The position numbers were made by a program, and so were the translations under genes. Positions 1 to 64,000 of a stretch of DNA of 64,000 bases are shown here, in pieces. The first letter of the stretch is position 1; every line of letters begins with the position of its first letter. Origin of the DNA: Palaeococcus pacificus DY20341 (lineage in GTDB: Archaea > Methanobacteriota_B > Thermococci > Thermococcales > Thermococcaceae); contig NZ_CP006019.1 in the NCBI RefSeq assembly GCF_000725425.1, forward strand, positions 1,240,001 to 1,304,000. Direction: 5' to 3'. The notes beneath the pieces are model-generated. The model saw only the letters and a list, made by a program, of their open reading frames with translations, did not search any database and had not been told where the DNA came from.

Positions 1-246
1 CCACACCGCACTTACTCCTTTAACATATGCCATTCCACTGAGACCCAAGACTAACCATGATGACCTACCGGAGGAAACTGCTGAAAGAGCTACGACTATC
101 TTGTTCATTGCTCTACCGCCAACGAAGAAGTCTTCTTCGGTCTTTGTTCTTCTCATGACGAAAAATCCAACAAACACCGGCAGCAATAAGGTAAATAAAA
201 ATGCTACCAGTGCAACCGGGTTTTTCAACATTTCATATGCATCCAT
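1..246 (-). CDS. Sodium/solute symporter (SSS family), N-terminal part only
   Basis: The minus-strand frame starts at ATG 246 and runs off the left edge, giving the first 82 residues. A hydrophobic helix lies near residues 10-28. It is followed by the SSS-family cytoplasmic motif TEEDFFVGGRAMN and the start of the next helix (SAVSSGRSSW). The family covers sodium-coupled uptake of proline, pantothenate, sugars or similar solutes at the membrane. Substrate cannot be told from this fragment. It sits 28 bases downstream of a 30-residue membrane ORF and shares its promoter, an arrangement seen for archaeal symporters with a small accessory protein. Confidence 0.85.
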   Translation of the reverse strand, partial: MDAYEMLKNPVALVAFLFTLLLPVFVGFFVMRRTKTEEDFFVGGRAMNKIVVALSAVSSGRSSWLVLGLSGMAYVKGVSAVW

Positions 247-274
247 TATTTATTACCCCCTATCTTATTGTTAT

Positions 275-367
275 TCATTTCTTTTTTTCCGCAATATAGT
301 AGATCAAAACTGAAGTTAGAACTATTGCCGTAGGCAGTACAAACAAGACTATCTTTGCACCAACCAT
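275..367 (-). CDS. Symporter small accessory protein, 30 residues
   Basis: This minus-strand ORF of 30 codons starts at ATG 367 and stops at TGA 275-277. A perfect SD (AAGGAGGTGA) precedes it at 9-base spacing, and a TATA box lies at 421-428. The translation starts MVGAKIVLFVLPTAIVL and continues with one hydrophobic segment of about 20 residues, ending in a basic tail (EKKK). Known families of archaeal symporter small accessory proteins have this size, topology and position immediately upstream of SSS transporter genes. I infer that it is a small subunit or chaperone of the downstream symporter. It is easily missed by gene callers. Confidence 0.7.
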   Translation of the reverse strand: MVGAKIVLFVLPTAIVLTSVLIYYIAEKKK

Positions 368-420
368 TGCACTGTTCACCTCCTTAGGACATTAGCGTCT
401 TTATGTATGTAAACCCTTAG

Positions 421-428
421 TATATAAG
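421..428 (-). promoter_or_regulatory. TATA box of the symporter operon
   Basis: Minus-strand CTTATATA lies about 60 bases ahead of the small accessory ORF, leaving a leader of roughly 30 bases with a strong SD. No other promoter-like sequence is seen before the symporter. Confidence 0.55.
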
Positions 429-629
429 CGTTGTGGTGATAGACATCTGTCGAAGATTGATAAAGGTAGAGAGCGGAGATTATATCCAAATATGCTTGAG
501 TAATCCATATTCGTTAGTGCTTGAGCATCCAAAAAATGGACATCATCCTTGTACTAGCATTACTTTTCATAAACTCTCGATTACTGTAAGAATACACGGC
601 CAATATTTAGCTGAAAAGCCTCCATTTCC
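429..629. other. Gene-free spacer between divergent promoters
   Basis: The 368-704 interval separates the symporter operon from the histone gene. Outside the two promoters it holds AT-rich sequence with no SD-supported ORF, hairpin or RNA that I can recognise. A 76-codon plus-strand open frame crosses it, but it lacks a ribosome site and resembles no known protein. Confidence 0.5.
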
Positions 630-645
630 GAAAAGTTTATATATA
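630..645 (+). promoter_or_regulatory. Histone gene promoter (BRE and TATA)
   Basis: A purine-rich BRE (CGAAAAG) runs directly into TTTATATATA at 636-645. Transcription should start near 668-670, giving a leader of about 35 bases with AGGAGG at 691-696. This is a close match to the strong-promoter consensus of Thermococcales and fits the high expression expected of a chromatin protein. Confidence 0.75.
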
Positions 646-704
646 CCTTTGTTCAAAAATTAAAGTGCAAAAACCCATTTAACAAATGTTAGGAGGTATG
701 TGGT

Positions 705-908
705 ATGGCTGAGTTGCCAATTGCCCCAGTTGACAGATTGATTAGAAAGGCAGGTGCTCCAAGAGTTAGTGAGGAGGCCGCCAAGGTTCTCGCCGAGCAC
801 CTTGAGGACAAGGCTATGGAAATCGCTAAGAAGGCTGTCGAGCTTGCCCACCACGCAGGCAGGAAGACAGTCAAGGCCGAGGACATTAAGTTGGCCATTA
901 AGCAATGA
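705..908 (+). CDS. Archaeal histone
   Basis: This 67-residue protein has a single histone fold: short helix 1 ([15 protein letters not shown]), long central helix ([26 protein letters not shown]) and helix 3 ([10 protein letters not shown]). The RVS and KTVKAEDI stretches are the loop DNA-contact regions of HMf/Hpk-type histones. Such proteins form dimers and longer hypernucleosomes that wrap DNA. The full family length is present with no tails. The gene is monocistronic behind a strong TATA promoter and perfect SD. Thermococcales usually carry two paralogues; which one this is cannot be decided here. Confidence 0.97.
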
Positions 909-935
909 TTGCTTTTTTCTTTATCTTTTCTATCC

Positions 936-1451
936 TCAAGGCCATTTCCATCCTGTTTCCCAAGGTTTGAAAATTTTAAAATTAAATTTTTTATCTTTGA
1001 CTTCTCCAACTATAAATGTGGGATCACTTCTCCTTGGCACTGTAGGAGAGCCAGGGTTCAAGAGCATAACTTCTTTTTCACTAATACAATATTTATTAAA
1101 GAAGAACCTGTGCGTATGTCCAAATATGAGTAAATCAACATCCATTTCTAAGGCTTTATACTTTAAAACTTGGGAGTCAAGCGAAAGAAACTGATGGCCA
1201 TGAATAAGACCAATCTTCATACCTTCGACTTTCACAATTTCTTCCTCGGGAAAAATTAACTTGTCAAGATTCCCTCTAACTACAACCATCGGTGCTATAT
1301 CCTCAAAAGCTCTTTTGAGTTCTGGAGATGTTAGATCTCCTGCATGGAGTATTAGCTCAACCCTTTCTTTTCTAAATGTGTCAAATATTAAATCCGGTAC
1401 GTAAGAGGTTTTGTCCGGATAATGCGTGTCGCTTAAAATTCCTATTTTCAT
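936..1451 (-). CDS. YfcE/MJ0936-type metallophosphodiesterase
   Basis: A 171-residue calcineurin-like phosphoesterase with every metal-binding motif of the family in order: SDTH (D8, H10), HAGDL, RGNLD, HGH and FGHTHR. MJ0936-like archaeal enzymes hydrolyse phosphodiesters with Mn or Ni; the physiological substrate is unknown. ATG 1451 is chosen because the SD (GGTGAT) precedes it and the SDTH motif then begins at the usual position. The longer open frame upstream lies inside the neighbouring GTPase gene. It lies 4 bases after the GTPase stop, so the two are co-transcribed. Confidence 0.9.
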   Translation of the reverse strand: MKIGILSDTHYPDKTSYVPDLIFDTFRKERVELILHAGDLTSPELKRAFEDIAPMVVVRGNLDKLIFPEEEIVKVEGMKIGLIHGHQFLSLDSQVLKYKALEMDVDLLIFGHTHRFFFNKYCISEKEVMLLNPGSPTVPRRSDPTFIVGEVKDKKFNFKIFKPWETGWKWP

Positions 1452-1455
1452 GCTA

Positions 1456-2019
1456 TCACCTTTTAGTGTACTGGGCGTAATAAGTGAGGGCCTTAAGCAA
1501 GTCGTTGAACCCTTCAAGGGTAACTAAAGAGAGAGGTATAGCATCTTGCTCGAGTCTCTTTTTCACAAGCTCTCTAACTTTTTTTACCTGCTCCTTGGAA
1601 ACGAGGTCTATTTTGTTAATGACAACTATTATCGGCTTTTCGTATCTAAACTTGAGCAAATGGTGGAGCTTTTCCATTCCTCTGTGGAGACCCTGCTGAG
1701 CATCTATCATGTGAATAATTATATCCGCGGAGGATATCTCATTTAAAATTGCCTTAAACCTCTCTTCACTTAATACTTTTCCTCTAAACTCAAGTTTGGG
1801 ATCAAATAGCCCTGCTGTATCAATTAGAACTATCTCATCTGCTCCGCCAAATGGGTTTTTCATGCTCTTGGGTATTTTCACGATTCCAAATGCTCTCTTT
1901 ATAACTCCTCTGGTCGTGCCAGGAATAGGTGATGTTTCTGAGAGTGATTTGCCTAACAATGTGTTTAAAAGCGTGCTCTTACCCACGTTTTCTGCACCTA
2001 TAATCGCAACCTTTATCAC
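1456..2019 (-). CDS. Era-like small GTPase
   Basis: The protein is about 187 residues with all G motifs: G1 GAENVGKST, a PGTTRG switch I threonine region, G3 IDTAGLF and G4 NKID. It resembles Era/TrmE-type GTPases lacking the KH domain, so it is a minimal G domain. Ribosome or RNP roles are typical of this group but unproven here. The start is uncertain: GTG 2019 is preceded by GGTGGG at good spacing, while GTG 2031 in the same frame adds four residues. The gene is divergent from the 2077 gene across only about 50 bases and leads into the phosphodiesterase gene. Confidence 0.85.
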   Translation of the reverse strand: MIKVAIIGAENVGKSTLLNTLLGKSLSETSPIPGTTRGVIKRAFGIVKIPKSMKNPFGGADEIVLIDTAGLFDPKLEFRGKVLSEERFKAILNEISSADIIIHMIDAQQGLHRGMEKLHHLLKFRYEKPIIVVINKIDLVSKEQVKKVRELVKKRLEQDAIPLSLVTLEGFNDLLKALTYYAQYTKR

Positions 2020-2076
2020 TTTTCCCACCACTTATATTTATAGGATGTTGGCATTAAAACTTTGTAGGTGATGATG

Positions 2077-2391
2077 ATGCCTAAACGTGTGAAGTTTGGC
2101 CATGGTTATTACTATATCGTAACTCCCCAAGAGCTTCAGGAGAATCATATGAAAGGAAAGAAAGTAGTTATTGAAGGTACGATTGAGGATAAGCCCATAA
2201 TCGAGTTTTTGCCTATGGAGTTGCCTAGTTACAGGACTACATTTCATATTGAGGGCTTAAAGATTGAGTTCTCTGGAACACCAGTCGTTAAAAAAGGAGA
2301 TCAAGTAAAAATTTATGGAAGGTTCATTGGGCACAGCATAGTGGCGAGGGCAATAGAAACCGAATATGCTCTCTTTATAACGGAGGAGTGA
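2077..2391 (+). CDS. Conserved hypothetical protein, possible OB-fold
   Basis: About 104 residues. I do not recognise a named family. Alternating strands and the phrases KKVVIEGTIED, DQVKIYGRFIG and HSIVARAIE look like a small OB-fold or beta-barrel nucleic-acid binder; this is inference from pattern only. Three in-frame ATGs follow AGGTG. ATG 2077 gives 6-base spacing and is preferred over 2071 or 2074. A TATA-like TTATATTTATA at 2031-2041 serves this gene. It ends 2 bases before the HD-protein start, so both form an operon. Confidence 0.7.
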   Translation: MPKRVKFGHGYYYIVTPQELQENHMKGKKVVIEGTIEDKPIIEFLPMELPSYRTTFHIEGLKIEFSGTPVVKKGDQVKIYGRFIGHSIVARAIETEYALFITEE

Positions 2392-2393
2392 AG

Positions 2394-2942
2394 ATGCTGG
2401 ATGTATTTTCAGCTGCAGGAGATTTGAAAAAAATTCCGAGGATGGGATGGCTTCTTAGAGGAGTTAGCAACCCCGAGAGTGTTGCTGATCATTCCTATAG
2501 AGTAGTGTTAATAACACTTATTTTAGCCGATGAGCTTAGGGAAAAAGGAATCCAAATAGATGTTGAAAGGGCTTTGAAAATAGCCATACTTCACGATTTG
2601 GGGGAGAGTAGGATAACAGATATCCCACTGAGCGCTCAGCGTTATTTGGATAAGAAAAAAGCCGAGAAAAAGGCCATGGTGGAACTTCTCCTTGGGCTCG
2701 GAAAGAGGGGGCTTGACTACTACAAGCTTTTTGAAGAATATGAAGAAGAGAGCAGCCTTGAGGGCCGCTTAGTTAAGTTTGCCGATAAATTAGAGATGGT
2801 GCTTCAAGCATATGAATATGAAAAAGCGGGTTACAAAAATTTAGAGGAATTTTGGAGTGTCGTGGACTATTTGAAGAGAAGTGAGTTTTACGAATACTTC
2901 AAACCTTTTTTTGATGAATTTGAAAAGATAAAAAAAGGATAA
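2394..2942 (+). CDS. HD-domain phosphohydrolase (YfbR/HDDC2-like)
   Basis: This 182-residue protein has the HD signature in the order H33 (SVADHSYR), H67-D68 (ILHDLGE) and a distal Asp in FADKLE. Spacing matches the YfbR/HDDC2 group, whose members dephosphorylate deoxynucleoside 5-prime monophosphates using divalent metal. The role here is probably nucleotide-pool control. ATG 2394 is chosen because GGAGG, at the end of the preceding gene, lies 7 bases upstream; a GTG at 2388 is the only longer alternative. It follows the 2077 gene without a gap. Confidence 0.88.
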   Translation: MLDVFSAAGDLKKIPRMGWLLRGVSNPESVADHSYRVVLITLILADELREKGIQIDVERALKIAILHDLGESRITDIPLSAQRYLDKKKAEKKAMVELLLGLGKRGLDYYKLFEEYEEESSLEGRLVKFADKLEMVLQAYEYEKAGYKNLEEFWSVVDYLKRSEFYEYFKPFFDEFEKIKKG

Positions 2943-2997
2943 CGTTAAATACTCCTTTTCCAACTTTCACCATGTTGCAAATTTGGAGGTGTATTAA

Positions 2998-4392
2998 ATG
3001 AGGAAGGTTTTGGCAGGTCTCTTAGTATTTGCCCTGTTCTTTGGGGCGGGCCTCGTGAAGGCCGAATATTCAGAGAAGTTTGAGGCGACGTATAAAATAA
3101 TGGAAAATGGTGATGCAAATATAACGTTCATAACCACTTGGCTTGCTCCTGAAGAAGACATTAACAAGACAAAAGAGCTAATACTCAACATGAGCGTGGA
3201 AAACGCTACTAATGCTATGCTCTTCCAGGAAAATAAAAAGCTCGAGCAGGCCGGAATGTATCTAATCAACGGAACCCTCGAGCTCAAGAACTATGACAGT
3301 GAGGGTCCGCTTATAAAAATACTCCACGGAAAGTTCATTGGGCTTGCAAAGTACTACTCTTATGATGATACATGGGAGCTTGATATAGACGTTCTTAGAC
3401 TTTTAGATTTAAGCTATGCCTATCAAAATGGTGCTCCTCAGGAAGATTTAACTCTGGATAGCTATTTTACGATAGAGCTACCAGAAGGGGCGAAGGATAT
3501 AACTGTGCCAGAATCACTTGAGAGGGCGGCAAATGGAAATGAAGTTAAACTTGAAAGCACTGTTGAAGGCACCACCGTCAACATTCACACTTTCATAAAG
3601 ATTAAAGCAAACACATCGATTGATGAGCTAGCATCCCTTTTACAAGACTACACTCTCCTGCCTATAACATACAAAGGATTTAAAGGGGAGGAGAGCTACG
3701 AAACGTGGAATGGAGAGAGGATAGTTAAACTTGGTGTCCACAAAGATTATGTTGAGCTGAACACCACTGATCGCTTGATGAGTCCTCCAACTTATTTAAT
3801 CCAAGCTAAGATGCAGATTCTCCAGATGGGATTAGAAAATGCAACCGAGCTCCTCAAGCAGCAAAGCTTATACCAATTCCAAATCCAAGGAGTGACAGTC
3901 AAAGATGGAAACCTAACAATAACTGGAATTAGAGGAAATGAACCGCTCGAAATAAGTGCTCACTGGATTCTCCAGAACTTTACAAAACAGGTAGATGGCG
4001 TTTATGAGTATCCATACGCTCCAAACTTTGGAATAAACCCCGCAACCCTCGGTAGGAGGTTCACATACGAACTAACTCAGAGCTCACTTGTGGAGATAAC
4101 TCTCGTTGACGGAGGAGAGTTCGTGGAACTTCCAGAAAACATAAGCAAAGAGGTCAACGGCAACAGGCTTGAGCTTAAGGTTTACAAAGAGGGCAATAAA
4201 GTAATCCTCAACAACACAATATTCATCCGCTACGGTGCTACGAGAGAGGATATTACAAAGCTCGTCGAAGATGTGCCTACTGAAGTGTTCGTTAAGTACA
4301 AGCTCAGTGAGGAGAAGACTGGTGTCTGCGGTCCAGCTGCAATAGTGGCCCTAGCTTTAGTGCCTCTCCTGATTTTGAGAAGGAGGTATTGA
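2998..4392 (+). CDS. CGP-CTERM-anchored surface protein
   Basis: A 464-residue exported protein. It has an N-terminal signal peptide (basic MRK, hydrophobic stretch to about residue 20) and a long beta-rich extracellular part with many N-glycosylation sequons. The C-terminus reads CGP, then a hydrophobic helix, then RRRY. That tail is the CGP-CTERM sorting signal described only in Thermococcaceae, thought to be cut and lipid-linked after export. The ectodomain is not recognisable. Weakly similar segments recur (for example ITKLVEDVPTEVFVKYK and IDELASLLQDYTLLPITYK), suggesting an internal duplication. The gene stands alone, with GGAGGTG before its ATG. Confidence 0.85.
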   Translation: MRKVLAGLLVFALFFGAGLVKAEYSEKFEATYKIMENGDANITFITTWLAPEEDINKTKELILNMSVENATNAMLFQENKKLEQAGMYLINGTLELKNYDSEGPLIKILHGKFIGLAKYYSYDDTWELDIDVLRLLDLSYAYQNGAPQEDLTLDSYFTIELPEGAKDITVPESLERAANGNEVKLESTVEGTTVNIHTFIKIKANTSIDELASLLQDYTLLPITYKGFKGEESYETWNGERIVKLGVHKDYVELNTTDRLMSPPTYLIQAKMQILQMGLENATELLKQQSLYQFQIQGVTVKDGNLTITGIRGNEPLEISAHWILQNFTKQVDGVYEYPYAPNFGINPATLGRRFTYELTQSSLVEITLVDGGEFVELPENISKEVNGNRLELKVYKEGNKVILNNTIFIRYGATREDITKLVEDVPTEVFVKYKLSEEKTGVCGPAAIVALALVPLLILRRRY

Positions 4393-4470
4393 GCCTTCTT
4401 TTCTATTCTAATTTTCTCACTTCGATAAAGATTTTATACCTAAAGAACGCATTCTTTTAAGGTGGGAGCA

Positions 4471-5112
4471 ATGACAAGGAAGCTCTACTATGAGGATGCC
4501 TATCTAAAGGAAGCTAAAGCGAAAGTGGTTGAAATTAAAGAAAACGCTCTGCTCTTAGACCAAACTATCTTCTATCCAACGGGTGGGGGACAACCGCACG
4601 ATAGGGGAACCATAAGTGGTGTTCAGGTTTTAGACGTTTACAAAGATGAGGACGGCAATGTATGGCACGTTGTAGAAGATGTGAGCAAATTCGATATCGG
4701 GGATGAAGTTGAGCTCAGGATAGACTGGGACTACCGCTACAAACTCATGCGCATACATACCTCCATGCATCTGTTAGACCACGTATTAAGCGAAGTTTTA
4801 GGCAGAGAGAATTGGAAAATTGTTGGAAGTGGAATGAACGTTGAAAAAGGCCGCTATGACGTTGAATACCCAGAGAATATCAATAAGTTCAAAGAGCAAA
4901 TTATTGAGCTTTTCAATAAATACGTTGATGAAGGTGGCGAAGTTAAGATATGGTGGGAAGGGGAGAAGAGATTAACTCAAATAAGAGACTTTGAAGTTTT
5001 GCCCTGTGGAGGGACTCACGTTAAGGACATCAAAGAAATTGGCCACATTAAGAAGCTCAAGCGCTCTAGCATTGGAAAAGGGAAGCAAAGGCTTGAGATT
5101 TGGCTCGAATAA
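4471..5112 (+). CDS. alaX: AlaX alanyl-tRNA editing protein
   Basis: A 213-residue free-standing editing domain homologous to the AlaRS editing and C-terminal region. It hydrolyses Ser-tRNA(Ala) or Gly-tRNA(Ala). Zinc ligands are visible as HTSMH near residue 98 and CGGTH near residue 180. The TGGGQP motif near residue 37 marks the larger AlaX-M-type proteins. ATG 4471 follows GGTGGGAG; an in-frame GTG at 4462 overlaps that SD and is rejected. It is apparently monocistronic, with a PhzF gene downstream that has its own promoter. Confidence 0.93.
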   Translation: MTRKLYYEDAYLKEAKAKVVEIKENALLLDQTIFYPTGGGQPHDRGTISGVQVLDVYKDEDGNVWHVVEDVSKFDIGDEVELRIDWDYRYKLMRIHTSMHLLDHVLSEVLGRENWKIVGSGMNVEKGRYDVEYPENINKFKEQIIELFNKYVDEGGEVKIWWEGEKRLTQIRDFEVLPCGGTHVKDIKEIGHIKKLKRSSIGKGKQRLEIWLE

Positions 5113-5208
5113 ATGAGAATGCTTTTCTTATTCATCATTCTTCTTTTTCATCGACTTATACAAAGTTTTAAAAGAGATGCCCCTATAAAGGACAAATTGG
5201 TGGTAGTT

Positions 5209-6030
5209 ATGAGTCAATATAGAGTTTACAAAGTTGATGCTTTCACTAGGGTTCCTCTAAAAGGAAATCCTGCGGCCGTTGTTTTGGATTATGATGAGCT
5301 TGATGAGAAAACCCTGCTAGCAATAGCGTCGGAGCTTAATTTATCTGAAACCGCTTTTGTGAAGAAGGTGGATGGAAAGTTTCATGTTAGATTTTTTACC
5401 CCCGGTGCGGAAGTTCCACTATGTGGACACGCCACAATAGCCACATTTCACTTGTTAAAGAGCTTAGGCCTTGCAGAAGAGGGATACAACAAAATGATTA
5501 CAAAGGCAGGTGAGCTTGACATCTTAGTGAGTGAAAAGATATGGATGCAGCAACTGTCCCCAAAAATACTAGGCGAGCTGGACATTGAAGGCTTAAAATC
5601 TTCACTTAACACTGACAATCTAATTGGACCTGCTCTTGCAGTCACAACCGGACTAGATGTTGGAATTGTAGGAGTTCCAACTTTTGAAGGGCTGATGAAC
5701 CTAAAGCCCAATTTTAGTGAGCTCGCTCAGTACTGTAGGGAGAACAATATTGTAGGAGTGCATGTATATACTCTCGATTCAAAATACGATGCTGCTTCGA
5801 GGTTTTTTGCACCTGCTGTGGGCGTCCCGGAGGATCCAGTGACAGGCACGGCAAATGCTGCCCTTGCGGGATATTTAAAGTTCACGAACAAGCTTGTAAA
5901 GGAAGAGTATGCATTTGAGCAGGGACATGCCCTTGATAGAGAGGGCGTTGTGCATGTTAGGCTTAAAAACGGTGAAATTTGGGTTGGGGGAGAGGCTGTC
6001 TGCATACTTGAGGGCGTCTTAAAACTTTAG
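5209..6030 (+). CDS. PhzF-family epimerase/isomerase-like protein
   Basis: A 273-residue two-domain PhzF-like protein. The N-terminal domain opens YKVDAFTRVPLKGNPAAVV, carries SETAF with the conserved catalytic glutamate, and has FTPGAEVPLCGHATIA. The C-terminal half has the mirrored EDPVTGTANAALAG. The fold is that of diaminopimelate epimerase and PhzF, and most archaeal members have no known substrate. ATG 5209 follows GGTGG and matches the family start. The open frame reaches further upstream, but that part contains the TATA-like TTTTAAA. It was not made in a phenazine context; no other phz genes are present. Confidence 0.87.
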   Translation: MSQYRVYKVDAFTRVPLKGNPAAVVLDYDELDEKTLLAIASELNLSETAFVKKVDGKFHVRFFTPGAEVPLCGHATIATFHLLKSLGLAEEGYNKMITKAGELDILVSEKIWMQQLSPKILGELDIEGLKSSLNTDNLIGPALAVTTGLDVGIVGVPTFEGLMNLKPNFSELAQYCRENNIVGVHVYTLDSKYDAASRFFAPAVGVPEDPVTGTANAALAGYLKFTNKLVKEEYAFEQGHALDREGVVHVRLKNGEIWVGGEAVCILEGVLKL

Positions 6031-6069
6031 CTTTTATTTTTTGTACAAATTTTAAAGAAGAGGCAAAAA

Positions 6070-7182
6070 TCAAACGATGGAGGCGATTGAATAAACGAAC
6101 ACTAAAAAGAACACGAGACCTGAGATGTAGACAAAGCTATGATGTATTGGTAAGTGGAGCTTTTGATACACTTTTTTTGCTTTTAAATACATCAGCGTTG
6201 GAAGAATTCCTGCGTATAAGAGGCCTCCAAACGTCCCTGCTATCCAGAGGGCATTGACGAAGCTGTTTAAGCCAGCGAAGTAGATCAACAGTGGAGGTAT
6301 GACAGTTAAAAGCCACGCCTTGCTTTTGCTTATTCCAAACATCTCCTTAATATTGTCCATCTGGGCTAGGCCAATTCCAATATAGCTCGTGCATATGGCA
6401 GCTAATGGAAGTATTAAGCCGAGTATTTTCCCTAAGCTTCCGTAGAACCTTTCGAGAGCACTCGTTGCAAGTTCCGGAGTTCCCAAACCAAAAGCTCCTA
6501 CAAATGTAAGGACAAAGAATGCATAGAACACCATAGGAACTATGTAGCCTATCATCACGGCTTTTGTTGTCTTCTTAACATCTTTCAATCCCTTAAGCAT
6601 CTCGGGAACGACCATATGGCTCACATAGGCAAAGACAGCAACACCTATCCCTTTTGTTACTGCTGAAGTGTTTGCGTAGCTCAAGTTGGAAGAGTCAACC
6701 TTTGGAAGGACGAGAGCTATTGCAAGCGTTAACGCACCCAAAAGCAGGAAGTTCAACATGAGTTCGGCTTCTCCTGAAGCTTTGAGGCCCATAAAGACCA
6801 CAGCACTCATCAAAAACCAGAACAACAGTGCGGATACCTTTGGACTAACTCCAAATAGGGATGAGATTATATCGCCGCTCCCGGCAATATAAGCTATTAG
6901 AGCACCATAAGCGAGCACAGAGATGCTCAAAAACATTAAAATGCCACCAGCTTTACCCAGATGCCTCTCAGCGAGCTTTGAGAGAGTTTCTCCTTCGCTC
7001 TGCGCCGCCACTTCAAGTACAAAGAACGCTGTTAATAGAGTTAGCAATCCGGTTATAACTACTATCGCAACTCCCAACAAAGGTCCGCTCTCTTTAAGGG
7101 CATAGGGCAAACCTAAAACTCCCGCTCCTATTTGAGTTCCTATTAGTATGGCGCTAGCCTCTGCCAGAGTGAGCTTCTTCAT
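6070..7182 (-). CDS. Amino-acid permease of the AAAP/HAAAP (aromatic) type
   Basis: A 370-residue integral membrane protein with about 11 hydrophobic helices. The N-terminal signature LIGTQIGAGVLGLPYALKESG is diagnostic of tryptophan/tyrosine-type permeases, with the glycine-rich unwound helix 1 that binds substrate. I infer uptake of an aromatic or related amino acid driven by an ion gradient. ATG 7182 follows GGTGGTT. A perfect 7-bp inverted repeat sits between its TATA box and ATG, suggesting repression by a transcription factor, probably substrate-responsive. Confidence 0.87.
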   Translation of the reverse strand: MKKLTLAEASAILIGTQIGAGVLGLPYALKESGPLLGVAIVVITGLLTLLTAFFVLEVAAQSEGETLSKLAERHLGKAGGILMFLSISVLAYGALIAYIAGSGDIISSLFGVSPKVSALLFWFLMSAVVFMGLKASGEAELMLNFLLLGALTLAIALVLPKVDSSNLSYANTSAVTKGIGVAVFAYVSHMVVPEMLKGLKDVKKTTKAVMIGYIVPMVFYAFFVLTFVGAFGLGTPELATSALERFYGSLGKILGLILPLAAICTSYIGIGLAQMDNIKEMFGISKSKAWLLTVIPPLLIYFAGLNSFVNALWIAGTFGGLLYAGILPTLMYLKAKKVYQKLHLPIHHSFVYISGLVFFLVFVYSIASIV

Positions 7183-7195
7183 TTTAACCACCATT

Positions 7196-7224
7196 CATGA
7201 AGAGTACTTCATGGATATAAAAGC
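7196..7224 (-). promoter_or_regulatory. Permease promoter with palindromic operator
   Basis: Minus-strand TTTTATATCC (7214-7224) is the TATA element. Directly downstream, 7196-7213 is a perfect inverted repeat with arms CATGAAG and CTTCATG around a 4-base spacer, placed where a bound repressor would block assembly or start. The element is seen directly; the regulator is unknown. Confidence 0.55.
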
Positions 7225-7317
7225 CTTGCTATATGTAAAGTTAAAATCATCAAAAGACAACAAAATGCATTAATATACACAAGGATACATTAAATCATTG
7301 GAGAGGAGGTCGATTTT

Positions 7318-7389
7318 GTGATTGTTGTTAAAGAATTGGGTTTTCAAATGGGTTTGGTGGAGCCGGGAGGGGGAGTTGAACCCCCGTAA
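7318..7389 (+). other. Start signals of a 23-codon ORF running into tRNA-Cys
   Basis: A TATA-like ATTAATATAC (7269-7278), a strong SD (GAGGAGGT, 7303-7310) and GTG 7318 are well spaced as for a real gene. Only 13 codons follow before the frame enters the antisense strand of tRNA-Cys, and it stops at 7387. It may be the head of a deleted gene, or coincidence. No product is claimed. Confidence 0.3.
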
Positions 7390-7432
7390 AGCGGATCTGC
7401 AGTCCGCCGCCTCGCCACTAGGCTATCCCGGC
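7358..7432 (-). tRNA. tRNA-Cys (GCA)
   Basis: The minus-strand cloverleaf has acceptor GCCGGGA paired with TCCCGGC and an encoded CCA at 7358-7360. The anticodon loop is CTGCAGA with anticodon GCA, and the T arm is GGGGG-TTCAACT-CCCCC. No intron. It lies 17 bases downstream of tRNA-Ser in the same orientation, so the two are probably one transcript. Confidence 0.97.
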
Positions 7433-7449
7433 AAAACTTAAGAGAATTT

Positions 7450-7536
7450 TGGCGCCGCGGAGGGGATTTGAACCCCTGAGGGACCACGCCCACCGGCTTA
7501 GCAGGCCGGCGCCATACCAAGCTAGGCTACCGCGGC
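7450..7536 (-). tRNA. tRNA-Ser (GCU)
   Basis: An 87-base minus-strand tRNA with acceptor GCCGCGG/CCGCGGC, discriminator G and encoded CCA. The anticodon is GCT in the loop between GCCGGCC-type stems, and the long variable arm is typical of class II tRNA-Ser. It reads AGC/AGU codons. No intron seen. Confidence 0.97.
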
Positions 7537-7613
7537 ACGTGTCCAACATTGATGAGGTAGAGGAGGGTATTTAAGCTTTTCGCATGAGGCAAACTTAAAA
7601 ATGCGATTGAGTA

Positions 7614-7673
7614 TAAAGGGGTAATAACCCGCCCAAGTTCATTGACTCCTCCTTCGGAGGTACTCCCCGGGCA
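7614..7673 (-). ncRNA. Putative structured small RNA of unknown class
   Basis: The minus strand folds into an extended hairpin. A 7-bp stem GCCCGGG/CUUGGGC (7666-7672 with 7631-7637) leads to an asymmetric internal loop containing GUCAAUGAA, then CCUCC/GGAGG capped by GAA. A second short hairpin (GGG-UUAUUA-CCC, 7618-7630) and a U-run follow. G-U pairs make the stem continuous only on the minus strand, which sets the orientation. A TATA-like CTTAAATC lies about 25 bases upstream at 7695-7702. There is no ACA box or C/D boxes, so I cannot assign a guide class. It could be an undescribed sRNA or a 3-prime element of the upstream gene. Confidence 0.45.
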
Positions 7674-7725
7674 TTTATAAATACACTTCACCATGATTTA
7701 AGCTTTGCGAAAATAGGAAAAACAT

Positions 7726-8667
7726 TCAGGGATAGAAAGGACATGAATCGGGAAAGCTTTTCCAAAGCGCTTCTTTAGGATTGCCGCTCATCATCATTGC
7801 CCTGAGCTGGATGCACACAAGAGGCTTTTCGCTTTTGCTCTCGTCGTTACTCTCAAACACGAGCGCGTAGGATCCTGATAACCCTTGAGCATTCAATCCA
7901 AGACTTTCCTTTGAGCCCCATGCATGAGGCATGGAACCTTCTATGTTCTTGTGCTCCATACAGCTTGTTATATTGCCTTCTTCACGTTTCTCCGTTTTAC
8001 ATGTCCATGTCACTGTAGCGTTGGGATAAATAGCTTTGAGCTCCCAGTCCTGAGGGTAGATTATGGAGAGCTCACTTGTTTTTTCTATGGTTTTCGGATT
8101 GACGAGGTAATAAATGAAAACAACTTTTTCAGCTTTTTCTGTTGTTGTATTTTTCCCGAACTCAAGCTCCATATGGCCAACGAGTATATCAAAAGCATCT
8201 TTCTCGGGATATTCGAAGAGAGAATAATGTGGAGGAATAATTACGGACATGTTTTTTCCTCTATTAAAAACGCCTCTCCCGCTGTAAACTCCGCTCCCAT
8301 TCTCGTCCAGAATGACATAGGAAAAATAATATCTTAGCTCTTCCGCTTTGTACTGGAGAACTAGATTCTTAGCTATTGCGAGGGGCAAATTTGGGTTATA
8401 TTCATCGTTAAATGCCTTTATCAACACTTCCGCCACTTTAGAAGCGTTGTAGTATGTGGAGAGTTCTCCGAGATATTTGTTGAGCTCGAATTGAGAAACC
8501 CAGGGACAGATGTTATACTTAATTTCCTCATGCTCCTCATCTGAGGAAGCCTCTGAAAACGTTTTTATGCTCTTAGATGAGCTGTTTGAAGATAGATGCG
8601 GTGATATAACCGCTCCAATAGCCATCCCAATCAGCAGAGCAATTATAAAGAGAGATGGCTTTTTCAT
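7726..8667 (-). CDS. Exported or membrane-anchored protein of unknown function
   Basis: 313 residues. The N-terminus has a basic start and one hydrophobic segment (residues 5-22), either an uncleaved anchor or a signal peptide. A Ser/Glu-rich linker follows, then a globular extracellular part with several NxS/T sequons and five cysteines (ICPW, TCKTE, TSCME, LVCIQ, DSCPF) that could form disulfides. I recognise no family. ATG 8667 follows GGTGGTGGT. It stands alone between the tRNA cluster and a candidate H/ACA RNA. Confidence 0.7.
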   Translation of the reverse strand: MKKPSLFIIALLIGMAIGAVISPHLSSNSSSKSIKTFSEASSDEEHEEIKYNICPWVSQFELNKYLGELSTYYNASKVAEVLIKAFNDEYNPNLPLAIAKNLVLQYKAEELRYYFSYVILDENGSGVYSGRGVFNRGKNMSVIIPPHYSLFEYPEKDAFDILVGHMELEFGKNTTTEKAEKVVFIYYLVNPKTIEKTSELSIIYPQDWELKAIYPNATVTWTCKTEKREEGNITSCMEHKNIEGSMPHAWGSKESLGLNAQGLSGSYALVFESNDESKSEKPLVCIQLRAMMMSGNPKEALWKSFPDSCPFYP

Positions 8668-8718
8668 ACCACCACCAAGAATAATATTTTAAATTCATCT
8701 TAATAAGATTTTTGGAAG

Positions 8719-8787
8719 TGTGCCCCGGGGGAGCGGAGGGGATTCATCGCTCGCCTCTCGCTAGTCCCCCACGGTTGCCCGGGGCAC
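8719..8787 (-). ncRNA. Candidate single-hairpin H/ACA guide RNA
   Basis: The minus-strand sequence has a perfect lower stem GCCCCGGG/CCCGGGGC (8778-8785 with 8722-8729), immediately followed by ACA (8721-8719). Above it are possible pocket strands (CAACCGUG and UCCGCUC), an upper stem GGGGA/UCCCC and a loop holding GCGAUGAA, which could supply a kink-turn. A BRE/TATA-like element (CTTTATTTT, 8808-8816) lies about 26 bases upstream of the stem. The upper part does not pair cleanly, so the class is likely but not certain. The target was not determined. Confidence 0.5.
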
Positions 8788-8924
8788 TAGGAATTCCTTT
8801 AAATAGCAAAATAAAGTTTTTGCCGCTTAATAACTTCTAGGAATATTATCTCAATTCCTTAATAATTCTTGCTCATGAAAAAGGTTATATAGGGCTTTTT
8901 TCTTTAAATAAAGTGGTGGAAACT

Positions 8925-9164
8925 ATGAAAATTATTGAATTAGATATAAAATTGCCCTACAACAAAAGAGGGAAAGTTTTGAATGAGTTGTGCAATAGGG
9001 TTAAGGGCAAAATTAAAGATATACACTTTCTACCGCCGACAACAATGGGGATTAGTGAAATAAGGATGGAAGTAGAAGTGGACAACACTCAAAAGCTTAT
9101 TGCTGACTTAAAAAAGATAATAAAAGATGGAAAGATTAGCTTCAAAGTTCTTACAGAAGCTTAG
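8925..9164 (+). CDS. Small conserved hypothetical protein
   Basis: 79 residues, not recognised. The pattern of alternating strand-helix-strand (KIIELDIKLP, KRGKVLNELCNRV, KDIHFLPP, ISEIRMEVEV, KLIADLKKII, ISFKVL) suggests a ferredoxin-like or ACT-type alpha-beta fold, which is inference only. ATG 8925 follows GGTGG with 5-base spacing; the GTG at 8913 overlaps that site. A TATA-like TTATATA lies near 8884-8890. It is monocistronic. Confidence 0.65.
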   Translation: MKIIELDIKLPYNKRGKVLNELCNRVKGKIKDIHFLPPTTMGISEIRMEVEVDNTQKLIADLKKIIKDGKISFKVLTEA

Positions 9165-9285
9165 AGCTAATCTTAAATCTTTTCTTTTGCTTCTAACTCT
9201 TCGTGATTTTCTCACACTAGCAATATCTCTAAACTAATGATAACCTCTTTAAACACTAATTCTAAATAACCTCATAGGTGTTGGC

Positions 9286-10176
9286 ATGGAGGACGTGGAG
9301 AGAGTAATAAGCAATATTCTCGAAAAAGTCAAAAATCATAGAAAGCTTTACGATGCAAATGAAGAGGCTGTAAAGCAGCACTTAATTGGCGAGATATTTG
9401 AGGTATTGGGTTGGGAATGGCAGAATCCAAATGAAGTGAGGCCCGAGGAAAGGACGGAAGATGGGAGGGCGGATTACGCTTTAGTCCTTGGCGGAAAAGT
9501 AATATCTTTTGTGGAAGCAAAAAACTTGAGCGTAAAGATACTCAAAAATGAAAAGCCTCTAAGACAGCTGGGGAAATACTGCTTTTCTCGAGGTGTTACC
9601 TATGGCATTCTCACAAATGGGCTTCAGTGGATAGTTATAAAAGCCTTTGAAGAAGGTTCAACCCTTAAGGACAGGATACTCTTTTTAGTCGATCTTGAGA
9701 AGGAGCCTCCAAAGAGAAGTGCACTTAAGCTTTCTCTCTTGAGTAAATCTCGCATTAAAGAGCTTGAAAGGCTCGCAAAGCTGCTTCAATATTTTGAAGA
9801 GAGCTTTAGAGCTTTGAAAAGGGAAGGCTTCGACGAGGACGAGTTAATTGGCTACCTCAGGAGCGAGGGCATGCTAAAAGGACTCCTTCCGATAGTTCCA
9901 ATAAGTTCGATTGATACGACAGATGAAGAACCTAAGAAGGTCTATATCTATGAGAGCTCTAGAAAAGTCTTGGAATCCCAAATCAAAGGCTGGTATGATG
10001 TTCTTTCAACAGTTTTAGAGTATCTTTTGATTGCAGCGGACCTTAGAGAAGAGGAGAGAAAAGAACTCTCAACCCTCTACAAATACTCAAAGAAGATACC
10101 AAAGGAAAAAATCCTGACGCTCTTGAAGGAGATCGAGAGGCACTTTAATGTTAGAATATCAATTGAGTTTAGCTAA
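9286..10176 (+). CDS. Orphan HSDR_N-type nuclease-fold protein
   Basis: 296 residues. Residues about 20-140 match the N-terminal domain of type I restriction R subunits: EEAVKQHLIGEIFEVLGWEW, then EERTEDGRADYAL and ISFVEAKN, giving the D...ExK core of a PD-(D/E)XK nuclease, and later GVTYGILTNGLQW. There is no helicase, methylase or specificity gene nearby, so this is not a restriction system in itself. The C-terminal half is helical and unrecognised. Similar stand-alone proteins occur widely in archaea; a role in DNA repair or defence is inference. It follows an AT-rich spacer. Confidence 0.75.
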   Translation: MEDVERVISNILEKVKNHRKLYDANEEAVKQHLIGEIFEVLGWEWQNPNEVRPEERTEDGRADYALVLGGKVISFVEAKNLSVKILKNEKPLRQLGKYCFSRGVTYGILTNGLQWIVIKAFEEGSTLKDRILFLVDLEKEPPKRSALKLSLLSKSRIKELERLAKLLQYFEESFRALKREGFDEDELIGYLRSEGMLKGLLPIVPISSIDTTDEEPKKVYIYESSRKVLESQIKGWYDVLSTVLEYLLIAADLREEERKELSTLYKYSKKIPKEKILTLLKEIERHFNVRISIEFS

Positions 10177-10321
10177 TGACTCAAAAGTGGTATATGCAAG
10201 TTTTAAAGCAAGTGCTCTTCATGTGTTTTGAAGGCTTAGAGCAGCGCTTTCCATAGGGAAAGACTTTTAACATTGTCAACATAATTGAAATTGCATCCTA
10301 ATTATTGGAGAGGTGATACGT

Positions 10322-11020
10322 ATGGAAAGGATTGAAAAGGCAAGGCAAATCATCGAAAAGGCTAAGGCTGAGGGAAGACCACTCGTTGAGCCCGAAGCTA
10401 AGGAAATTTTGAAGCTCTATGGTGTTCCAGTTCCAGACTTTAAGGTTGCTACAAATGAGGAAGAGGCCGTTCAGTTTGCAAGGGAAATCGGCTATCCAGT
10501 TGTCATGAAGATCGTCTCACCACAAATCATCCACAAGAGTGACGCTGGTGGTGTTAAGGTCAACATAAAGAGCGATGAAGAGGCTAGGGAAGCCTTCAAG
10601 AAGATTATGGAGAACGCTAAGAACTACAAGCCAGACGCTGACCTTTGGGGTGTCATTGTTTACAAGATGCTCCCACTTGGAAAAGAAGTTATCGTTGGTA
10701 TGATTAGGGATCCACAGTTCGGCCCAGCTATAATGTTCGGTCTCGGTGGTATATTCGTCGAGATTCTCAAGGATGTCAGCTTCAGGGTTGCCCCAATCAC
10801 TAAAGATGAGGCCCTTGACATGATTAAGGAAATCAAGGCATATCCAATCCTCGCAGGAGCAAGAGGAGAGAAGCCAGTCAACATAGAGGCGTTAGCTGAT
10901 ATCATTGCCAAGGTCGGTGAGCTTGCTCTTGAGCTCCCAGAGGTTAAGGAGCTCGACATAAACCCAATCTTTGCATATGAAGACGAAGCTGTTGCCGTTG
11001 ACGCAAGAATGCTCCTATGA
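10322..11020 (+). CDS. acdB: ADP-forming acyl-CoA (acetyl-CoA) synthetase beta subunit
   Basis: A 232-residue ATP-grasp subunit of the NDP-forming acetyl-CoA synthetase, the enzyme that conserves energy as ATP while releasing acetate or branched acids in peptide and sugar fermentation. YPVVMKIVSPQIIHKSDAGGVK carries the conserved phosphohistidine-contact region. FGLGGIFVEI and ELDINPI are typical of this beta subunit. The alpha subunit is not adjacent, as usual in Thermococcales. ATG 10322 follows GAGGTG. The strong TATA (CTTTTAAC) and the codon usage fit a highly expressed gene. Confidence 0.93.
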   Translation: MERIEKARQIIEKAKAEGRPLVEPEAKEILKLYGVPVPDFKVATNEEEAVQFAREIGYPVVMKIVSPQIIHKSDAGGVKVNIKSDEEAREAFKKIMENAKNYKPDADLWGVIVYKMLPLGKEVIVGMIRDPQFGPAIMFGLGGIFVEILKDVSFRVAPITKDEALDMIKEIKAYPILAGARGEKPVNIEALADIIAKVGELALELPEVKELDINPIFAYEDEAVAVDARMLL

Positions 11021-11134
11021 ACTTAAAAAGCTAATTTAACTTTGTTTTCCTTTTCAATTCTCTTCTATTACCAATGAGTGGACTTTTATCATCAGCTGTT
11101 CTTTAGAAGAGCTTGCAAGGATAGAAGGATTAAA

Positions 11135-11295
11135 TGTGGGCTTGCCACAGAGACCCGCGTTCATTAATCGCGCGGGTGGATGCTAAGCAAGCCCTGTGGG
11201 CTCGGCGTGAGCACACCCCATCATTAGGCCCGATTAAGCTTAGGGATGCGGGTTCACCGAGCCCTGAGGAGACGATTGTCCCCTCACTGTCGGCA
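11135..11295 (-). ncRNA. Double-hairpin H/ACA guide RNA
   Basis: On the minus strand two long hairpins each end in ACA. The first has lower stem GGGCUCGG/CCGAGCCC (11257-11264 with 11198-11205), then ACA at 11197-11195. The second has GGGCUUGC/GCAAGCCC (11187-11194 with 11138-11145), then ACA at 11137-11135. The second shows a full pocket (UUAGCAUCC and CUCUGUG), an upper stem ACCCGCG/CGCGGGU and a k-loop CGAUUAAUGAA that binds L7Ae. The first carries GCUU-AAUC-GGGC above a k-turn-like loop. A 5-prime hairpin with a perfect 9-bp stem (11265-11286) precedes them. TATA TTTTAAG at about 11319-11325 predicts a start near 11295. It guides rRNA pseudouridylation; targets were not worked out. Confidence 0.85.
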
Positions 11296-11336
11296 TTTAA
11301 TGGTTAATAAGTAATGCCTTAAAACTTTTCGCTCGC

Positions 11337-12203
11337 TTATGCGAGACTTATTATCACTATACCCAAAACTGCCAGGATAAGGCTTAGGATGATTTTTCTG
11401 TTTGGAGGCTCCTTTAAAAAGGCTATTGCGAGAGTGGATGATATAATCGGATTGATGGCAGTTATTGGCGTCGCTATTTGTGAACCAATTGTTCCAACAG
11501 CCCGCACAAATGCATACTGGCCTATAAGAAGCCCAAATAGAGCAGCAGCACTCACCACTCCAAACTCCTTTAAAGTGAACGATTTTAACTCCTCTTTATA
11601 GCGGGGGATAAAGAAGCTAATTCCAACTGTAGCAAACATCATTCTCAGGCCTGCCAAAGTCAAAGGAGATATTTGGGAGGAGAGGTAATCTAACGTAGTT
11701 ATGGCTAAGCTCCAGCTAATCGGGGCCAAAATAGCAAATATCAGGCCTTTGGGATTTGTGTGTTCCTCTTCTTCAGTCTGCCTGACTAAAACTATTGCCG
11801 CAAATATGAGAAGTGCCCCTATAATTATTTGGGCTGTGATGGATCGTCCTAGAAAAAGTACGGCCCACAATATCGCCCAAAGGGGATATGAGGACGTAAC
11901 GGGAACTGTTCTTGAAACACCAGCAATCTTTAAAGCGTTGAAGAAGAAGTAGTCGCCTACAACAAATCCAAATTGACCTGAGATAAAAGCTATTAAAAGC
12001 TGCTTAGAGGATAGGGATAGTATCTCTTCAAAACTTCCTGTGAGGAGAAATATCGCAGCGTATAGGAAGGATACAAAATAAAGCCTCACAATGTTAACGC
12101 TAACCGCCTGCTTATTTTTCATCCCCATTTTTACGAACACTGATGATAGCCCCCACCCAAACGCTGCCATTAGGGCCAAAAGCACTCCTTCAATCATGGA
12201 CAT
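11337..12203 (-). CDS. EamA/DMT-family transporter
   Basis: 288 residues, ten predicted helices in two EamA repeats (first from about residue 5, second from about 145, each with the G/W-rich opening AAFGWG or APISWS). Members export or import amino acids and other metabolites; the substrate here is unknown. ATG 12203 has no SD. TTTTTAAATT near 12222-12231 would start transcription about at the ATG, so a leaderless mRNA is likely. The H/ACA RNA lies just downstream with its own promoter. Confidence 0.85.
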   Translation of the reverse strand: MSMIEGVLLALMAAFGWGLSSVFVKMGMKNKQAVSVNIVRLYFVSFLYAAIFLLTGSFEEILSLSSKQLLIAFISGQFGFVVGDYFFFNALKIAGVSRTVPVTSSYPLWAILWAVLFLGRSITAQIIIGALLIFAAIVLVRQTEEEEHTNPKGLIFAILAPISWSLAITTLDYLSSQISPLTLAGLRMMFATVGISFFIPRYKEELKSFTLKEFGVVSAAALFGLLIGQYAFVRAVGTIGSQIATPITAINPIISSTLAIAFLKEPPNRKIILSLILAVLGIVIISLA

Positions 12204-12265
12204 GATTTTAAAAGGTGCTTTTCAATTTAAAAATTTAACGTTTCGATGGTAGACGAAAAATACGT

Positions 12266-13183
12266 CTAAATACCCATGAGGGCCAATGGTGTTGTGTACA
12301 ACCATTCTCCATCGACTATTAAGTCAATGTCCTTTCCTATCTTTCTTCGTTTGTTTGAAAATCGCAGTATATACCAGTATCCATTCAATATTGAAAACGC
12401 TAAGACCAAGAAGACTCTGCTGAAATATCTAAAATAGTATCCAATTAAAAGCCAGGGGATAAATGTGCTATTTAAAAATAAGAGTAAAACTTTACTCTTC
12501 TCAAATCCAAGCTTTACAGGCAAAGTCTTGATCCCATTAGTTCTATCCCCGTCGATATCTCTTAGGTCAAACAGTATGGTGTTTATAAGGCTCTTCATAA
12601 AAAAGAAATAATATATCAAAAACACCTTTATGAAATTAACATGATCTATGGTTAAGTAAGGTAAAAATGTGGTCCCATTAGCCCATGTTATCGCTATTAT
12701 CAAGTTTTTAACACCGGTTATATCTTTAAGTCGAGGATATTTTGGGGAAATCTGAACACTATAAAGCACGCCAGAGCATACTGGAAACATAACCACAAGA
12801 ACTGCCCATATGCCTGTTACAGCACTCAAAATGATTGCCAAGGCAAAAGAGATAATTATAGAACACTTAAAAATCTTTGGGAATTTTTTTATATATCCAA
12901 CCCTTTCAGGATTGTTTATTTCATCTTCTTTTAAATCTGTGAGTTTGTTTATCCCGTAAACGCTGAATATCAAAAAGAATGTGGTTAAGAGAAGATTCCA
13001 ATGAGGTTCAGCTTCGTACAATATGAAAGACAGATACAGCTTGAAAACACCGCTTATTGCTAAGAAGAGTGATGTTGATGTCAAAAGTGTAAAAAAGGAA
13101 TGAGCTGTTTGATAAGTTTTCTTAAAGCTTTTAATAGTATCTTCCAGAGCTTTGTATGAGTTGAAGTACCCCCAATCAACCAT
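12266..13183 (-). CDS. UbiA-superfamily prenyltransferase
   Basis: A 305-residue membrane protein with about eight helices and both Asp-rich motifs of the UbiA family: NKLTDLKEDE near residue 100 and DLRDIDGDRTNGIKTLPV near residue 207. These bind Mg-prenyl-diphosphate. The family includes DGGGP synthase of archaeal lipid synthesis and quinone or heme prenyltransferases. This copy has an unusual N-terminal soluble extension of about 25 residues and is distinctly AT-rich, so I do not equate it with the housekeeping DGGGP synthase. Downstream of the FilR1-like regulator in the same orientation. Confidence 0.82.
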   Translation of the reverse strand: MVDWGYFNSYKALEDTIKSFKKTYQTAHSFFTLLTSTSLFLAISGVFKLYLSFILYEAEPHWNLLLTTFFLIFSVYGINKLTDLKEDEINNPERVGYIKKFPKIFKCSIIISFALAIILSAVTGIWAVLVVMFPVCSGVLYSVQISPKYPRLKDITGVKNLIIAITWANGTTFLPYLTIDHVNFIKVFLIYYFFFMKSLINTILFDLRDIDGDRTNGIKTLPVKLGFEKSKVLLLFLNSTFIPWLLIGYYFRYFSRVFLVLAFSILNGYWYILRFSNKRRKIGKDIDLIVDGEWLYTTPLALMGI

Positions 13184-13275
13184 TTTTTTCCTCCGTTTAT
13201 GTTTTTAAAAAATGAATTTAACCGCAATACGTTAATTAAGTTAGAACTCTTAACGGATGAAATAAAAAAAGAGTT

Positions 13276-14070
13276 TTATAATACTCTCTTTGCCTTTTCC
13301 TTGTAGTATTGGAACAAAGCTATTCCCCATTTTCTTGCTTTTTCGCTGTTGCTAATTAGATCCGCCATCATGTCATACCTGCCATCTGGAAAGAACAAGC
13401 CAAAGGATAAAAAGTTGTTAGTAACAGTAAAGGCAACTTTTGGATTTTCTTCTAGTATGTAAATTTTAACATTTGGAAGGTCTTTAACTAGCTCAACAGC
13501 CTCTGGAGGTGCTAGCTCTATTAATTTTTCATAGACTGCTCTTGTTGTTATGATCTCAATATCGACATTTTTGGTCGATGCAAGCTCCATAAACGCCTTT
13601 GGATAATCGGAGAATAGGATGGGAGAAACTCCTTTGATCCACTTCGAAGTTTTTACAAGCTTCATATATGCTTCATGAGGGAGCGTGAGGTGTTCGGGTG
13701 GGGTAATATACAGCTGAGAATCTTTTAAATCGCCAATTCTCTCAAGAAACTCTACAGGTATTCCGCTTAGATCGTGATTTAGCCAGAATTCCTCAAAATT
13801 TTTCACTGTCTCGAGCGTGTCTACCAATCTAGCCATTTGTAAGTATGTTAGGTATCCTGTATTAGTGAGCATATACTTCTTGGTATCTGGATCCTGTGTG
13901 ATCAAATTTTCCTCTTCAAGATCATTGAGTGAATGGGATATCGAAGATTTGGTAGAACCAATTATTTTTTGTAATTCACCAAGGGCTTTTGGTCCGCTTG
14001 ATAGTGCAAACAGGATTTTATGGCGCAAAGTAGATGATACGATTAATTTCAGCATTTTTCCAACATCCAT
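13276..14070 (-). CDS. FilR1-like winged-helix regulator (DUF1724 type)
   Basis: 264 residues. The N-terminal winged helix (about residues 12-75, with SSISHSLNDLEEENLI as recognition helix) resembles ArsR/MarR domains. The C-terminal part with GVSPILFSDYPKAF and LSFGLFFPDGRYDMMADL matches the middle domain of methanogen FilR1 regulators, thought to sense a small ligand. ATG 14070 follows GGAGGAG. It is divergent from the KaiC-like gene, and an inverted repeat centred at 14142 lies between the two TATA boxes, so auto- and co-regulation of both genes is likely. Confidence 0.82.
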   Translation of the reverse strand: MDVGKMLKLIVSSTLRHKILFALSSGPKALGELQKIIGSTKSSISHSLNDLEEENLITQDPDTKKYMLTNTGYLTYLQMARLVDTLETVKNFEEFWLNHDLSGIPVEFLERIGDLKDSQLYITPPEHLTLPHEAYMKLVKTSKWIKGVSPILFSDYPKAFMELASTKNVDIEIITTRAVYEKLIELAPPEAVELVKDLPNVKIYILEENPKVAFTVTNNFLSFGLFFPDGRYDMMADLISNSEKARKWGIALFQYYKEKAKRVL

Positions 14071-14133
14071 AGCCTCTCCTCCGTTTTCTGGTTATACATG
14101 AAGTTGTTAATAAACTTTTCTTTAGGGTAAATT

Positions 14134-14150
14134 TTGTTCTGAGAGAACAA
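14134..14150. promoter_or_regulatory. Inverted repeat operator candidate
   Basis: Arms TTGTTCT and AGAACAA flank GAG. It lies between the minus-strand TATA (TTTATTAAC, about 14110-14118) and the plus-strand TATA (TATTATATAG, about 14169-14178), placed upstream of both. Position and symmetry suggest the binding site of the adjacent FilR1-like regulator. Confidence 0.5.
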
Positions 14151-14213
14151 TTTTGCTTTCATAAGACAAAAATATTATATAGTATAACAGACCACATGTG
14201 GATGTGAGGTATT

Positions 14214-14996
14214 ATGAGACTGTTATCATCGGGATTTGAGAGGTTGGATAAAGCGCTAGGGGGCGGAATATTAGAAGGTACAAACATACTCCTCATTTAT
14301 GACTCCTTTTCCTTAGGTTGGATTATGCCATTCAAAATACTTCAATATCGTTTATCACAGGGTGATTTTGGGATAATAATAAACTACAACCTTCCATTGC
14401 CAAAACTTGCACTTAGAGCTAAATCAGCAGGCCTTGATATTGATCTAGAGGGCAAAAATGGAAACTTAGCTATTATTGATATATTTGGTTCCAGATACGG
14501 CAATCAGCATTCTGAGGATTATGTATATACAATAGAGAGATTTGATTCCGAGACGTATGTTCCAAAACTTTTGGATATTTATAATGATATCTTGGAAAAA
14601 GCTGGGAATAGAAGGATAATAGAGTTGAGTTTTACCATAGATGGCATGGCGTTTGAAATAGGAGAAGATAGAAGTGTTAGAATATTAAAACATGTATTTT
14701 CAAATGCATGTTCGGAGGAAAGGAAAAGACTCTTGTTCTCAATGTATCTCTTAAACAAAGACAGAGCCTCAAAAGAGTTTGTCTCATGGAATATTGAACT
14801 TGGAGATCATGTCGTTGAGTTTCTCTTTGAAGAAAAAACTGACAGAATCTTAGAGCAGATGTATATTCTTAAGTCTCCTTCTTTTGAATTTGAACCTACA
14901 GTTTACACATGCCTTCTTAGAGGTAGCAGCATTATCATCGAACCCGTGGAAACTCAGAGGGGAGTATTGCCCCAAACATCTTTTTGGCTTTTGTAA
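14214..14996 (+). CDS. KaiC/RAD55-like protein with degenerate P-loop
   Basis: 260 residues. The opening SSGFERLDKALGGGILEGTNILLIY is the hallmark of KaiC/RadA-type ATPases. Where the Walker A GxxGxGKT should follow, the sequence is DSFSLGWIMPFKI, with no lysine-threonine pair. Walker B is also poor (RRIIELSFTIDG). The protein is therefore probably an inactive pseudo-ATPase, perhaps a sensor or scaffold. The function is unknown. It is AT-rich relative to flanks, has its own TATA (near 14169) and GAGGT SD, and is divergent from the FilR1-like regulator. Confidence 0.72.
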   Translation: MRLLSSGFERLDKALGGGILEGTNILLIYDSFSLGWIMPFKILQYRLSQGDFGIIINYNLPLPKLALRAKSAGLDIDLEGKNGNLAIIDIFGSRYGNQHSEDYVYTIERFDSETYVPKLLDIYNDILEKAGNRRIIELSFTIDGMAFEIGEDRSVRILKHVFSNACSEERKRLLFSMYLLNKDRASKEFVSWNIELGDHVVEFLFEEKTDRILEQMYILKSPSFEFEPTVYTCLLRGSSIIIEPVETQRGVLPQTSFWLL

Positions 14997-15059
14997 TCTT
15001 TTCTCTTGCCTTTAAAATCCTAACATAAAAATAAAAAAGTTAGGACGTGAAGGATTATA

Positions 15060-15118
15060 TAGAATGATGAACTCGGCAAACCTGAGCTCTGCAATGATGA
15101 CGATCTTGAGTGCTGACT
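15060..15118 (+). ncRNA. C/D box guide sRNA
   Basis: All four boxes are perfect: C ATGATGA (15064-15070), D-prime CTGA (15082-15085), C-prime ATGATGA (15094-15100) and D CTGA (15113-15116). The guides are ACTCGGCAAAC before D-prime and CGATCTTGAGTG before D. Spacing (11-12 nt guides, 8 nt between D-prime and C-prime) is canonical for archaeal 2-prime-O-methylation guides bound by L7Ae, Nop5 and fibrillarin. It occupies the leader of the translin-like gene, ending about 14 bases before that ATG. The targets were not identified. Confidence 0.88.
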
Positions 15119-15131
15119 TTGGGGTGATAAT

Positions 15132-15749
15132 ATGGATATTTCAAAGATCATTGGGGAAATAATAGAAGCTTTAGACAAAAAAGATGAGATGAGAGAAGAG
15201 GCTCTGAGAATAACACGTGAGATAGTTCGGCTAAGTGGTGATGTTATAAAAGCACTTCATAGAAAAAACTTTGACTTGGCAGAAGAACGGTTGAGAAAGG
15301 CTGAAGAGCTCGTAAGGAGTTTAAAACAACTTTTGGAAGCACATCCTGATATTTATTACACGGGTTATGTTCAAACCGCACATCAAGAATTTGTAGAGGC
15401 TACGCTATTCTATTGCTATTTGAAGGGTATAGAATTCCCCTCCCCCAAAGAGCTCGAAGTTCCAGAGGGGGACTATGCTTTAGGGCTTGGGGATCTAATA
15501 GGAGAGCTTAGAAGACACGTCCTTCTCTCTATTTTAGAGGAAAATTTAGATGAAGCCGAGAGAACCTACAGAACAATGGAGCATATATATGAGGAGATAA
15601 TGCGCCTCGACTATCCAAAAGGGGTGGTGAACGTCCGTCAAAAGCAAGATTCAGCGAGGAAACTCGTAGAGCGTACTTTGGAAGATCTAACAAGGGCTAA
15701 GCTAACTAAAAAGCTTGAAGATAAAATAGGTGAGGTCTTGAAGAGATGA
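15132..15749 (+). CDS. Translin-family protein
   Basis: 205 residues, entirely helical, matching archaeal translin/TRAX: heptad-rich N-terminal helices ([22 protein letters not shown]), [21 protein letters not shown], and [24 protein letters not shown]. Eukaryotic translin-TRAX (C3PO) binds and cleaves RNA; archaeal members form octamers with RNase activity in some species. ATG (15132) follows GGGGTGAT. TATA ATTATATA at 15053-15059 would start transcription inside the C/D sRNA, so sRNA and mRNA may overlap. Its stop overlaps the endonuclease V start by 4 bases. Confidence 0.88.
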
Positions 15750-16330
15750 ATAACCTGCAAAAACTTGCAGAAGTTCAGAAAAAGCTGAGCAGTAAAATAG
15801 TTGAAAAACCAATAGATTTAGACTCAATAAAGAGAATTGCAGCTGTGGATGTGGCATATAAGGAAAATCTTGCAAGTGCTTCCTTTGTTTTATGCTCTTT
15901 CCCAGAGTGCAAGGTTTTAAAAATTAAAGCCATATGTTTAGAGGTTTCATATCCTTACATACCAACGTTCTTCTTTTTGAAGGAAACTCAGCCGATTCTA
16001 GTTGCTGTTAAGGGAGAGGACTTTGATGTGTTGCTTGTAGAAGGTCACGGCAGGGCACATCCCCGCGGCTATGGATTAGCTTCTCATATTGGGCTCCTCC
16101 TCCAAAAGCCAACAGTTGGAGTTGCAAAAAGGCCTTTAAAGACGTATCCCCAAGAGAGCTTAGCCAAAGTTGGAAAAGCATACGTAAGTGTTGGGCACTT
16201 GATTGACTTGCCTTCTGCAGTGGAAATAGTTAGAGTGGTTAATGAAAATGGCTATCCTGCACCATTAAGGTTGGCGGATAAAGAATCAAAGAGAGCGCTA
16301 AAGAGGTTTCTTTTGGGAGAATCTCTTTGA
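15746..16330 (+). CDS. nfi: Endonuclease V
   Basis: 194 residues with the EndoV core: DVAYKE (metal Asp near residue 36), the tyrosine-rich [13 protein letters not shown] wedge region, [21 protein letters not shown] and GVAKRPLKT. It cleaves one base 3-prime of deoxyinosine in DNA (and inosine RNA in some homologues). The ATGA overlap with translin means translational coupling. Its 3-prime end overlaps the convergent membrane-protein gene by 33 bases. Confidence 0.93.
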
Positions 16331-16828
16331 CTCCTCTACAAATATTCTGAGAAATGCTACCATCATTGCTATGAAAGCTCCTAGGACGCCTGCCAGAGAG
16401 ATGCTAAGCAAAGCTCCTTCTATTGTGGGGATTCTTGAATTGGCAAAAAGCAAGTTTGAAAATATGAATCCTCCAAAGTATGCAAAGGGTGTTAAAATGG
16501 CATCTAACAGGCCGCTAGGATTGAAAGTATAGAGGAAAATTGCTGATGCCCCAGCAAATACTAATGACATTGCGAATCTAAAGCCAAATGTCAACCACAC
16601 GACATAGAGCACACTTGTTGCAGCGAAGCCGAGGAGAAATGCAATGCCGCTTGTATTTGCCTCACCTTTTTTGAGCCCTACAAATGCTCCGAGAAAGAAA
16701 AATGTAGCGTACATTAGAGAAAAGGTTTCAATTCCTGTCGAGAGTGGGAAAAAAGCCAAGAGTAGGAAAAATGCTAACGTAATTCCAGTACCTCCAAAAG
16801 AGAGAACATTTAGCAGTTTTTGATTCAT
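16298..16828 (-). CDS. Hypothetical membrane protein
   Basis: 176 residues with about six hydrophobic helices and a basic C-terminus ([10 protein letters not shown]). No family recognised. Its start overlaps the stop of ribK by 4 bases, so it is translated with it. Flavin transport would be a tempting guess from that linkage, but the sequence does not resemble known riboflavin ECF-S proteins closely enough to claim it. Confidence 0.7.
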
Positions 16829-17463
16829 TTTACCACCTCAACTACCAGTCTATCTCCATCTTTCAAATTTAACGCCTTTCTAAGGTTTATGGGTGAGATT
16901 ATTTCAGCAATCTCTGGTGGATGGATTGTCCTAAACGGAATTACTATTGCTCCTTCAATGCCATTTATTCTGACTTTATATGCCCTCACATCTCCAAAGG
17001 TTCTGCCCTCTTTTGAAAAACCTGGGATAATGATGGGTTCAACATCGTGGAATACATCGAAAACGGTCTTCGGGAAGATGACCTTGATGTTTAAAGTCCC
17101 GGGATAGGGTTTGAAGTTTAAATACTCCTCTATTAAGGGTGTGTACTGCCTGATGTAATAAGCCCCTTCGCCAAGCCCCGAAACTACCTCTCCTAAAATC
17201 TTCTTCCCGAGGTAGAGCACTTCAGTGAGCTGGTCATGGATATCGCTTAGATACCTCATGCCCTTTTCAGTGAGCTCGACATAGGTTCTCTTCCCTTCGA
17301 CAGCTTTTTCCACGTAGCCTTCCTTTTCAAGTTCTTCAAATCTCCTTAAGATGGTTTGAGGAGAAATATTGAGCTCTTTAGATAACTCTCTGAGTGTTAT
17401 TTTAACTTTCTCTCCGATTGCTCCTTTTTTTGCTAACAACAAGAGGAGTTCAAATTTCTCCAT
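16825..17463 (-). CDS. ribK: Bifunctional regulator / CTP-dependent riboflavin kinase (RbkR type)
   Basis: 212 residues. Residues 1-80 form a winged helix ([22 protein letters not shown]). Residues about 85-212 are the archaeal riboflavin kinase domain with [18 protein letters not shown], and the ribityl-binding [25 protein letters not shown]. The kinase uses CTP to make FMN. Fusions of this type are known as RbkR, which also repress riboflavin genes. ATG 17463 follows GGGTGA; the extra upstream codons are not needed. It is divergent from the radical SAM gene across 66 bases. Confidence 0.92.
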
Positions 17464-17529
17464 TTTGTTCACCCGCTTCACCAATATTATGGAATTAAAC
17501 TTATAAACCCTTCACCTACACCACCAAAC

Positions 17530-18792
17530 ATGGTGAAGGTTAAGCTTCCAAACTCCTATTTTGAAGATTTGGGTGATAGCATTAGGTTAGTGTGGAGAAG
17601 AACTCTTTACGCGGATTTTGATAGAAAACTCATTGAGAAGTCCATAAAGAGGAAGTTTAAAACAAAAACAAATGTGAGCGTTGAAGATGGGTATCTGGTG
17701 GTAGATGTTGAGCATCCTGAGGTGGAGAACTTTCTGAACTTTTTAATCTCAAGCCATCTAGGGGAGTTCTTGAAAAGCAGATACACTGAGAGAAAAGTAA
17801 TTTACATCCACGAGGGAATGGATGTTCCTCTTTTGGGTTACAACGCATTTGGGCTAATCGATAGGGGTACAAACTTAATCCAAGTGAGGGGTGTAAGTGG
17901 CTGTAATCTCTCATGCATATTCTGCTCCGTTGATGAAGGGCCCTACTCTAGGACGAGGCGCTTCGATTATGTTGTTGATGTTGACTATTTACTAAAGTGG
18001 TTTAAGGATGTTGCAAAAATTAAAGGAAAAGGTCTTGAGGCACATATAGACGGCCAGGGTGAGCCTCTCATTTATCCCTTCATTGTCGAGCTCGTTCAAG
18101 GCTTAAAGGATATGAGAGAAGTCGATGTGGTATCAATCCAAACTAACGCAACGCTTTTGGATGATAAACTTGTGGAAGAGCTTGCGGAGGCGGGTTTGGA
18201 TAGGGCAAATGTTTCCATTCATTCCCTTGACCCCGAAAAAGCAAAGATGATCATGGGTAAAAAGGATTACGACCTAGAGCACGTTTTGGACATGATTGAG
18301 GCAATGATAAACGCTGGAATAGATGTTTTAATAGCACCAGTCATAATTTTTGGTTTAAACGACGATGAAGCTGAAGATATGATAGAGTTTGCCCGAAAAG
18401 TTGGTGCCGGAAAGAGATGGCCTGCTCTGGGATTCCAAAACTACATCCCATACAAGTTTGGAAGAAAACCCACTATAGCGAAGCTTGTGTCTTTCAGGGA
18501 CTTTTATGCTTGGCTCAGAGGTCTGGAAGAAAAAACGGGAATGAAGCCTTTAGTTTTGAAGCCCAAGCACTTTGGAATGCATAAACGGAAGTTCATACCC
18601 CTCTCATTCAGGATTGGGGAAGTTGTTAAGGTAAAAATCGTACTCCCGGGTAGGATTGAGGGAGAGATGCTCGGAGTTGCAAGGGACAGGCTAATTGAAA
18701 TTATAAACACGAATGCAAAAGTTGGCGACACGATAAAGGTCAAAATAGTGAGGACAAAGCACGGCATATACATCGGGACGCCTGTGAAGTGA
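17530..18792 (+). CDS. Radical SAM protein with C-terminal TRAM-like domain
   Basis: 420 residues. A preamble of about 110 residues is followed by the cluster motif CNLSCIFC (CxxxCxxC), then GQGEPLIYP, VSIQTNATLL and NVSIHSLDPEKA of the SAM barrel. The end (VKVKIVLPGRIEGEMLGVARDRLIEI and VKIVRTKHGIYIG) looks like a TRAM RNA-binding barrel. It belongs to an uncharacterised archaeal Fe-S oxidoreductase group; a tRNA- or rRNA-modification role is inference from TRAM. No SD precedes the ATG. TATA CTTATAAAC near 17496 predicts a nearly leaderless mRNA. Confidence 0.87.
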   Translation: MVKVKLPNSYFEDLGDSIRLVWRRTLYADFDRKLIEKSIKRKFKTKTNVSVEDGYLVVDVEHPEVENFLNFLISSHLGEFLKSRYTERKVIYIHEGMDVPLLGYNAFGLIDRGTNLIQVRGVSGCNLSCIFCSVDEGPYSRTRRFDYVVDVDYLLKWFKDVAKIKGKGLEAHIDGQGEPLIYPFIVELVQGLKDMREVDVVSIQTNATLLDDKLVEELAEAGLDRANVSIHSLDPEKAKMIMGKKDYDLEHVLDMIEAMINAGIDVLIAPVIIFGLNDDEAEDMIEFARKVGAGKRWPALGFQNYIPYKFGRKPTIAKLVSFRDFYAWLRGLEEKTGMKPLVLKPKHFGMHKRKFIPLSFRIGEVVKVKIVLPGRIEGEMLGVARDRLIEIINTNAKVGDTIKVKIVRTKHGIYIGTPVK

Positions 18793-18836
18793 ACGCATTA
18801 ATGAGAAGGTTAAAAAAGAAGCGTAAAATCAGCAAA

Positions 18837-19970
18837 TCAAATAAACCTTGAGCTCTTAACTTTGAGCTCCCCTTTTTCATAAAGCTCCAAGAGTATATCA
18901 ACCATTCTTTCGCCACTCTTTCCGTCTCCAAATGGATTCTCTGCATTTGCCATCTTCTTGTAGAATTCCTCATCGTTTAAGAGCCTCTCGACGTAGTGCA
19001 TCACCCTATCTTTTTCAAGCCCAACTAAAACGTTTCCCCCAGCTTTAACGGTTTCAGGCCTCTCAGTATTGTAGCGCAAAGTCAAACATGGCACGTCTAG
19101 GATTATACTTTCCTCTTGGACACCCCCTGAATCAGTAAGAACGAGCTTAGCATTCTTTTGGAGCTTTAGGAAGTCCAAATAACCGAGGGGCTTGGTTAAT
19201 GTTACGTGCTCCTCTCTCTCGAGCTCTTCCCACAGCCCTAACGATTTCAAGCGCTTCTCCGTCCTCGGGTGAACAGGATAGATAACTTTAATTGGCAGGC
19301 TTTTGATTATATCAACGAGCTTTCTAAGGTTTTCCTCACTATCGGTGTTTTCCGCACGGTGAGCTGTTAAAAGAGCGTATCCTTTAGGCTTTAGGCCGAG
19401 CTTTTCTAGTATATTGCTCTTGCGCTCCGCTACTTCTGCGTTCTGCAAAACGGCATCAACTATGGTGTTTCCAACGACGTAAACTCCTTCCACAATACCC
19501 TCACGCTCGAGGTTTTTTCTTGCTTCTTCTGTAGGAGCAAAGAGAACCTCACTCGCATGGTCGGCCAAAATGCGGTTTATTTCCTCTGGCATTGTTCTAT
19601 CGAAGCTCCTAAGCCCGGCTTCAACATGGGCAACTGGTATTTTCAGTTTAACGCTTGCAAGGGCGCCCGCTAAAACTGTGTTTGTATCACCTTGAACGAG
19701 CGTGACATCAGGCTTTTCGTCCATTAAGACTTTCTCTATCTTTATCATGGCCAGACCAGTTTGATTTGCTTGGGTTCCGCTTCCAACCTCAAGGTGATAG
19801 TCAATCTTATGGAGCTCAAGTTCCTCCAGGAAAACTTGACTCATCTCATAGTCATAGTGCTGGCCTGTGTGGATTATTAAAGGCTCGATTCCCCTCTTTT
19901 CGAATGCTCTAATAACTGGGGCGAGCTTTATTATCTCGGGCCTCGTTCCAAAGACGAAAGCAGGCTTCAA
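18837..19970 (-). CDS. wecB: UDP-GlcNAc 2-epimerase
   Basis: A 377-residue non-hydrolysing epimerase: GTRPEIIKLAPVI at the N-terminus, HTGQHYD, VQGDTNTVLAG, HVEAGLRSFDRTMPEEINR, THRAENTDSEENL-type region and LTDSGGVQEES. It converts UDP-GlcNAc to UDP-ManNAc, the substrate of the adjacent dehydrogenase, for S-layer or glycan decoration. Its start overlaps the wecC-like stop by 4 bases, so the two enzymes are translationally coupled. Confidence 0.94.
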   Translation of the reverse strand: MKPAFVFGTRPEIIKLAPVIRAFEKRGIEPLIIHTGQHYDYEMSQVFLEELELHKIDYHLEVGSGTQANQTGLAMIKIEKVLMDEKPDVTLVQGDTNTVLAGALASVKLKIPVAHVEAGLRSFDRTMPEEINRILADHASEVLFAPTEEARKNLEREGIVEGVYVVGNTIVDAVLQNAEVAERKSNILEKLGLKPKGYALLTAHRAENTDSEENLRKLVDIIKSLPIKVIYPVHPRTEKRLKSLGLWEELEREEHVTLTKPLGYLDFLKLQKNAKLVLTDSGGVQEESIILDVPCLTLRYNTERPETVKAGGNVLVGLEKDRVMHYVERLLNDEEFYKKMANAENPFGDGKSGERMVDILLELYEKGELKVKSSRFI

Positions 19971-21253
19971 TACTCGCCCCTCCCTATCCCTTTGAAGACA
20001 AAGCCCTTTGGAGGTTCCTCTATGATGTGCCTCCCATCAATTAAGACTTTGTTCCTCATTAGCTCCCCGATCGTTTTCCAATCCAATTCTTTGAACTCGC
20101 TGTGGTCTGTAGCAATTACAAGGGCGTCTGCTCCTTTGAGAGCTTCCATTATGCTTTCATGAGTGCCTTTAACGTATGGGTCGTATGAGCGCACTTCCTT
20201 AACATCATCTTTAATATGCTCTATAAAAGCATGAGCAGGAGAATTCCTTGTATCGTCAGAGTTTCCTTTGTAGGCTAGCCCTAAAACTGTGACAATAGCA
20301 TCTTCGGGAGGAAGGTTTATAGTTTTTAATGCCTCAAAGAGCAAATCTTTGGCCATTAACGGCATGTCTTCGTTTATCTCTCTTGCCCTCTTTATAAGGC
20401 CGAAATCTTCCTTAGCGGGGCTTAGGAGTAAGTAGGGATCTTTAGGCAAGCAGTGTCCGCCTACACCTATTCCCGGCACGTGAATTTTAACCCTTGGATG
20501 AGTGTTTGCAAGCTCAATAGCTTTGAAAATATCGACGTTGTACTGGTGGGCTAAAAATGCAAATTCGTTGGCTAAAGCAATATTAACGTCCCTAAACGTG
20601 TTCTCCATTAGCTTTACCATTTCGCTTGTTGTGGAGTTTGTTATGAACGTTTGACCTTTAACAAAGGAGCGGTACAAGACCTCGGCCAGCTCGGCGCTCT
20701 CTTTTGTAATTCCACCAAAAATCCTTGAGTTGTAAACGAGCTCTTTAAAAATCCTCCCGGGCATTACTCTCTCGGGAGCGTGAACCATGTAGAAGTCTTC
20801 TCCCGCTTTAAATCTTCTCTCCTTTTCGATGATTTCAGCCATTCTTAAAGTGGTAAGCGGTGGAATAGTGCTCTCAATTATTACGAGTGAGCCTTTTTTC
20901 ATGGCTTTAGCTACGGTTTTTACAGCGCTTTCTAAATACTCCAAGTTGGGGGTCTTATCTTCTCTTAGTGGTGTTTGAACGCAGATTATGTAAACGTCCT
21001 TTTCTTTAATCTCCTCGGGGTTTGAAGTGGCCCTAAGCTTGCCGCTTTCAACAGCTTTTCTCAAAAGATCATCAATATCTGGCTCGATTATGTGAGAATT
21101 ACCATTTTTTATCTTTTTCACGACATCTTCTCTTATCTCATACCCCACAACATTGAAGCCAGCATTTGCGAACATTATTGCCGTGGGCAGGCCTATGTAG
21201 CCCAACCCTATTACTGCAATTTCAGCTCTTTTGCTCTCTATCTTCTTTCTCAT
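19967..21253 (-). CDS. wecC: UDP-N-acetyl-D-mannosamine dehydrogenase
   Basis: A 428-residue nucleotide-sugar dehydrogenase. The Rossmann motif is GLGYIGLPTAIMFANAGF near residue 16. ESTIPP, PGRIFKEL and the catalytic cysteine in GVGGHCLPKDP follow, then the C-terminal NAD-linked sugar domain. With WecB it makes UDP-ManNAcA. The choice of substrate rests on pairing with the epimerase; related enzymes use UDP-GlcNAc or UDP-Glc. ATG 21253 follows GGTGGTAGC. Confidence 0.92.
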   Translation of the reverse strand: MRKKIESKRAEIAVIGLGYIGLPTAIMFANAGFNVVGYEIREDVVKKIKNGNSHIIEPDIDDLLRKAVESGKLRATSNPEEIKEKDVYIICVQTPLREDKTPNLEYLESAVKTVAKAMKKGSLVIIESTIPPLTTLRMAEIIEKERRFKAGEDFYMVHAPERVMPGRIFKELVYNSRIFGGITKESAELAEVLYRSFVKGQTFITNSTTSEMVKLMENTFRDVNIALANEFAFLAHQYNVDIFKAIELANTHPRVKIHVPGIGVGGHCLPKDPYLLLSPAKEDFGLIKRAREINEDMPLMAKDLLFEALKTINLPPEDAIVTVLGLAYKGNSDDTRNSPAHAFIEHIKDDVKEVRSYDPYVKGTHESIMEALKGADALVIATDHSEFKELDWKTIGELMRNKVLIDGRHIIEEPPKGFVFKGIGRGEY

Positions 21254-21551
21254 GCTACCACCTAATTCTTAGAACAGAAATCTTCAATTTAAAGTTTTTT
21301 TAGGTAACGATTTCATGCTGAACTTGTGCATGAATGCAATCGGATGAACGATTAAAGACCTAATCTGAGCACTTTGGGAGGTTTTTAAAAAAGACAGCAC
21401 AATGTTAGGAGTTAGTGATGCAATAGAAATCGTTATAAACGGTTAGCAAGTCTAAACAATTATCAGAAAGCTCAAAAAATAAGACTTCATAACCGTTTTG
21501 CGGAAACCCTTTTAATGGACAAAGTTGGTTATTAACTTGGAGGCGAGTATA

Positions 21552-22634
21552 ATGAAAGTATGGATTGACATCTCAAATGCACCTCACGCTCACTTTTTCA
21601 AGGGTATAATCAGAGAGCTTGAGAAAAGAGGATACGAAGTTCTTGTAACAACACGTCATTTTGATGGATTAACAGGTATTTTGGACATGCTCGGTATAGA
21701 TTATTATGTTGTGGGCAAGCACGGCGGCTCGACTTTAGAAGGAAAGCTAATCGCGAGCGTTGAGAGACAGCAAAAGCTCGCCCAACTTATAATTGAGGAA
21801 AAACCCGATTTGGCATTATATAAACACTCCGTTGAAGCTCCAAGGGTGGCTTTTGGATTGAGAATACCTTCTATTGGATTTGTGGATAATGAAACTGCAA
21901 CAGCTCAGAACAAGCTCATGCTTCCACTAACCTCTCGCATAATATATCCCGAGCCGATTGATAAATACGACCTCATGCGTTCTGGTGCGGATGCAAATGC
22001 TTTAAAGCCGATTAAGGGTTTTGCTGAACTAGCCCATATCTACGGCTTTACTCCATCAAAAGAACCTTTAAACGAGCTGGGCTTGGAGGAGTATGACTAC
22101 ATCGTCATGAGGCCCGAGCCTATAAAAGCCAACTACTTTAATGGGGACGCTGAGAAGAGCGTTTTGGAGAAGATAATTCCAATGCTGCCTGATATACCGA
22201 TAGTCCTCTTCCCAAGAACTGAAAGCCAAAGGAAAAGGTTTGAACGCTTTTATAATGTCATAATGCCCGAGAAGCCTATGGATAGCTTAAGCTTGCTTTA
22301 CTATGCTAAGATGATGATAGGAGCAGGAGGGACAATGAACAGGGAAGCTATAGCATTAGGAACGCCTACAATTTCTACGTATCCCGGCAAGACTTTAGCT
22401 GTTACAAAGTGGATGACAAACTTGGGGGTTAAGTTCTACTCAACCGATCCATTAGCAGTTGCAAAGAAGGCTTATGAGTTCCTTAGAAGAAACGGCAAGT
22501 TCAGGAGTTACATAAGGTACACGGTGTCAAGGCTTGAAAACCCGATAGATGCAATTTTGAGGGAAATTGAGACGTATGAAGAATATGGAAGCTTTGAAGA
22601 GATTAAAGAGGGCGAAAAAAAGCTCGCCTTTTAA
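21552..22634 (+). CDS. DUF354-family glycosyltransferase-like protein
   Basis: 360 residues. The start KVWIDISNAPHAHFFKGII and late GAGGTMNREAIALGTPTISTYPG fit the GT-B-like DUF354 family, related to the MurG and UDP-GlcNAc 2-epimerase fold. The activity is unproven. ATG 21552 follows GGAGGCGAG; nine codons upstream in frame precede the SD and are excluded. TATA CTTTTAATG lies near 21508. It is divergent from wecC-wecB, so a shared role in cell-surface polysaccharide is plausible. Confidence 0.85.
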   Translation: MKVWIDISNAPHAHFFKGIIRELEKRGYEVLVTTRHFDGLTGILDMLGIDYYVVGKHGGSTLEGKLIASVERQQKLAQLIIEEKPDLALYKHSVEAPRVAFGLRIPSIGFVDNETATAQNKLMLPLTSRIIYPEPIDKYDLMRSGADANALKPIKGFAELAHIYGFTPSKEPLNELGLEEYDYIVMRPEPIKANYFNGDAEKSVLEKIIPMLPDIPIVLFPRTESQRKRFERFYNVIMPEKPMDSLSLLYYAKMMIGAGGTMNREAIALGTPTISTYPGKTLAVTKWMTNLGVKFYSTDPLAVAKKAYEFLRRNGKFRSYIRYTVSRLENPIDAILREIETYEEYGSFEEIKEGEKKLAF

Positions 22635-22636
22635 TT

Positions 22637-23197
22637 TTAAATTCCTGCCAGTGCAGGTGTGATGTAAGCTTCTATAACTGCCGCTATAAAAAGGAGGGCT
22701 ATTGAGATACCGAGCATTTTCATTGAGTTTTTGAAGCCCCTCCTGAAGCGCTCCCCAATAGTTCCTTCTCCTTTTATAATCTCGAGATACCACTCGATTC
22801 CACCCAAGCCTGCAACGGCAAATGCAGGTATCTCAACTATTCCATGGGGCACTATTGAGAGGATTAGGGTTGAAATAGGCGTTCCCTGCAGATAGCTGTA
22901 TTCTACAACAATCCCCACAACGAATCCATTGAACAGCAAAATGCCTATGGGAACTATGCCAAAGAGGAAACCCCCAAGGGCAGCTATTATGGCCACTCTC
23001 GCATTGTTTGAAAATATAAGTAAGAATGTTCCAAAGGGGTTTTCATGAACGTCCCCAACTTTTTGCCCGAGTAATCTCCTAAGATTCTCAAACATGGACT
23101 CCGCAAAGTTTGGATTAGCTACCGTGAAGAGTATGCCAAGTGCGACACCGATTAAAAACACTCCAAGCAAAGCACCAAAAATTCTACGCCTCGTCAT
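22637..23197 (-). CDS. SpoIIM-family membrane protein
   Basis: 186 residues with about five helices and the family pattern GIILFNGFVVGIVVEYS and ILSIVPHGIVEIPAFAVAGLGG. The DUF95/SpoIIM family is widespread in archaea. In sporulating bacteria it takes part in a septal peptidoglycan-hydrolase complex, which cannot apply here. The archaeal function is unknown. It overlaps the upstream lipoate-ligase-like gene by 14 bases and is convergent with the DUF354 gene, 2 bases apart. Confidence 0.87.
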   Translation of the reverse strand: MTRRRIFGALLGVFLIGVALGILFTVANPNFAESMFENLRRLLGQKVGDVHENPFGTFLLIFSNNARVAIIAALGGFLFGIVPIGILLFNGFVVGIVVEYSYLQGTPISTLILSIVPHGIVEIPAFAVAGLGGIEWYLEIIKGEGTIGERFRRGFKNSMKMLGISIALLFIAAVIEAYITPALAGI

Positions 23198-23477
23198 TCT
23201 TCTCTCCTCTTAACGCATTTTTCAGCGCTATCTTAAAGTCCTCAACTGTGATGTAGGGCATCTCTCCTTCGAAGTTCACTTTGAAAAACTCATCTATAGC
23301 ATCTTCAAGCTTGGATATTTCTCTGCCCTCTAAGGATTTTTCCAGCTCTTCAACAGCCTCTTCTGGATATATGAAGAAATCACCGCTGATCTTAACGCTT
23401 CTCGCAATTCCTCTCTCTTCATCAATCTCAAATCTGATTAAACCTTTTCTCGCTTTATGCTCGCCTACTTTCCTCAT
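23184..23477 (-). CDS. Stand-alone lipoate-protein ligase C-terminal domain (LplB-like)
   Basis: 97 residues. KARKGLIRFEIDEERGIARSVKISGDFFIYPEEAVEELEKSLEG matches the accessory C-terminal domain of LplA, with the GDFF core near residue 35. In Thermoplasma and Thermococcus the catalytic N-terminal and this C-terminal domain are separate proteins, both needed for lipoylation. The catalytic partner is not in this window. It is co-transcribed with SpoIIM through an overlap. ATG 23477 follows GGTGAAAGC. Confidence 0.82.
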   Translation of the reverse strand: MRKVGEHKARKGLIRFEIDEERGIARSVKISGDFFIYPEEAVEELEKSLEGREISKLEDAIDEFFKVNFEGEMPYITVEDFKIALKNALRGEKNDEA

Positions 23478-23538
23478 GCTTTCACCAACTCAATTATTCC
23501 AGGAGAAGTTTTTAAACCTTAAGGAACAGCTTTTATAA

Positions 23539-25515
<1,977 letters not shown>

Positions 25516-25519
25516 ATCT

Positions 25520-25543
25520 GGGGCACGCTTCTGCCCCTTTTCT
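25520..25543 (+). terminator. Hairpin terminator after argS
   Basis: Perfect stem GGGGCA (25520-25525) with TGCCCC (25532-25537), loop CGCTTC, then TTTTCT. It lies 5 bases after the argS stop. Confidence 0.7.
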
Positions 25544-25684
25544 GACATCTTTCGTGCCTCCTAAGTTACCCTTTTGTTCAGCGTTTGCACTATTAATGCC
25601 CTAAGCCAGCCCTTGAGGGTACTCTAATTTTGCCGTTGGGGAAAGTTTAAATCCTCCACATCTCATTTTAGCTTAGGTGATAGC

Positions 25685-26488
25685 ATGCCGAGGATAGCCA
25701 TAATAGGAGGTTCTGGAGTTTACGACCCAAAGCTCTTGGAGAATGTGAGAGAAGAGGAAGTAAGCACGCCCTATGGGACGATAAAAGTAAAAATAGGGGA
25801 GTACAAAGGAGAAGAGATAGTCTTTTTGGCAAGACACGGGGAGAAGCACAGTGTTCCTCCACATAAGATAAACTACCGTGCGAACATTTGGGGACTTTAC
25901 GAGCTTGGTGTTGAGCGCATTTTGTCCACTTCAGCGGTTGGCTCACTAAATGAGGCCATGAAGCCGGGGGACTTTGTAGTCCTTGACCAGCTAATGGACT
26001 TCACAAAGAACAGGATTACTACTTTCTATGACGGTGAAGATGCCCCCCATGAGAGAAAGTTCGTCGCTCACGTGGACTTCACAGAGCCATATTGCCCAGA
26101 GCTCAGGAACGCTTTGATTAGAGCGGCCAAAGAGCTTGGCTTTACTTACCACCCAATGGGAACATATGCATGTATGGAAGGTCCACGCTTCGAAAGCAAA
26201 GCTGAGATTAGGGCACTCAAGATTTTAGGGGCTGATGTGGTTGGAATGACCCAAGTTCCTGAGGCAGTTCTAGCGAGAGAGCTTGAGATGTGCTACTCAA
26301 GCGTTGCCATCGTTACGAACTTTGCCGCTGGTATAAGCAGAGAAAAGCTCACGCACACTGAAGTTGTCGAGCTAATGGCAAAAAAGAGCGAAGAGATAAA
26401 GCTTCTCCTCATGAAGGCCGTTGAATACATTCCAAAGGAGAGGCGCTGTGCGTGTAAGGACGCTTTGAAGGGTGCAACGGGGGAATGA
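25685..26488 (+). CDS. Purine nucleoside / methylthioadenosine phosphorylase
   Basis: 267 residues of the trimeric PNP/MTAP family: IIGGSGVYD, RHGEKHSVPPHKINYRANI (phosphate site), GTYACMEGPRFESKAEIR, and GMTQVPEAVLARE. The C-terminal CxC (C255, C257) is the disulfide motif known from hyperthermophile enzymes. Thermococcales have several paralogues, active on MTA, adenosine, guanosine or inosine; sequence alone does not choose. It phosphorolyses purine nucleosides for salvage. The ATG has TAGGTGATAGC ahead. It is convergent with pcp, 5 bases apart. Confidence 0.9.
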   Translation: MPRIAIIGGSGVYDPKLLENVREEEVSTPYGTIKVKIGEYKGEEIVFLARHGEKHSVPPHKINYRANIWGLYELGVERILSTSAVGSLNEAMKPGDFVVLDQLMDFTKNRITTFYDGEDAPHERKFVAHVDFTEPYCPELRNALIRAAKELGFTYHPMGTYACMEGPRFESKAEIRALKILGADVVGMTQVPEAVLARELEMCYSSVAIVTNFAAGISREKLTHTEVVELMAKKSEEIKLLLMKAVEYIPKERRCACKDALKGATGE

Positions 26489-26493
26489 TCCCC

Positions 26494-27099
26494 CTAAACC
26501 TCTCTTAGACTTTCCTTAACTGCTATCTCCAGCGCTTTTCTTATCATCTCTAAGGGCATTGATGGCCTTGGCTTGTCTAAAACTTGTTCTGGGATGTATG
26601 GAACGTGGATGAAGCCTGCTTTGGCCTTTAAACCCTTGAGGGCAACATGGTGTAGGGCAACATACATTGCGGTATTGCAAACGTAAGTGCCTGCTGTGTT
26701 AGAGACCATTGCGGGAATTCCTTCATCCCTAAGGCTCTTTACAATAGATTTTATCGGAAGCGTTGCGAAATATGCTGATGGCGCGTTCATATAAATTGGC
26801 TCATCTTCGGGAACATAATCATCGTTGTCTGCGGTTGTGGAGTCCATTATGTTTATGGCAACGCGCTCAACAGTTATGTTGAACCTTCCTCCAGCCTGCC
26901 CTGTTAGTATTATCACATCTGGAGCTACATCCTCAATGAGCTTTGGAAGAATCTCTCTAACTTTTTTAAAGCTCACCGGGAGCTCTTTCTTGACTATTTG
27001 AGCACCGTCAATCTCGTCTGATAGCTCTTTAACTGCCTCCCACGAGGGGTTTATCTTTTCGCCTCCGAAAGGCTCAAATCCGGTAATGAGGACCTTCAT
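26494..27099 (-). CDS. pcp: Pyrrolidone-carboxylate peptidase
   Basis: 201-residue C15 cysteine peptidase removing N-terminal pyroglutamate. FGGEKINPSWEAV opens the domain, LTGQAGGRFNITVERVAIN contains the glutamate motif, SNTAGTYVCNTAMY holds the nucleophilic cysteine (about 142) and FIHVPYIPEQ the histidine (about 166). The length is typical. The thermophilic enzymes are tetramers of this size. It is monocistronic with GAGGTGAGC before the ATG. Confidence 0.95.
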   Translation of the reverse strand: MKVLITGFEPFGGEKINPSWEAVKELSDEIDGAQIVKKELPVSFKKVREILPKLIEDVAPDVIILTGQAGGRFNITVERVAINIMDSTTADNDDYVPEDEPIYMNAPSAYFATLPIKSIVKSLRDEGIPAMVSNTAGTYVCNTAMYVALHHVALKGLKAKAGFIHVPYIPEQVLDKPRPSMPLEMIRKALEIAVKESLREV

Positions 27100-27172
27100 A
27101 TGCTCACCTCTTGAGTTTGGGTAAACATTTATAGGTTTTGAAGGGTACGCTTTAAATAGGTTGGTGATTGTG

Positions 27173-28288
27173 ATGGCATATGATGTGATGATTATTGGAG
27201 CAGGACCCGTGGGAAGTTACTTAGCCACACTTTTGGCGAGAGATTTCAATGTTCTGGTTGTGGAACAAAAAAGTTCTTTTGGTGAAAAGGCCTGCACCGG
27301 CATAATCGGGGCGGAGAGCTACGAAAAATTGGGCCTTCCAAAAAAAGCGGTGCTCAATGCATTTAGAGGTGCTAAATTTTACTCCAAAATCCAAAGCTTT
27401 AAAATTGAGCGAAAAAGCCCTCAAGCATACATGGTTGATAGGAGGGTCTTGGAGAGAGAACTTGCGAGGAAGGCAATTTTGAAAGGAGCAGAATATTCTT
27501 TGAGCACAAAGTTCTTGGAATTTAAAAATGGGAGAGCTCTCCTTCAAAAGCACAGCGATGTCTTTGAGGTAGAGGCAAAAGTTTACATCGGTGCAGATGG
27601 TGTTCACAGCAGAGTAGCTCAAGCTATTGGTGCGAAGAGTAAAGGAGAGTTTTTGCCCGGTTTTGAGATGGAGATTATAGGAAATTTTGATAATCCCGAC
27701 TTCGTAGAGGTCTGGGTCGATAAAGAGCTCAATGAAGACTTCTTCTTTTGGGTTGCTCCAATTGATGAAAACTTAGCGAGAGTGGGCACCATTGGGCGAT
27801 TAGATTCCCTCTACAAGTTCCTCAAAATAAGGATGCTCACTGACAAGAGTGCAATAGAGTTCAAGGCGGGTAGCGTTGGTATCGGTGTTAGAAAACCTTG
27901 GGTGAGGAGAAATGTCGCTTTAGTAGGAGACGCTGCCCTCCAGTTGAAGCCCCTAACTGCTGGAGGCATAGCTTACGGAATGTTCTGTGCTCACGCGTTA
28001 GCTTACGCTCTAAAAGAAGGCGACTTAAAGAGGTATGAGAAGATATGCAGCGACATCAAGAGGGAAATAAGTTTCGGCCTAAGGGCGAGGAAGCTCTTCA
28101 AAGCTCTAAACCAAGAACAAATGGAGAAGATCTTTGAGCTGCTCTCCACAAAAGAAGCGAGAGAAGTTATTGAGCAGACTGCTGACTTTGATGAGCACGC
28201 AAAAACTATTAAAGCACTCTTAAAACATCCAAGACTCTTGGCGAAGGCATTAAAGATAACACCGATGCTGATAAGGTATTTGCTATGA
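27173..28288 (+). CDS. FAD-dependent geranylgeranyl reductase paralogue
   Basis: 371 residues. The FAD motif is GAGPVGSYLATLLA, EQKSSFGEKACTGIIG is the family cysteine-containing loop, and GDAALQLKPLTAGGIAYGM is the second FAD motif. These enzymes saturate isoprenoid double bonds of archaeal lipids or act on related polyprenols. It differs from the copy at 53107-54294, which lies beside a ferredoxin, so the substrate may differ (for example a polyprenol or quinone-like compound). ATG 27173 follows GGTGA. An ASCH gene follows after 9 bases. Confidence 0.86.
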   Translation: MAYDVMIIGAGPVGSYLATLLARDFNVLVVEQKSSFGEKACTGIIGAESYEKLGLPKKAVLNAFRGAKFYSKIQSFKIERKSPQAYMVDRRVLERELARKAILKGAEYSLSTKFLEFKNGRALLQKHSDVFEVEAKVYIGADGVHSRVAQAIGAKSKGEFLPGFEMEIIGNFDNPDFVEVWVDKELNEDFFFWVAPIDENLARVGTIGRLDSLYKFLKIRMLTDKSAIEFKAGSVGIGVRKPWVRRNVALVGDAALQLKPLTAGGIAYGMFCAHALAYALKEGDLKRYEKICSDIKREISFGLRARKLFKALNQEQMEKIFELLSTKEAREVIEQTADFDEHAKTIKALLKHPRLLAKALKITPMLIRYLL

Positions 28289-28297
28289 GGTGATGCT

Positions 28298-28630
28298 ATG
28301 GAGTGGGAGATGGGGCTTCAGGAGGAGTACTTGAGATTGATGAAAGAGGGCAAAAAGAAAGTTGAGGGAAGGCTTTACGACGAGAAGAGACAGAAGCTCC
28401 AAGTTGGTGACGTAATAGTCTTCGAGGGGAAGCTAAGGGTTAAAATAAAGGCTCTAAGACGCTACGCCTCATTTAAGGAGATGCTTGAGAAAGAAGGCCT
28501 CGAGAATGTTCTGCCCAACGTTGGAAGCATAGAGGAGGGCATTAAAATCTATCGGCAGTTCTACGATGAAGAGAGGGAGAAGAAATACGGCGTTGTGGCA
28601 ATAGAGGTGGAGGTTCTTAGAGACGAGTAG
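28298..28630 (+). CDS. ASCH-domain protein
   Basis: 110 residues. The GKKKVEGRLYDEKRQKLQVGDVIVFEG opening with the E-G-R motif, then KALRRYASFKEMLEKEGLENVLP, is typical of ASCH domains, predicted to bind RNA or modified nucleotides. Some are nucleoside amidases for N4-acetylcytidine, which the short E. coli YqfB type illustrates. It is in the same direction as the upstream reductase. It overlaps the convergent radical SAM gene by 14 bases. Confidence 0.87.
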   Translation: MEWEMGLQEEYLRLMKEGKKKVEGRLYDEKRQKLQVGDVIVFEGKLRVKIKALRRYASFKEMLEKEGLENVLPNVGSIEEGIKIYRQFYDEEREKKYGVVAIEVEVLRDE

Positions 28631-29624
28631 GCGCTCTCCCATAGATTGGAATCTTTTTTCCACACTTTGGGCACCTGCCCTCTTTCGTTAAGTTCCACTC
28701 CACAACCCGCTGGTGGGCCCTAACAATCAATCTTTTCCCGCAGTTTGGACAGTAGGTGCTCTCGTGTTTTATTGAACCAATATTGCCCAAATAAACGTAG
28801 TTTATGTTGAACTCTTTTTGGGCTATTTCCTTGAGCTCCAAGAGCTTCTCTACTGGGGTTTCCTTCTCTCTCCAGAAGTGCATTGGGTAGTAACGGTTTA
28901 TGTGAAGAGGAACATCTTCGCCAAGCCTCAAATGTTGCTCGAATATCCAAGAGTAGCACTCTTCGTTCGTGTTCGTGACAACCAAATAAACCATCTCCAC
29001 GTGGGCCCCCAGGTCAAGGGCTTTCCTTGCATTGCGAAAGACCTTTCTATGGTCTACCGCTGCTAAAGCCCTCTTCATTCCGGGACACCCTTTTATGTCT
29101 ATGCTGAAGCCGCTAACTCCGCTTTCGACTAGCTCTTCTAAGGCTCTAGGTGTAAAGTAGCCGTTGGTCACCAAACAGCCATAAAGGCCCTTTTCTCTCC
29201 CAAGAGCAAAGACATCGAGGAGGTAAGTGAAAAGCGTTGCAGGCTCATTGAAGCTTGCACAAAGGCCCTCATCCCCGTATCTCAAAGCTGTCTCTACGAG
29301 CTCTTCGGGAGGCACTTTTGGGATGTCCTTAGGGACATGGGAGAAGCTCAAATGGTAGTTTTGGCACCAGGGGCAGTAGAGGTTGCACCCAAAGCCCGAG
29401 AAAGTTAAGGCCGTGCTGTTTGGATAGTAGTGAAAGAAGGGCTTTATCTCTACAGGCCGGCTCTCCAATGCGCTCAGCTTTCCGTAGCCAATGTGAACGA
29501 GCTTTCCATCGATGTTGGCGTAATTTTTACATATTCCTAACTTCCCTGCTCTAATTAGGCAATTCCTCTCGCAGACCAAGCACTTAACATTTCCATTTTC
29601 AATCTCACAAAGCTCCTCAATCAT
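28617..29624 (-). CDS. AmmeMemoRadiSam-type radical SAM enzyme
   Basis: About 335 residues. Two N-terminal cysteine pairs (CLVCERNC, then GKLGICKNY) precede the cluster motif CNLYCPWC. DEGLCASFNEPATL and SIDIKGCPG follow in the PflA-like barrel. At the C-terminus two CPxCGK pairs form a zinc ribbon. It belongs to the AmmeMemoRadiSam system, whose partners AMMECR1 and Memo are absent here. The product is unknown. ATG 29624 follows AGGATTTG; the frame stays open 16 codons further to a TTG, so the start is tentative. Confidence 0.87.
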   Translation of the reverse strand: MIEELCEIENGNVKCLVCERNCLIRAGKLGICKNYANIDGKLVHIGYGKLSALESRPVEIKPFFHYYPNSTALTFSGFGCNLYCPWCQNYHLSFSHVPKDIPKVPPEELVETALRYGDEGLCASFNEPATLFTYLLDVFALGREKGLYGCLVTNGYFTPRALEELVESGVSGFSIDIKGCPGMKRALAAVDHRKVFRNARKALDLGAHVEMVYLVVTNTNEECYSWIFEQHLRLGEDVPLHINRYYPMHFWREKETPVEKLLELKEIAQKEFNINYVYLGNIGSIKHESTYCPNCGKRLIVRAHQRVVEWNLTKEGRCPKCGKKIPIYGRAPTRL

Positions 29625-29709
29625 CAAATCCTTTTTAATGTTCCTTAGCTTAAGTTTTTCCCTGAAATCCAAAAAGCATAATGCAAAAAAGAGAAGAAGC
29701 AGTGCGAAA

Positions 29710-31212
29710 TCAACCTAGATACTTTTCCTTCACGTAGGCGATGAAGTAGTCTGGGTTGATTCCTTCGCCAAAGCTCCTCTTTAAGAGCTCCTTTGGTTCG
29801 TACATTGAGCCGTATTTGTGGACTTTCTCCCTCAGCCAGCCCTTGATTTCTTCGAATTCTCCTTTCCTAACCTTCTCGCTGAAGTCAGGAATGTCCTTGC
29901 GCATGTAGCTCGCGATTTGAGCTGAGAGGAGGGTTCCAAGAGTATAGGTTGGGAAGTAGCCTATAGTTCCGTGGGCCCAGTGTATGTCTTGGAGTATTCC
30001 CTCCCGATATGTCTTTGGTCTTATGCCCAAAAGCCTCTCCATCTCCTCGTTCCAGAGTTCTGGAAGTTCACTCGCCTTAACACCCTCGTTCACCATGAGC
30101 TTTTCGAGCTTATAGCGCAGGAGTACGTGGAAGTTGTAGGTTACAACATCAGCTTCCGTCCTTATGAAGTCTGGCCTAACGATGTTAATGTAGTTGTAGA
30201 GGTCTTCTTGGGTATAGTTTGCCATGAATGGGAGGTTTTCTCTAAGTATTGGGTAGATTAGCTCCACAAATTCTATTGAGCGGCCAATGATGTTCTCCCA
30301 AAAGCGGCTCTGGCTCTCGTGTATTCCAAGGGAAACTCCTCCTGCTATTGGGGAAAACATAAAGCGTTCGTCGGTCTGGAGCTCGTATAGAGCGTGTCCG
30401 AACTCGTGGATAACAGCCAAGAGCGTTCTCCTGAAGTCGAAGCCCTCATAGCGTGTAGTTATTCTAACGTCGTGAATTCCAAAACCTATCGTGAACGGGT
30501 GGGGTGAGACGTCCAAGCGGCCTCTCTCGCCAAGAGGATATCTAAAGAGCCTGAGCACCTCTAGATTGACCTTCTCCATAGCATTTTGGTCGTACTTCTC
30601 ATTTTCAAGCGGGTGCTCCCTTGGAACTCTACCTTCCTCAAGTATCTTATCTAAGAGTGGCTTCAAGTCCTTTTCGAGCTTCTCGAAGACCCTATCAACT
30701 TCTCTTGTGGTGAGACCTTCCTCAAAGAGGTCTAAGAGCGCATCGTAGGGATACTCTTCATAGCCGAGATAGTCCGCAGCTTTTTTAGCAAGCTCCATTA
30801 TCTTGTCAAGATATGGCTCAAACTTCTTGTAGTCGTTCTTTTCTTTAGCCTCAGCCCAAGCCATCGTAGCCTTGCTCCTTACCTCGCTCATCTCCCTAAC
30901 GAACTCTGGCGGAAAGGCCTTGGCAATCTTTATATCTCTCTTCAAAACCCTGACTACACCGCGCTCATAGTCGTTGAGCTCTAATCCTTCGGCTTTCTCA
31001 ACGAGCTCAACGAACTTTGGCTCGAGCATGAAGCTCTGACTTAAAACTGACAGTTCTCCTTGAGCAACGCTTCTCTCTTGGATTGCTCTCTTGGGCATGT
31101 TTACTTCCATGTCCCAGCCAAGAACGCTTTGAGCATGCCCTATCGCCCATATCTTCTTGTAGTGGGCTAAAATTTGCTTTATGGTTTCGTTTTGGAATAT
31201 CTCTTCAGCCAT
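29710..31212 (-). CDS. M32 metallocarboxypeptidase (Taq type)
   Basis: 500 residues, almost entirely helical. HPFTIGFGIHDVRITTRY leads to the zinc motif HEFGHALYE and then GIHESQSRFWEN and IRTEADVVTYNFHVLLRYKLE, the hallmarks of family M32. P. furiosus carboxypeptidase is the characterised relative, a thermostable broad-specificity enzyme for peptide catabolism. ATG 31212 follows GGTGGTTGGG; nine codons upstream are excluded because they contain that SD. Confidence 0.95.
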   Translation of the reverse strand: MAEEIFQNETIKQILAHYKKIWAIGHAQSVLGWDMEVNMPKRAIQERSVAQGELSVLSQSFMLEPKFVELVEKAEGLELNDYERGVVRVLKRDIKIAKAFPPEFVREMSEVRSKATMAWAEAKEKNDYKKFEPYLDKIMELAKKAADYLGYEEYPYDALLDLFEEGLTTREVDRVFEKLEKDLKPLLDKILEEGRVPREHPLENEKYDQNAMEKVNLEVLRLFRYPLGERGRLDVSPHPFTIGFGIHDVRITTRYEGFDFRRTLLAVIHEFGHALYELQTDERFMFSPIAGGVSLGIHESQSRFWENIIGRSIEFVELIYPILRENLPFMANYTQEDLYNYINIVRPDFIRTEADVVTYNFHVLLRYKLEKLMVNEGVKASELPELWNEEMERLLGIRPKTYREGILQDIHWAHGTIGYFPTYTLGTLLSAQIASYMRKDIPDFSEKVRKGEFEEIKGWLREKVHKYGSMYEPKELLKRSFGEGINPDYFIAYVKEKYLG

Positions 31213-31765
31213 TTTCCCAACCACCTGGATATAATACAACTCTCGCCTTTTAATATTTTTCGATACTCATCTAAACGCAAAATATAGAGTTGAATAAATT
31301 TCACTTTCCCCTGAAACAGTGAAGAGGTTAGTTGTGAATTCAAGCTGAAGTTTTGGGATTTGGAGGTTTTTTTCACCGCAAAGAGCACCAGTTTAGCAGG
31401 AATTCACTACGAGAATAGCAAGTTTAACAGGACATACGAGCTTTGATCAAACTTTTCGCCAGCAACCTTTGCCTTGTAAAAGGTTGACCCAATGGATTAA
31501 CTTTTAAAGTTGATGATTTCCTGTGCATTCTTGTATTGGTAATTTTGTTTGTGGATTTTCATTATCAAACATGGGTTTGGGGTGGATTCTCTCTTTTTTG
31601 ACGCCTTTCAGGCGTCTTTTTTGAATGAATCCTCTGTAAAATAGAGTTCTTAGGGTGAAAATCTCTGTAAAAGTCCTCCAAACTCAAGAATGCGCCCTAA
31701 AAATTACTCCAATTAAAACAGTAAGAAACATTCCGCCAGCGCTTGCGCAAGCAAGGGCTGAATGG
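31213..31765. other. Long gene-free interval with an orphan hairpin
   Basis: About 550 bases without a convincing gene. Open frames on both strands lack SD sites and protein-like composition. It contains a hairpin-plus-T-run at 31600-31622, a palindrome GCTTGCGCAAGC at 31741-31752 just beyond the 3-prime end of tRNA-Arg, and two copies of CTCTGTAAAA (31633 and 31662). It may be eroded gene sequence. Confidence 0.5.
31600..31622 (+). terminator. Hairpin terminator without an obvious gene
   Basis: Stem GACGCC/GGCGTC with loop TTTCA and a following T6. It is well formed on the plus strand, yet no plus-strand gene precedes it for 3 kb. It could end an unrecognised small transcript starting near a TATA-like CTTTTAAAG at about 31501. 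Confidence 0.5.
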
Positions 31766-31843
31766 TGGCGCCCCGGCGGGGATTCGAACCCCGGACCTCG
31801 AGGTCCGCAGCCTCGCGCCCTATCCAGACTAGGCCACCGGGGC
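31766..31843 (-). tRNA. tRNA-Arg (GCG)
   Basis: A 78-base minus-strand cloverleaf: acceptor GCCCCGG/CCGGGGC, D stem GCCT/GGGC, anticodon stem CGAGG/CCTCG with loop CTGCGGA (anticodon GCG), T arm CGGGG-TTCGAAT-CCCCG, discriminator G and encoded CCA. No intron. Reads CGC/CGU. Confidence 0.97.
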
Positions 31844-32183
31844 ACGCCCAATGTGTGAATGCAAGCTTTTGTTTATAAATCTTTACCTTACTAGGGGCGC
31901 GATTCTGTGTTTCTTCTGACATCATTCATGCCCACCAAGGTCTCCATATAATCAGCATTTTGCCTGTTAGAGCTGAGACGTTAGCATAGGATGTTTCTAG
32001 GGGTTTTTGACATTCTTCCAGCGAACTGGCAGATTTTAGAAATAAGTGTCAGCCTCGGGAATTCTGAATGAATGGTGAATGGGCCAAAAGAATGCCGTTA
32101 GAGGCTCAGCCGTTTTCCCGTTAACCTTTTAAATCCATTTTTTAATAACAAAATGGAACTTAAAGATGGAAGGAGGTGGAAGC
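31844..32183. other. Spacer between tRNA-Arg and the TIP49 gene
   Basis: No gene recognised. It holds the tRNA promoter (TTTATAAA-like near 31873-31880 on the minus strand) and the downstream TIP49 promoter (CTTTTAAATCC near 32126). A stretch at about 31915-31965 resembles 25541-25595 after argS at an ungapped identity that looks well above chance by eye. Confidence 0.45.
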
Positions 32184-33506
32184 ATGCCGCTGATAGAAGA
32201 GGTTGCAAAGATAAGCTTTGAGCGCGTAGGGAGCCACTCCCACATAAAAGGCCTTGGTTTGGACGAGAGTGGGAAAGCCAAGTTCATGGCCGATGGCATG
32301 GTAGGTCAAGTGAAAGCTAGAGAAGCGGCTGGAATTGCAGTGGAGCTCATAAAGAAGGGTAAGTTCGCCGGTAAGGGCATTCTATTGGTGGGTCCAACTG
32401 GAAGCGGTAAAACCGCTATAGCCATGGGAATTGCTAAAGAACTGGGTGAGGATGTCCCATTTGTTCAAATAGCGGGAAGTGAGATTTACTCAGCTGAGAT
32501 GAAGAAGACGGAATTCTTAAAGCAAGCTTTGAGAAGAGCGATTGGTGTTAGAATAAGCGAGGAAAAGAAGGTCTATGAGGGAGCTTTAGAGAAGATTGAG
32601 ATTAGGAGGACGAAGCATCCGTTCAACCCCTACGTAGAAATCCCAGAGAGTGCACTAATAACGCTCAAGACTAAGGATGATAAAAAGACCATTAAAGTTG
32701 GCAGGGAGATAGCATACCAGCTTCTTGAGGGAGGCATTGAAGAAGGAGACGTAATTCAAATAGACGCTGAGACAGGAAGGGTTTCAAAGATTGGGACTGT
32801 AAAGGAGGAGGAAGGCCTATTCTTGAAGAGGAAAGTGAATCTCCCAAGCGGACCTGTTCTTAAAATTAAAGAGTTCACATACACCGTTACACTGCATGAC
32901 CTCGATGTGGTTAATGCAAGAAGCGGGGGAATATTTAGCCTCTTCTTCGGCGGGGGAATGGAGATAAACGATGACATTAGGCAAAGGGTTGATGAGGCTG
33001 TAAAAGGATGGGTTGAGGAAGGCAAAGCGATACTCGTCCCGGGCGTTTTGTTCATAGACGAGTGCCACATGCTCGACATTGAGGCCTTCTCCTTCTTAGC
33101 TAGAGCAATGGAAGGAGAGCTCGCACCAATATTGATTCTTGCAACGAACAGAGGAAGGACAAGGATTAGGGGAACTGATATTGAAGCTCCCCACGGAATA
33201 CCTATAGACATGCTCGACAGGCTCTTGATAATCAACACTGAGCCCTACAAACGCGACGAAGTTAGGGAGATTGTGAAGATTAGGGCAAGTGAGGAAGGAA
33301 TAGAGATAAGCGAGGATGCCATTGAGTATTTAGCGGAACTCGGCGAAAAGACGAGCTTAAGGTATGCAGTCCAGCTTTTGGCACCAGCAAGTGTTTTGGC
33401 TAGAGGAATGGTTGAGAAGGAGCACATCGAGAAGGCTAAAGAGTACTTCGCCGACATAAGGAGGAGCATAAGCTTTGTAGAGAATCTTGAGGGCATGCTA
33501 AGTTGA
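32184..33506 (+). CDS. TIP49/RuvBL-type AAA+ ATPase
   Basis: 440 residues. DGMVGQVKAREAAG and Walker A GPTGSGKT (70-77) are followed by an insert of about 120 residues with beta-rich RuvBL domain II features. Walker B DECHM (about 290), sensor ATNRG and the C-terminal sensor-2 region LRYAVQLLAPA complete the AAA+ module. Eukaryotic RuvBL1/2 work in chromatin remodelling and snoRNP assembly. Only some archaea carry a homologue; the archaeal role is not settled. ATG 32184 follows AAGGAGGTGG; earlier codons contain that SD. Confidence 0.93.
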   Translation: MPLIEEVAKISFERVGSHSHIKGLGLDESGKAKFMADGMVGQVKAREAAGIAVELIKKGKFAGKGILLVGPTGSGKTAIAMGIAKELGEDVPFVQIAGSEIYSAEMKKTEFLKQALRRAIGVRISEEKKVYEGALEKIEIRRTKHPFNPYVEIPESALITLKTKDDKKTIKVGREIAYQLLEGGIEEGDVIQIDAETGRVSKIGTVKEEEGLFLKRKVNLPSGPVLKIKEFTYTVTLHDLDVVNARSGGIFSLFFGGGMEINDDIRQRVDEAVKGWVEEGKAILVPGVLFIDECHMLDIEAFSFLARAMEGELAPILILATNRGRTRIRGTDIEAPHGIPIDMLDRLLIINTEPYKRDEVREIVKIRASEEGIEISEDAIEYLAELGEKTSLRYAVQLLAPASVLARGMVEKEHIEKAKEYFADIRRSISFVENLEGMLS

Positions 33507-33517
33507 GGATTTTCTTT

Positions 33518-33943
33518 TTAATCTTTTGCATCATTTGTATAAATTGTAATTTGGCCGCTGGAGGAGAAATAACTCCTTCTAAATCCTGTACTATTGCAGT
33601 CAATTTCATAGAAGATGATATAGCGAGTTTTATTCATTGGAACTAATTTAAAGGTTATAACCTCTTTTTGATGTTTTGGTGCTGTAAAGACGGTATTTTT
33701 TGGTTCTATCATTATAGATTCTTCCGAGGAGGAACTAACTGAAATTAAGCACTCTGCATCTATGTTTGTAATCATCATAAATGTGAGATTATTCATTGTA
33801 CCAGGAAGAGCTTTCGAGGTTTCGATTGGATTATTATTTAAGAGAACCTCATGATAAACTGAAAGCTGGGGGGCACCAAAGAACATCACTACAATTACAA
33901 TAAAGAAAAGCAAAAAAATGGAGATAAGGATATTTCTTCTCAT
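33518..33943 (-). CDS. Small membrane-anchored protein of unknown function
   Basis: 141 residues. A strong N-terminal hydrophobic segment (ILISIFLLFFIVIVVMFFGAP) is followed by a beta-rich extracellular domain with two cysteines and several NxS/T sites. It is not recognised; the domain could be an Ig-like fold (inference). It lies 6 bases after the stop of the exported 311-residue protein, so the two are made together. It is AT-rich compared with flanking housekeeping genes. Confidence 0.65.
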   Translation of the reverse strand: MRRNILISIFLLFFIVIVVMFFGAPQLSVYHEVLLNNNPIETSKALPGTMNNLTFMMITNIDAECLISVSSSSEESIMIEPKNTVFTAPKHQKEVITFKLVPMNKTRYIIFYEIDCNSTGFRRSYFSSSGQITIYTNDAKD

Positions 33944-33949
33944 ATAGCA

Positions 33950-34885
33950 TCACTTCAATTCTCCCCAAGGATCAATCTTAAACGTTACGTATGTTGACTT
34001 TTTCCATTTACCTCCTATTTTGGGGCTATATGTAACACTGACATATTTGTAACCAACTGTTACACTTAAACTACCTCCAATACCATACGTGTGCACATAG
34101 TTCATTGAAACCCTAGTATATCTTCCAGATACATCTGGTGTTTTTGGCAGTAAGTAAAGGTATACATACCCTGAATTTAAATCATCTGGGGCATAATATG
34201 CTATTGCTCCGAGTGCTGAGTCGGCTCTTCTAATCTTAAATGGATATTTGTCGTTAAATAATACTAAATCACCAGCTTCATCCCAAATAAAGTACAATAC
34301 ATCATCTGAACCTTCATAGGTGGATGCTTCTGTTTCTCTCCACCAGTATGCATTGTGAACAATTATATAGTAGGGAATGTCTGGGTCATCTTGGTAAATA
34401 TGACCTACCCACATATCTAGGTGAAGGTCAGCATAATCTCCACTTAAAGGAACTATGCTATTTTTGTTTAAGATATTATTCGCATGGAGTACTGATTGTC
34501 TTTTAGTAATCCCAACAGGATGCTCAATTTGGACTTTATTTCCAAGAATGGAGAAGTATTTAAAAACAGCAAGTGGATTTCCATCTGTTTTTTCTGCTAT
34601 TAGATTTGCAACCTTAATGGTTGTAATTAACTTAAGTAATTTTTCTTTTGGAGCTTTCACACCTTGAGACTGGAGATAATCAATCATTTTTAAATCTTTT
34701 GCTGTTATTTTCTTAGCTATAGCAACTTCCTCAGGTTTAATATTAATTCCAAGCTCCTTTTGAAGTCTCTGAGCAAGTACAACATCATGGCTCAGCTCTT
34801 GAGATGGTGCAGCTATTGCCATTTTTACCATTGTCCCCATAGTCAAAAATCCAATGATTAATATTATTAAACTTTTCCACTTCAT
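33950..34885 (-). CDS. Secreted protein of unknown function
   Basis: 311 residues with a clear signal peptide (cut probably after MAIAAP). A helical, lysine-rich stretch (residues 35-100) is followed by an aromatic-rich beta domain: DLHLDMWVGHIYQDDPDIPYYIIVHNAYWW, DVLYFIWDEAGDLVLF and repeated Tyr-rich strands to the end. No family recognised. It is AT-rich. It leads the two-gene cassette, with GGAGGTAG before the ATG. The pairing with a small membrane protein suggests a surface or secreted complex. Confidence 0.65.
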   Translation of the reverse strand: MKWKSLIILIIGFLTMGTMVKMAIAAPSQELSHDVVLAQRLQKELGINIKPEEVAIAKKITAKDLKMIDYLQSQGVKAPKEKLLKLITTIKVANLIAEKTDGNPLAVFKYFSILGNKVQIEHPVGITKRQSVLHANNILNKNSIVPLSGDYADLHLDMWVGHIYQDDPDIPYYIIVHNAYWWRETEASTYEGSDDVLYFIWDEAGDLVLFNDKYPFKIRRADSALGAIAYYAPDDLNSGYVYLYLLPKTPDVSGRYTRVSMNYVHTYGIGGSLSVTVGYKYVSVTYSPKIGGKWKKSTYVTFKIDPWGELK

Positions 34886-35056
34886 TAGTCTACCTCCAAC
34901 AACTTTATTTATTTAAAATATACCACTGTTCTTTATAACTTTTTTGTCGTATTGACATGGGAAAAGAATATGAACAAAATGGAAAAAAGCTAATGCTCTA
35001 ATTCGGTTTTCCTTAAACTTAATAAACCCTCCGCGGGAATTTGTGCTGGTGAGAAC

Positions 35057-35260
35057 ATGATTAAGGTCAAGGTCATCGGGAGGAAAATTGAAAAGGAGAT
35101 AGAGTTTCAAAAGGGTATGAAAGTAAAAGATGTTTTCAGGGAAGTTGGCTTCAATACGGAGAGCGCTGTGGCTAAAGTTAACGGCAAAGTTGTTTTAGAG
35201 GACGCACCTGTGAAAGACGGCGACTACATAGAAGTTATCCCCGTTGTATCGGGCGGTTAA
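35057..35260 (+). CDS. Ubiquitin-like MoaD/ThiS-family protein (SAMP-like)
   Basis: 67 residues with a beta-grasp pattern and the C-terminal VVSGG, whose diglycine is adenylated and thiocarboxylated or conjugated. In archaea such proteins act as sulfur carriers for molybdopterin, tRNA thiolation, or as SAMP protein modifiers. Which one cannot be decided here. ATG follows GGTGAG. It is convergent with the DUF4129-like gene, overlapping by 4 bases. Confidence 0.85.
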   Translation: MIKVKVIGRKIEKEIEFQKGMKVKDVFREVGFNTESAVAKVNGKVVLEDAPVKDGDYIEVIPVVSGG

Positions 35261-36018
35261 GCTAGATACTCCATGAGCTTTTTGTAACTCTCCTTTGCTT
35301 TCTCTACGTCCTCCTCACTCAGCTCTCTCCCATATTTTGCCTTTTCGAAGATGGCAGTTAGAGTGTGCAGGTCTTTTAAGTCCTCGAAGATGTCTTTTAA
35401 GTGATCTTCGTGCTCCCAGTGAGTCCAGCTCTTTTGATATGGGTAGCCTCTCCTCACAAGGCCAGCTACGATATTTTTGTACATCTTAATAACGCGCTCT
35501 TCCTTTGTGCCATCAATAGTTTCAAATGTGAGCTCGGGTTTGAATTTAACAATTTCCTCTTTTTTCTTGGATTTTCTCATGTAATACACGAAAAAGGCTA
35601 TTATCACTAGGAGCGGGAGGGCATATATAAGTATAGGCAAAGGCTTGTAGAAGACTTCTACGGGTGATGTGACATTGAAGAGCTCGATGATTGGGTATTT
35701 TATACGGGGTGCTTCTATGGGGGTTCCAAGAGCGGGCTTCTCAAAGAAGAGCTTATATAGGGCTACCAAAAGCGCAAGCATTGTTAAAATGAGCGCAATG
35801 TAATCCTTTTTTGTCATTTTTTGCCGTCTTAATGGAGAGATGGGAAAGCCGTTTTTTAGGATGTACCATATTACTACACTAAAAACTGAGAGCATGAAGA
35901 GCCACATGCCGAAATGGAGCCAGTCCAAATTGAAAAATGATGTCCCCGCCTCAATGACGGATCTTGATAAAAGGATTATGAGAAAAAAGAAGGCCAAAAA
36001 CGGGAGAAGCTTTTTCAT
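35257..36018 (-). CDS. DUF4129-like membrane protein
   Basis: 253 residues. It has an N-terminal helix, two further helices (about 75-92 and 128-148) and a C-terminal cytosolic domain (KMYKNIVAGLVRRGYPYQKSWTHWEHEDHLKD) matching DUF4129. In other organisms DUF4129 accompanies transglutaminases and MoxR systems; neither is next door. Its start overlaps the DUF1699 stop by 4 bases, so it is the tail gene of the Top6 operon. Confidence 0.78.
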   Translation of the reverse strand: MKKLLPFLAFFFLIILLSRSVIEAGTSFFNLDWLHFGMWLFMLSVFSVVIWYILKNGFPISPLRRQKMTKKDYIALILTMLALLVALYKLFFEKPALGTPIEAPRIKYPIIELFNVTSPVEVFYKPLPILIYALPLLVIIAFFVYYMRKSKKKEEIVKFKPELTFETIDGTKEERVIKMYKNIVAGLVRRGYPYQKSWTHWEHEDHLKDIFEDLKDLHTLTAIFEKAKYGRELSEEDVEKAKESYKKLMEYLA

Positions 36019-36401
36019 TTGCCGTTCACCATATAGTAGAGTGTCCTAAGGGGAATACCGAGCTCTTCGCTGATTTCTTTTAAGCTCTTGCCCCTCCTTA
36101 TCATCTCATCAACTCTCTCCTTAATCCCATCATCGTACTTTTTGGGCCTTCCACGGGGATGCTTGATGGGTATGAGCTTAATCCCAACCCTATCAAGAGC
36201 GGAAATGACCTTTTTAGAAACCTTTGGATATAAGCTCGGTGGACAGCCAATAACTTTAACCGTTGGGGCCCTCTTAAGGATTCTCACCACTATCTCCTTG
36301 GTGGGCCTTAGATTAACGTAAACCTCCACAACCCCAGGTTTGAGCTCCTCATCTATTTTTCTTAGGAGCTCCTCGTTGTTTCTTGCTTTTAGCTCTATCA
36401 T
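36015..36401 (-). CDS. DUF1699-like protein with helix-turn-helix
   Basis: 128 residues. An N-terminal alpha-beta part (residues 1-75) is followed by HPRGRPKKYD, an AT-hook-like motif, then RVDEMIRRGKSLKEISEELGIPLRTLYYMVNG, a resolvase-type helix-turn-helix. It is probably DNA-binding. The family is archaeal and uncharacterised. It begins 53 bases inside the DUF530 gene in another frame with its own weak SD (GGGGAAG), an unusually long overlap. Confidence 0.8.
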   Translation of the reverse strand: MIELKARNNEELLRKIDEELKPGVVEVYVNLRPTKEIVVRILKRAPTVKVIGCPPSLYPKVSKKVISALDRVGIKLIPIKHPRGRPKKYDDGIKERVDEMIRRGKSLKEISEELGIPLRTLYYMVNGK

Positions 36402-37647
36402 CTTCTTCCCCTTCTTCGAGGGCTTTTAAAAACTCCACAACTATCTCTTCCTTGGGCATAAACCTCTCAAACTTCTTCTTATCTCCAAAGGTGTCTAGAG
36501 GAATTCCGGATATTGCAACTTTCCATAGGGCGTCCTCAAGCTCCTTTTGGTTAATGCCCAAGAGCTCCGCTACTTTCTTCTCATTATAGGGACTTATTCC
36601 GTAGAGTATCACAGCTCCCAACAGGTAGTTTGGAATTGTTGAGAGCGTACTTCTTTTTCCAGAGAGCATTCTCTCAATTTCTCCTTTCCTTATCAGGAGC
36701 ATGCTTCCAAAGCCTGTTTTGAAGAAGGGCTCATTTCTAAAGGGCTCATCGAAGAGGGAGTAGTGACAATCTATATGAAGTTTAATATCGGGATATAATG
36801 CTAAAAATTCTCTATCTCTCTCGGACGTTATTACATAGTACCTAAACAAGTCAAAGGCCAGCATTTGGAGGGCTTTTTCAGGATTCAAGCTTGCATATGC
36901 TAAAGCTAAGTTGTCTACGGTGTAGTGGTTGTTTATCAAAACTCCTCTAGTTTTTACTGAAGTTAAGACCTTCCACCGGACCATTTTTCCATATCTTCTC
37001 CTCAGCTCGCTGTCGATATCAACATCTTCTGGAAGGGTTATCCTCGTGGTCTTTAACTTCTTGTTTTCAAAATATTCAACTTCCAGCCTATAGCCGATCT
37101 TTTTTAAAGTTCCGCGCTCTCTAAGCTTTCCTTTTATATTCTTAAAGGCCTCTCTAACAACTACGTCTTTTTGGCTCAATATCCTTAGAACATCTCCCGA
37201 ATAAGCTAGGTGTGGAAGTATGTCCAACCGCCCAATAACTATCTCCTTTTTAATTGCTCTAACCTTTTTTGGGTCTTTTATGTTCTTGGGCTCGATTTCT
37301 TTCCTTCCATCGTAGAAGCTGTAGTTGGCTAATATGTGGCCTAATGCCATCTTATGGGCCATTATAGCGCTTTTAATTCTTTCCAGGGCAAGCACTCTGT
37401 TGTGCTTCTTTCTGTATATCCAGTGAATGTTTGGATCCCTCTCACTCCTTGAGAGGAAGTATGTGGAGGGTGCCGTGACGCCGACCCTCCTTTCGAGCTC
37501 ATGTCTTAAGTCCTCTAACACGCTAAGCTGTTTGTTGAGGTGGAAAACTATTGAGGGAACGCTACCCTCAAATAACCTAGGCGTATTTGTTTTTATATCA
37601 TCCAACAGCAAATTTACTCTTGAAATGAGCTCTTCTGTTGTCGTCAT
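36349..37647 (-). CDS. DUF530-family protein
   Basis: 432 residues, an archaeal family of unknown function. The N-terminal coiled-coil-like helices ([14 protein letters not shown] to RHELERRVG) precede a mixed domain with [15 protein letters not shown] and a predicted helix-turn-helix ([23 protein letters not shown]). A charged lysine-rich tail ends it. The start overlaps the top6A stop by 4 bases. This coupling suggests a role with topoisomerase VI or DNA transactions (inference). Confidence 0.82.
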
Positions 37648-38792
37648 GGCAACAATTCCTCGTTGGCTATTTTTTCGGGCAAATACTTCTTAGCCACGAA
37701 CTCTAAGCTTTTGTGTGCTAAAGCCTGCTGCTCAATCCTAACTCCGAGCTTAATAGCCATCTTAAGCTGCCTCTGCCATTCCCTGTTTTTGAACCATGGG
37801 TACTCCATCTCCTCCAGTATACGCTTATAATCACCAGTTGGTCCGCCTTTCTTGTTTGGTGGAATTCCTTTAAGCTTCTCTGTAACTCTTTGCAATCCAT
37901 AGCGCTCTATATCGTCCATAGTCATTCCAACGAACTTCGCCTCAGGCGTTGCGAGCTTGTCGCTCAAATAAGCGAGGTTAATCGAACCCTGCTTAATTGT
38001 GGAGTAGATGTACCATCCGTAGGGGTCTCCATCCGTGAAGACTATTATGGGCAGGCCCTCCTCATAATGGAGCCTGTGGATTAGCCTTCTCACACCTCTT
38101 GAGGCTTGACCTTGAGTGGCTATGATGAGGGCGTTTTCTTTCTTGGGGAACTTTTCTTCAATTAGACGGTCGGCCATAGCAGCTGTCTCAACAACTAAGG
38201 CATAGTCAACGTTGATCTGAGTGAACTTAAGGTGCTCGACTGTTCCTGGAACTGCCCATCCACCCATACCGAGCTTTGAGGTGTTGAACTCATCCTCGCC
38301 GTCCTTAATTGTTATATCACCGTAGATGTAGCCCCTTCTATCGGCTGTAATGTGCATCTCCTCTCTCAAAACACCTAAAGTCCTCTCAAGGTCTTCTATA
38401 ATGGCGTTGCTCTCGATCTGATCTTCGAAAGTGTTCTCCTTTGTCCCGCCAACGCTGTGCTTGTTTGCATAGTAAGCTTCTCTCAAGCTCGCATGCTTCA
38501 TTTCACCGACTAATCTTTTGATATAAGCGGCTATGAGGACGGTCTGCATGAACTTTTTAGCATGAGCCACGTGAAGGAAATAACGCCTCGAGATTTTATC
38601 GCCCATTTGAATCGTCTTCGTTGCCTCATCATAGTAGACGTTGCTTATTCCCCTCATTGGGACATCTATGTGTGGATTTTTGCCTTGCTTAACTGCCTCG
38701 AGGATTTGATATCCAATTCCTTCAAGCTTCTTGATGACCTTTTGGGGGTCGTAGCCAAACTTCTCTCTTGGCTTTTCTCTCTTAATTGTCAT
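37644..38792 (-). CDS. top6A: DNA topoisomerase VI subunit A
   Basis: 382 residues of the Spo11/Top6A family. The winged-helix DNA-cleavage domain holds the tyrosine in [10 protein letters not shown] (about residue 105). The Toprim domain has [23 protein letters not shown] with the metal-binding DxD pattern and the conserved LSDKLATPE. It cuts both strands of DNA and decatenates/relaxes with subunit B. Coupled to top6B by a 4-base overlap. Confidence 0.97.
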
Positions 38793-40483
38793 GCCTCTCC
38801 CTCCGCAGCTTCCACTTCGGGGGCTTCAAACTTCTTCTCTATGAGACCGAGGAAGTAGGGCTTAATCTCCTCCTTGGGCTTTTCTGTTAGAATAGAAAGA
38901 GCTTCCGCTACTTCATCAACATACTTCTCCAATGTCCTTCTCCTCTTGACTTGGTGGAGCTTCCTGTGCTTTCCGCTCAAGTACTTCTTTAGCCGCCTTC
39001 CAATTTCCATCAAAGCCAAGCGGATCTCCTCGTAGATTTCCTCCTCGCTCGCTATGCTCTGCTTGCCTGTTGATGTGTAGGGCACGTGAACACTGATTAC
39101 ATTGACAAAAACAACCATTGGGGCATCTTCAAGGTTGTCCACCTTATAGCGCTTCCAATCGACACTTCTAACTGCCGAAGTGGTTACACATGAGCCTGCA
39201 TCAAAGAGCAGTGGAACTCTGTTGGCATACCTCAGGATGTCGAAGCCGCTCAAAGAGCCTCCAAAAGCCAAAGCAACCTCAACCTGGAAGGGTATACCAC
39301 CGCGGTAGACCTTTGGGGACCTTGTTAGGGAAGTTACGAACTCTGGGTTGAGGATGTTTGTGAGTCCCTTTTCTATGTTCTCCTCTCCAATTGGCCTTAA
39401 ACCGCTCGTTGGAGGAGCTAAGAACTTTATGTACTTGAACGCCTCAATTATCTCTTCAGCTTCATGCCACGTGAGCTTTGAGGGTTCTTTTTCCATTATT
39501 TTCTCTACCTGTCTCAGTGTTTGCTTGCCCCTCTTTCCAAAGCTCTTTAAGATTATATCAACTTCACCGTTAGCCAAGCGCTCGTAGAGCTGCTTTTTCT
39601 TCTGCTCTTCCTCAACACCATTTATGAGCCTTAAAGCGGCAACATATTTCACTATCTCACTTACTTTTTGGCTACTTATCCTCGAGAACTCGCCAACCAA
39701 AAAGCGCTTAACCGTGCTCCTCCTCGTCTTTTTGGCCATCCTAAAGAGATCGTCTGTAATGACTCCTCTTGGGTGCGGCTTCATCTCTTCGGGAGGCTTT
39801 GGAATCTCCTCACTGCCTCTTGGAAAGACTATTAACTTCCCATCGGGTTCTATAAGCTCAATGTGAGCGTGGGGGTTGGCTATAGCGGTGAGCTTTAGAT
39901 ACCAGTAGGGCCCCTGCTTTGAGCGGATGTATCTTACATCCTTAACTTCCATCTCTATCCTAGTTCCACGCCATCCTGTTGGATTCGGGTGCTTTATCTT
40001 CTTAACAACTTTACCTTCGTTCTTCTCAACGTCAATCATCACCCACGCTTCTATTATCTCATCGCCGCCTGTTGAAGTGATTACGCGGGTAGCTTTACCG
40101 CTCGTCATTTGAGCAAACATCACCGCACCGCTTATACCTATACCCTGCTGTCCTCTGCTTTGTATGTTTCTGTGGGCCTTTGTTCCTGCGAGCATTTTAC
40201 CAAATACGTGTGATATAAACTTTTCAGGAATTCCAGGTCCGTTGTCTTCCACTATGAGTTTATAGTGCTCCTTTCCAAGCTCCTCAATTTCAACTTTTAC
40301 GTAGGGTAGAATACCAGCCTCTTCACAAGCATCGAGAGCGTTTGTCACTGCTTCGTGGATTAGCGTTGTAAATGAGCGTACTTTTCCTGTGTAACCTAGC
40401 ATAGCGGCGTTTCTTCTAAAGAACTCACTAACGCTTTGGATTTTAAACTCCTTAAAAAGCTCCTTGGCTTCAGATTTGGCCAT
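38789..40483 (-). CDS. top6B: DNA topoisomerase VI subunit B
   Basis: 564-residue GHKL ATPase subunit. Motifs: [15 protein letters not shown] (Asn for Mg), [19 protein letters not shown] and [12 protein letters not shown], then the helix-two-turn-helix insert and transducer with the switch lysine near GSGG/LAFGG region. It clamps DNA with ATP binding. Its stop-start overlap with top6A fixes equal expression. It starts 14 bases before the stop of the KH-domain gene. Confidence 0.97.
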
Positions 40484-41120
40484 AAGTCATTCCCTCCAAT
40501 TCTAGATCTTTCTTTTTCCTTTCTAGGAATTTGTAAACGGAACCGTGACGGGAACCTCTTACGAGCTTTTCAATTGCTGTTTTAGCTATTTCAACTTGGA
40601 TTGGGTTTCCTATGATGGAAACTGTCTTTCCGTAAACACTCACATAAGTACCGCTCATCTCTTCAATTATCTCCCTTGTCCTGCCCTTCCTGCCTATTAT
40701 CCTCCCTCTGACACGTGGGAGAGCATTTTTATCATTACCGATAACAATATCGGATAAGTTAATTACCTCTAAGACTTCCCCTTCTTCTAAGAGTCTAAAT
40801 GCCTTCTCAGGACTAAATCCTCTTCCAATGGCAGTAACGATGTCTCTTGCCTTCCAAACAGCCAGTGGGTCTTCTGTTTCTTTAGTTGAGCTTATAAACA
40901 CCTCTCCGCTGTCACTGTCAATATCTATCCTAGTTTTTGTCTTTTCCTCAATTTCCCTTTTAGTCTCGCCCTTCCTTCCAATCAAAACTCCTATTCTCTC
41001 TTTAGGTATCCTAACATACTCTTCATTGAAGATTTCCTCATAGGGAGTTTCTTCGTATTCTTCCTCACCTTCTTTGTCAACATTTTCATACTCTTCGAGC
41101 TTCTTTTCAAATTCCTTCAT
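40470..41120 (-). CDS. KH-domain ribosome-assembly protein (Pno1/Dim2-like)
   Basis: 216 residues. An acidic N-terminal arm is followed by two KH domains, each with a GxxG loop: GVLIGRKGETKREIEE and RVRGRIIGRKGRTREIIEE. The second is the diagnostic Pno1/Dim2 sequence. Eukaryotic Dim2 directs 3-prime processing of 18S rRNA with Nob1 and RIO1. The adjacent RIO kinase supports that role here. ATG 41120 follows GGTGAG and overlaps the RIO1 end by 14 bases. Confidence 0.92.
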   Translation of the reverse strand: MKEFEKKLEEYENVDKEGEEEYEETPYEEIFNEEYVRIPKERIGVLIGRKGETKREIEEKTKTRIDIDSDSGEVFISSTKETEDPLAVWKARDIVTAIGRGFSPEKAFRLLEEGEVLEVINLSDIVIGNDKNALPRVRGRIIGRKGRTREIIEEMSGTYVSVYGKTVSIIGNPIQVEIAKTAIEKLVRGSRHGSVYKFLERKKKDLELEGMTYGQI

Positions 41121-41898
41121 AGCTCTCACCAACCAGCTCTTTCAGTTTATCACTGGGATCTTCAACCTCGACGCCTTTTTTAGCAAAGTAATGGGTGATA
41201 TTCCTTAAATCACGATAGAGCAAGGTTTTAGCCATCTTATTTCTACTAACCGTGGCTTGAGACCAGTCTATTATAACTGGCTTATCCCACATAAGTATGT
41301 TATACTCGCTCAAATCTCCGTGAACCATCTCGCCTCTCTTCCAAAGTCTCTCTATGACTCTCATTGTGTAGTGGTAGAGCTCTTCAAACTCTTCCAAGCT
41401 CAATGTCCTCTCAACGTCTTTAAGCCTTGGTGCGGGATATTCATTTCCAATAAACTCCATAACTAGGATATTTTTTCGGAAAGCTAATGGCTCTGGGACT
41501 CTAACCGCGTATTTTATGGCCCTTTGCAGGTTTTTGAACTCCCTTCTCGTCCAAATAAACACAAGCTTTCTAATATCCTTCGGCAAATACCCTACCCTTG
41601 GGTCTGCAGCTAAATATTCCCAAATACGCCTAAACTCTGTTGTGTAAGTCCTATAAATCTTAACTGCCACTTGGTTACCATCTTTGTCAAGTCCTCTGAA
41701 TACATTGGCCTCTTTTCCCGTGGATATAACTCCAAATAGCGTATCTATATAACCTCTTTTTTTCATATATTCGAGAGTCTCTTGGGTTGTCTTATCGAAC
41801 ACTTCGCTGAATACTTTATAGAGCTCACTGTCTTTTTCTCTTTCTTCTTTTAACCCAAGCAGTTCAAAGATTTTCCTATCAACACTTTCAGGCTTCAT
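41107..41898 (-). CDS. rio1: RIO1-type atypical protein kinase
   Basis: 263 residues. STGKEANVFRGL (flexible P-loop STGKEA), QVAVKIYRT (catalytic lysine), the hinge VMEFIGNEYPAPRLKD, the catalytic loop HGDLSEYNI and metal-binding IIDWSQA define RIO1 rather than RIO2 (no N-terminal winged helix). It acts in late small-subunit maturation. The start is ATG 41898 after GTGAT; the GTG at 41907 overlaps it. Lies downstream of aIF1A in the translation operon. Confidence 0.94.
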   Translation of the reverse strand: MKPESVDRKIFELLGLKEEREKDSELYKVFSEVFDKTTQETLEYMKKRGYIDTLFGVISTGKEANVFRGLDKDGNQVAVKIYRTYTTEFRRIWEYLAADPRVGYLPKDIRKLVFIWTRREFKNLQRAIKYAVRVPEPLAFRKNILVMEFIGNEYPAPRLKDVERTLSLEEFEELYHYTMRVIERLWKRGEMVHGDLSEYNILMWDKPVIIDWSQATVSRNKMAKTLLYRDLRNITHYFAKKGVEVEDPSDKLKELVGESYEGI

Positions 41899-41922
41899 TT
41901 CAATCACTTAACAAGGGAGTCA

Positions 41923-42285
41923 TTAAAGAAAGAGTCCACCAGATATGAAGTCTTGGGATATCTTACCTTTTCTCAAAAGCCAGTCTACTTGGGTTCTTGT
42001 GTATCTGTACTTTATGTCTCCCCTTTCGTTTGTTTGTACTGGCCAGGGCTCAACTATGACGATATCACCTACTTTAACCCACATTCTCCTCTTGAGCTTT
42101 CCTGGAATTCTGCATCTTCTAACGTATCCGTCGGAGCATCTAACGTCCATCCATCCGGCTCCCAACGCCTGCTCAACTACACCAAATACTTGTCCCTCTT
42201 TTGGAAGGGGGACCCTAATAATTTCTTCACCTGTATTTTGAGAGTGTTTCTTTTTCTTATTTTGACCTCTTTTATATGCGCACAT
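41923..42285 (-). CDS. Translation initiation factor 1A
   Basis: 120 residues: a basic N-terminal tail, then an S1/OB-fold domain with [34 protein letters not shown], the aIF1A signature, and a C-terminal helix. It binds the ribosomal A site with aIF1. ATG 42285 follows GGAGGTGGC; the six codons before include that SD. A TATA box (TTTAAATAC, minus strand near 42342) makes this the first gene of the long operon. Confidence 0.95.
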
Positions 42286-42429
42286 GAGCGCCACCTCCAA
42301 CATTTCATCTTTGCAAAAATTTTCTAAAAATACTAAGAGTCAAGTATTTAAAAATTTTTGCATCGGATGCACTAAAATATTCAGCGCAATCATTTAAAAG
42401 TTCTTTGCTTTAGTCACTTGGGGGTTGTC

Positions 42430-42705
42430 ATGGAGGTTGTGGAGGAGATTAAAAAACTCTGCCATGAACTTGGAGAGGAAGATGTAGTTAAAAGAATAGA
42501 TTCTTTTGTAGCACTCAACGAAGAGCTGGAGTCAAAAAAGGGGAGAGAATTTATTGAGGCTAGTATTTACGGTTTCCTAGAAGGGGTTCTAATAACACTA
42601 AAAGGCAAAATTAGTGACAGTCAGCAAAAGGTGAAGGTTGAAGAACTTTTGAATGAGGTTCGCTACAAAAGAAAGGAGCTGGATGCTAGGTTTAAAAAGC
42701 CCTAA
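42430..42705 (+). CDS. Small helical hypothetical protein
   Basis: 91 residues, highly charged and helical throughout (MEVVEEIKKLCHELGEEDVVKRIDSF and VEELLNEVRYKRKELDARF). Not recognised; coiled-coil or four-helix bundle is likely. TATA CATTTAAAAG near 42390 and GGGGGTT ahead of ATG 42430 support expression. It is divergent from aIF1A. The longer frame start (42418) overlaps the SD. Confidence 0.65.
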   Translation: MEVVEEIKKLCHELGEEDVVKRIDSFVALNEELESKKGREFIEASIYGFLEGVLITLKGKISDSQQKVKVEELLNEVRYKRKELDARFKKP

Positions 42706-42767
42706 CACCATAATTGATTGAACAACGAGAATCGCTCTGCTTTAAATTTTTAAAATAAAAAGAGGAG

Positions 42768-43127
42768 CTAAATGTTCATCTTCTGTAGCTGGTTTTCTGC
42801 TATATCTCCCACTATTGGGAACTTGTAGAGCTCTCCTTGGTATGCCTTCACTATTCCTAGGATCCAGAAAATAAAGCCTAGTAATGACAGCAGCAATCCT
42901 AGTATCCACCCTAGAAATGGTATAAATCCCAGCACTAAATTTATGATGAACAGCCCTAAAAATGTAATTGTTGACTGCATAGCATGGAATCTAACAAAAT
43001 CGCTCTCTTTTTCTGCCAGCAGAAAGATTATCCCTGTTATGAATCCTAGTACATAAGCTAATGCTCCCTCGATGTTCTCTTCCAAACCGAGGGAAGTTTT
43101 CTTCTCTAGTTCACCAGTACTTTCCAT
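42768..43127 (-). CDS. DUF4870/Tic20-like membrane protein
   Basis: 119 residues with three hydrophobic helices. SLGLEENIEGALAYVLGFITGIIFLLAEKESDFVRFHAMQS is the characteristic family pattern, with the FVRFHAxQ motif between helices 1 and 2. The function is unknown. Monocistronic; GAGGTG precedes the ATG, and the gene is divergent from pheS. Confidence 0.88.
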   Translation of the reverse strand: MESTGELEKKTSLGLEENIEGALAYVLGFITGIIFLLAEKESDFVRFHAMQSTITFLGLFIINLVLGFIPFLGWILGLLLSLLGFIFWILGIVKAYQGELYKFPIVGDIAENQLQKMNI

Positions 43128-43309
43128 ATCAAAAACACCTCATTAATTTTGTAATATTAATTTAGGAATAACTCCATTAAATAGCTTTCCATAAATTTAA
43201 GTATGTGCATGAAACTTATAAATTTTTCAAGTAGCATTCCTCAACACACTCTTTTTAAAAACCGCAATTTTTAAGTAACAGCATCCCAACTAAATTCGGG
43301 GTGCTGGAA

Positions 43310-44821
43310 ATGGAACTAAGCTATCACGAAAAGCTCACGCTCATAAAGTTAGGAGAAATAGGAAGCTGTAAAGTTGAAGAGCTTGTTGAGAGAACTAAGC
43401 TAGATCAAGTTGCTGTAATGAGGGCTATTCTTGGCCTCCAAAGCAAGGGCTTGGCAAAGCTCCACGAGAAACACTTCAAAGTAGTTAAGTCCACAGAGCT
43501 TGCTAAGAAATATGCTCAAATAGGCCTTCCAGAGAGGAGGGCGCTTAAAATTTTAGTCGAAAGGGGGAAAATAAGCTTAGATGACTTAAAAGATGTTTTA
43601 AGCGAAGATGAGCTTAAGCCTATAGTGGGACTTCTCAGAAAAGAGGGCTGGGCAAGTGTAAGAAAAGAAGAGGGAAAGCTGGTTTTGGAGATTACTGAGA
43701 AAGGAAAGCAAGCTTTGAGTCAAAAGCGTCCTATTGATAAGGCTTTAGAACTTCTTGCAGAGAGGAGCGAAGTTGAAGCGAGCGAGATTGAAAAGCTGGT
43801 ATCCCTTAAGGAGATCAAACGAAGAAAAATTGGAGATGAGGAAAGCAAAAGTGAGAGAGAAGTGGAGATAACAGAAAAAGGTCTGGAGTTGGTTAAAACC
43901 GGGTTAGAGCTTAAAGAGGAAGTTTCATACCTAACGCCCGAGCTTATAACGAGCGGCAAGTGGAGGAACGTGGAGTTCAAGCGCTTCAATATAAAAGCCC
44001 CAGTTAAAGTAACTTATCCGGGTAAAAAGCAGCCTTATAGGGCTTTCCTCGATAAAATAAGACGCAAGCTTATAGAAATGGGCTTCATTGAAATGGAAGC
44101 TGAGAGTTTAATAGAAACTCAGTTCTGGAACTTTGATGCTCTCTTCCAACCACAAAATCACCCTGCTCGTGATTGGACAGACACCTACCAACTAAAGCAC
44201 CCAAAGATGGGCTATTTGCCAAAGGAAGAGCTCGTTGAGAGAGTTAAGGCTTCCCACGAGCACGGCTGGGAGACTGGCTCAAGAGGATGGGGATACAAAT
44301 GGGATCCAAGAAAAGCCATGCTTCTCATGCCGAGAGCACACGCGACGGCTTTGAGTGCGCGCCAATTGGCTAAAGGTGTCCAAATTCCGGGCAAGTACTT
44401 TGCGATCCAGAGAGTCTTTAGGCCCGATGTTTTGGATAGAACTCACTTAATAGAGTTTAACCAGGTTGATGGCTTTGTCGTTGGTGAAGACCTGACTTTC
44501 AAGAACCTCTTGGGCATTTTAAAGCGCTTTGCCGTCGAGATAGCCGGAGCGAAGAAAGTTAAGTTCCTCCCAGACTATTATCCCTTTACAGAGCCAAGCG
44601 TCCAAATGAGTGCCTATCATGAGGAGCTTGGGTGGGTTGAATTCGGTGGAGCTGGAATCTTTAGGGAAGAAATGACCAAAGCTTTGGGCATTGATGTACC
44701 TGTGATTGCTTGGGGAATAGGAATTGACCGTTTGGCAATGTTCAAGCTCGGAATTGATGACATAAGGTATCTCTTCAGCTATGACTTGAGATGGCTAAGA
44801 GAGGCAAAGCTCGTGTGGTGA
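43310..44821 (+). CDS. pheS: Phenylalanyl-tRNA synthetase alpha subunit
   Basis: 503 residues, archaeal/eukaryal type. Three N-terminal winged-helix DNA/tRNA-binding-like repeats (to about 210) lead into the class II catalytic core with motif 2 ([19 protein letters not shown]) and motif 3 ([19 protein letters not shown]). It charges tRNA-Phe with the beta subunit. ATG 43310 follows GGGGTG. pheT begins 10 bases later. Confidence 0.97.
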
Positions 44822-44831
44822 GGTGAGAAGG

Positions 44832-46514
44832 ATGCCAAAGTTCGATGTGTCTAAAGATGATTTGGAAAGACTCGTTGGAAAATCTTTCACAGTTGAGGAA
44901 TGGGAAGACTTATTCCTTTACGCTAAGTGTGAGCTCGACGACCTCTGGGAGCATGAGGGTAAAATATACTTCAAAGCTGATGCTAAAGATACGAACAGGC
45001 CTGACCTTTGGAGTGCCGAGGGAATAGCGAGGCAGGTTAAGTGGGCCTTGGGAATGAAGAGAGGACTGCCAAAGTATGAAGTTGAGAAAAGTGACGTTGT
45101 TGTTTACGTTGACGAAAAGCTCAGAGATATTAGACCCTATGGAGTTTACGCCATAGTTGAGAACGTTAACTTGGATGAAGAAGCCTTCAAGCAATTGATC
45201 CAGTTACAAGAGAAGATAGCGTTAACTTTTGGGAGAAGGAGGAGAGAGGTTGCAATTGGAACTTTCGACTTCGACAAGATTAAACCGCCCCTTTACTACA
45301 AAGCTGTCGAGCCGAGCAAGATTAAGTTCATTCCGCTCAACTACGATAAGGAGATGACCGCTGATGAAATCCTAGAGAAGCACGAGAAGGGGCAGGAGTA
45401 TGGGCATTTGATTAAAGGAAAGCCCTACTACCCCCTCTTAGTGGACAGTGAAGGTAACGTGCTCTCAATGCCACCCGTTATAAACTCAGAAACCCATGGA
45501 AAGGTCACCGAGAAAACAAGAAACATCTTCATAGACATCACTGGATGGCATTTGGACAAGATTATGTTAGCCTTAAACGTTCTTGTAACAGCTTTAGCAG
45601 AGCGTGGCGGGAAGATAAAGAGTGTTAAAGTAGTTTACAAAGACTTTGAGATAGAGACGCCCGACTTCACACCTAAGGAGTTTGAAGTTGAGCTCGACTA
45701 CATAAAGAGGCTCACAGGCCTTGAGCTAACGGATGAAGACGTCAAAGAGCTCTTGGAGAAAATGTTCTATGAAGTTGAGCTCGTCAATGGGAAGGCAAAG
45801 CTCAGGTATCCAGCCTTTAGAGATGATATAATGCACCCGAGAGATGTTCTCGAAGACGTGCTTATAGCCTACGGCTACAACGAGATTGAGCCAGAGGAGC
45901 CGAAGCTTGCGGTTCAAGGTAAGGGCGAGGACTTCATCGACTTTATAAATGCCGTTAGGGACTTGATGGTTGGCTTTGGTCTTCAAGAAGTTATGACGTT
46001 CAATTTAACAAACAAAGAGGCTCAATTTGATAAGATGAACCTCTCCTCGGGAGAGCTCGTTGAGATTGAAAATCCCATAAGCCTCAAGTGGAGCGCACTG
46101 AGGAGCTGGCTTATTCCATCGCTTATGGACTTCTTAAGCCAAAACACCCACGAAGAGTACCCGCAGAAAATTTTTGAAGTTGGAAAGGCGACACTAATAG
46201 ACGAGAATGCCGAAACAAAGACGAGAAGCGAAGACAAGCTTGCCGTTGCACTTGCACATCCCAAGGTGACGTTCACTGAAGCTAAGGAGATTTTGGATGG
46301 CTTAATGAGGCACCTCGGCTTTGAGTACGAGCTCGAAGAAATAGAGCACGCATCATTCATTTCAGGAAGGGTTGGAAAGGTTATCGTTGAGGGCAAGGAG
46401 CTTGGAATAATTGGAGAAGTCCATCCACAAGTGCTCGAAAACTGGGGTTTAGAGATCCCTGTTGCCGTCTTTGAAGTCTTTTTAAGGCCCCTCTATAGAG
46501 GGAGCTTTCTCTGA
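44832..46514 (+). CDS. pheT: Phenylalanyl-tRNA synthetase beta subunit
   Basis: 560 residues of the archaeal short beta type (no EMAP anticodon domain). KADAKDTNRPDLWSAEGIARQ, the B3/4 editing domain, and the catalytic-like domain with MHPRDVLEDVLIAYGYNEIEPE and HPQVLENWGLEIPVAVFEV. ATG 44832 follows GAGGTGAG that overlaps the pheS stop, so the two subunits are translationally coupled. Confidence 0.96.
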   Translation: MPKFDVSKDDLERLVGKSFTVEEWEDLFLYAKCELDDLWEHEGKIYFKADAKDTNRPDLWSAEGIARQVKWALGMKRGLPKYEVEKSDVVVYVDEKLRDIRPYGVYAIVENVNLDEEAFKQLIQLQEKIALTFGRRRREVAIGTFDFDKIKPPLYYKAVEPSKIKFIPLNYDKEMTADEILEKHEKGQEYGHLIKGKPYYPLLVDSEGNVLSMPPVINSETHGKVTEKTRNIFIDITGWHLDKIMLALNVLVTALAERGGKIKSVKVVYKDFEIETPDFTPKEFEVELDYIKRLTGLELTDEDVKELLEKMFYEVELVNGKAKLRYPAFRDDIMHPRDVLEDVLIAYGYNEIEPEEPKLAVQGKGEDFIDFINAVRDLMVGFGLQEVMTFNLTNKEAQFDKMNLSSGELVEIENPISLKWSALRSWLIPSLMDFLSQNTHEEYPQKIFEVGKATLIDENAETKTRSEDKLAVALAHPKVTFTEAKEILDGLMRHLGFEYELEEIEHASFISGRVGKVIVEGKELGIIGEVHPQVLENWGLEIPVAVFEVFLRPLYRGSFL

Positions 46515-46562
46515 GTTCAAAACTTTTATTTACTATCTCTTCTAACTCTTTAGGGTGATACA

Positions 46563-46973
46563 ATGAATGTGTATCTGTTCATAGCTATTATTTTGGGCAT
46601 CCTTGTGGGAATAACATTCCCAAAAATAATGGAGAAATACAAATATGCAGGGCGAATCAGCATCATGCTCCTTATGGCCGTTTCAAGTTTGTGGTACTGG
46701 AAAAGCGGCATGATAAAGTCTTCCTATTTATTCTTCGAGATATTTACTTGGCTCTCCTTCGATTTCGTGGATTATATAGAAGAGAAGGGCATAAGGGCAT
46801 TGATTGCCATTGTTTTGATAGCGATTGGAACTTTGGGGATAACTCTCTACGAATTTGAGATGACATTTATAGACATTTTAGGGATTTTAATGAGCGCCGG
46901 CTTGGCATTATACGGCTTTATTTATTTGGGCTTCTTGGTGAGGCCTGAAGAAAAGGAAGGTAGAAAAGTCTAG
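46563..46973 (+). CDS. Hypothetical four-helix membrane protein
   Basis: 136 residues, four hydrophobic segments (3-20, 32-48, 76-96, 102-125) and a charged tail (RPEEKEGRK). No family recognised. It sits behind a TATA-like CTTTTATTT near 46526 and GGGTGAT SD. The stop overlaps the end of a 34-codon minus-strand ORF. A role in the membrane is all that can be said. Confidence 0.65.
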   Translation: MNVYLFIAIILGILVGITFPKIMEKYKYAGRISIMLLMAVSSLWYWKSGMIKSSYLFFEIFTWLSFDFVDYIEEKGIRALIAIVLIAIGTLGITLYEFEMTFIDILGILMSAGLALYGFIYLGFLVRPEEKEGRKV

Positions 46974-47074
46974 TTTTTCTCTTTCTTTATCCTCTTTATC
47001 AGTTGAGAAAGCATTAGCTCAAAGTTCTCTATTGCACTCCATATTTCAACATCTCTTATGCATTCTATCTCCAT
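46970..47074 (-). CDS. Putative 34-residue protein
   Basis: The minus-strand ORF starts at ATG 47074, 5 bases after GGGGGTGA (excellent SD), and stops at TAG 46970-46972, overlapping the neighbouring convergent gene by 4 bases. The translation begins MEIECIRDVEIWSAIENFE and is one amphipathic helix with a lysine-rich end (KRIKKEKN). Short length makes it easy to miss. The protein is unrecognised; the evidence is the SD, the composition and the tight fit. Confidence 0.45.
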   Translation of the reverse strand: MEIECIRDVEIWSAIENFELMLSQLIKRIKKEKN

Positions 47075-47307
47075 ACTCTCACCCCCATTTTGTTGTACTC
47101 TGCTTTGAATTTAAGGTTTGTCTCGATTTATTTGTCGTAAATCCAAATAATCTGCTCTGTATACGGGAAATTTTGAACATTTTTCTTTGATATTTATAAA
47201 GGTTTACATAATGAAAGGCAAGGATGAGCAGAGCGCAGCACTTACGAACAACTATGCACATTAAGGTATTAAAGTTTGAAATACTAGAAGGCCTAAGATG
47301 CCAAAAT

Positions 47308-47333
47308 TCTCATAAAGCTTATATATTATGAGA
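47308..47333 (+). promoter_or_regulatory. truA promoter with inverted repeat around TATA
   Basis: TCTCATAA (47308-47315) and TTATGAGA (47326-47333) form a perfect 8-bp inverted repeat. The 10-base spacer contains the TATA element CTTATATA. Transcription would start near 47347, leaving a 12-base leader. The symmetry suggests an operator, though AT-rich chance cannot be excluded. Confidence 0.45.
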
Positions 47334-47359
47334 GATTTAAAAATTTTTTGGCGATAGAA

Positions 47360-48160
47360 ATGAGGATAGCCTTAAAGATAGCTTATGATGGCACTAAATT
47401 CTTCGGCTTTCAGCGCCAAAAAGATGTTAAAACAGTTGAGGGTGAGATAATTAGAACGCTCCAAAAACTGGGCATAATCGAAGACCCAAAGAGGAGCAAT
47501 TTCAAAGGTGCCTCTAGAACTGACAGAGGGGTAAGCGCCTTTGGAAATGTTGTGGCTTTTGATACGGAAAACCCAAAGCTTGCCACTCCAAGAATTTTAA
47601 ACCACCATTTAAGGGATATATGGGTTCTTGGAATTGCCCAAGTGCCCGAGGACTTTCATCCGCGCTATGCTGCGAAGGAGAAGGTCTATCGCTATTACCT
47701 CGTGGATGAAGGGTTTGATTTGGAGGCCATGGAGCGCTGTGCACGGCTCTTCTTAGGAACGCACAACTTCTCAAACTTTGCAAAGCTGGAGGAGTTCAAA
47801 AACCCTGTGAGAACTGTTAAGGAGATAAGCATAACTCAAAAGAATGGGCTTATAATGATGGAGTTTGTAGGTGAAAGCTTCCTTTGGGAGATGGTCAGGA
47901 GAATAGCAAATGCATTAAAGCTCTGTGCTTTAGGCCTTTTGAGCGAGGAGGAAATAAGAGACATGCTCGAGCTAAAAAGTGATAAAAAAGTACCTCCAGC
48001 ACCGCCAGAAAACCTCGTCCTATGGGAAATTAGATATCCCAACGCTTCATTTGAGCTGGATGAGTACTCCATAGAAAAAGCAAAAAGGGAATTTTTTGAG
48101 CGCTTCTCTGCGGCGGTGATTAAAGCGAGCATCTTTAGAGATTGGTTAGATGCCCTTTAG
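47360..48160 (+). CDS. truA: tRNA pseudouridine synthase A
   Basis: 266 residues. The catalytic aspartate lies in ASRTDRGVSAFGNV (about residue 55), followed by HPRYAAKEKVYRYYLVD and FVGESFLWEMVRRI. It modifies U38-40 in the anticodon stem of many tRNAs. ATG 47360 is used; the TTG four codons upstream is the only alternative. The 3-prime end overlaps the convergent helicase by 26 bases. Confidence 0.94.
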   Translation: MRIALKIAYDGTKFFGFQRQKDVKTVEGEIIRTLQKLGIIEDPKRSNFKGASRTDRGVSAFGNVVAFDTENPKLATPRILNHHLRDIWVLGIAQVPEDFHPRYAAKEKVYRYYLVDEGFDLEAMERCARLFLGTHNFSNFAKLEEFKNPVRTVKEISITQKNGLIMMEFVGESFLWEMVRRIANALKLCALGLLSEEEIRDMLELKSDKKVPPAPPENLVLWEIRYPNASFELDEYSIEKAKREFFERFSAAVIKASIFRDWLDAL

Positions 48161-49547
48161 GTTTTTTCTTCTTGCTGCTTTCATCAATTCCGAACTCTTT
48201 TACAAGAGCTTTATCATAGTATTTGCCGTAGTAGGACATTAGGGCCTTTTGCCGCTCTATGAAGTGGGTGAACAAAAGAGGATCATTGTCGAGAACATCT
48301 ACTATTACGGCACTTCCTCCGTTTTTGGGTCTCAAAGCCCTTCCAATGGTCTGGATGGTCATTATATCGCTCTTTCCGCCGCCTGCCAAGATTATTGCCG
48401 AAATTTCAGGTATATCAACTCCTTCCTTAAGCAACGTGGAAGTTAGGACATTTATTTCGCCGCTTTTGAATTTCTCGAGTATGTCCCATCTGTCCACTGT
48501 CTGTGAGCTTAAGAATTCTGCATTAATTTCCTTTTCTTTGAGCATCTTTACCAAATTTTCTCCATGCTCGATTCTCTTAACATCAATTAGAACCCGGTGT
48601 CCTTTTTTGGCAAGATTTACAGCTTCCTCAATTATTGCCTTGTTCCTCTCCTTGTGGTTCATCACCATTTCTTCGTAGAACTCTTTATAGCGCTCGCTGA
48701 AGGGAACTTTCTCTGACTCATACCTCAAAACTTTGAACCTTGGCTTTGCCAAAAATCCTTCCCTAATTAGTGTGTCCGCTTTGATCTCGTATATAACAGG
48801 CCCTATTGCACCTTCAATTTTTACCTCCTCTCCTTTAACGCGACGCCATGGAGTAGCCGAAAGCCCAAAGCGGTATTTTTGGGTAAGCCTCATTCCAAGC
48901 TCAAAGAACTTCTGTGCCGCCGATGTTCTGTGGCACTCATCAAACATTACAACCCCATAAGGCAGCTCCAGTTTATCCACTCCCCTCGAGAGGAGAGTTT
49001 GGATCATTGCAACGGTTATAGGCCTTTCTATCCAATTGTTGTCCCCAACTAAGCCAGCTTTGACACCTAAAACTCTTTCTATCTGTGTTGCCCATTGATA
49101 GAGGAGCTCCTTGGTGTGCACTATGATGAGTGCGGAAACCCCTAACTCATAAATTATTCTGAGGCCTACAATTGTCTTTCCGCTCCCAACTGGTAGTGCT
49201 AAAACGCCCATACCTGCCTTTAAGGCTTTTTCAACGCCTCTCTTTTGATACGGCCTGAGCTTTATTTCTTCGCTCCACTGTGCCTCTAAAGGTATGCCGT
49301 AAACTTTCCTCTCATCTTTGACCCTGAGCCTCAGTCCCTTTGACTTTAAGTATTCTCTAACTCGGGGTATAACCCCTATTGGGAATGAACGCTCGTAGGG
49401 GTCGTAAATGCTTTCTGATTTTTCCCACTTACCAAAATCCCGCTTATACGTCAACAGGTTTTCTATTAAAAAATATGCTTTAGGCGGTGCATTCACTATG
49501 ATAGCCTTTGCGCTTTTATCAGGAATTTTCACGCTGACCGTCTTCAT
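48135..49547 (-). CDS. XPB/Rad25-like SF2 helicase
   Basis: 470 residues. After an N-terminal damage-recognition-like domain (about 1-85), motif Q/I LRPYQKRGVEKAL and LPVGSGKT, DECHR (DExH box), SATPWR, and the C-terminal IGRALRPKNGG motif VI appear, as in archaeal XPB. The full XPB length is typical. It unwinds or translocates DNA; partner Bax1 nuclease, usually adjacent in other archaea, is not seen. ATG 49547 follows no clear SD; TATA CATTTAAAGG lies about 35 bases upstream. Confidence 0.9.
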   Translation of the reverse strand: MKTVSVKIPDKSAKAIIVNAPPKAYFLIENLLTYKRDFGKWEKSESIYDPYERSFPIGVIPRVREYLKSKGLRLRVKDERKVYGIPLEAQWSEEIKLRPYQKRGVEKALKAGMGVLALPVGSGKTIVGLRIIYELGVSALIIVHTKELLYQWATQIERVLGVKAGLVGDNNWIERPITVAMIQTLLSRGVDKLELPYGVVMFDECHRTSAAQKFFELGMRLTQKYRFGLSATPWRRVKGEEVKIEGAIGPVIYEIKADTLIREGFLAKPRFKVLRYESEKVPFSERYKEFYEEMVMNHKERNKAIIEEAVNLAKKGHRVLIDVKRIEHGENLVKMLKEKEINAEFLSSQTVDRWDILEKFKSGEINVLTSTLLKEGVDIPEISAIILAGGGKSDIMTIQTIGRALRPKNGGSAVIVDVLDNDPLLFTHFIERQKALMSYYGKYYDKALVKEFGIDESSKKKKPKGHLTNL

Positions 49548-49628
49548 AGTCAATCAAAATAGACTCTCTTTCTTCTCCCTTTAAATGTCTTTTGCTGTGC
49601 AATATCTTTTAGTTAAAGCAAAAAATAA

Positions 49629-50903
49629 TCATGAAAAAGCCTTTTCGTAGAGTTCAAAAGCCTTTTTCTCGGCCTTCTCAAGCATTTCCGCCTCATCTAC
49701 AACTAAAATCTCTTTGTTGAGCATTAGTGGCCTTCCATTGACTATCAGTCCATCAACATCGCTTGCTCTCATTGAATAAACCGCTAAGGTAATTGGGTCG
49801 TAGAACGGCTTTAAGTGGGGTTTGTTCAAATCAATTAACATTAAATCGGCCAGGTATCCCTCTTCAATTCGTCCTGCTTTAAGTCCTAATGCCTTTGCAC
49901 CGTTCTCTGTTGCTATCTTAAACACTTCCTCAGCCTTTGCTATCGTTGGGTCCCACCTGTGATTCTTTTGTGCTATGGCCATAACTTTCATCTCCTCAAA
50001 CATGTCAAAATTGTTGTTGCTTGCAACGCCATCTGTCCCCAGAGTTACCAAAACTCCGTACTCCTTCATCTCCGGGTAGGGCATTACGCCAGCGCCGCCG
50101 CTCGCAAGCTTCATGTTGCTTATTGGGTTGTGAACCACTTTTACTCCGTGTTTTGCCAAAGTCCTAATTTCTGCTTTTGTAACCCAAACCGCATGAGCGG
50201 CCAAAACATTCTCATCTAAAAAGCCTATGTCCCCTAAAAGTTCTACAGGCCTCTTTCCATAGCGCTTTTGGATTTCATAAACCTCCCATCTCGTCTCCGC
50301 CAAATGTATCTGGATCAAAAGACCGTACTTATCCGCAAGCTCCTTAACTTTAAGGAGCGTCTCGGGTGAACAGGTGTAAGTAGAATGGGGGGCTATGCTC
50401 GGCGTTATAAGCTCATCATTTTGATAGTCTTTAGCAAAAGCTTCAGCAATTTTTAACATTTCGTCTGTACTCTCCGCTTCAGGGGATGGAAAGTCAAAAA
50501 TCGTCGTTCCTAAAGTGCCCCTTAGCCCTAAAAGCTTCAGAACTTTGGCAACCTCATCCATAAAAAAATACATATCCGCTATTCCTGCAATTCCTGACCT
50601 TATGAGTTCTAAACCACCAATTATGGAGCCCCAGTAAACATGCTCCCTGCTCAGGTGCTTTTCCATTGGCCAGACTATCTTTTCGAGCCAGTCTTTAAGG
50701 ACTAAGTCCTCAACAATGCCCCTCATCAGAGTCATAGCTAAGTGAGTGTGGGTGTTATAGAATGAGGGGAGAACGAGCTTTCCTCTCGCATCTATAACCC
50801 AGTCATCTTTATTCTTCTCCCCGTTTATGCTCACTATCTCTTTTTCTTCTATATAGATATCCGCTCTCTTTTTGTTCGGCAAAACCGCGTTTTTGATTAG
50901 CAT
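49629..50903 (-). CDS. mtaD: 5-methylthioadenosine/S-adenosylhomocysteine deaminase
   Basis: 424-residue amidohydrolase. Metal ligands HTHLAM, PHSTYTCSPE, HLAETRWEV, HAVWVT, and GTDGVASNNNFDMFEEM are the MTA/SAH deaminase signature. It converts MTA or SAH to inosine forms, beginning salvage. The window also encodes a phosphorylase that could take the product. ATG 50903 has GGTGTC ahead. Monocistronic. Confidence 0.93.
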   Translation of the reverse strand: MLIKNAVLPNKKRADIYIEEKEIVSINGEKNKDDWVIDARGKLVLPSFYNTHTHLAMTLMRGIVEDLVLKDWLEKIVWPMEKHLSREHVYWGSIIGGLELIRSGIAGIADMYFFMDEVAKVLKLLGLRGTLGTTIFDFPSPEAESTDEMLKIAEAFAKDYQNDELITPSIAPHSTYTCSPETLLKVKELADKYGLLIQIHLAETRWEVYEIQKRYGKRPVELLGDIGFLDENVLAAHAVWVTKAEIRTLAKHGVKVVHNPISNMKLASGGAGVMPYPEMKEYGVLVTLGTDGVASNNNFDMFEEMKVMAIAQKNHRWDPTIAKAEEVFKIATENGAKALGLKAGRIEEGYLADLMLIDLNKPHLKPFYDPITLAVYSMRASDVDGLIVNGRPLMLNKEILVVDEAEMLEKAEKKAFELYEKAFS

Positions 50904-51010
50904 GACACCACCGTTGTAAAACTACCGCCCACTCTTTTTAGGATTTTTGACACAAGGTTTTTATTTGATGAAACATTTCACATATTGGAAAATTATTTGG
51001 GGGTTCAAAA

Positions 51011-51742
51011 ATGGGAGTTGAGAAGGTTCCAAAGTACGACATTCCAACGAAGAAAGTTGATTACGTTTTTATTGAGCTTGATAAGATGAAGCCTCACGAG
51101 CAGCTCGTTCAAAAGGAGCTTGAGGCCTTCATCGAGAGTGTTACCGGCTCGGGTCTCTTCTGGAAGCCCATGCTTTTGGCCAAGGTTCCAGGAGAGGACA
51201 TGTACCTCATAGTTGACGGCCACCACAGATGGGCTGGACTCCAAAAGCTCGGTGCTAAGAAAGCCCCATCCGTGATTTTGGACTATTTCAGCGATGATGT
51301 GAAAGTTTACACATGGTATCCTGCTTTCAAGGGGGACTTAAATAAGGTTCTAGAGCGCTTAAAGGCAGAAGGCTTGGAGATCATTGAAAGCGAAGCTGCC
51401 GAGGAGAAGGCTGAGAAGGGTGAGATTGCCTTTGCTCTCGTCGGCAAGGAGAAGATGTATGAGATACCCGGTGCCCTCGATGAGCAGAAGAAGGTCAGTA
51501 AAGTTCTCGATGAGATGAGCGTAGAGGGCGAGATAGAGCTCATCTACTACGGCCTCAAAGAGGATGCAAGGGAAGACATGGACAAAGGCGAAATTGACTA
51601 TGTGTTCATAAGAAAAGCCCCAAGCAAGGAGGAAGTTATGGAGCTCGTCAAGCGCAGTGAGGTTTACTCACCAAAGACTACAAGACACGTCTTGCCTTTC
51701 AACCCAGACAAGATTGACGTGAAGTTGGAGGAGCTCTTCTGA
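51011..51742 (+). CDS. serK: ADP-dependent L-serine kinase (SerK)
   Basis: 243 residues. The N-terminal ParB/Srx-like domain has the Glu30 in MKPHEQ and the DGHHRWAG motif (about 69-76). It is followed by the archaeal C-terminal domain. This matches the T. kodakarensis SerK that phosphorylates free serine with ADP for cysteine biosynthesis via O-phosphoserine. It is not a plasmid-partition ParB despite the fold. GGGGG precedes the ATG by 6 bases, with TATA TTTTTATTT near 50956. Confidence 0.9.
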   Translation: MGVEKVPKYDIPTKKVDYVFIELDKMKPHEQLVQKELEAFIESVTGSGLFWKPMLLAKVPGEDMYLIVDGHHRWAGLQKLGAKKAPSVILDYFSDDVKVYTWYPAFKGDLNKVLERLKAEGLEIIESEAAEEKAEKGEIAFALVGKEKMYEIPGALDEQKKVSKVLDEMSVEGEIELIYYGLKEDAREDMDKGEIDYVFIRKAPSKEEVMELVKRSEVYSPKTTRHVLPFNPDKIDVKLEELF

Positions 51743-51888
51743 GCTTCTTTTTATTTAACCTTTTACGCCCTCAACTGCTAATTCTCAAAATGATGTAAGC
51801 AAAATATGATAACCTTTCCACAACTTTTTGCCTTCAGCTTGGGATATGCATATATACCTTCCACCAGTATTTTTTCATGGTGATTTCA

Positions 51889-52137
51889 ATGCTCTTCAAG
51901 AAGAAAGGCCTCTTTACGGTTAGCGATGCCCAAAAAGTTATCGAGCTCGCAAGTGAAGAAAACGCTAAAGAAATCATAGTTATGTGCGAAGCGATAGATG
52001 ACGATGCTAAACGGCGGCTCTGGGACTACGCCAAAGGCGTTGAGCTTATGAGTGATTTGACTGGTGAAGAAAGAAAAGTTAGGGTCGAGATTTTAGAGGG
52101 CTACGTAAGCGATAAAGTGAAAGGAATAGAGCTTTAA
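51889..52137 (+). CDS. Small conserved hypothetical protein
   Basis: 82 residues with helix-strand-helix pattern (VSDAQKVIELASEENAKEIIVMCEAID, then DDDAKRRLWDYAKG). Resembles small archaeal alpha-beta proteins of unknown role. ATG 51889 follows GGTGATTTC. The TATA (CATATATACC, near 51847) gives a short leader. Monocistronic; the C/D sRNA gene follows 25 bases after its stop. Confidence 0.65.
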   Translation: MLFKKKGLFTVSDAQKVIELASEENAKEIIVMCEAIDDDAKRRLWDYAKGVELMSDLTGEERKVRVEILEGYVSDKVKGIEL

Positions 52138-52159
52138 GCTAACGTTTAGAGTCCATTAG

Positions 52160-52212
52160 GGGATGATGATAACTCCCTGGATTGAGATATGATGACGACC
52201 GGTAGCTGACCC
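52160..52212 (+). ncRNA. C/D box guide sRNA
   Basis: C ATGATGA (52163-52169), D-prime-like TTGA (52182-52185), C-prime ATGATGA (52189-52195) and D CTGA (52206-52209). Guides are TAACTCCCTGGA and CGACCGGTAG. The spacing fits the archaeal 50-60 nt class. D-prime has one change from the consensus, which is common. It lies free between two genes in the same direction, so it may be processed from readthrough or has an unidentified promoter. Targets were not determined. Confidence 0.85.
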
Positions 52213-52304
52213 ACAATTATCTAATTGCTTAATTATGTAGTTACACAATGCAACAATTGCATAAACACGGAAGCTTTATAACCTCATCTTCTCTTTTTTC
52301 TCCT

Positions 52305-53102
52305 ATGCCAGCAATCCGCGAGGTAATAGAGGATTTAAAATCATTTGGTGAAGAGAGCGGCCTTTATGATAAGAGAATTTTGCTCTTATTTTCTGGTGGA
52401 AAGGACAGCAGTTTAGCGCTCTACCTCCTAAAGAAGGCCCGCTTTGATGTTGCAGCGCTCACGTTTAAGCACCGCTGGTCTTGGCGTGAGCCACTCCTCT
52501 GGGCGCTGAACTTTACAAAAGAGCTTGGAGTAACTCATTACATCGTCGATACGACCGAGGGGCTCTTGAGAGATGTTATAGGGAGAAAGGGCAATAAGAT
52601 GTGCATGAAGTGCAAGAAGAGAATGCTCTTCAATGCTTACTACTTCGCCAAGCTCAACGGCTTCGATGTCTTGGCAAAGGGCGACAATTCGAATGATAAA
52701 ATCATCGGAGCTCTGCTTGACCAGTGGAAAGGGGATATTAGGCTCAGCGGGATTCCGAAAATTGGAATACCCTTTTTTAGACCCCTTATAAAATACACCG
52801 CAAATGATGTTGAAGAGCTGGCGAAGGAAGCCAAAATAGAACCCCTCCGAATGTACGAACACGGCAGGAGGAGACAGTGGCGCGAAGGATGCCCTCTCCA
52901 ATACCTCGATTATGAGAGTGTCATAACCGAAAAAAGCATGGACTTAGCTTATGAGCTTAATTTTGAGATAAGCAAGCTTGCAAGAAAGCACAAAGTTAGA
53001 ATGAGCGTTTTGGTGCCCACATTTAAAATCATGTGCCACAGCTGCAACGAGGAAATTTTGGAGGAGGCTATGAGGATTATAAAAGAAGCGACAAAAAGAT
53101 AA
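52305..53102 (+). CDS. PP-loop ATP pyrophosphatase (adenine nucleotide alpha hydrolase)
   Basis: 265 residues. The PP-loop is LLFSGGKDSSLALYLL (about 31-46). CMKCKKRM (C-x-x-C) and GCPLQYL and CHSC near the end supply cysteines as in tRNA-thiolating or ThiI/TtuA-like enzymes. KGDNSNDKI contributes the second ATP site. Similar archaeal genes may thiolate tRNA; not proven. ATG 52305 has no SD; TATA CTTTATAAC (52273-52281) would make a leaderless mRNA. A longer in-frame start at 52248 is upstream of the TATA and excluded. Confidence 0.85.
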   Translation: MPAIREVIEDLKSFGEESGLYDKRILLLFSGGKDSSLALYLLKKARFDVAALTFKHRWSWREPLLWALNFTKELGVTHYIVDTTEGLLRDVIGRKGNKMCMKCKKRMLFNAYYFAKLNGFDVLAKGDNSNDKIIGALLDQWKGDIRLSGIPKIGIPFFRPLIKYTANDVEELAKEAKIEPLRMYEHGRRRQWREGCPLQYLDYESVITEKSMDLAYELNFEISKLARKHKVRMSVLVPTFKIMCHSCNEEILEEAMRIIKEATKR

Positions 53103-53106
53103 AAGC

Positions 53107-54294
53107 TCACAGAGCTTCTCTCAAAAGCTTGAGCATGCGCGGCTTTAAGAGAACTTTTGGATGCTTTATTAATGCTTTGAAGACTTCTTTGTAATCTCCT
53201 GCAGCCAGCTTTTCGGCATCGGCACCGCTTAGTGCTTGCACAGCGGCATCAAGCTCATCATCGCTTAGTTTTTCGCTTATTTGTCTTATCTTGAGGACTT
53301 TCATGAGCCTCTCTCCATCGTTTGTCCACCATTCGGTTGTGTAGTTTTCGAGAAGTTCAAGGTTCTCTTCCTCCAAAGCCTTCACTATCCACTTTGATGC
53401 TATTGTAGCAGCTTCCATCGCCTCGGCCATTCCTCCGCCATGCATTGGGTTCACTTGACGAGCTGCATCTCCAACCACAACGACATTTTCCTTTGTGAGC
53501 TCCTTTAAGAAGCCTCCAACGGGAACGCCGCCAACATTTACCTCAAGGATTTTTGTACCCTTAATGTTGTTCTCTTTGAGCCACTTTTCGAGATAGTATT
53601 TAGCAGTGTTTGGATTATCTCCATTGATTCCAATTCCAACGTTTGCTCTGTCTTCATCTTTTGGGAATATCCAAACATAACCCCTTGGGGCAACCTCATT
53701 TCCAAAGTAGAGGTGAATTAGGTCAGGATCAAATTCAAAGTCCTTTAAAATCATCTCGTACTCATAAGCGGAGTCAAGCTCATGGGGCGGCAAAAAGCTG
53801 TTTATTCCAGCCCACCTTGCGATTCTGCTCTCAACACCATCGGCAGCGACGATTATGTCAGCGTTAATCTCAAGGGTCTCTCCCTCATGCTTGGCTTTGA
53901 GTCCAACAATTTTTCCATTTCTCCTTATTAGTCCGATGGCTTCGGTTTTTGCCATCACATCAGCGCCCGCTTTCGCTGCATAATATGCGAGCATCTTATC
54001 AAAGATTTTTCTCTCTAATATAACACCGCTCGCTTTATTATAGCGGAGCTCAAGCTTGTGTCCATTTGGAGAGTATATAGCAGCACCATAGATTTCCCTA
54101 TTGATAAAGCGCTTATCATAGGGAATATCATACTTCTCAAAGGTTCCAATGCCGAGGCCCTCTCCGCACCTCTTTGGCGAACCAATCTCGGCTTTTTTGT
54201 CTATTACAAGAACGCTATATCCCTGCTTTGCAACGTTTCTTGCTAAGATTGGGCCAGCTATACCGGCTCCAACTACAACGACATCATAGTGCAT
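53107..54294 (-). CDS. Geranylgeranyl reductase (digeranylgeranylglycerophospholipid reductase)
   Basis: 395 residues. FAD motif [17 protein letters not shown], the PKRCGEGLG cysteine loop, and [19 protein letters not shown] define the archaeal GGR that saturates isoprenoid chains of ether lipids. The companion ferredoxin (54298-54501) immediately upstream is the likely electron donor. This copy is more typical of the core lipid enzyme than the 27173-28288 paralogue. The ATG follows GGAGGAATGAACT. Confidence 0.92.
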
Positions 54295-54297
54295 AGT

Positions 54298-54501
54298 TCA
54301 TTCCTCCTCCAAAGGTTTTGCACTCAAAGCCCCAACTGGACAAGCTGCAATACAAAACTTACATGAGATGCACCTATCTTGGAAGAAAATCCATTCATCG
54401 TTCTCAAGTACTATACTTTCTTTTGGGCATACCGCAACACAGGAGCCGCATAAGTAGCACTTTTCTTTAGTAACCTCTATTTTAATCCTCTGCAGTGCCA
54501 T
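54298..54501 (-). CDS. 4Fe-4S dicluster ferredoxin-type protein
   Basis: 67 residues with two cluster motifs: CYLCGSCVAVCP and CISCKFCIAACP, each the CxxCxxCxxxC pattern. Small electron carrier, probably for the GGR encoded 3 bases after its stop, since the two are on one transcript. GGAGGGTC precedes the ATG. Downstream of surR in the same direction. Confidence 0.92.
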   Translation of the reverse strand: MALQRIKIEVTKEKCYLCGSCVAVCPKESIVLENDEWIFFQDRCISCKFCIAACPVGALSAKPLEEE

Positions 54502-54516
54502 ATTTGACCCTCCGAT

Positions 54517-55209
54517 TCATTGAGATTTTTTCTTTAATGCTTCTTCATCTATCTTAATGACACCGTCTTTTATTATTAACGGAACAAATTTGTTAAGCTC
54601 TTCAGCCTTCTTTAAAACTTCCCTTTCCTTCAGGTTCAATATGTCACTGAGGTTATCCACTGTGGCCTCATTATACAAAAGCAGGTGATGGAGAATAGCT
54701 AATTGCGTCATATCGCCTATCTCTTTGAGGTATATGTCTTTTATTTCCTCAATGAGCCAGTTTCTATAGCTCTCAATATCCTTAAGGGCATCTAAGATGC
54801 GGCTTAACTGTTCGTTAGATCCTATAAAATCGATTATCATGTCTGTTAGGTTGTCATGGGATAGTTTTAACTCTTCAAGATTAATGTTATATTTTCCTAG
54901 CTTCTCTGGAGCTTCATGTAAATCTAGTCCCTTGTACCAGAATAGGTTTGGAGTTACGGTGGCTATATATGTCCTAGAGAACGTTATTTGGTAATACTTC
55001 CTTGTGGGACCTATAAACGTGCCCTCTTTCTCATAGGACTTGATGATGCCTTCCCTCTCCATTATCTTTAGATGCTTTGAGACGGCTGTTGATGATACAT
55101 TAACTTTGTTACTTAAGAGACTAAAATAACATTCAGTACAAGTTAAATGACTCAGTAAATCCCTCCTAACCTTATTCCCAAGGATGTAAAATATATCAGG
55201 CTCAGACAT
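54517..55209 (-). CDS. surR: Sulfur-response regulator SurR
   Basis: 230 residues. It begins SEPDIFYILGNKVRRDLLSH, followed by CTEC (C24, C27), the thiol-disulfide switch of SurR, within an ArsR-like winged helix; the C-terminal half is helical. In P. furiosus reduced SurR activates hydrogenase and represses sulfur-reduction genes, and S0 oxidation releases it from GTTn3AAC sites. Divergence from pdo is the same as there. ATG 55209 follows GGTGGG. Confidence 0.95.
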   Translation of the reverse strand: MSEPDIFYILGNKVRRDLLSHLTCTECYFSLLSNKVNVSSTAVSKHLKIMEREGIIKSYEKEGTFIGPTRKYYQITFSRTYIATVTPNLFWYKGLDLHEAPEKLGKYNINLEELKLSHDNLTDMIIDFIGSNEQLSRILDALKDIESYRNWLIEEIKDIYLKEIGDMTQLAILHHLLLYNEATVDNLSDILNLKEREVLKKAEELNKFVPLIIKDGVIKIDEEALKKKSQ

Positions 55210-55268
55210 GTTCCCCACCTACCCAAACTTGTGGCGTAAAGTTTATATATTGTCCACTTTAACCTTTG

Positions 55269-55277
55269 GTTGATAAC
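55269..55277. promoter_or_regulatory. SurR-type site GTTn3AAC (distal)
   Basis: GTTGATAAC in the surR-pdo intergenic region matches the half-site consensus known for SurR. It is upstream of the pdo TATA-like TTTAATTAAA (55293-55302) and near the surR TATA (55236-55246). Confidence 0.55.
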
Positions 55278-55318
55278 TTTAAATTTGCAAAGGTTTAATT
55301 AAATTGTTGCATCCAGAG

Positions 55319-55327
55319 GTTATAAAC
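55319..55327. promoter_or_regulatory. SurR-type site GTTn3AAC (pdo proximal)
   Basis: GTTATAAAC lies where transcription of pdo is expected to start, 29 bases before the ATG. With the distal copy it gives two sites in one spacer. AT-rich sequence yields this 6-base pattern by chance fairly often, so footprinting would be needed. Confidence 0.5.
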
Positions 55328-55355
55328 CTTTAGATTGAAGTTGGAGGTGTGAAGA

Positions 55356-56030
55356 ATGGGACTGATTAGCGATGGAGACAAGAAAGTTATTAGGGAGGAG
55401 TTCTTCTCAAAATTAACTAATCCAGTTAAGATTATCGTCTTCATTGGAAAAGACCACTGCCAGTACTGTGAACAACTAAAGCAGCTCGTTCAAGAGGTTA
55501 GTGAACTTAGCGACTTGGTGAGCTACGAGATCCATGACTTTGATAATGAGAAGGAGCTCGCAGAGAAGTATAGGATTGACAAAGCTCCTTCACTTGTAAT
55601 TACCCAAGACGGCAAAGATTTGGGTGTTAGATACTTTGGACTTCCAGCAGGGCACGAGTTCGGAGCTTTCCTTGAGGACATAGTTGACGTTTCAAACGGT
55701 ACTACAGACTTAATGCCTGAGACAAAGGAAGCCCTTAAGAACATTGACAAGGACGTCCAAATATATGCTTTCGTTACACCAACATGCCCATACTGCCCAA
55801 TGGCTGTTAGGATGGCCCACAAGTTTGCTATTGAGAATGCATTGGCAGGAAAGGGCAAGATCCTTGGAGATATGATTGAGGCTATTGAGTACCCAGAATT
55901 GGCAGACAAATACAGCGTTATGGCCGTTCCAAAGGTTGTAATTAGGGTTAACGGCGAAGACAAAGTTTCATTTGAGGGTGCATATCCGGAGAAGATGTTC
56001 CTCGAGAAGCTCATGGAAGCCTTAGAGTGA
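55356..56030 (+). CDS. pdo: Protein disulfide oxidoreductase (glutaredoxin-like)
   Basis: 224 residues built of two thioredoxin folds. Each has a CxxC: C35-x-x-C38 (CQYC) in the first and CPYC at about 144-147 in the second. Archaeal Pdo catalyses disulfide formation and reduction in the cytosol and passes electrons from a thioredoxin reductase, and reduces SurR. The ATG follows GGAGGTG. Divergent from surR. Confidence 0.95.
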   Translation: MGLISDGDKKVIREEFFSKLTNPVKIIVFIGKDHCQYCEQLKQLVQEVSELSDLVSYEIHDFDNEKELAEKYRIDKAPSLVITQDGKDLGVRYFGLPAGHEFGAFLEDIVDVSNGTTDLMPETKEALKNIDKDVQIYAFVTPTCPYCPMAVRMAHKFAIENALAGKGKILGDMIEAIEYPELADKYSVMAVPKVVIRVNGEDKVSFEGAYPEKMFLEKLMEALE

Positions 56031-56070
56031 TTTCTTCTTTCTTTTCTCTAAAAATTTAAGAGGACAAAAA

Positions 56071-56634
56071 TTAACTGAGCCTTTCTTTTGCGGCAATTAA
56101 ACGTTGAAAGACAGTAATCCACGCCAACACAGCAACTATATAAACACCAAGCTCGACTCTATTTAACAAGGCGAAGAGCACTAGGATTATTAAACGCTCT
56201 GCCCTTTCTGCTATTCCTATGGCTAAGCTGCCGCTTCCCGCTAATTCAGCCCTGCACCTCTCATAGCTTACCAAATATGCCCCAATCAGCGTGATAAAAG
56301 CAACCTCCCACCTTACAAGCCCACCATAAGCAATTCCAAACAGTATTGCTCCATCGCTTACTCGATCAATTGTGGAATCCAAAAAAGCGCCGAAGCGAGA
56401 GGTTTTGCCTGTCAGTCGAGCTAATGTCCCATCTAGAGCATCTACCAAAGAGCCAAAAATTAAAATCAAAGCCGCTACTCTCTGGGCTCCAAGGGAGAAG
56501 TAGTAAGCGCTCGCGAGTGTTATTAAAAACCCTATAAGGGTGAGCTGGTTTGGAGTTAGGCCAAGCTTTGCCAAAGGAGATACAATAGATTCCAGATATC
56601 CTTTGACCTTTGGCCGGTACTTATTTAGGACCAT
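56071..56634 (-). CDS. CDP-alcohol phosphatidyltransferase (archaetidylinositol phosphate synthase)
   Basis: 187 residues with about six helices. The CDP-OH-P motif is complete: DALDGTLAR, eight residues, G, then FLDSTIDR. The enzyme joins CDP-archaeol with an alcohol headgroup; inositol phosphate is the inferred acceptor from family members in Thermococcales. ATG 56634 follows GAGGAG; it overlaps trm56 stop and is coupled to it. Confidence 0.87.
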   Translation of the reverse strand: MVLNKYRPKVKGYLESIVSPLAKLGLTPNQLTLIGFLITLASAYYFSLGAQRVAALILIFGSLVDALDGTLARLTGKTSRFGAFLDSTIDRVSDGAILFGIAYGGLVRWEVAFITLIGAYLVSYERCRAELAGSGSLAIGIAERAERLIILVLFALLNRVELGVYIVAVLAWITVFQRLIAAKERLS

Positions 56635-56639
56635 CCTCC

Positions 56640-57173
56640 TCACTCCTCTTTCTCGAGTGTGATCACTTTTTTGCCTCTTTCCTGCGGGATTATTTTAACT
56701 TTGGCATTTTGGAACTCTTTCCTAAGACCTTCTCCCTTTAAGAGCCTGTCCAAAAAGACGGCCAAAGCCGCAACTTCACTGTGCGGCTGATTGCCAACGC
56801 CTATGTTGTAGTCTGCTCTCTCATAAACGTCCCTTGGAACTTTTTCAGCTCCAACCACAATGAGCAGATCCTCTCCTCTTTCTAAGTCCTCCTCAACTTT
56901 AGGAAGAGCATCATCTATATGTAGGCCATACATGGTAAGGTGGACTATCTTCCCTTTCCATTCCCTTAAAATCCTGCGCCAGTTCTCGTTGAATTCAATG
57001 AAGAAAGGACCTCCCCATCTCTCCACAACATCCTTAACGCTTTCCTCAACGTGCTCATCTTCTGTGGTTATGATTATTCCATCCGCTCCAAACGCCCTCG
57101 CTGTTAGGGCTACATGAGTTGTTATCCTCTTATCCCTCTCCGGTCTGTGTCCCAAGCGCAAAACTACAATCAT
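56640..57173 (-). CDS. trm56: tRNA (cytidine56-2-prime-O)-methyltransferase
   Basis: 177 residues of the SPOUT class. [28 protein letters not shown] is the diagnostic start, and [38 protein letters not shown] forms the trefoil-knot SAM site. It methylates C56 of archaeal tRNA in the T loop; few archaea use a guide RNA instead. Its start overlaps the transglutaminase gene stop. Confidence 0.94.
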
Positions 57174-58789
57174 CCCAGTCCCTCCCTTAATATTTTCCAG
57201 TATTCTTCAAAATCATCTGGATAAGGCTTATTTTTGTAAAATTCATGTATGGTTTTAATGTTTTTCCCGATGTCCCCGGCACTGTATTTTGTTAGCACAT
57301 AATTGAGCTCGTCCTTAGGGGCTGATGCCAATAAAAATAGAGCAAAAAGTTGCTCATTTTCATCCATATCCATGAGTATCTTATTAAGCTGGATCCTTCC
57401 TGTCGGAGATGTTCTCTTTTCAATTTCTTCTATTAGTGTCTCTTTAATTTTTGCGGTATATTCACCGGTCACATCAATGTGTTCATGCCCCTTTAGTTCT
57501 TCCGGAGCTTGAGCAACCAATCTATAACCTCCGTCCGTTAACATTTGATAGAGACGAGGGAAGAAGGATGTAGCTATGTACTCTCCCCTGCTTCCAAAAA
57601 AGCCCCTCTCAAAATCTACAACATACCATTCTCCATTTGAGTAAAATTCAGAGACTGCTTTCAAAGTGCAGTCCCCACCGTTGTACAGCGTCACAAGTCT
57701 GGAGGGAACATTTAAAGCCCTCATCATGCCGACAAAGAGTATTTGTCCTTCATCATAGCTTATCTTTCTTTGCTCTGCTATGTTGATGGGCTCAAGAGCT
57801 GTCGTTGTGTCCCCAAATGTGTAGTTATCCCTTATCCAATTATAGACGTTCTTTGCCGCATCTACCTCGGATTTTGCTCCCTCTGTCAGTCCTTTAATGT
57901 ATGGTGTTAGGCTCTCTAGGTCTCCGGTTATTTCAGCTTTATATTTTTTTATCCAGTATCCGTCTACAATGTAGGGATCGACTATCCAGCCATACTTGTC
58001 TTTATAAGCCTCTTTCAAAGTTTCTCTGTCGTGAATCCAGGGCCTCCAGAGGACTTCAACATCACCGCTCAGCACTTTTTTAACTTCCGTTCCACCTTCA
58101 TTATAGCTCACAAATATGGTTATGTATCCTTTTGAGTGCATGTATTTTGCTTTCAATGTATAATTGACCAAAACGGTTTCCTGCGGGGGAATTTTATCCG
58201 GTAAAGTGCTTTGGGAGCTCAGTTCTATTCCCTCTGAAAGATAAATGTTAACCTCTCCCACTTTTACAGTTTTGTCCCCTATATTCGTTAAATTGAGCGT
58301 TAACTGAAACTCTTCTCCCCCTTCCAGCGTAGAAGAGGATATCCCAAAGTTCAAGAGAAGTTTGCCCTCTTTATTTTTACTGTTAGAATTGCTTCCTTTT
58401 ACAACTGTAATCACAAACTCTCTATATTCAAACCACGCTCTATGAAGCTCATCTATAAAATTTATGCGCAACTTTATGGGATACGTCCCAGGGGCTAAAG
58501 GTGCTTTTAAAACCCACACTAGATCGGCGCTTTCTCCAACTTTCAGGAAGCGGGGAAATTGAGGATATCTAATCACTATAAATCCGTCGGGAATATCACT
58601 TAAATCTTCCATTCCGACAAAAGCAACTTTTCCCGTGTTATTAAACGTTAAGGTTATATAAAAGGTCTCACCTGGCTCAACGACATTTTTATTTAAGGAA
58701 AAGTTAATGGTATAGGGGGGTTTATAAATACATCCGGAAGCCAGCACCAAGAATGCTACAAACAGAGCGTATTTTTTAAATTTGTCCAC
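57170..58789 (-). CDS. Transglutaminase-like lipoprotein
   Basis: 539 residues. The signal peptide ends in the lipobox LASGC, so it should be lipid-anchored outside the membrane. Two CARDB/Ig-like beta domains (about 25-130 and 145-245) precede a transglutaminase-like domain with [32 protein letters not shown] and [10 protein letters not shown], holding Cys/Asp candidates. It could be a protease or peptidase rather than a crosslinker. It is the first gene of the operon with trm56 and the CDP-alcohol enzyme. Confidence 0.85.
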
Positions 58790-58829
58790 TTACTCCACCC
58801 AAAAGCCTTTAACATTTGCAGCTTAATAA

Positions 58830-59612
<783 letters not shown>

Positions 59613-59643
59613 GTTCAAAAATTTGGGCTTTGGAGGTGAAGGT

Positions 59644-60204
59644 ATGAGAGGTCTCTTCATCGGGCGTTTTCAACCCGTTCACAACGGACACTTAAAGGCC
59701 TTAGAGTTTATTTTCAAGGAAGTGGATGAGCTTATAATTGGAATTGGGAGTGCACAAGTTAGTCACACGTTAAAGAACCCATTCACAACGAGTGAGAGAA
59801 TGGAAATGCTCCTAAGGGCTTTGGACGAAGCTGGCTTTGATAGGGGAAGATACTTCCTAATCCCGCTCCCAGACATAAACTTCAACTCAATCTGGGCTCC
59901 TTACGTGGAGTCCATAGTTCCAAAGTTCGATGTAGTCTTTACAGGAAACTCCCTCGTGGCTCAGCTCTTTAGGGAGAGAGGATACAAGGTCTTTGTCCAG
60001 CCCATGTTTAGGAAGGATATTCTCTCGGCGACGGAGATAAGACGTAGGATGCTTGAAGATGAGTCCTGGGAGAATTTAGTTCCAAAGAGTGTCGTGGAAT
60101 ACATCAAGGAGATTAAAGGTGTTGAGAGGATAAAGATGCTCGCAACGAACTTGGAAGCCAATGAGAAGGAATTACAAGCCCCCATAAGGATTCCGGAGTT
60201 TTAA
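59644..60204 (+). CDS. nadM: Nicotinamide-nucleotide adenylyltransferase
   Basis: 186 residues, archaeal NMNAT. GRFQPVHNGHL carries the HxGH motif, FNSIWAPYVE and LSATEIRRRML (ISSTxxR) bind ATP. It makes NAD from NMN and ATP. ATG 59644 follows GGAGGTGAAG; earlier codons overlap SAM-hydrolase. A palindromic terminator follows. Confidence 0.95.
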   Translation: MRGLFIGRFQPVHNGHLKALEFIFKEVDELIIGIGSAQVSHTLKNPFTTSERMEMLLRALDEAGFDRGRYFLIPLPDINFNSIWAPYVESIVPKFDVVFTGNSLVAQLFRERGYKVFVQPMFRKDILSATEIRRRMLEDESWENLVPKSVVEYIKEIKGVERIKMLATNLEANEKELQAPIRIPEF

Positions 60205-60228
60205 AGTCCCCGGGGCTTTTTTCTTCTT
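60203..60228 (+). terminator. Terminator after nadM
   Basis: AAAG-CCCC-GGGG-CTTT symmetry then T6 and a T-rich tail, directly at the nadM stop. Confidence 0.5.
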
Positions 60229-60292
60229 GTTTTACATGCCCGGCTGAACTGAAGGCAAGATATATTCCTACCAAAGATGTCTATTAGCTGTT

Positions 60293-61459
60293 CTAAACGT
60301 GCATTTCACGCTTTGCTTTCATAAAGAGGCCTCCCATTATTAGGAACAGTACCAAACTTGCTGCATACGGAAGAGTCGCATATACACTCGCGAGCGCGCC
60401 AGCGATAAATGGAGTAACGAGGCCAATCAACCTGCGATAGCTTGTTATTGCTGCGTGAAACTCGCTCGCTCTCTCCTTGGGGATGAGCTTGAACATCCAG
60501 GAGCGGTAGAAGGGGAACCAGAGAGTGGTGCCAAAATCCCCTATGGCATAAACCATCAGTGCCAGCCAGAAGGGTGGAGAAAGCGCCATAATGAGAGCGT
60601 AAACCGCGTTGAGGAACATTCCAAAGCCTATCGCCTGAAAACCCCTTTCCCTTGGAACCTTCTCGCTGGCATAGGTGCCGATTATTGAAGCAATACTACT
60701 TACACAGGCTATCAGTGTTACTTCAAAGATCGTCTTTTTGAGCACAAAAACAACATAGTTTATGAGAACTATCTCGGGAGCGAGCTCCCAGGCTAGTGTG
60801 AGCAAAGCCTCAAAAGTGAGGAGGAGTTTGAATTCGCCGGCCTTGAAGGTGAAGCCCTTTGGTGTTATCCTCTCTTCTTTCCCCACGGATGGTAGAAACA
60901 GCCAGATGTAGGCCATCGTGGCTATTGAGAGCAACCCAAAGAAGATGAACGCTAAACGGTAGTGCTCCGGCTTTGGGAAGACATAGCCGAAGAGGTAGCC
61001 AAGGATTGGGAACGTTACCAGCCGCGCTATCTCCGGCAGCCGAAGGTGCCAGGCGAATATCTCCTCATATCTATCTTCGGGGTAAATGATCTGCTCGTAA
61101 GCACGGTAGAGGGGATAAAGCATGGTGGAGAACTTCTCGATGGTCCTCCCAGCGAAGAGCATCAGTGGAGCTATCGCACCCTTTGCAAAGCCGTAGAGGA
61201 CATAAGCTATTCCATCGAGCGCGTCTATCGCAATCAGCCCCTTTTTAATGTCCCAGTGGTTAAACGCCCTGCCAAAGAGATAGGTTAGCGGTATAGAGAT
61301 TATGTTAACGGCTGTGAAGAACGCCCCGACTTCAAGAACGGAGTAACCAGAGTACATCATGTAGAGCGGGAGGAGAGTCCACACTATGAGCTGTGGAGCT
61401 ATGATTGTATGGTAGAGCATATAGGCTTTAGCATCGCGGGGGATTTCACTCCAGCGCAT
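60293..61459 (-). CDS. MFS transporter
   Basis: 388 residues, about twelve helices; the central loop at about 190 divides two six-helix halves. The SVLEVGAFFTAVNIISIPLTYLFGR and GDFGTTLWFPFYRSWMFKLIPKERASEF motifs are MFS-like. The substrate is unknown. ATG 61459 follows AGGAGTG; GTG/ATG 61477 is the alternative. The gene is noticeably GC-richer than its neighbours (about half GC by eye), so recent transfer from a higher-GC Thermococcus is possible. Confidence 0.86.
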   Translation of the reverse strand: MRWSEIPRDAKAYMLYHTIIAPQLIVWTLLPLYMMYSGYSVLEVGAFFTAVNIISIPLTYLFGRAFNHWDIKKGLIAIDALDGIAYVLYGFAKGAIAPLMLFAGRTIEKFSTMLYPLYRAYEQIIYPEDRYEEIFAWHLRLPEIARLVTFPILGYLFGYVFPKPEHYRLAFIFFGLLSIATMAYIWLFLPSVGKEERITPKGFTFKAGEFKLLLTFEALLTLAWELAPEIVLINYVVFVLKKTIFEVTLIACVSSIASIIGTYASEKVPRERGFQAIGFGMFLNAVYALIMALSPPFWLALMVYAIGDFGTTLWFPFYRSWMFKLIPKERASEFHAAITSYRRLIGLVTPFIAGALASVYATLPYAASLVLFLIMGGLFMKAKREMHV

Positions 61460-61713
61460 TGAAATTACACTCCTCATAATTTAGAGTTCAGTAAGCTTAA
61501 AGTCCAGATGTCCTGCCATATGAAATGTGTTGAATTATTTAAAAGTTTATTGCCCTCGGGTAGTTTAAGAATTAAAGAGAAACGTATGTTTGTTACAACA
61601 AAAAGTTTAATAAATATGGAAGGCAATTGTTCTCAGCTATGGTACTTACAATTGTTAAGAACCTTTCCAAGCCTACCCAAAATGCACAATGTTCTCATTA
61701 GGGAGGTGTAGGG
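61460..61713. other. Spacer with ABC operon promoter
   Basis: Divergent promoters only: TATA AGTTTAATAAATATG near 61601-61615 precedes the ABC genes. A 67-codon open frame at 61508-61711 lacks an SD and reads through the promoter, so it is not taken as a gene. Confidence 0.4.
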
Positions 61714-62676
61714 GTGACAACCGTTGAATTAAGAGATGTCGTAAAAACGTTTTCAAGTCCTAAAGGGAGGATTACTGCCGTTGACAACCTCAGTTTTCAA
61801 GCAAAAGAAGGTGAAGTTCTTGGCATTCTTGGTCCCAACGGGGCTGGAAAAACAACAACTTTAAGGATGATTGCCACAATTTACAAGCCTGACAAAGGCA
61901 CCATAAGGGTTGAGGGGATAGATGTTTTAGACAATCCATTAGACGTTAGAAAACGGATAGCGTACATGCCTCAAGAGCCAGATTTGATTCCATCTTTATC
62001 TGTTGAAGAACATATAACCTACTACCTCCGTTTTAGAGGGTTTAGTAAAAAAGAAGCCAAAAAGCGTTGCGAAGAAGCTCTCAAATCTTTTAATCTAAAT
62101 GATCATAGACGTAAAAAACCGTTTCAATTAAGTACTGGTTTGAAAAGACGAGTGCAGTTAGCATCTGTCCTATCTGCCAAAGCGCCTGTGATTTTTCTTG
62201 ACGAACCAACAACAGGACTGGATCCAAAAAGCAAGAGGAACACGTGGAAGCTAATCAAAGACAAAATTGAGGATAGTGGGGCAACTATTCTTCTTACAAG
62301 CCACGATCTTTATGAGGTAGAGTATCTTGCGGATCGAGTGATCATCATAAACAATGGTCGACTAATAGCTGAAGGCACGCCGAGAGATTTGAGAAAAAGA
62401 TTTGGTAAGACCGTTAAAGTTATTTTTGAAGATCCCATACTGATTTCTAATACTTTAATGGATGAATTTATGAAGGTTGATGGAATCAAGGGCATTTTTC
62501 AAGTAAGCGAAAATGCAGTTGAGATAAAGCTGGATTCCTTGGATCGCTCCATTAACAACCTTGTTCGAATTCTCGCATCTAAGGAGCTAAAAATTAAGGA
62601 TATTGTCACAACCGCTGCAAACTTCGAGGACGTGTACCTTGAAATAATAGAAAATTCTGGAGGTGACATGGGATGA
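61714..62676 (+). CDS. ABC transporter ATP-binding protein
   Basis: 320 residues. Walker A GPNGAGKTTTLR (about 41), signature LSTGLKRRVQLASVL (variant of LSGGQ), Walker B VIFLDEPTTGLDP and H-loop SHDLYEVE. The C-terminal about 85 residues resemble DrrA-type regulatory ends. GTG start 61714 after GGAGGTGTAG. The permease gene follows with 4-base overlap. Confidence 0.93.
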   Translation: MTTVELRDVVKTFSSPKGRITAVDNLSFQAKEGEVLGILGPNGAGKTTTLRMIATIYKPDKGTIRVEGIDVLDNPLDVRKRIAYMPQEPDLIPSLSVEEHITYYLRFRGFSKKEAKKRCEEALKSFNLNDHRRKKPFQLSTGLKRRVQLASVLSAKAPVIFLDEPTTGLDPKSKRNTWKLIKDKIEDSGATILLTSHDLYEVEYLADRVIIINNGRLIAEGTPRDLRKRFGKTVKVIFEDPILISNTLMDEFMKVDGIKGIFQVSENAVEIKLDSLDRSINNLVRILASKELKIKDIVTTAANFEDVYLEIIENSGGDMG

Positions 62677-63464
62677 ACTTAAAATCAGTAGTGTCTTCGC
62701 TTAGGGTCGCCATTTCAAGGGAAGTAAAAATGGGCATGGATTTGGAATTTTTCTTAGGAACGCTGTTTGAGCCTTTGATATACGTCATGCTCTTTGGGCC
62801 TTTGATGGAAAAGCTCATTGGAAACGTGAATTTTGGAGGAAAAGAAATCTCCTACCTTGCTTTCATGTTTCCAGGAGTGCTCACGATAATAGGCATTAAC
62901 CAAGGATTTCGGGGTGCTGCAACATTCATTCAGGATAAGTTCAGAGGTGGCTTGGAGACACTTTTTACACTCCCTGTGCCTCGCTCAGCTCTCTTCCTAG
63001 CCAAGATTTTGGGCTCATGTTTGAGAGCATTAATAGCAATGTCGGTAATTACACTCTTAGCAGCTTTAATGGCAGAAGGGCTTTCTTTGACATTATCAGG
63101 AATCCTAAAAAGCTTTTTGGTTAATATGAGCCTTGTTGTAGCCTTGGCAAGCTTCATGATATATCTCCTTTCCAAGAGCCAAAATCCAAATCTCCCTCTT
63201 GCAATTTCCAGCATATTACTGCTGCCCATGATGTTCCTTTCCACGGTGTTCTATCCTGAAAGCGTCTTCAGCAGTAACAGATTGCTCTCACTAATAGTCG
63301 CAGTTAATCCCATGACCCATGCCGCAAGGCTAGTTAGATCTTTTGTCTACTCAACCCCGCTATTAGCTTCAACGTTGCTAATATCTATGATATACTTATC
63401 AGCTCTTGCGCTTGTAAGCTTATTGCTAGGCGCCAGAGGGTTTGCGCAGGCACTTGAAAAGTAA
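62673..63464 (+). CDS. ABC-2 type permease
   Basis: 263 residues, about six helices with FMFPGVLTIIGINQGFRGAATFIQDKFRGGLETLFTLPVPRSALFLAKILGS, the ABC-2 membrane-domain pattern of DrrB/NodJ type exporters. Together with the ATPase it forms an exporter for lipids, drugs or glycans; no clue to substrate. ATGA overlap with the ATPase gene. Confidence 0.92.
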   Translation: MNLKSVVSSLRVAISREVKMGMDLEFFLGTLFEPLIYVMLFGPLMEKLIGNVNFGGKEISYLAFMFPGVLTIIGINQGFRGAATFIQDKFRGGLETLFTLPVPRSALFLAKILGSCLRALIAMSVITLLAALMAEGLSLTLSGILKSFLVNMSLVVALASFMIYLLSKSQNPNLPLAISSILLLPMMFLSTVFYPESVFSSNRLLSLIVAVNPMTHAARLVRSFVYSTPLLASTLLISMIYLSALALVSLLLGARGFAQALEK

Positions 63465-63555
63465 CCTTTGTGTTATCCTCTCTATTTTTATTCGCTATGG
63501 GAGGTTATCGTGAAACTTAAATACTTTTAGCAGGACTCTACGACGGGGTATGATA

Positions 63556-64000
63556 ATGATAGAGGATGTCTTAGATATTTTGGCATCTTTAGGAGATAAA
63601 AGAAATATTGAAGGCATGAAAAGGTTTGGCATAACTTCCTCCTCCAAGATTTTAGGGGTCCCTAAGCCAAAGCTGAGGGAGCTGGCTAAGAAAATAGGTA
63701 AAAACCATGAACTTGCCTTGAAGCTGTGGGATTCTAACATCCACGAAGCGCGAATTTTGGCGAGCATGGTTGCTGAGCCCGAGAAAGTTGATGAAGACCT
63801 AATGGAGCGCTGGGTCAAGGATTTTGACAACTGGGATTTGTGCGACCAATGTGTTATAAATCTTTTCTGGAGAACGAAGTTTGCATATAAAAAGGCCGTT
63901 GAGTGGAGCCAGAGAGAGGAGGAGTTTGTAAAAAGAGCAGGATTTGCTTTAATGGCAAAGTTAGCTATTAGCGACAAAAAGGCAAATAATGAGAAGTTTG
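63556..64000 (+). CDS. AlkD-like DNA alkylation repair protein, N-terminal part
   Basis: 148 residues to the window edge. Helical repeats with GVPKPKLRELAKKIGKNHELALKLWDSNIHEARILASMVAEPEKV and DNWDLCDQCVINLFW match the HEAT-like DNA alkylation repair (AlkD) family, glycosylases for 3-/7-alkylpurines, although many archaeal members are untested. ATG 63556 gives a 6-base spacing from GGGGT; ATG 63550 is nearly as good. Confidence 0.8.
   Translation, partial: MIEDVLDILASLGDKRNIEGMKRFGITSSSKILGVPKPKLRELAKKIGKNHELALKLWDSNIHEARILASMVAEPEKVDEDLMERWVKDFDNWDLCDQCVINLFWRTKFAYKKAVEWSQREEEFVKRAGFALMAKLAISDKKANNEKF

Follow-up and report, generated by a model that had tools for sequence, protein, structure and literature searches.

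In Palaeococcus pacificus DY20341, a member of the Thermococcaceae, a gene for a FilR1-family regulator lies upstream of a gene for a UbiA-superfamily prenyltransferase and is divergent from a gene for a KaiC-like protein that lacks the P-loop. We will call the three genes the cassette, and the third protein pseudo-KaiC. The window that we analyzed is a 64,000-nucleotide stretch of the 1.86 Mb chromosome (positions 1240001-1304000). An earlier sequence-only reading of this stretch had reported the three genes, and our analysis of open reading frames confirms them. The features of the cassette, in window coordinates, are:

12266-13183, minus strand: UbiA-superfamily prenyltransferase, 305 amino acids (PF01040, 4.9e-21)
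13184-13275, minus strand: spacer between the regulator and UbiA (from the sequence and from ORF spacing in 16 loci)
13276-14070, minus strand: FilR1-family regulator, 264 amino acids (from Pfam, AlphaFold2, and Foldseek)
14077-14083, minus strand: Shine-Dalgarno sequence of the regulator, GGAGGAG
14107-14120, minus strand: regulator promoter, with BRE at 14115-14120 and TATA at 14107-14114 (GAAAAGTTTATTAA on the minus strand; from the 16-locus alignment)
14134-14150, no strand: putative operator dyad 1, TTGTTCTGAGAGAACAA, an exact palindrome
14153-14169, no strand: putative operator dyad 2, TTGCTTTCATAAGACAA, whose right arm abuts the BRE of pseudo-KaiC
14168-14181, plus strand: pseudo-KaiC promoter, with an A-rich BRE and a TATA (ATTATATA, 14174-14181; from the 16-locus alignment)
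14214-14996, plus strand: pseudo-KaiC, a P-loop-less KaiC/RecA-fold protein, 260 amino acids (from alignment, AlphaFold2, and Foldseek)

Close to the cassette, at 9286-10176, is a gene for a stand-alone protein with the type I restriction domain HSDR_N. The names for the gene at 15132-15749 conflict: Pfam places its product in the translin family (7e-14), while NCBIfam places it in the haloacid dehalogenase superfamily (297 bits).

Among 94 genomes of Thermococcales, 16 encode an orthologue of this UbiA over most of its length. In all 16, an orthologue of the regulator adjoins UbiA upstream, an orthologue of pseudo-KaiC is divergent from the regulator, and the arrangement is identical. The sequence-only reading had allowed that the three genes might never be found together elsewhere; this check of their neighborhoods across the Thermococcales shows that they do co-occur. 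Its suggestion that they form a small accessory system is well supported, both by this shared arrangement and by a conserved operator (see below). It also proposed that the pseudo-ATPase may sense or scaffold and that the prenyltransferase may make a membrane product. Besides UbiA, there is no biosynthetic gene within the three-gene unit. In the literature library that we searched, we found nothing on the cassette. Outside the phylum, we covered named control genomes and scanned contigs with one cassette protein; the scan found three loci, all from Thermococcaceae.

Fifteen of the 16 loci share a chromosomal site, where a gene for an EamA transporter follows UbiA wherever the contig is long enough to tell (one contig ends inside UbiA). 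The exception is genome G093, whose cassette lies between a conserved gene (which has no name) and glmS. In another genome (G085), only a fragment of UbiA is present, between the translin-family and EamA genes, and the other two genes are gone; this fragment is the remnant of a partial deletion. We also inspected 20 cassette-free sites at the EamA gene (from 19 genomes without the cassette and from G093, whose cassette is elsewhere). At about 15 of these 20 sites, the usual flanking genes are directly joined, and other genes lie at the remainder; none of the 20 has remnants of cassette genes. Pairwise distances for the three cassette genes are correlated with each other (Spearman 0.77-0.94, with the highest value, 0.94, for the regulator and pseudo-KaiC) and with distances for the neighboring EamA gene (0.78-0.93). 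These comparisons suggest that the cassette was for the most part inherited vertically and was lost repeatedly; it appears to be a vertically inherited yet dispensable unit of the Thermococcaceae. Purifying selection on each of the three genes is strong, with dN/dS of 0.02-0.09 (0.05-0.09 for pseudo-KaiC, from three close pairs).

As the sequence-only reading had noticed, the cassette differs in composition from its surroundings: its GC content is 35.5%, versus 42.5% for the entire window. It is the most AT-rich 2.7 kb of the window, where just 0.5% of segments of its size (2.73 kb) have a GC content this low. The cassette is more AT-rich than its flanks at all 16 loci, and because this holds at every locus, we view the AT content as a property of the unit and not as a mark of its recent arrival in P. 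pacificus.

In six genomes of a single genus, a relative of the regulator with 49-50% identity (incomplete in one of them) is unaccompanied by UbiA, so the regulator seems able to act alone. The lone regulators of G087, G089, G086, and G092 (loci L062, L063, L064, and L065) have the same flanks as the cassette of G093, namely the conserved gene and glmS. At these four loci, which we inspected, we found no UbiA, no pseudo-KaiC, and no operator.

The spacer between the regulator and UbiA is 92 bp in P. pacificus; the ORF positions at the 16 loci show that most orthologues have a shorter one of roughly 20-30 bp. Judging by the spacer, the two genes are consistent with a single operon; in the P. 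pacificus genome, the spacer possibly holds an extra promoter for UbiA.

An alignment of the intergenic region between the regulator and pseudo-KaiC from the 16 loci shows conserved blocks with variable sequence between them. The conserved block at the regulator's promoter is TAATAAACTTTT, and its TATA/BRE block on the regulator's strand reads AAAAGTTTATTA. The block at the BRE and TATA of pseudo-KaiC is CAAAAAcGTTATATA. The TATA match lies 39-43 bp from the start codon of pseudo-KaiC at 15 of the 16 loci (47 bp at L051). Between the divergent promoters are two dyads of the form TTGTT-N7-AACAA, with their centers 19 bp apart. This 19-bp register gives the best-scoring pair at 15 of the 16 loci; at the other (L036), a different pair, shifted upstream by one site and with a 20-bp register, scores best, and TTGTTC-N5-GAACAA is still present at the usual place. 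The best score for the tandem dyads ranges from 14 to 20 out of 20 (17-20 at 15 loci and 14 at one), while the means for shuffled sequences are around 12. Furthermore, some arms have changed symmetrically (TTGTC/GACAA in dyad 1 of L048 and TTGCT/AGCAA in dyad 2 of L045), as expected for the binding site of a dimer.

Dyad 1 is the palindrome that the sequence-only reading had placed between the promoters. It is exact, and it is half of the conserved two-dyad operator. By itself, the palindrome is unremarkable: 0.55 matches with up to two mismatches are expected in the window, so we rejected it as stand-alone statistical evidence. What makes it remarkable is that it is conserved across 16 loci and that its exact form is unique, with one occurrence in the 1.86 Mb genome. 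(Allowing one mismatch gives three further sites in the genome, which is not clearly more than the control count.) A distance of 13 bp separates the end of dyad 1 from the BRE of the regulator. Dyad 2 touches the BRE of pseudo-KaiC, so binding there should block TFB. The conserved tandem dyads suggest that the regulator would bind its own promoter region, and we infer that it is a local regulator with its own putative operator. Because the three genes are inherited as one unit and share a conserved DNA switch, they very probably cooperate as functional partners.

The sequence-only reading was right to call the regulator FilR1-like. The protein matches Pfam's FilR1_middle (4.5e-31; 108 bits with a cut-off of 27), and its N-terminal winged helix matches both HTH_5 (35 bits with a cut-off of 22) and HVO_A0261_N (36.7 bits with a cut-off of 35). 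FilR1 and HVO_A0261-type regulators have the same combination of a FilR1_middle domain and an ArsR-like winged helix. FilR1 of Methanosaeta harundinacea binds its own promoter (PMC3991700). In contrast to FilR1, the cassette has no two-component kinase, and its regulator is linked to UbiA and pseudo-KaiC.

The AlphaFold2 model of the regulator (pLDDT 86.8) has TrmBL2 as its best Foldseek match (4.8e-10), followed by TrmB and other PLD-fold proteins. The root mean square deviation of these matches over the whole chain is about 19 Å, so the arrangement of the domains is different or uncertain, and the fold assignment rests on the individual domains. With this reservation, the regulator models as a TrmB-like protein with a winged helix and a PLD-like C-terminal domain. 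TrmB and TrmBL2 of Pyrococcus and Thermococcus share the winged helix and the PLD-like effector domain, which in TrmB binds sugars, but they are just 8-16% identical to the cassette's regulator. Also, the operator of TrmB and TrmBL2 is the TGM motif, while the operator here would be a pair of TTGTT-N7-AACAA dyads.

The identification of the prenyltransferase also holds. It scores 75.6 bits against PF01040 (cut-off 34.2), and both of the aspartate-rich motifs, N79xxxD83xxxD87 and D206xxDxxxD213, are intact, with invariant columns in 15 orthologues. We therefore expect this UbiA to be an active enzyme. The sequence-only reading considered its N-terminal extension to be odd, but all of the orthologues have about 30-35 residues of variable sequence there. 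The closest NCBIfam model is PRK13591, whose members are also found in Methanosarcina acetivorans. The score of 125.6 bits is below that model's cut-off of 238, which no genome in our sample of the phylum exceeds.

Could the cassette's UbiA be a second DGGGP synthase, that is, a spare enzyme for ether lipids? DGGGP synthase (PRK12883) belongs to the same superfamily and has the same aspartate motifs, but it is a different sequence class: UbiA scores 47.9 bits against PRK12882 (cut-off 296) and 34.7 bits against PRK12883 (cut-off 353). Furthermore, the P. pacificus genome encodes a bona fide DGGGP synthase elsewhere (476 bits against PRK12883), and the cassette's UbiA is present in just 16 of 94 genomes. 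A second DGGGP synthase is thus very improbable, and from its sequence, we classify the cassette's UbiA as not being an ether-lipid enzyme. The cassette points to a membrane prenyl product that lies outside core ether-lipid synthesis and that is made by only some species.

We noticed two other UbiA-family genes. After the third such gene of P. pacificus (L103:1390-3160) comes one for a large membrane protein resembling flippases and LPG synthases. And an 8-kb contig of G093 (C35) carries a PRK13591-like UbiA in two overlapping frames (L067:5682-7294), whose convergent neighbor is a FilR1-like regulator (32% identity), with no pseudo-KaiC beside them. This contig, which might be contamination or else a second locus in decay, hints that the link between UbiA and the regulator is older than the cassette.

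Pseudo-KaiC's match to PF06745 is sub-threshold but real (19.6 bits; cut-off 26.6), and it scores just 16.7 bits against TIGR03881 (cut-off 247.8). Its AlphaFold2 model (pLDDT 88.8) has the RecA/KaiC fold. The top Foldseek match is PH0321 (PDB 3bs4; 2.5e-16), and PH0284, KaiC, and FlaH are also among the top matches. Pseudo-KaiC shares the overall fold and the N-terminal signature SG-x-x-x-[LI]D-x-x-x-GGG with KaiC, PH0186, PH0284, and ArlH/FlaH. Unlike those proteins, all 21 members of our alignment (16 cassette orthologues and 5 paralogues) have replaced both the Walker A lysine and the catalytic glutamate. As the sequence-only reading had recognized, Walker A is absent: the TGGTGTGKTTF of PH0186 aligns with IYDSFSLGWIM, so that YDxxSxGW stands in place of GxxxxGK[ST], and the lysine and threonine correspond to Gly35 and Trp36. 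Similarly, the LEE of PH0186 aligns with YNL, which puts Asn57 at the position of the catalytic glutamate and removes the glutamate pair. Y29, S33, G35, W36, N57, and P61 are invariant across the 21 sequences. Given these invariant replacements and the strong purifying selection, the pocket was rebuilt and kept, and not merely lost.

PH0321, the closest solved relative, likewise has the KaiC/RecA fold (profile match 1.2e-11). In a structural alignment it is 20% identical to pseudo-KaiC; the printed alignment shows IHEEDASSRGKD in PH0321 at the position of the canonical GxxxxGK[ST]. The deposited structure includes an unknown peptide. No function has been assigned to PH0321, and our search of the literature library found none. 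The Y-D-x-x-S-x-G-W loop, a linked regulator, and a linked UbiA set the cassette's protein apart from it.

The loss of Walker A is not peculiar to the cassette. Of the 94 Thermococcales genomes, 93 contain one or more matches to the pseudo-KaiC family, and P. pacificus itself has seven matches at E < 1e-20. In each of the six P. pacificus paralogues that we read, the loop is degenerate in a like manner. The emphasis that the sequence-only reading put on the missing motif was misplaced, because the whole family, as read here, lacks it. The Thermococcales thus have a large family of ATPase-like proteins without an ATP site and with no known role. By evolutionary evidence, the cassette is the first context we found that ties one of these proteins to a regulator, a DNA operator, and a membrane enzyme, and so it gives experiments on the family a place to start.

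The paralogues mostly adjoin unrelated genes, so partnership with a regulator is not a rule of the family. One paralogue (L016:5099-6579) and the gene for the archaellum regulator EarA are divergently oriented. This arrangement was seen only in P. pacificus, or at 1 of 30 EarA loci, and we rejected a general pairing of these genes with HTH regulators. In four sampled genomes from three genera (L075, L076, L089, and L101), a paralogue adjoins genes for proteins with HAMP/MCP signaling domains and for DUF257-type proteins, suggesting a signaling role for the family.

As the best explanation for the cassette as a whole, we propose an autoregulated regulator-UbiA operon joined to a repressed pseudo-KaiC adaptor unit, and we consider this proposal reasonably probable. 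Between the divergent promoters, dimers of the FilR1/TrmB-fold regulator would bind the two tandem dyads. Binding at dyad 2, next to the BRE and TATA, would repress pseudo-KaiC, while the dyad array would autoregulate the regulator-UbiA operon on the opposite side. An inducer would be bound by the PLD-like domain of the regulator. UbiA would transfer a prenyl chain to an acceptor other than GGGP to form a membrane-bound prenylated product. Pseudo-KaiC, with its RecA fold, would be an adaptor without hydrolytic activity and would modulate another protein, for which the regulator and the prenyltransferase are the simplest candidates. Sequences and models show the unit, its co-inheritance, the operator, the lost ATPase motifs, the intact UbiA motifs, and the purifying selection; repression, dimer binding, the ligand, the product, and the adaptor role are inferred. 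Three observations count against the proposal: UbiA is the sole biosynthetic gene of the unit, most paralogues of pseudo-KaiC have unrelated neighbors, and a related regulator occurs in some genomes without UbiA.

We also considered that the regulator and pseudo-KaiC might be a regulatory pair, with a repressor and its antirepressor or co-regulator, and with UbiA as the sole output gene. The strictest co-variation in the cassette is between these two proteins (Spearman 0.94), the dyad array sits between exactly their promoters, and the HAMP/MCP and DUF257-type neighbors of a paralogue fit as well. There is a parallel, by description, in Haloferax, where the KaiC homologue CirA is proposed to modulate the regulator CsmR (PMC13286277). 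However, the paralogues are not generally beside HTH regulators, and the EarA case is not conserved at the 29 other EarA loci. We regard the regulatory pair as a serious possibility, though not the expected outcome. It is also possible, if somewhat doubtful, that pseudo-KaiC is a sensor whose remodeled pocket still binds a nucleotide, or else some other small ligand. The residues that replace Walker A and the catalytic glutamate are invariant in orthologues and paralogues, so the site is being maintained and is not decaying, and PH0321 was crystallized with an unknown peptide. On the other hand, a glycine at the position of the Walker A lysine and an asparagine at that of the catalytic glutamate argue against this.

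A different kind of explanation is horizontal acquisition: the cassette would be an island whose three genes came in together as passengers of a single insertion, with no need to cooperate. This might account for the patchy distribution (16 of 94 genomes), the AT-richness at all 16 loci, and the second site in G093. But 15 loci share a site, distances track those of the neighboring EamA gene, there is no mobility gene among the ORFs listed, and we found no terminal repeat and no relative in viral contigs. The conserved operator and the purifying selection weaken the idea already, as passengers would not keep an operator in a 19-bp register or dN/dS under 0.1. We consider an island to be improbable. 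A mobile element or virus was rejected, as there are no notable flanking repeats and no relatives in viral contigs, and so was insertion at a tRNA, as there is no tRNA nearby.

More speculatively, the cassette might be a membrane-lipid control module: pseudo-KaiC, whose dead ATP site would have become another binding pocket, and the repressor, with its PLD-like domain, would together control how much of a special prenylated lipid UbiA makes. We think this unlikely, but if true, it would be a type of archaeal membrane-composition sensor that has not yet been described.

Finally, paralogues of pseudo-KaiC turned up in two other settings. One lies between the genes for EF-2 and EF-1alpha in P. 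pacificus (L012:5052-5807) and in a second genome of its genus, G001 (L068:4866-5633). Another, with 30% identity, is on a plasmid of Thermococcus barophilus MP (NC_015471.1:13879-14547).
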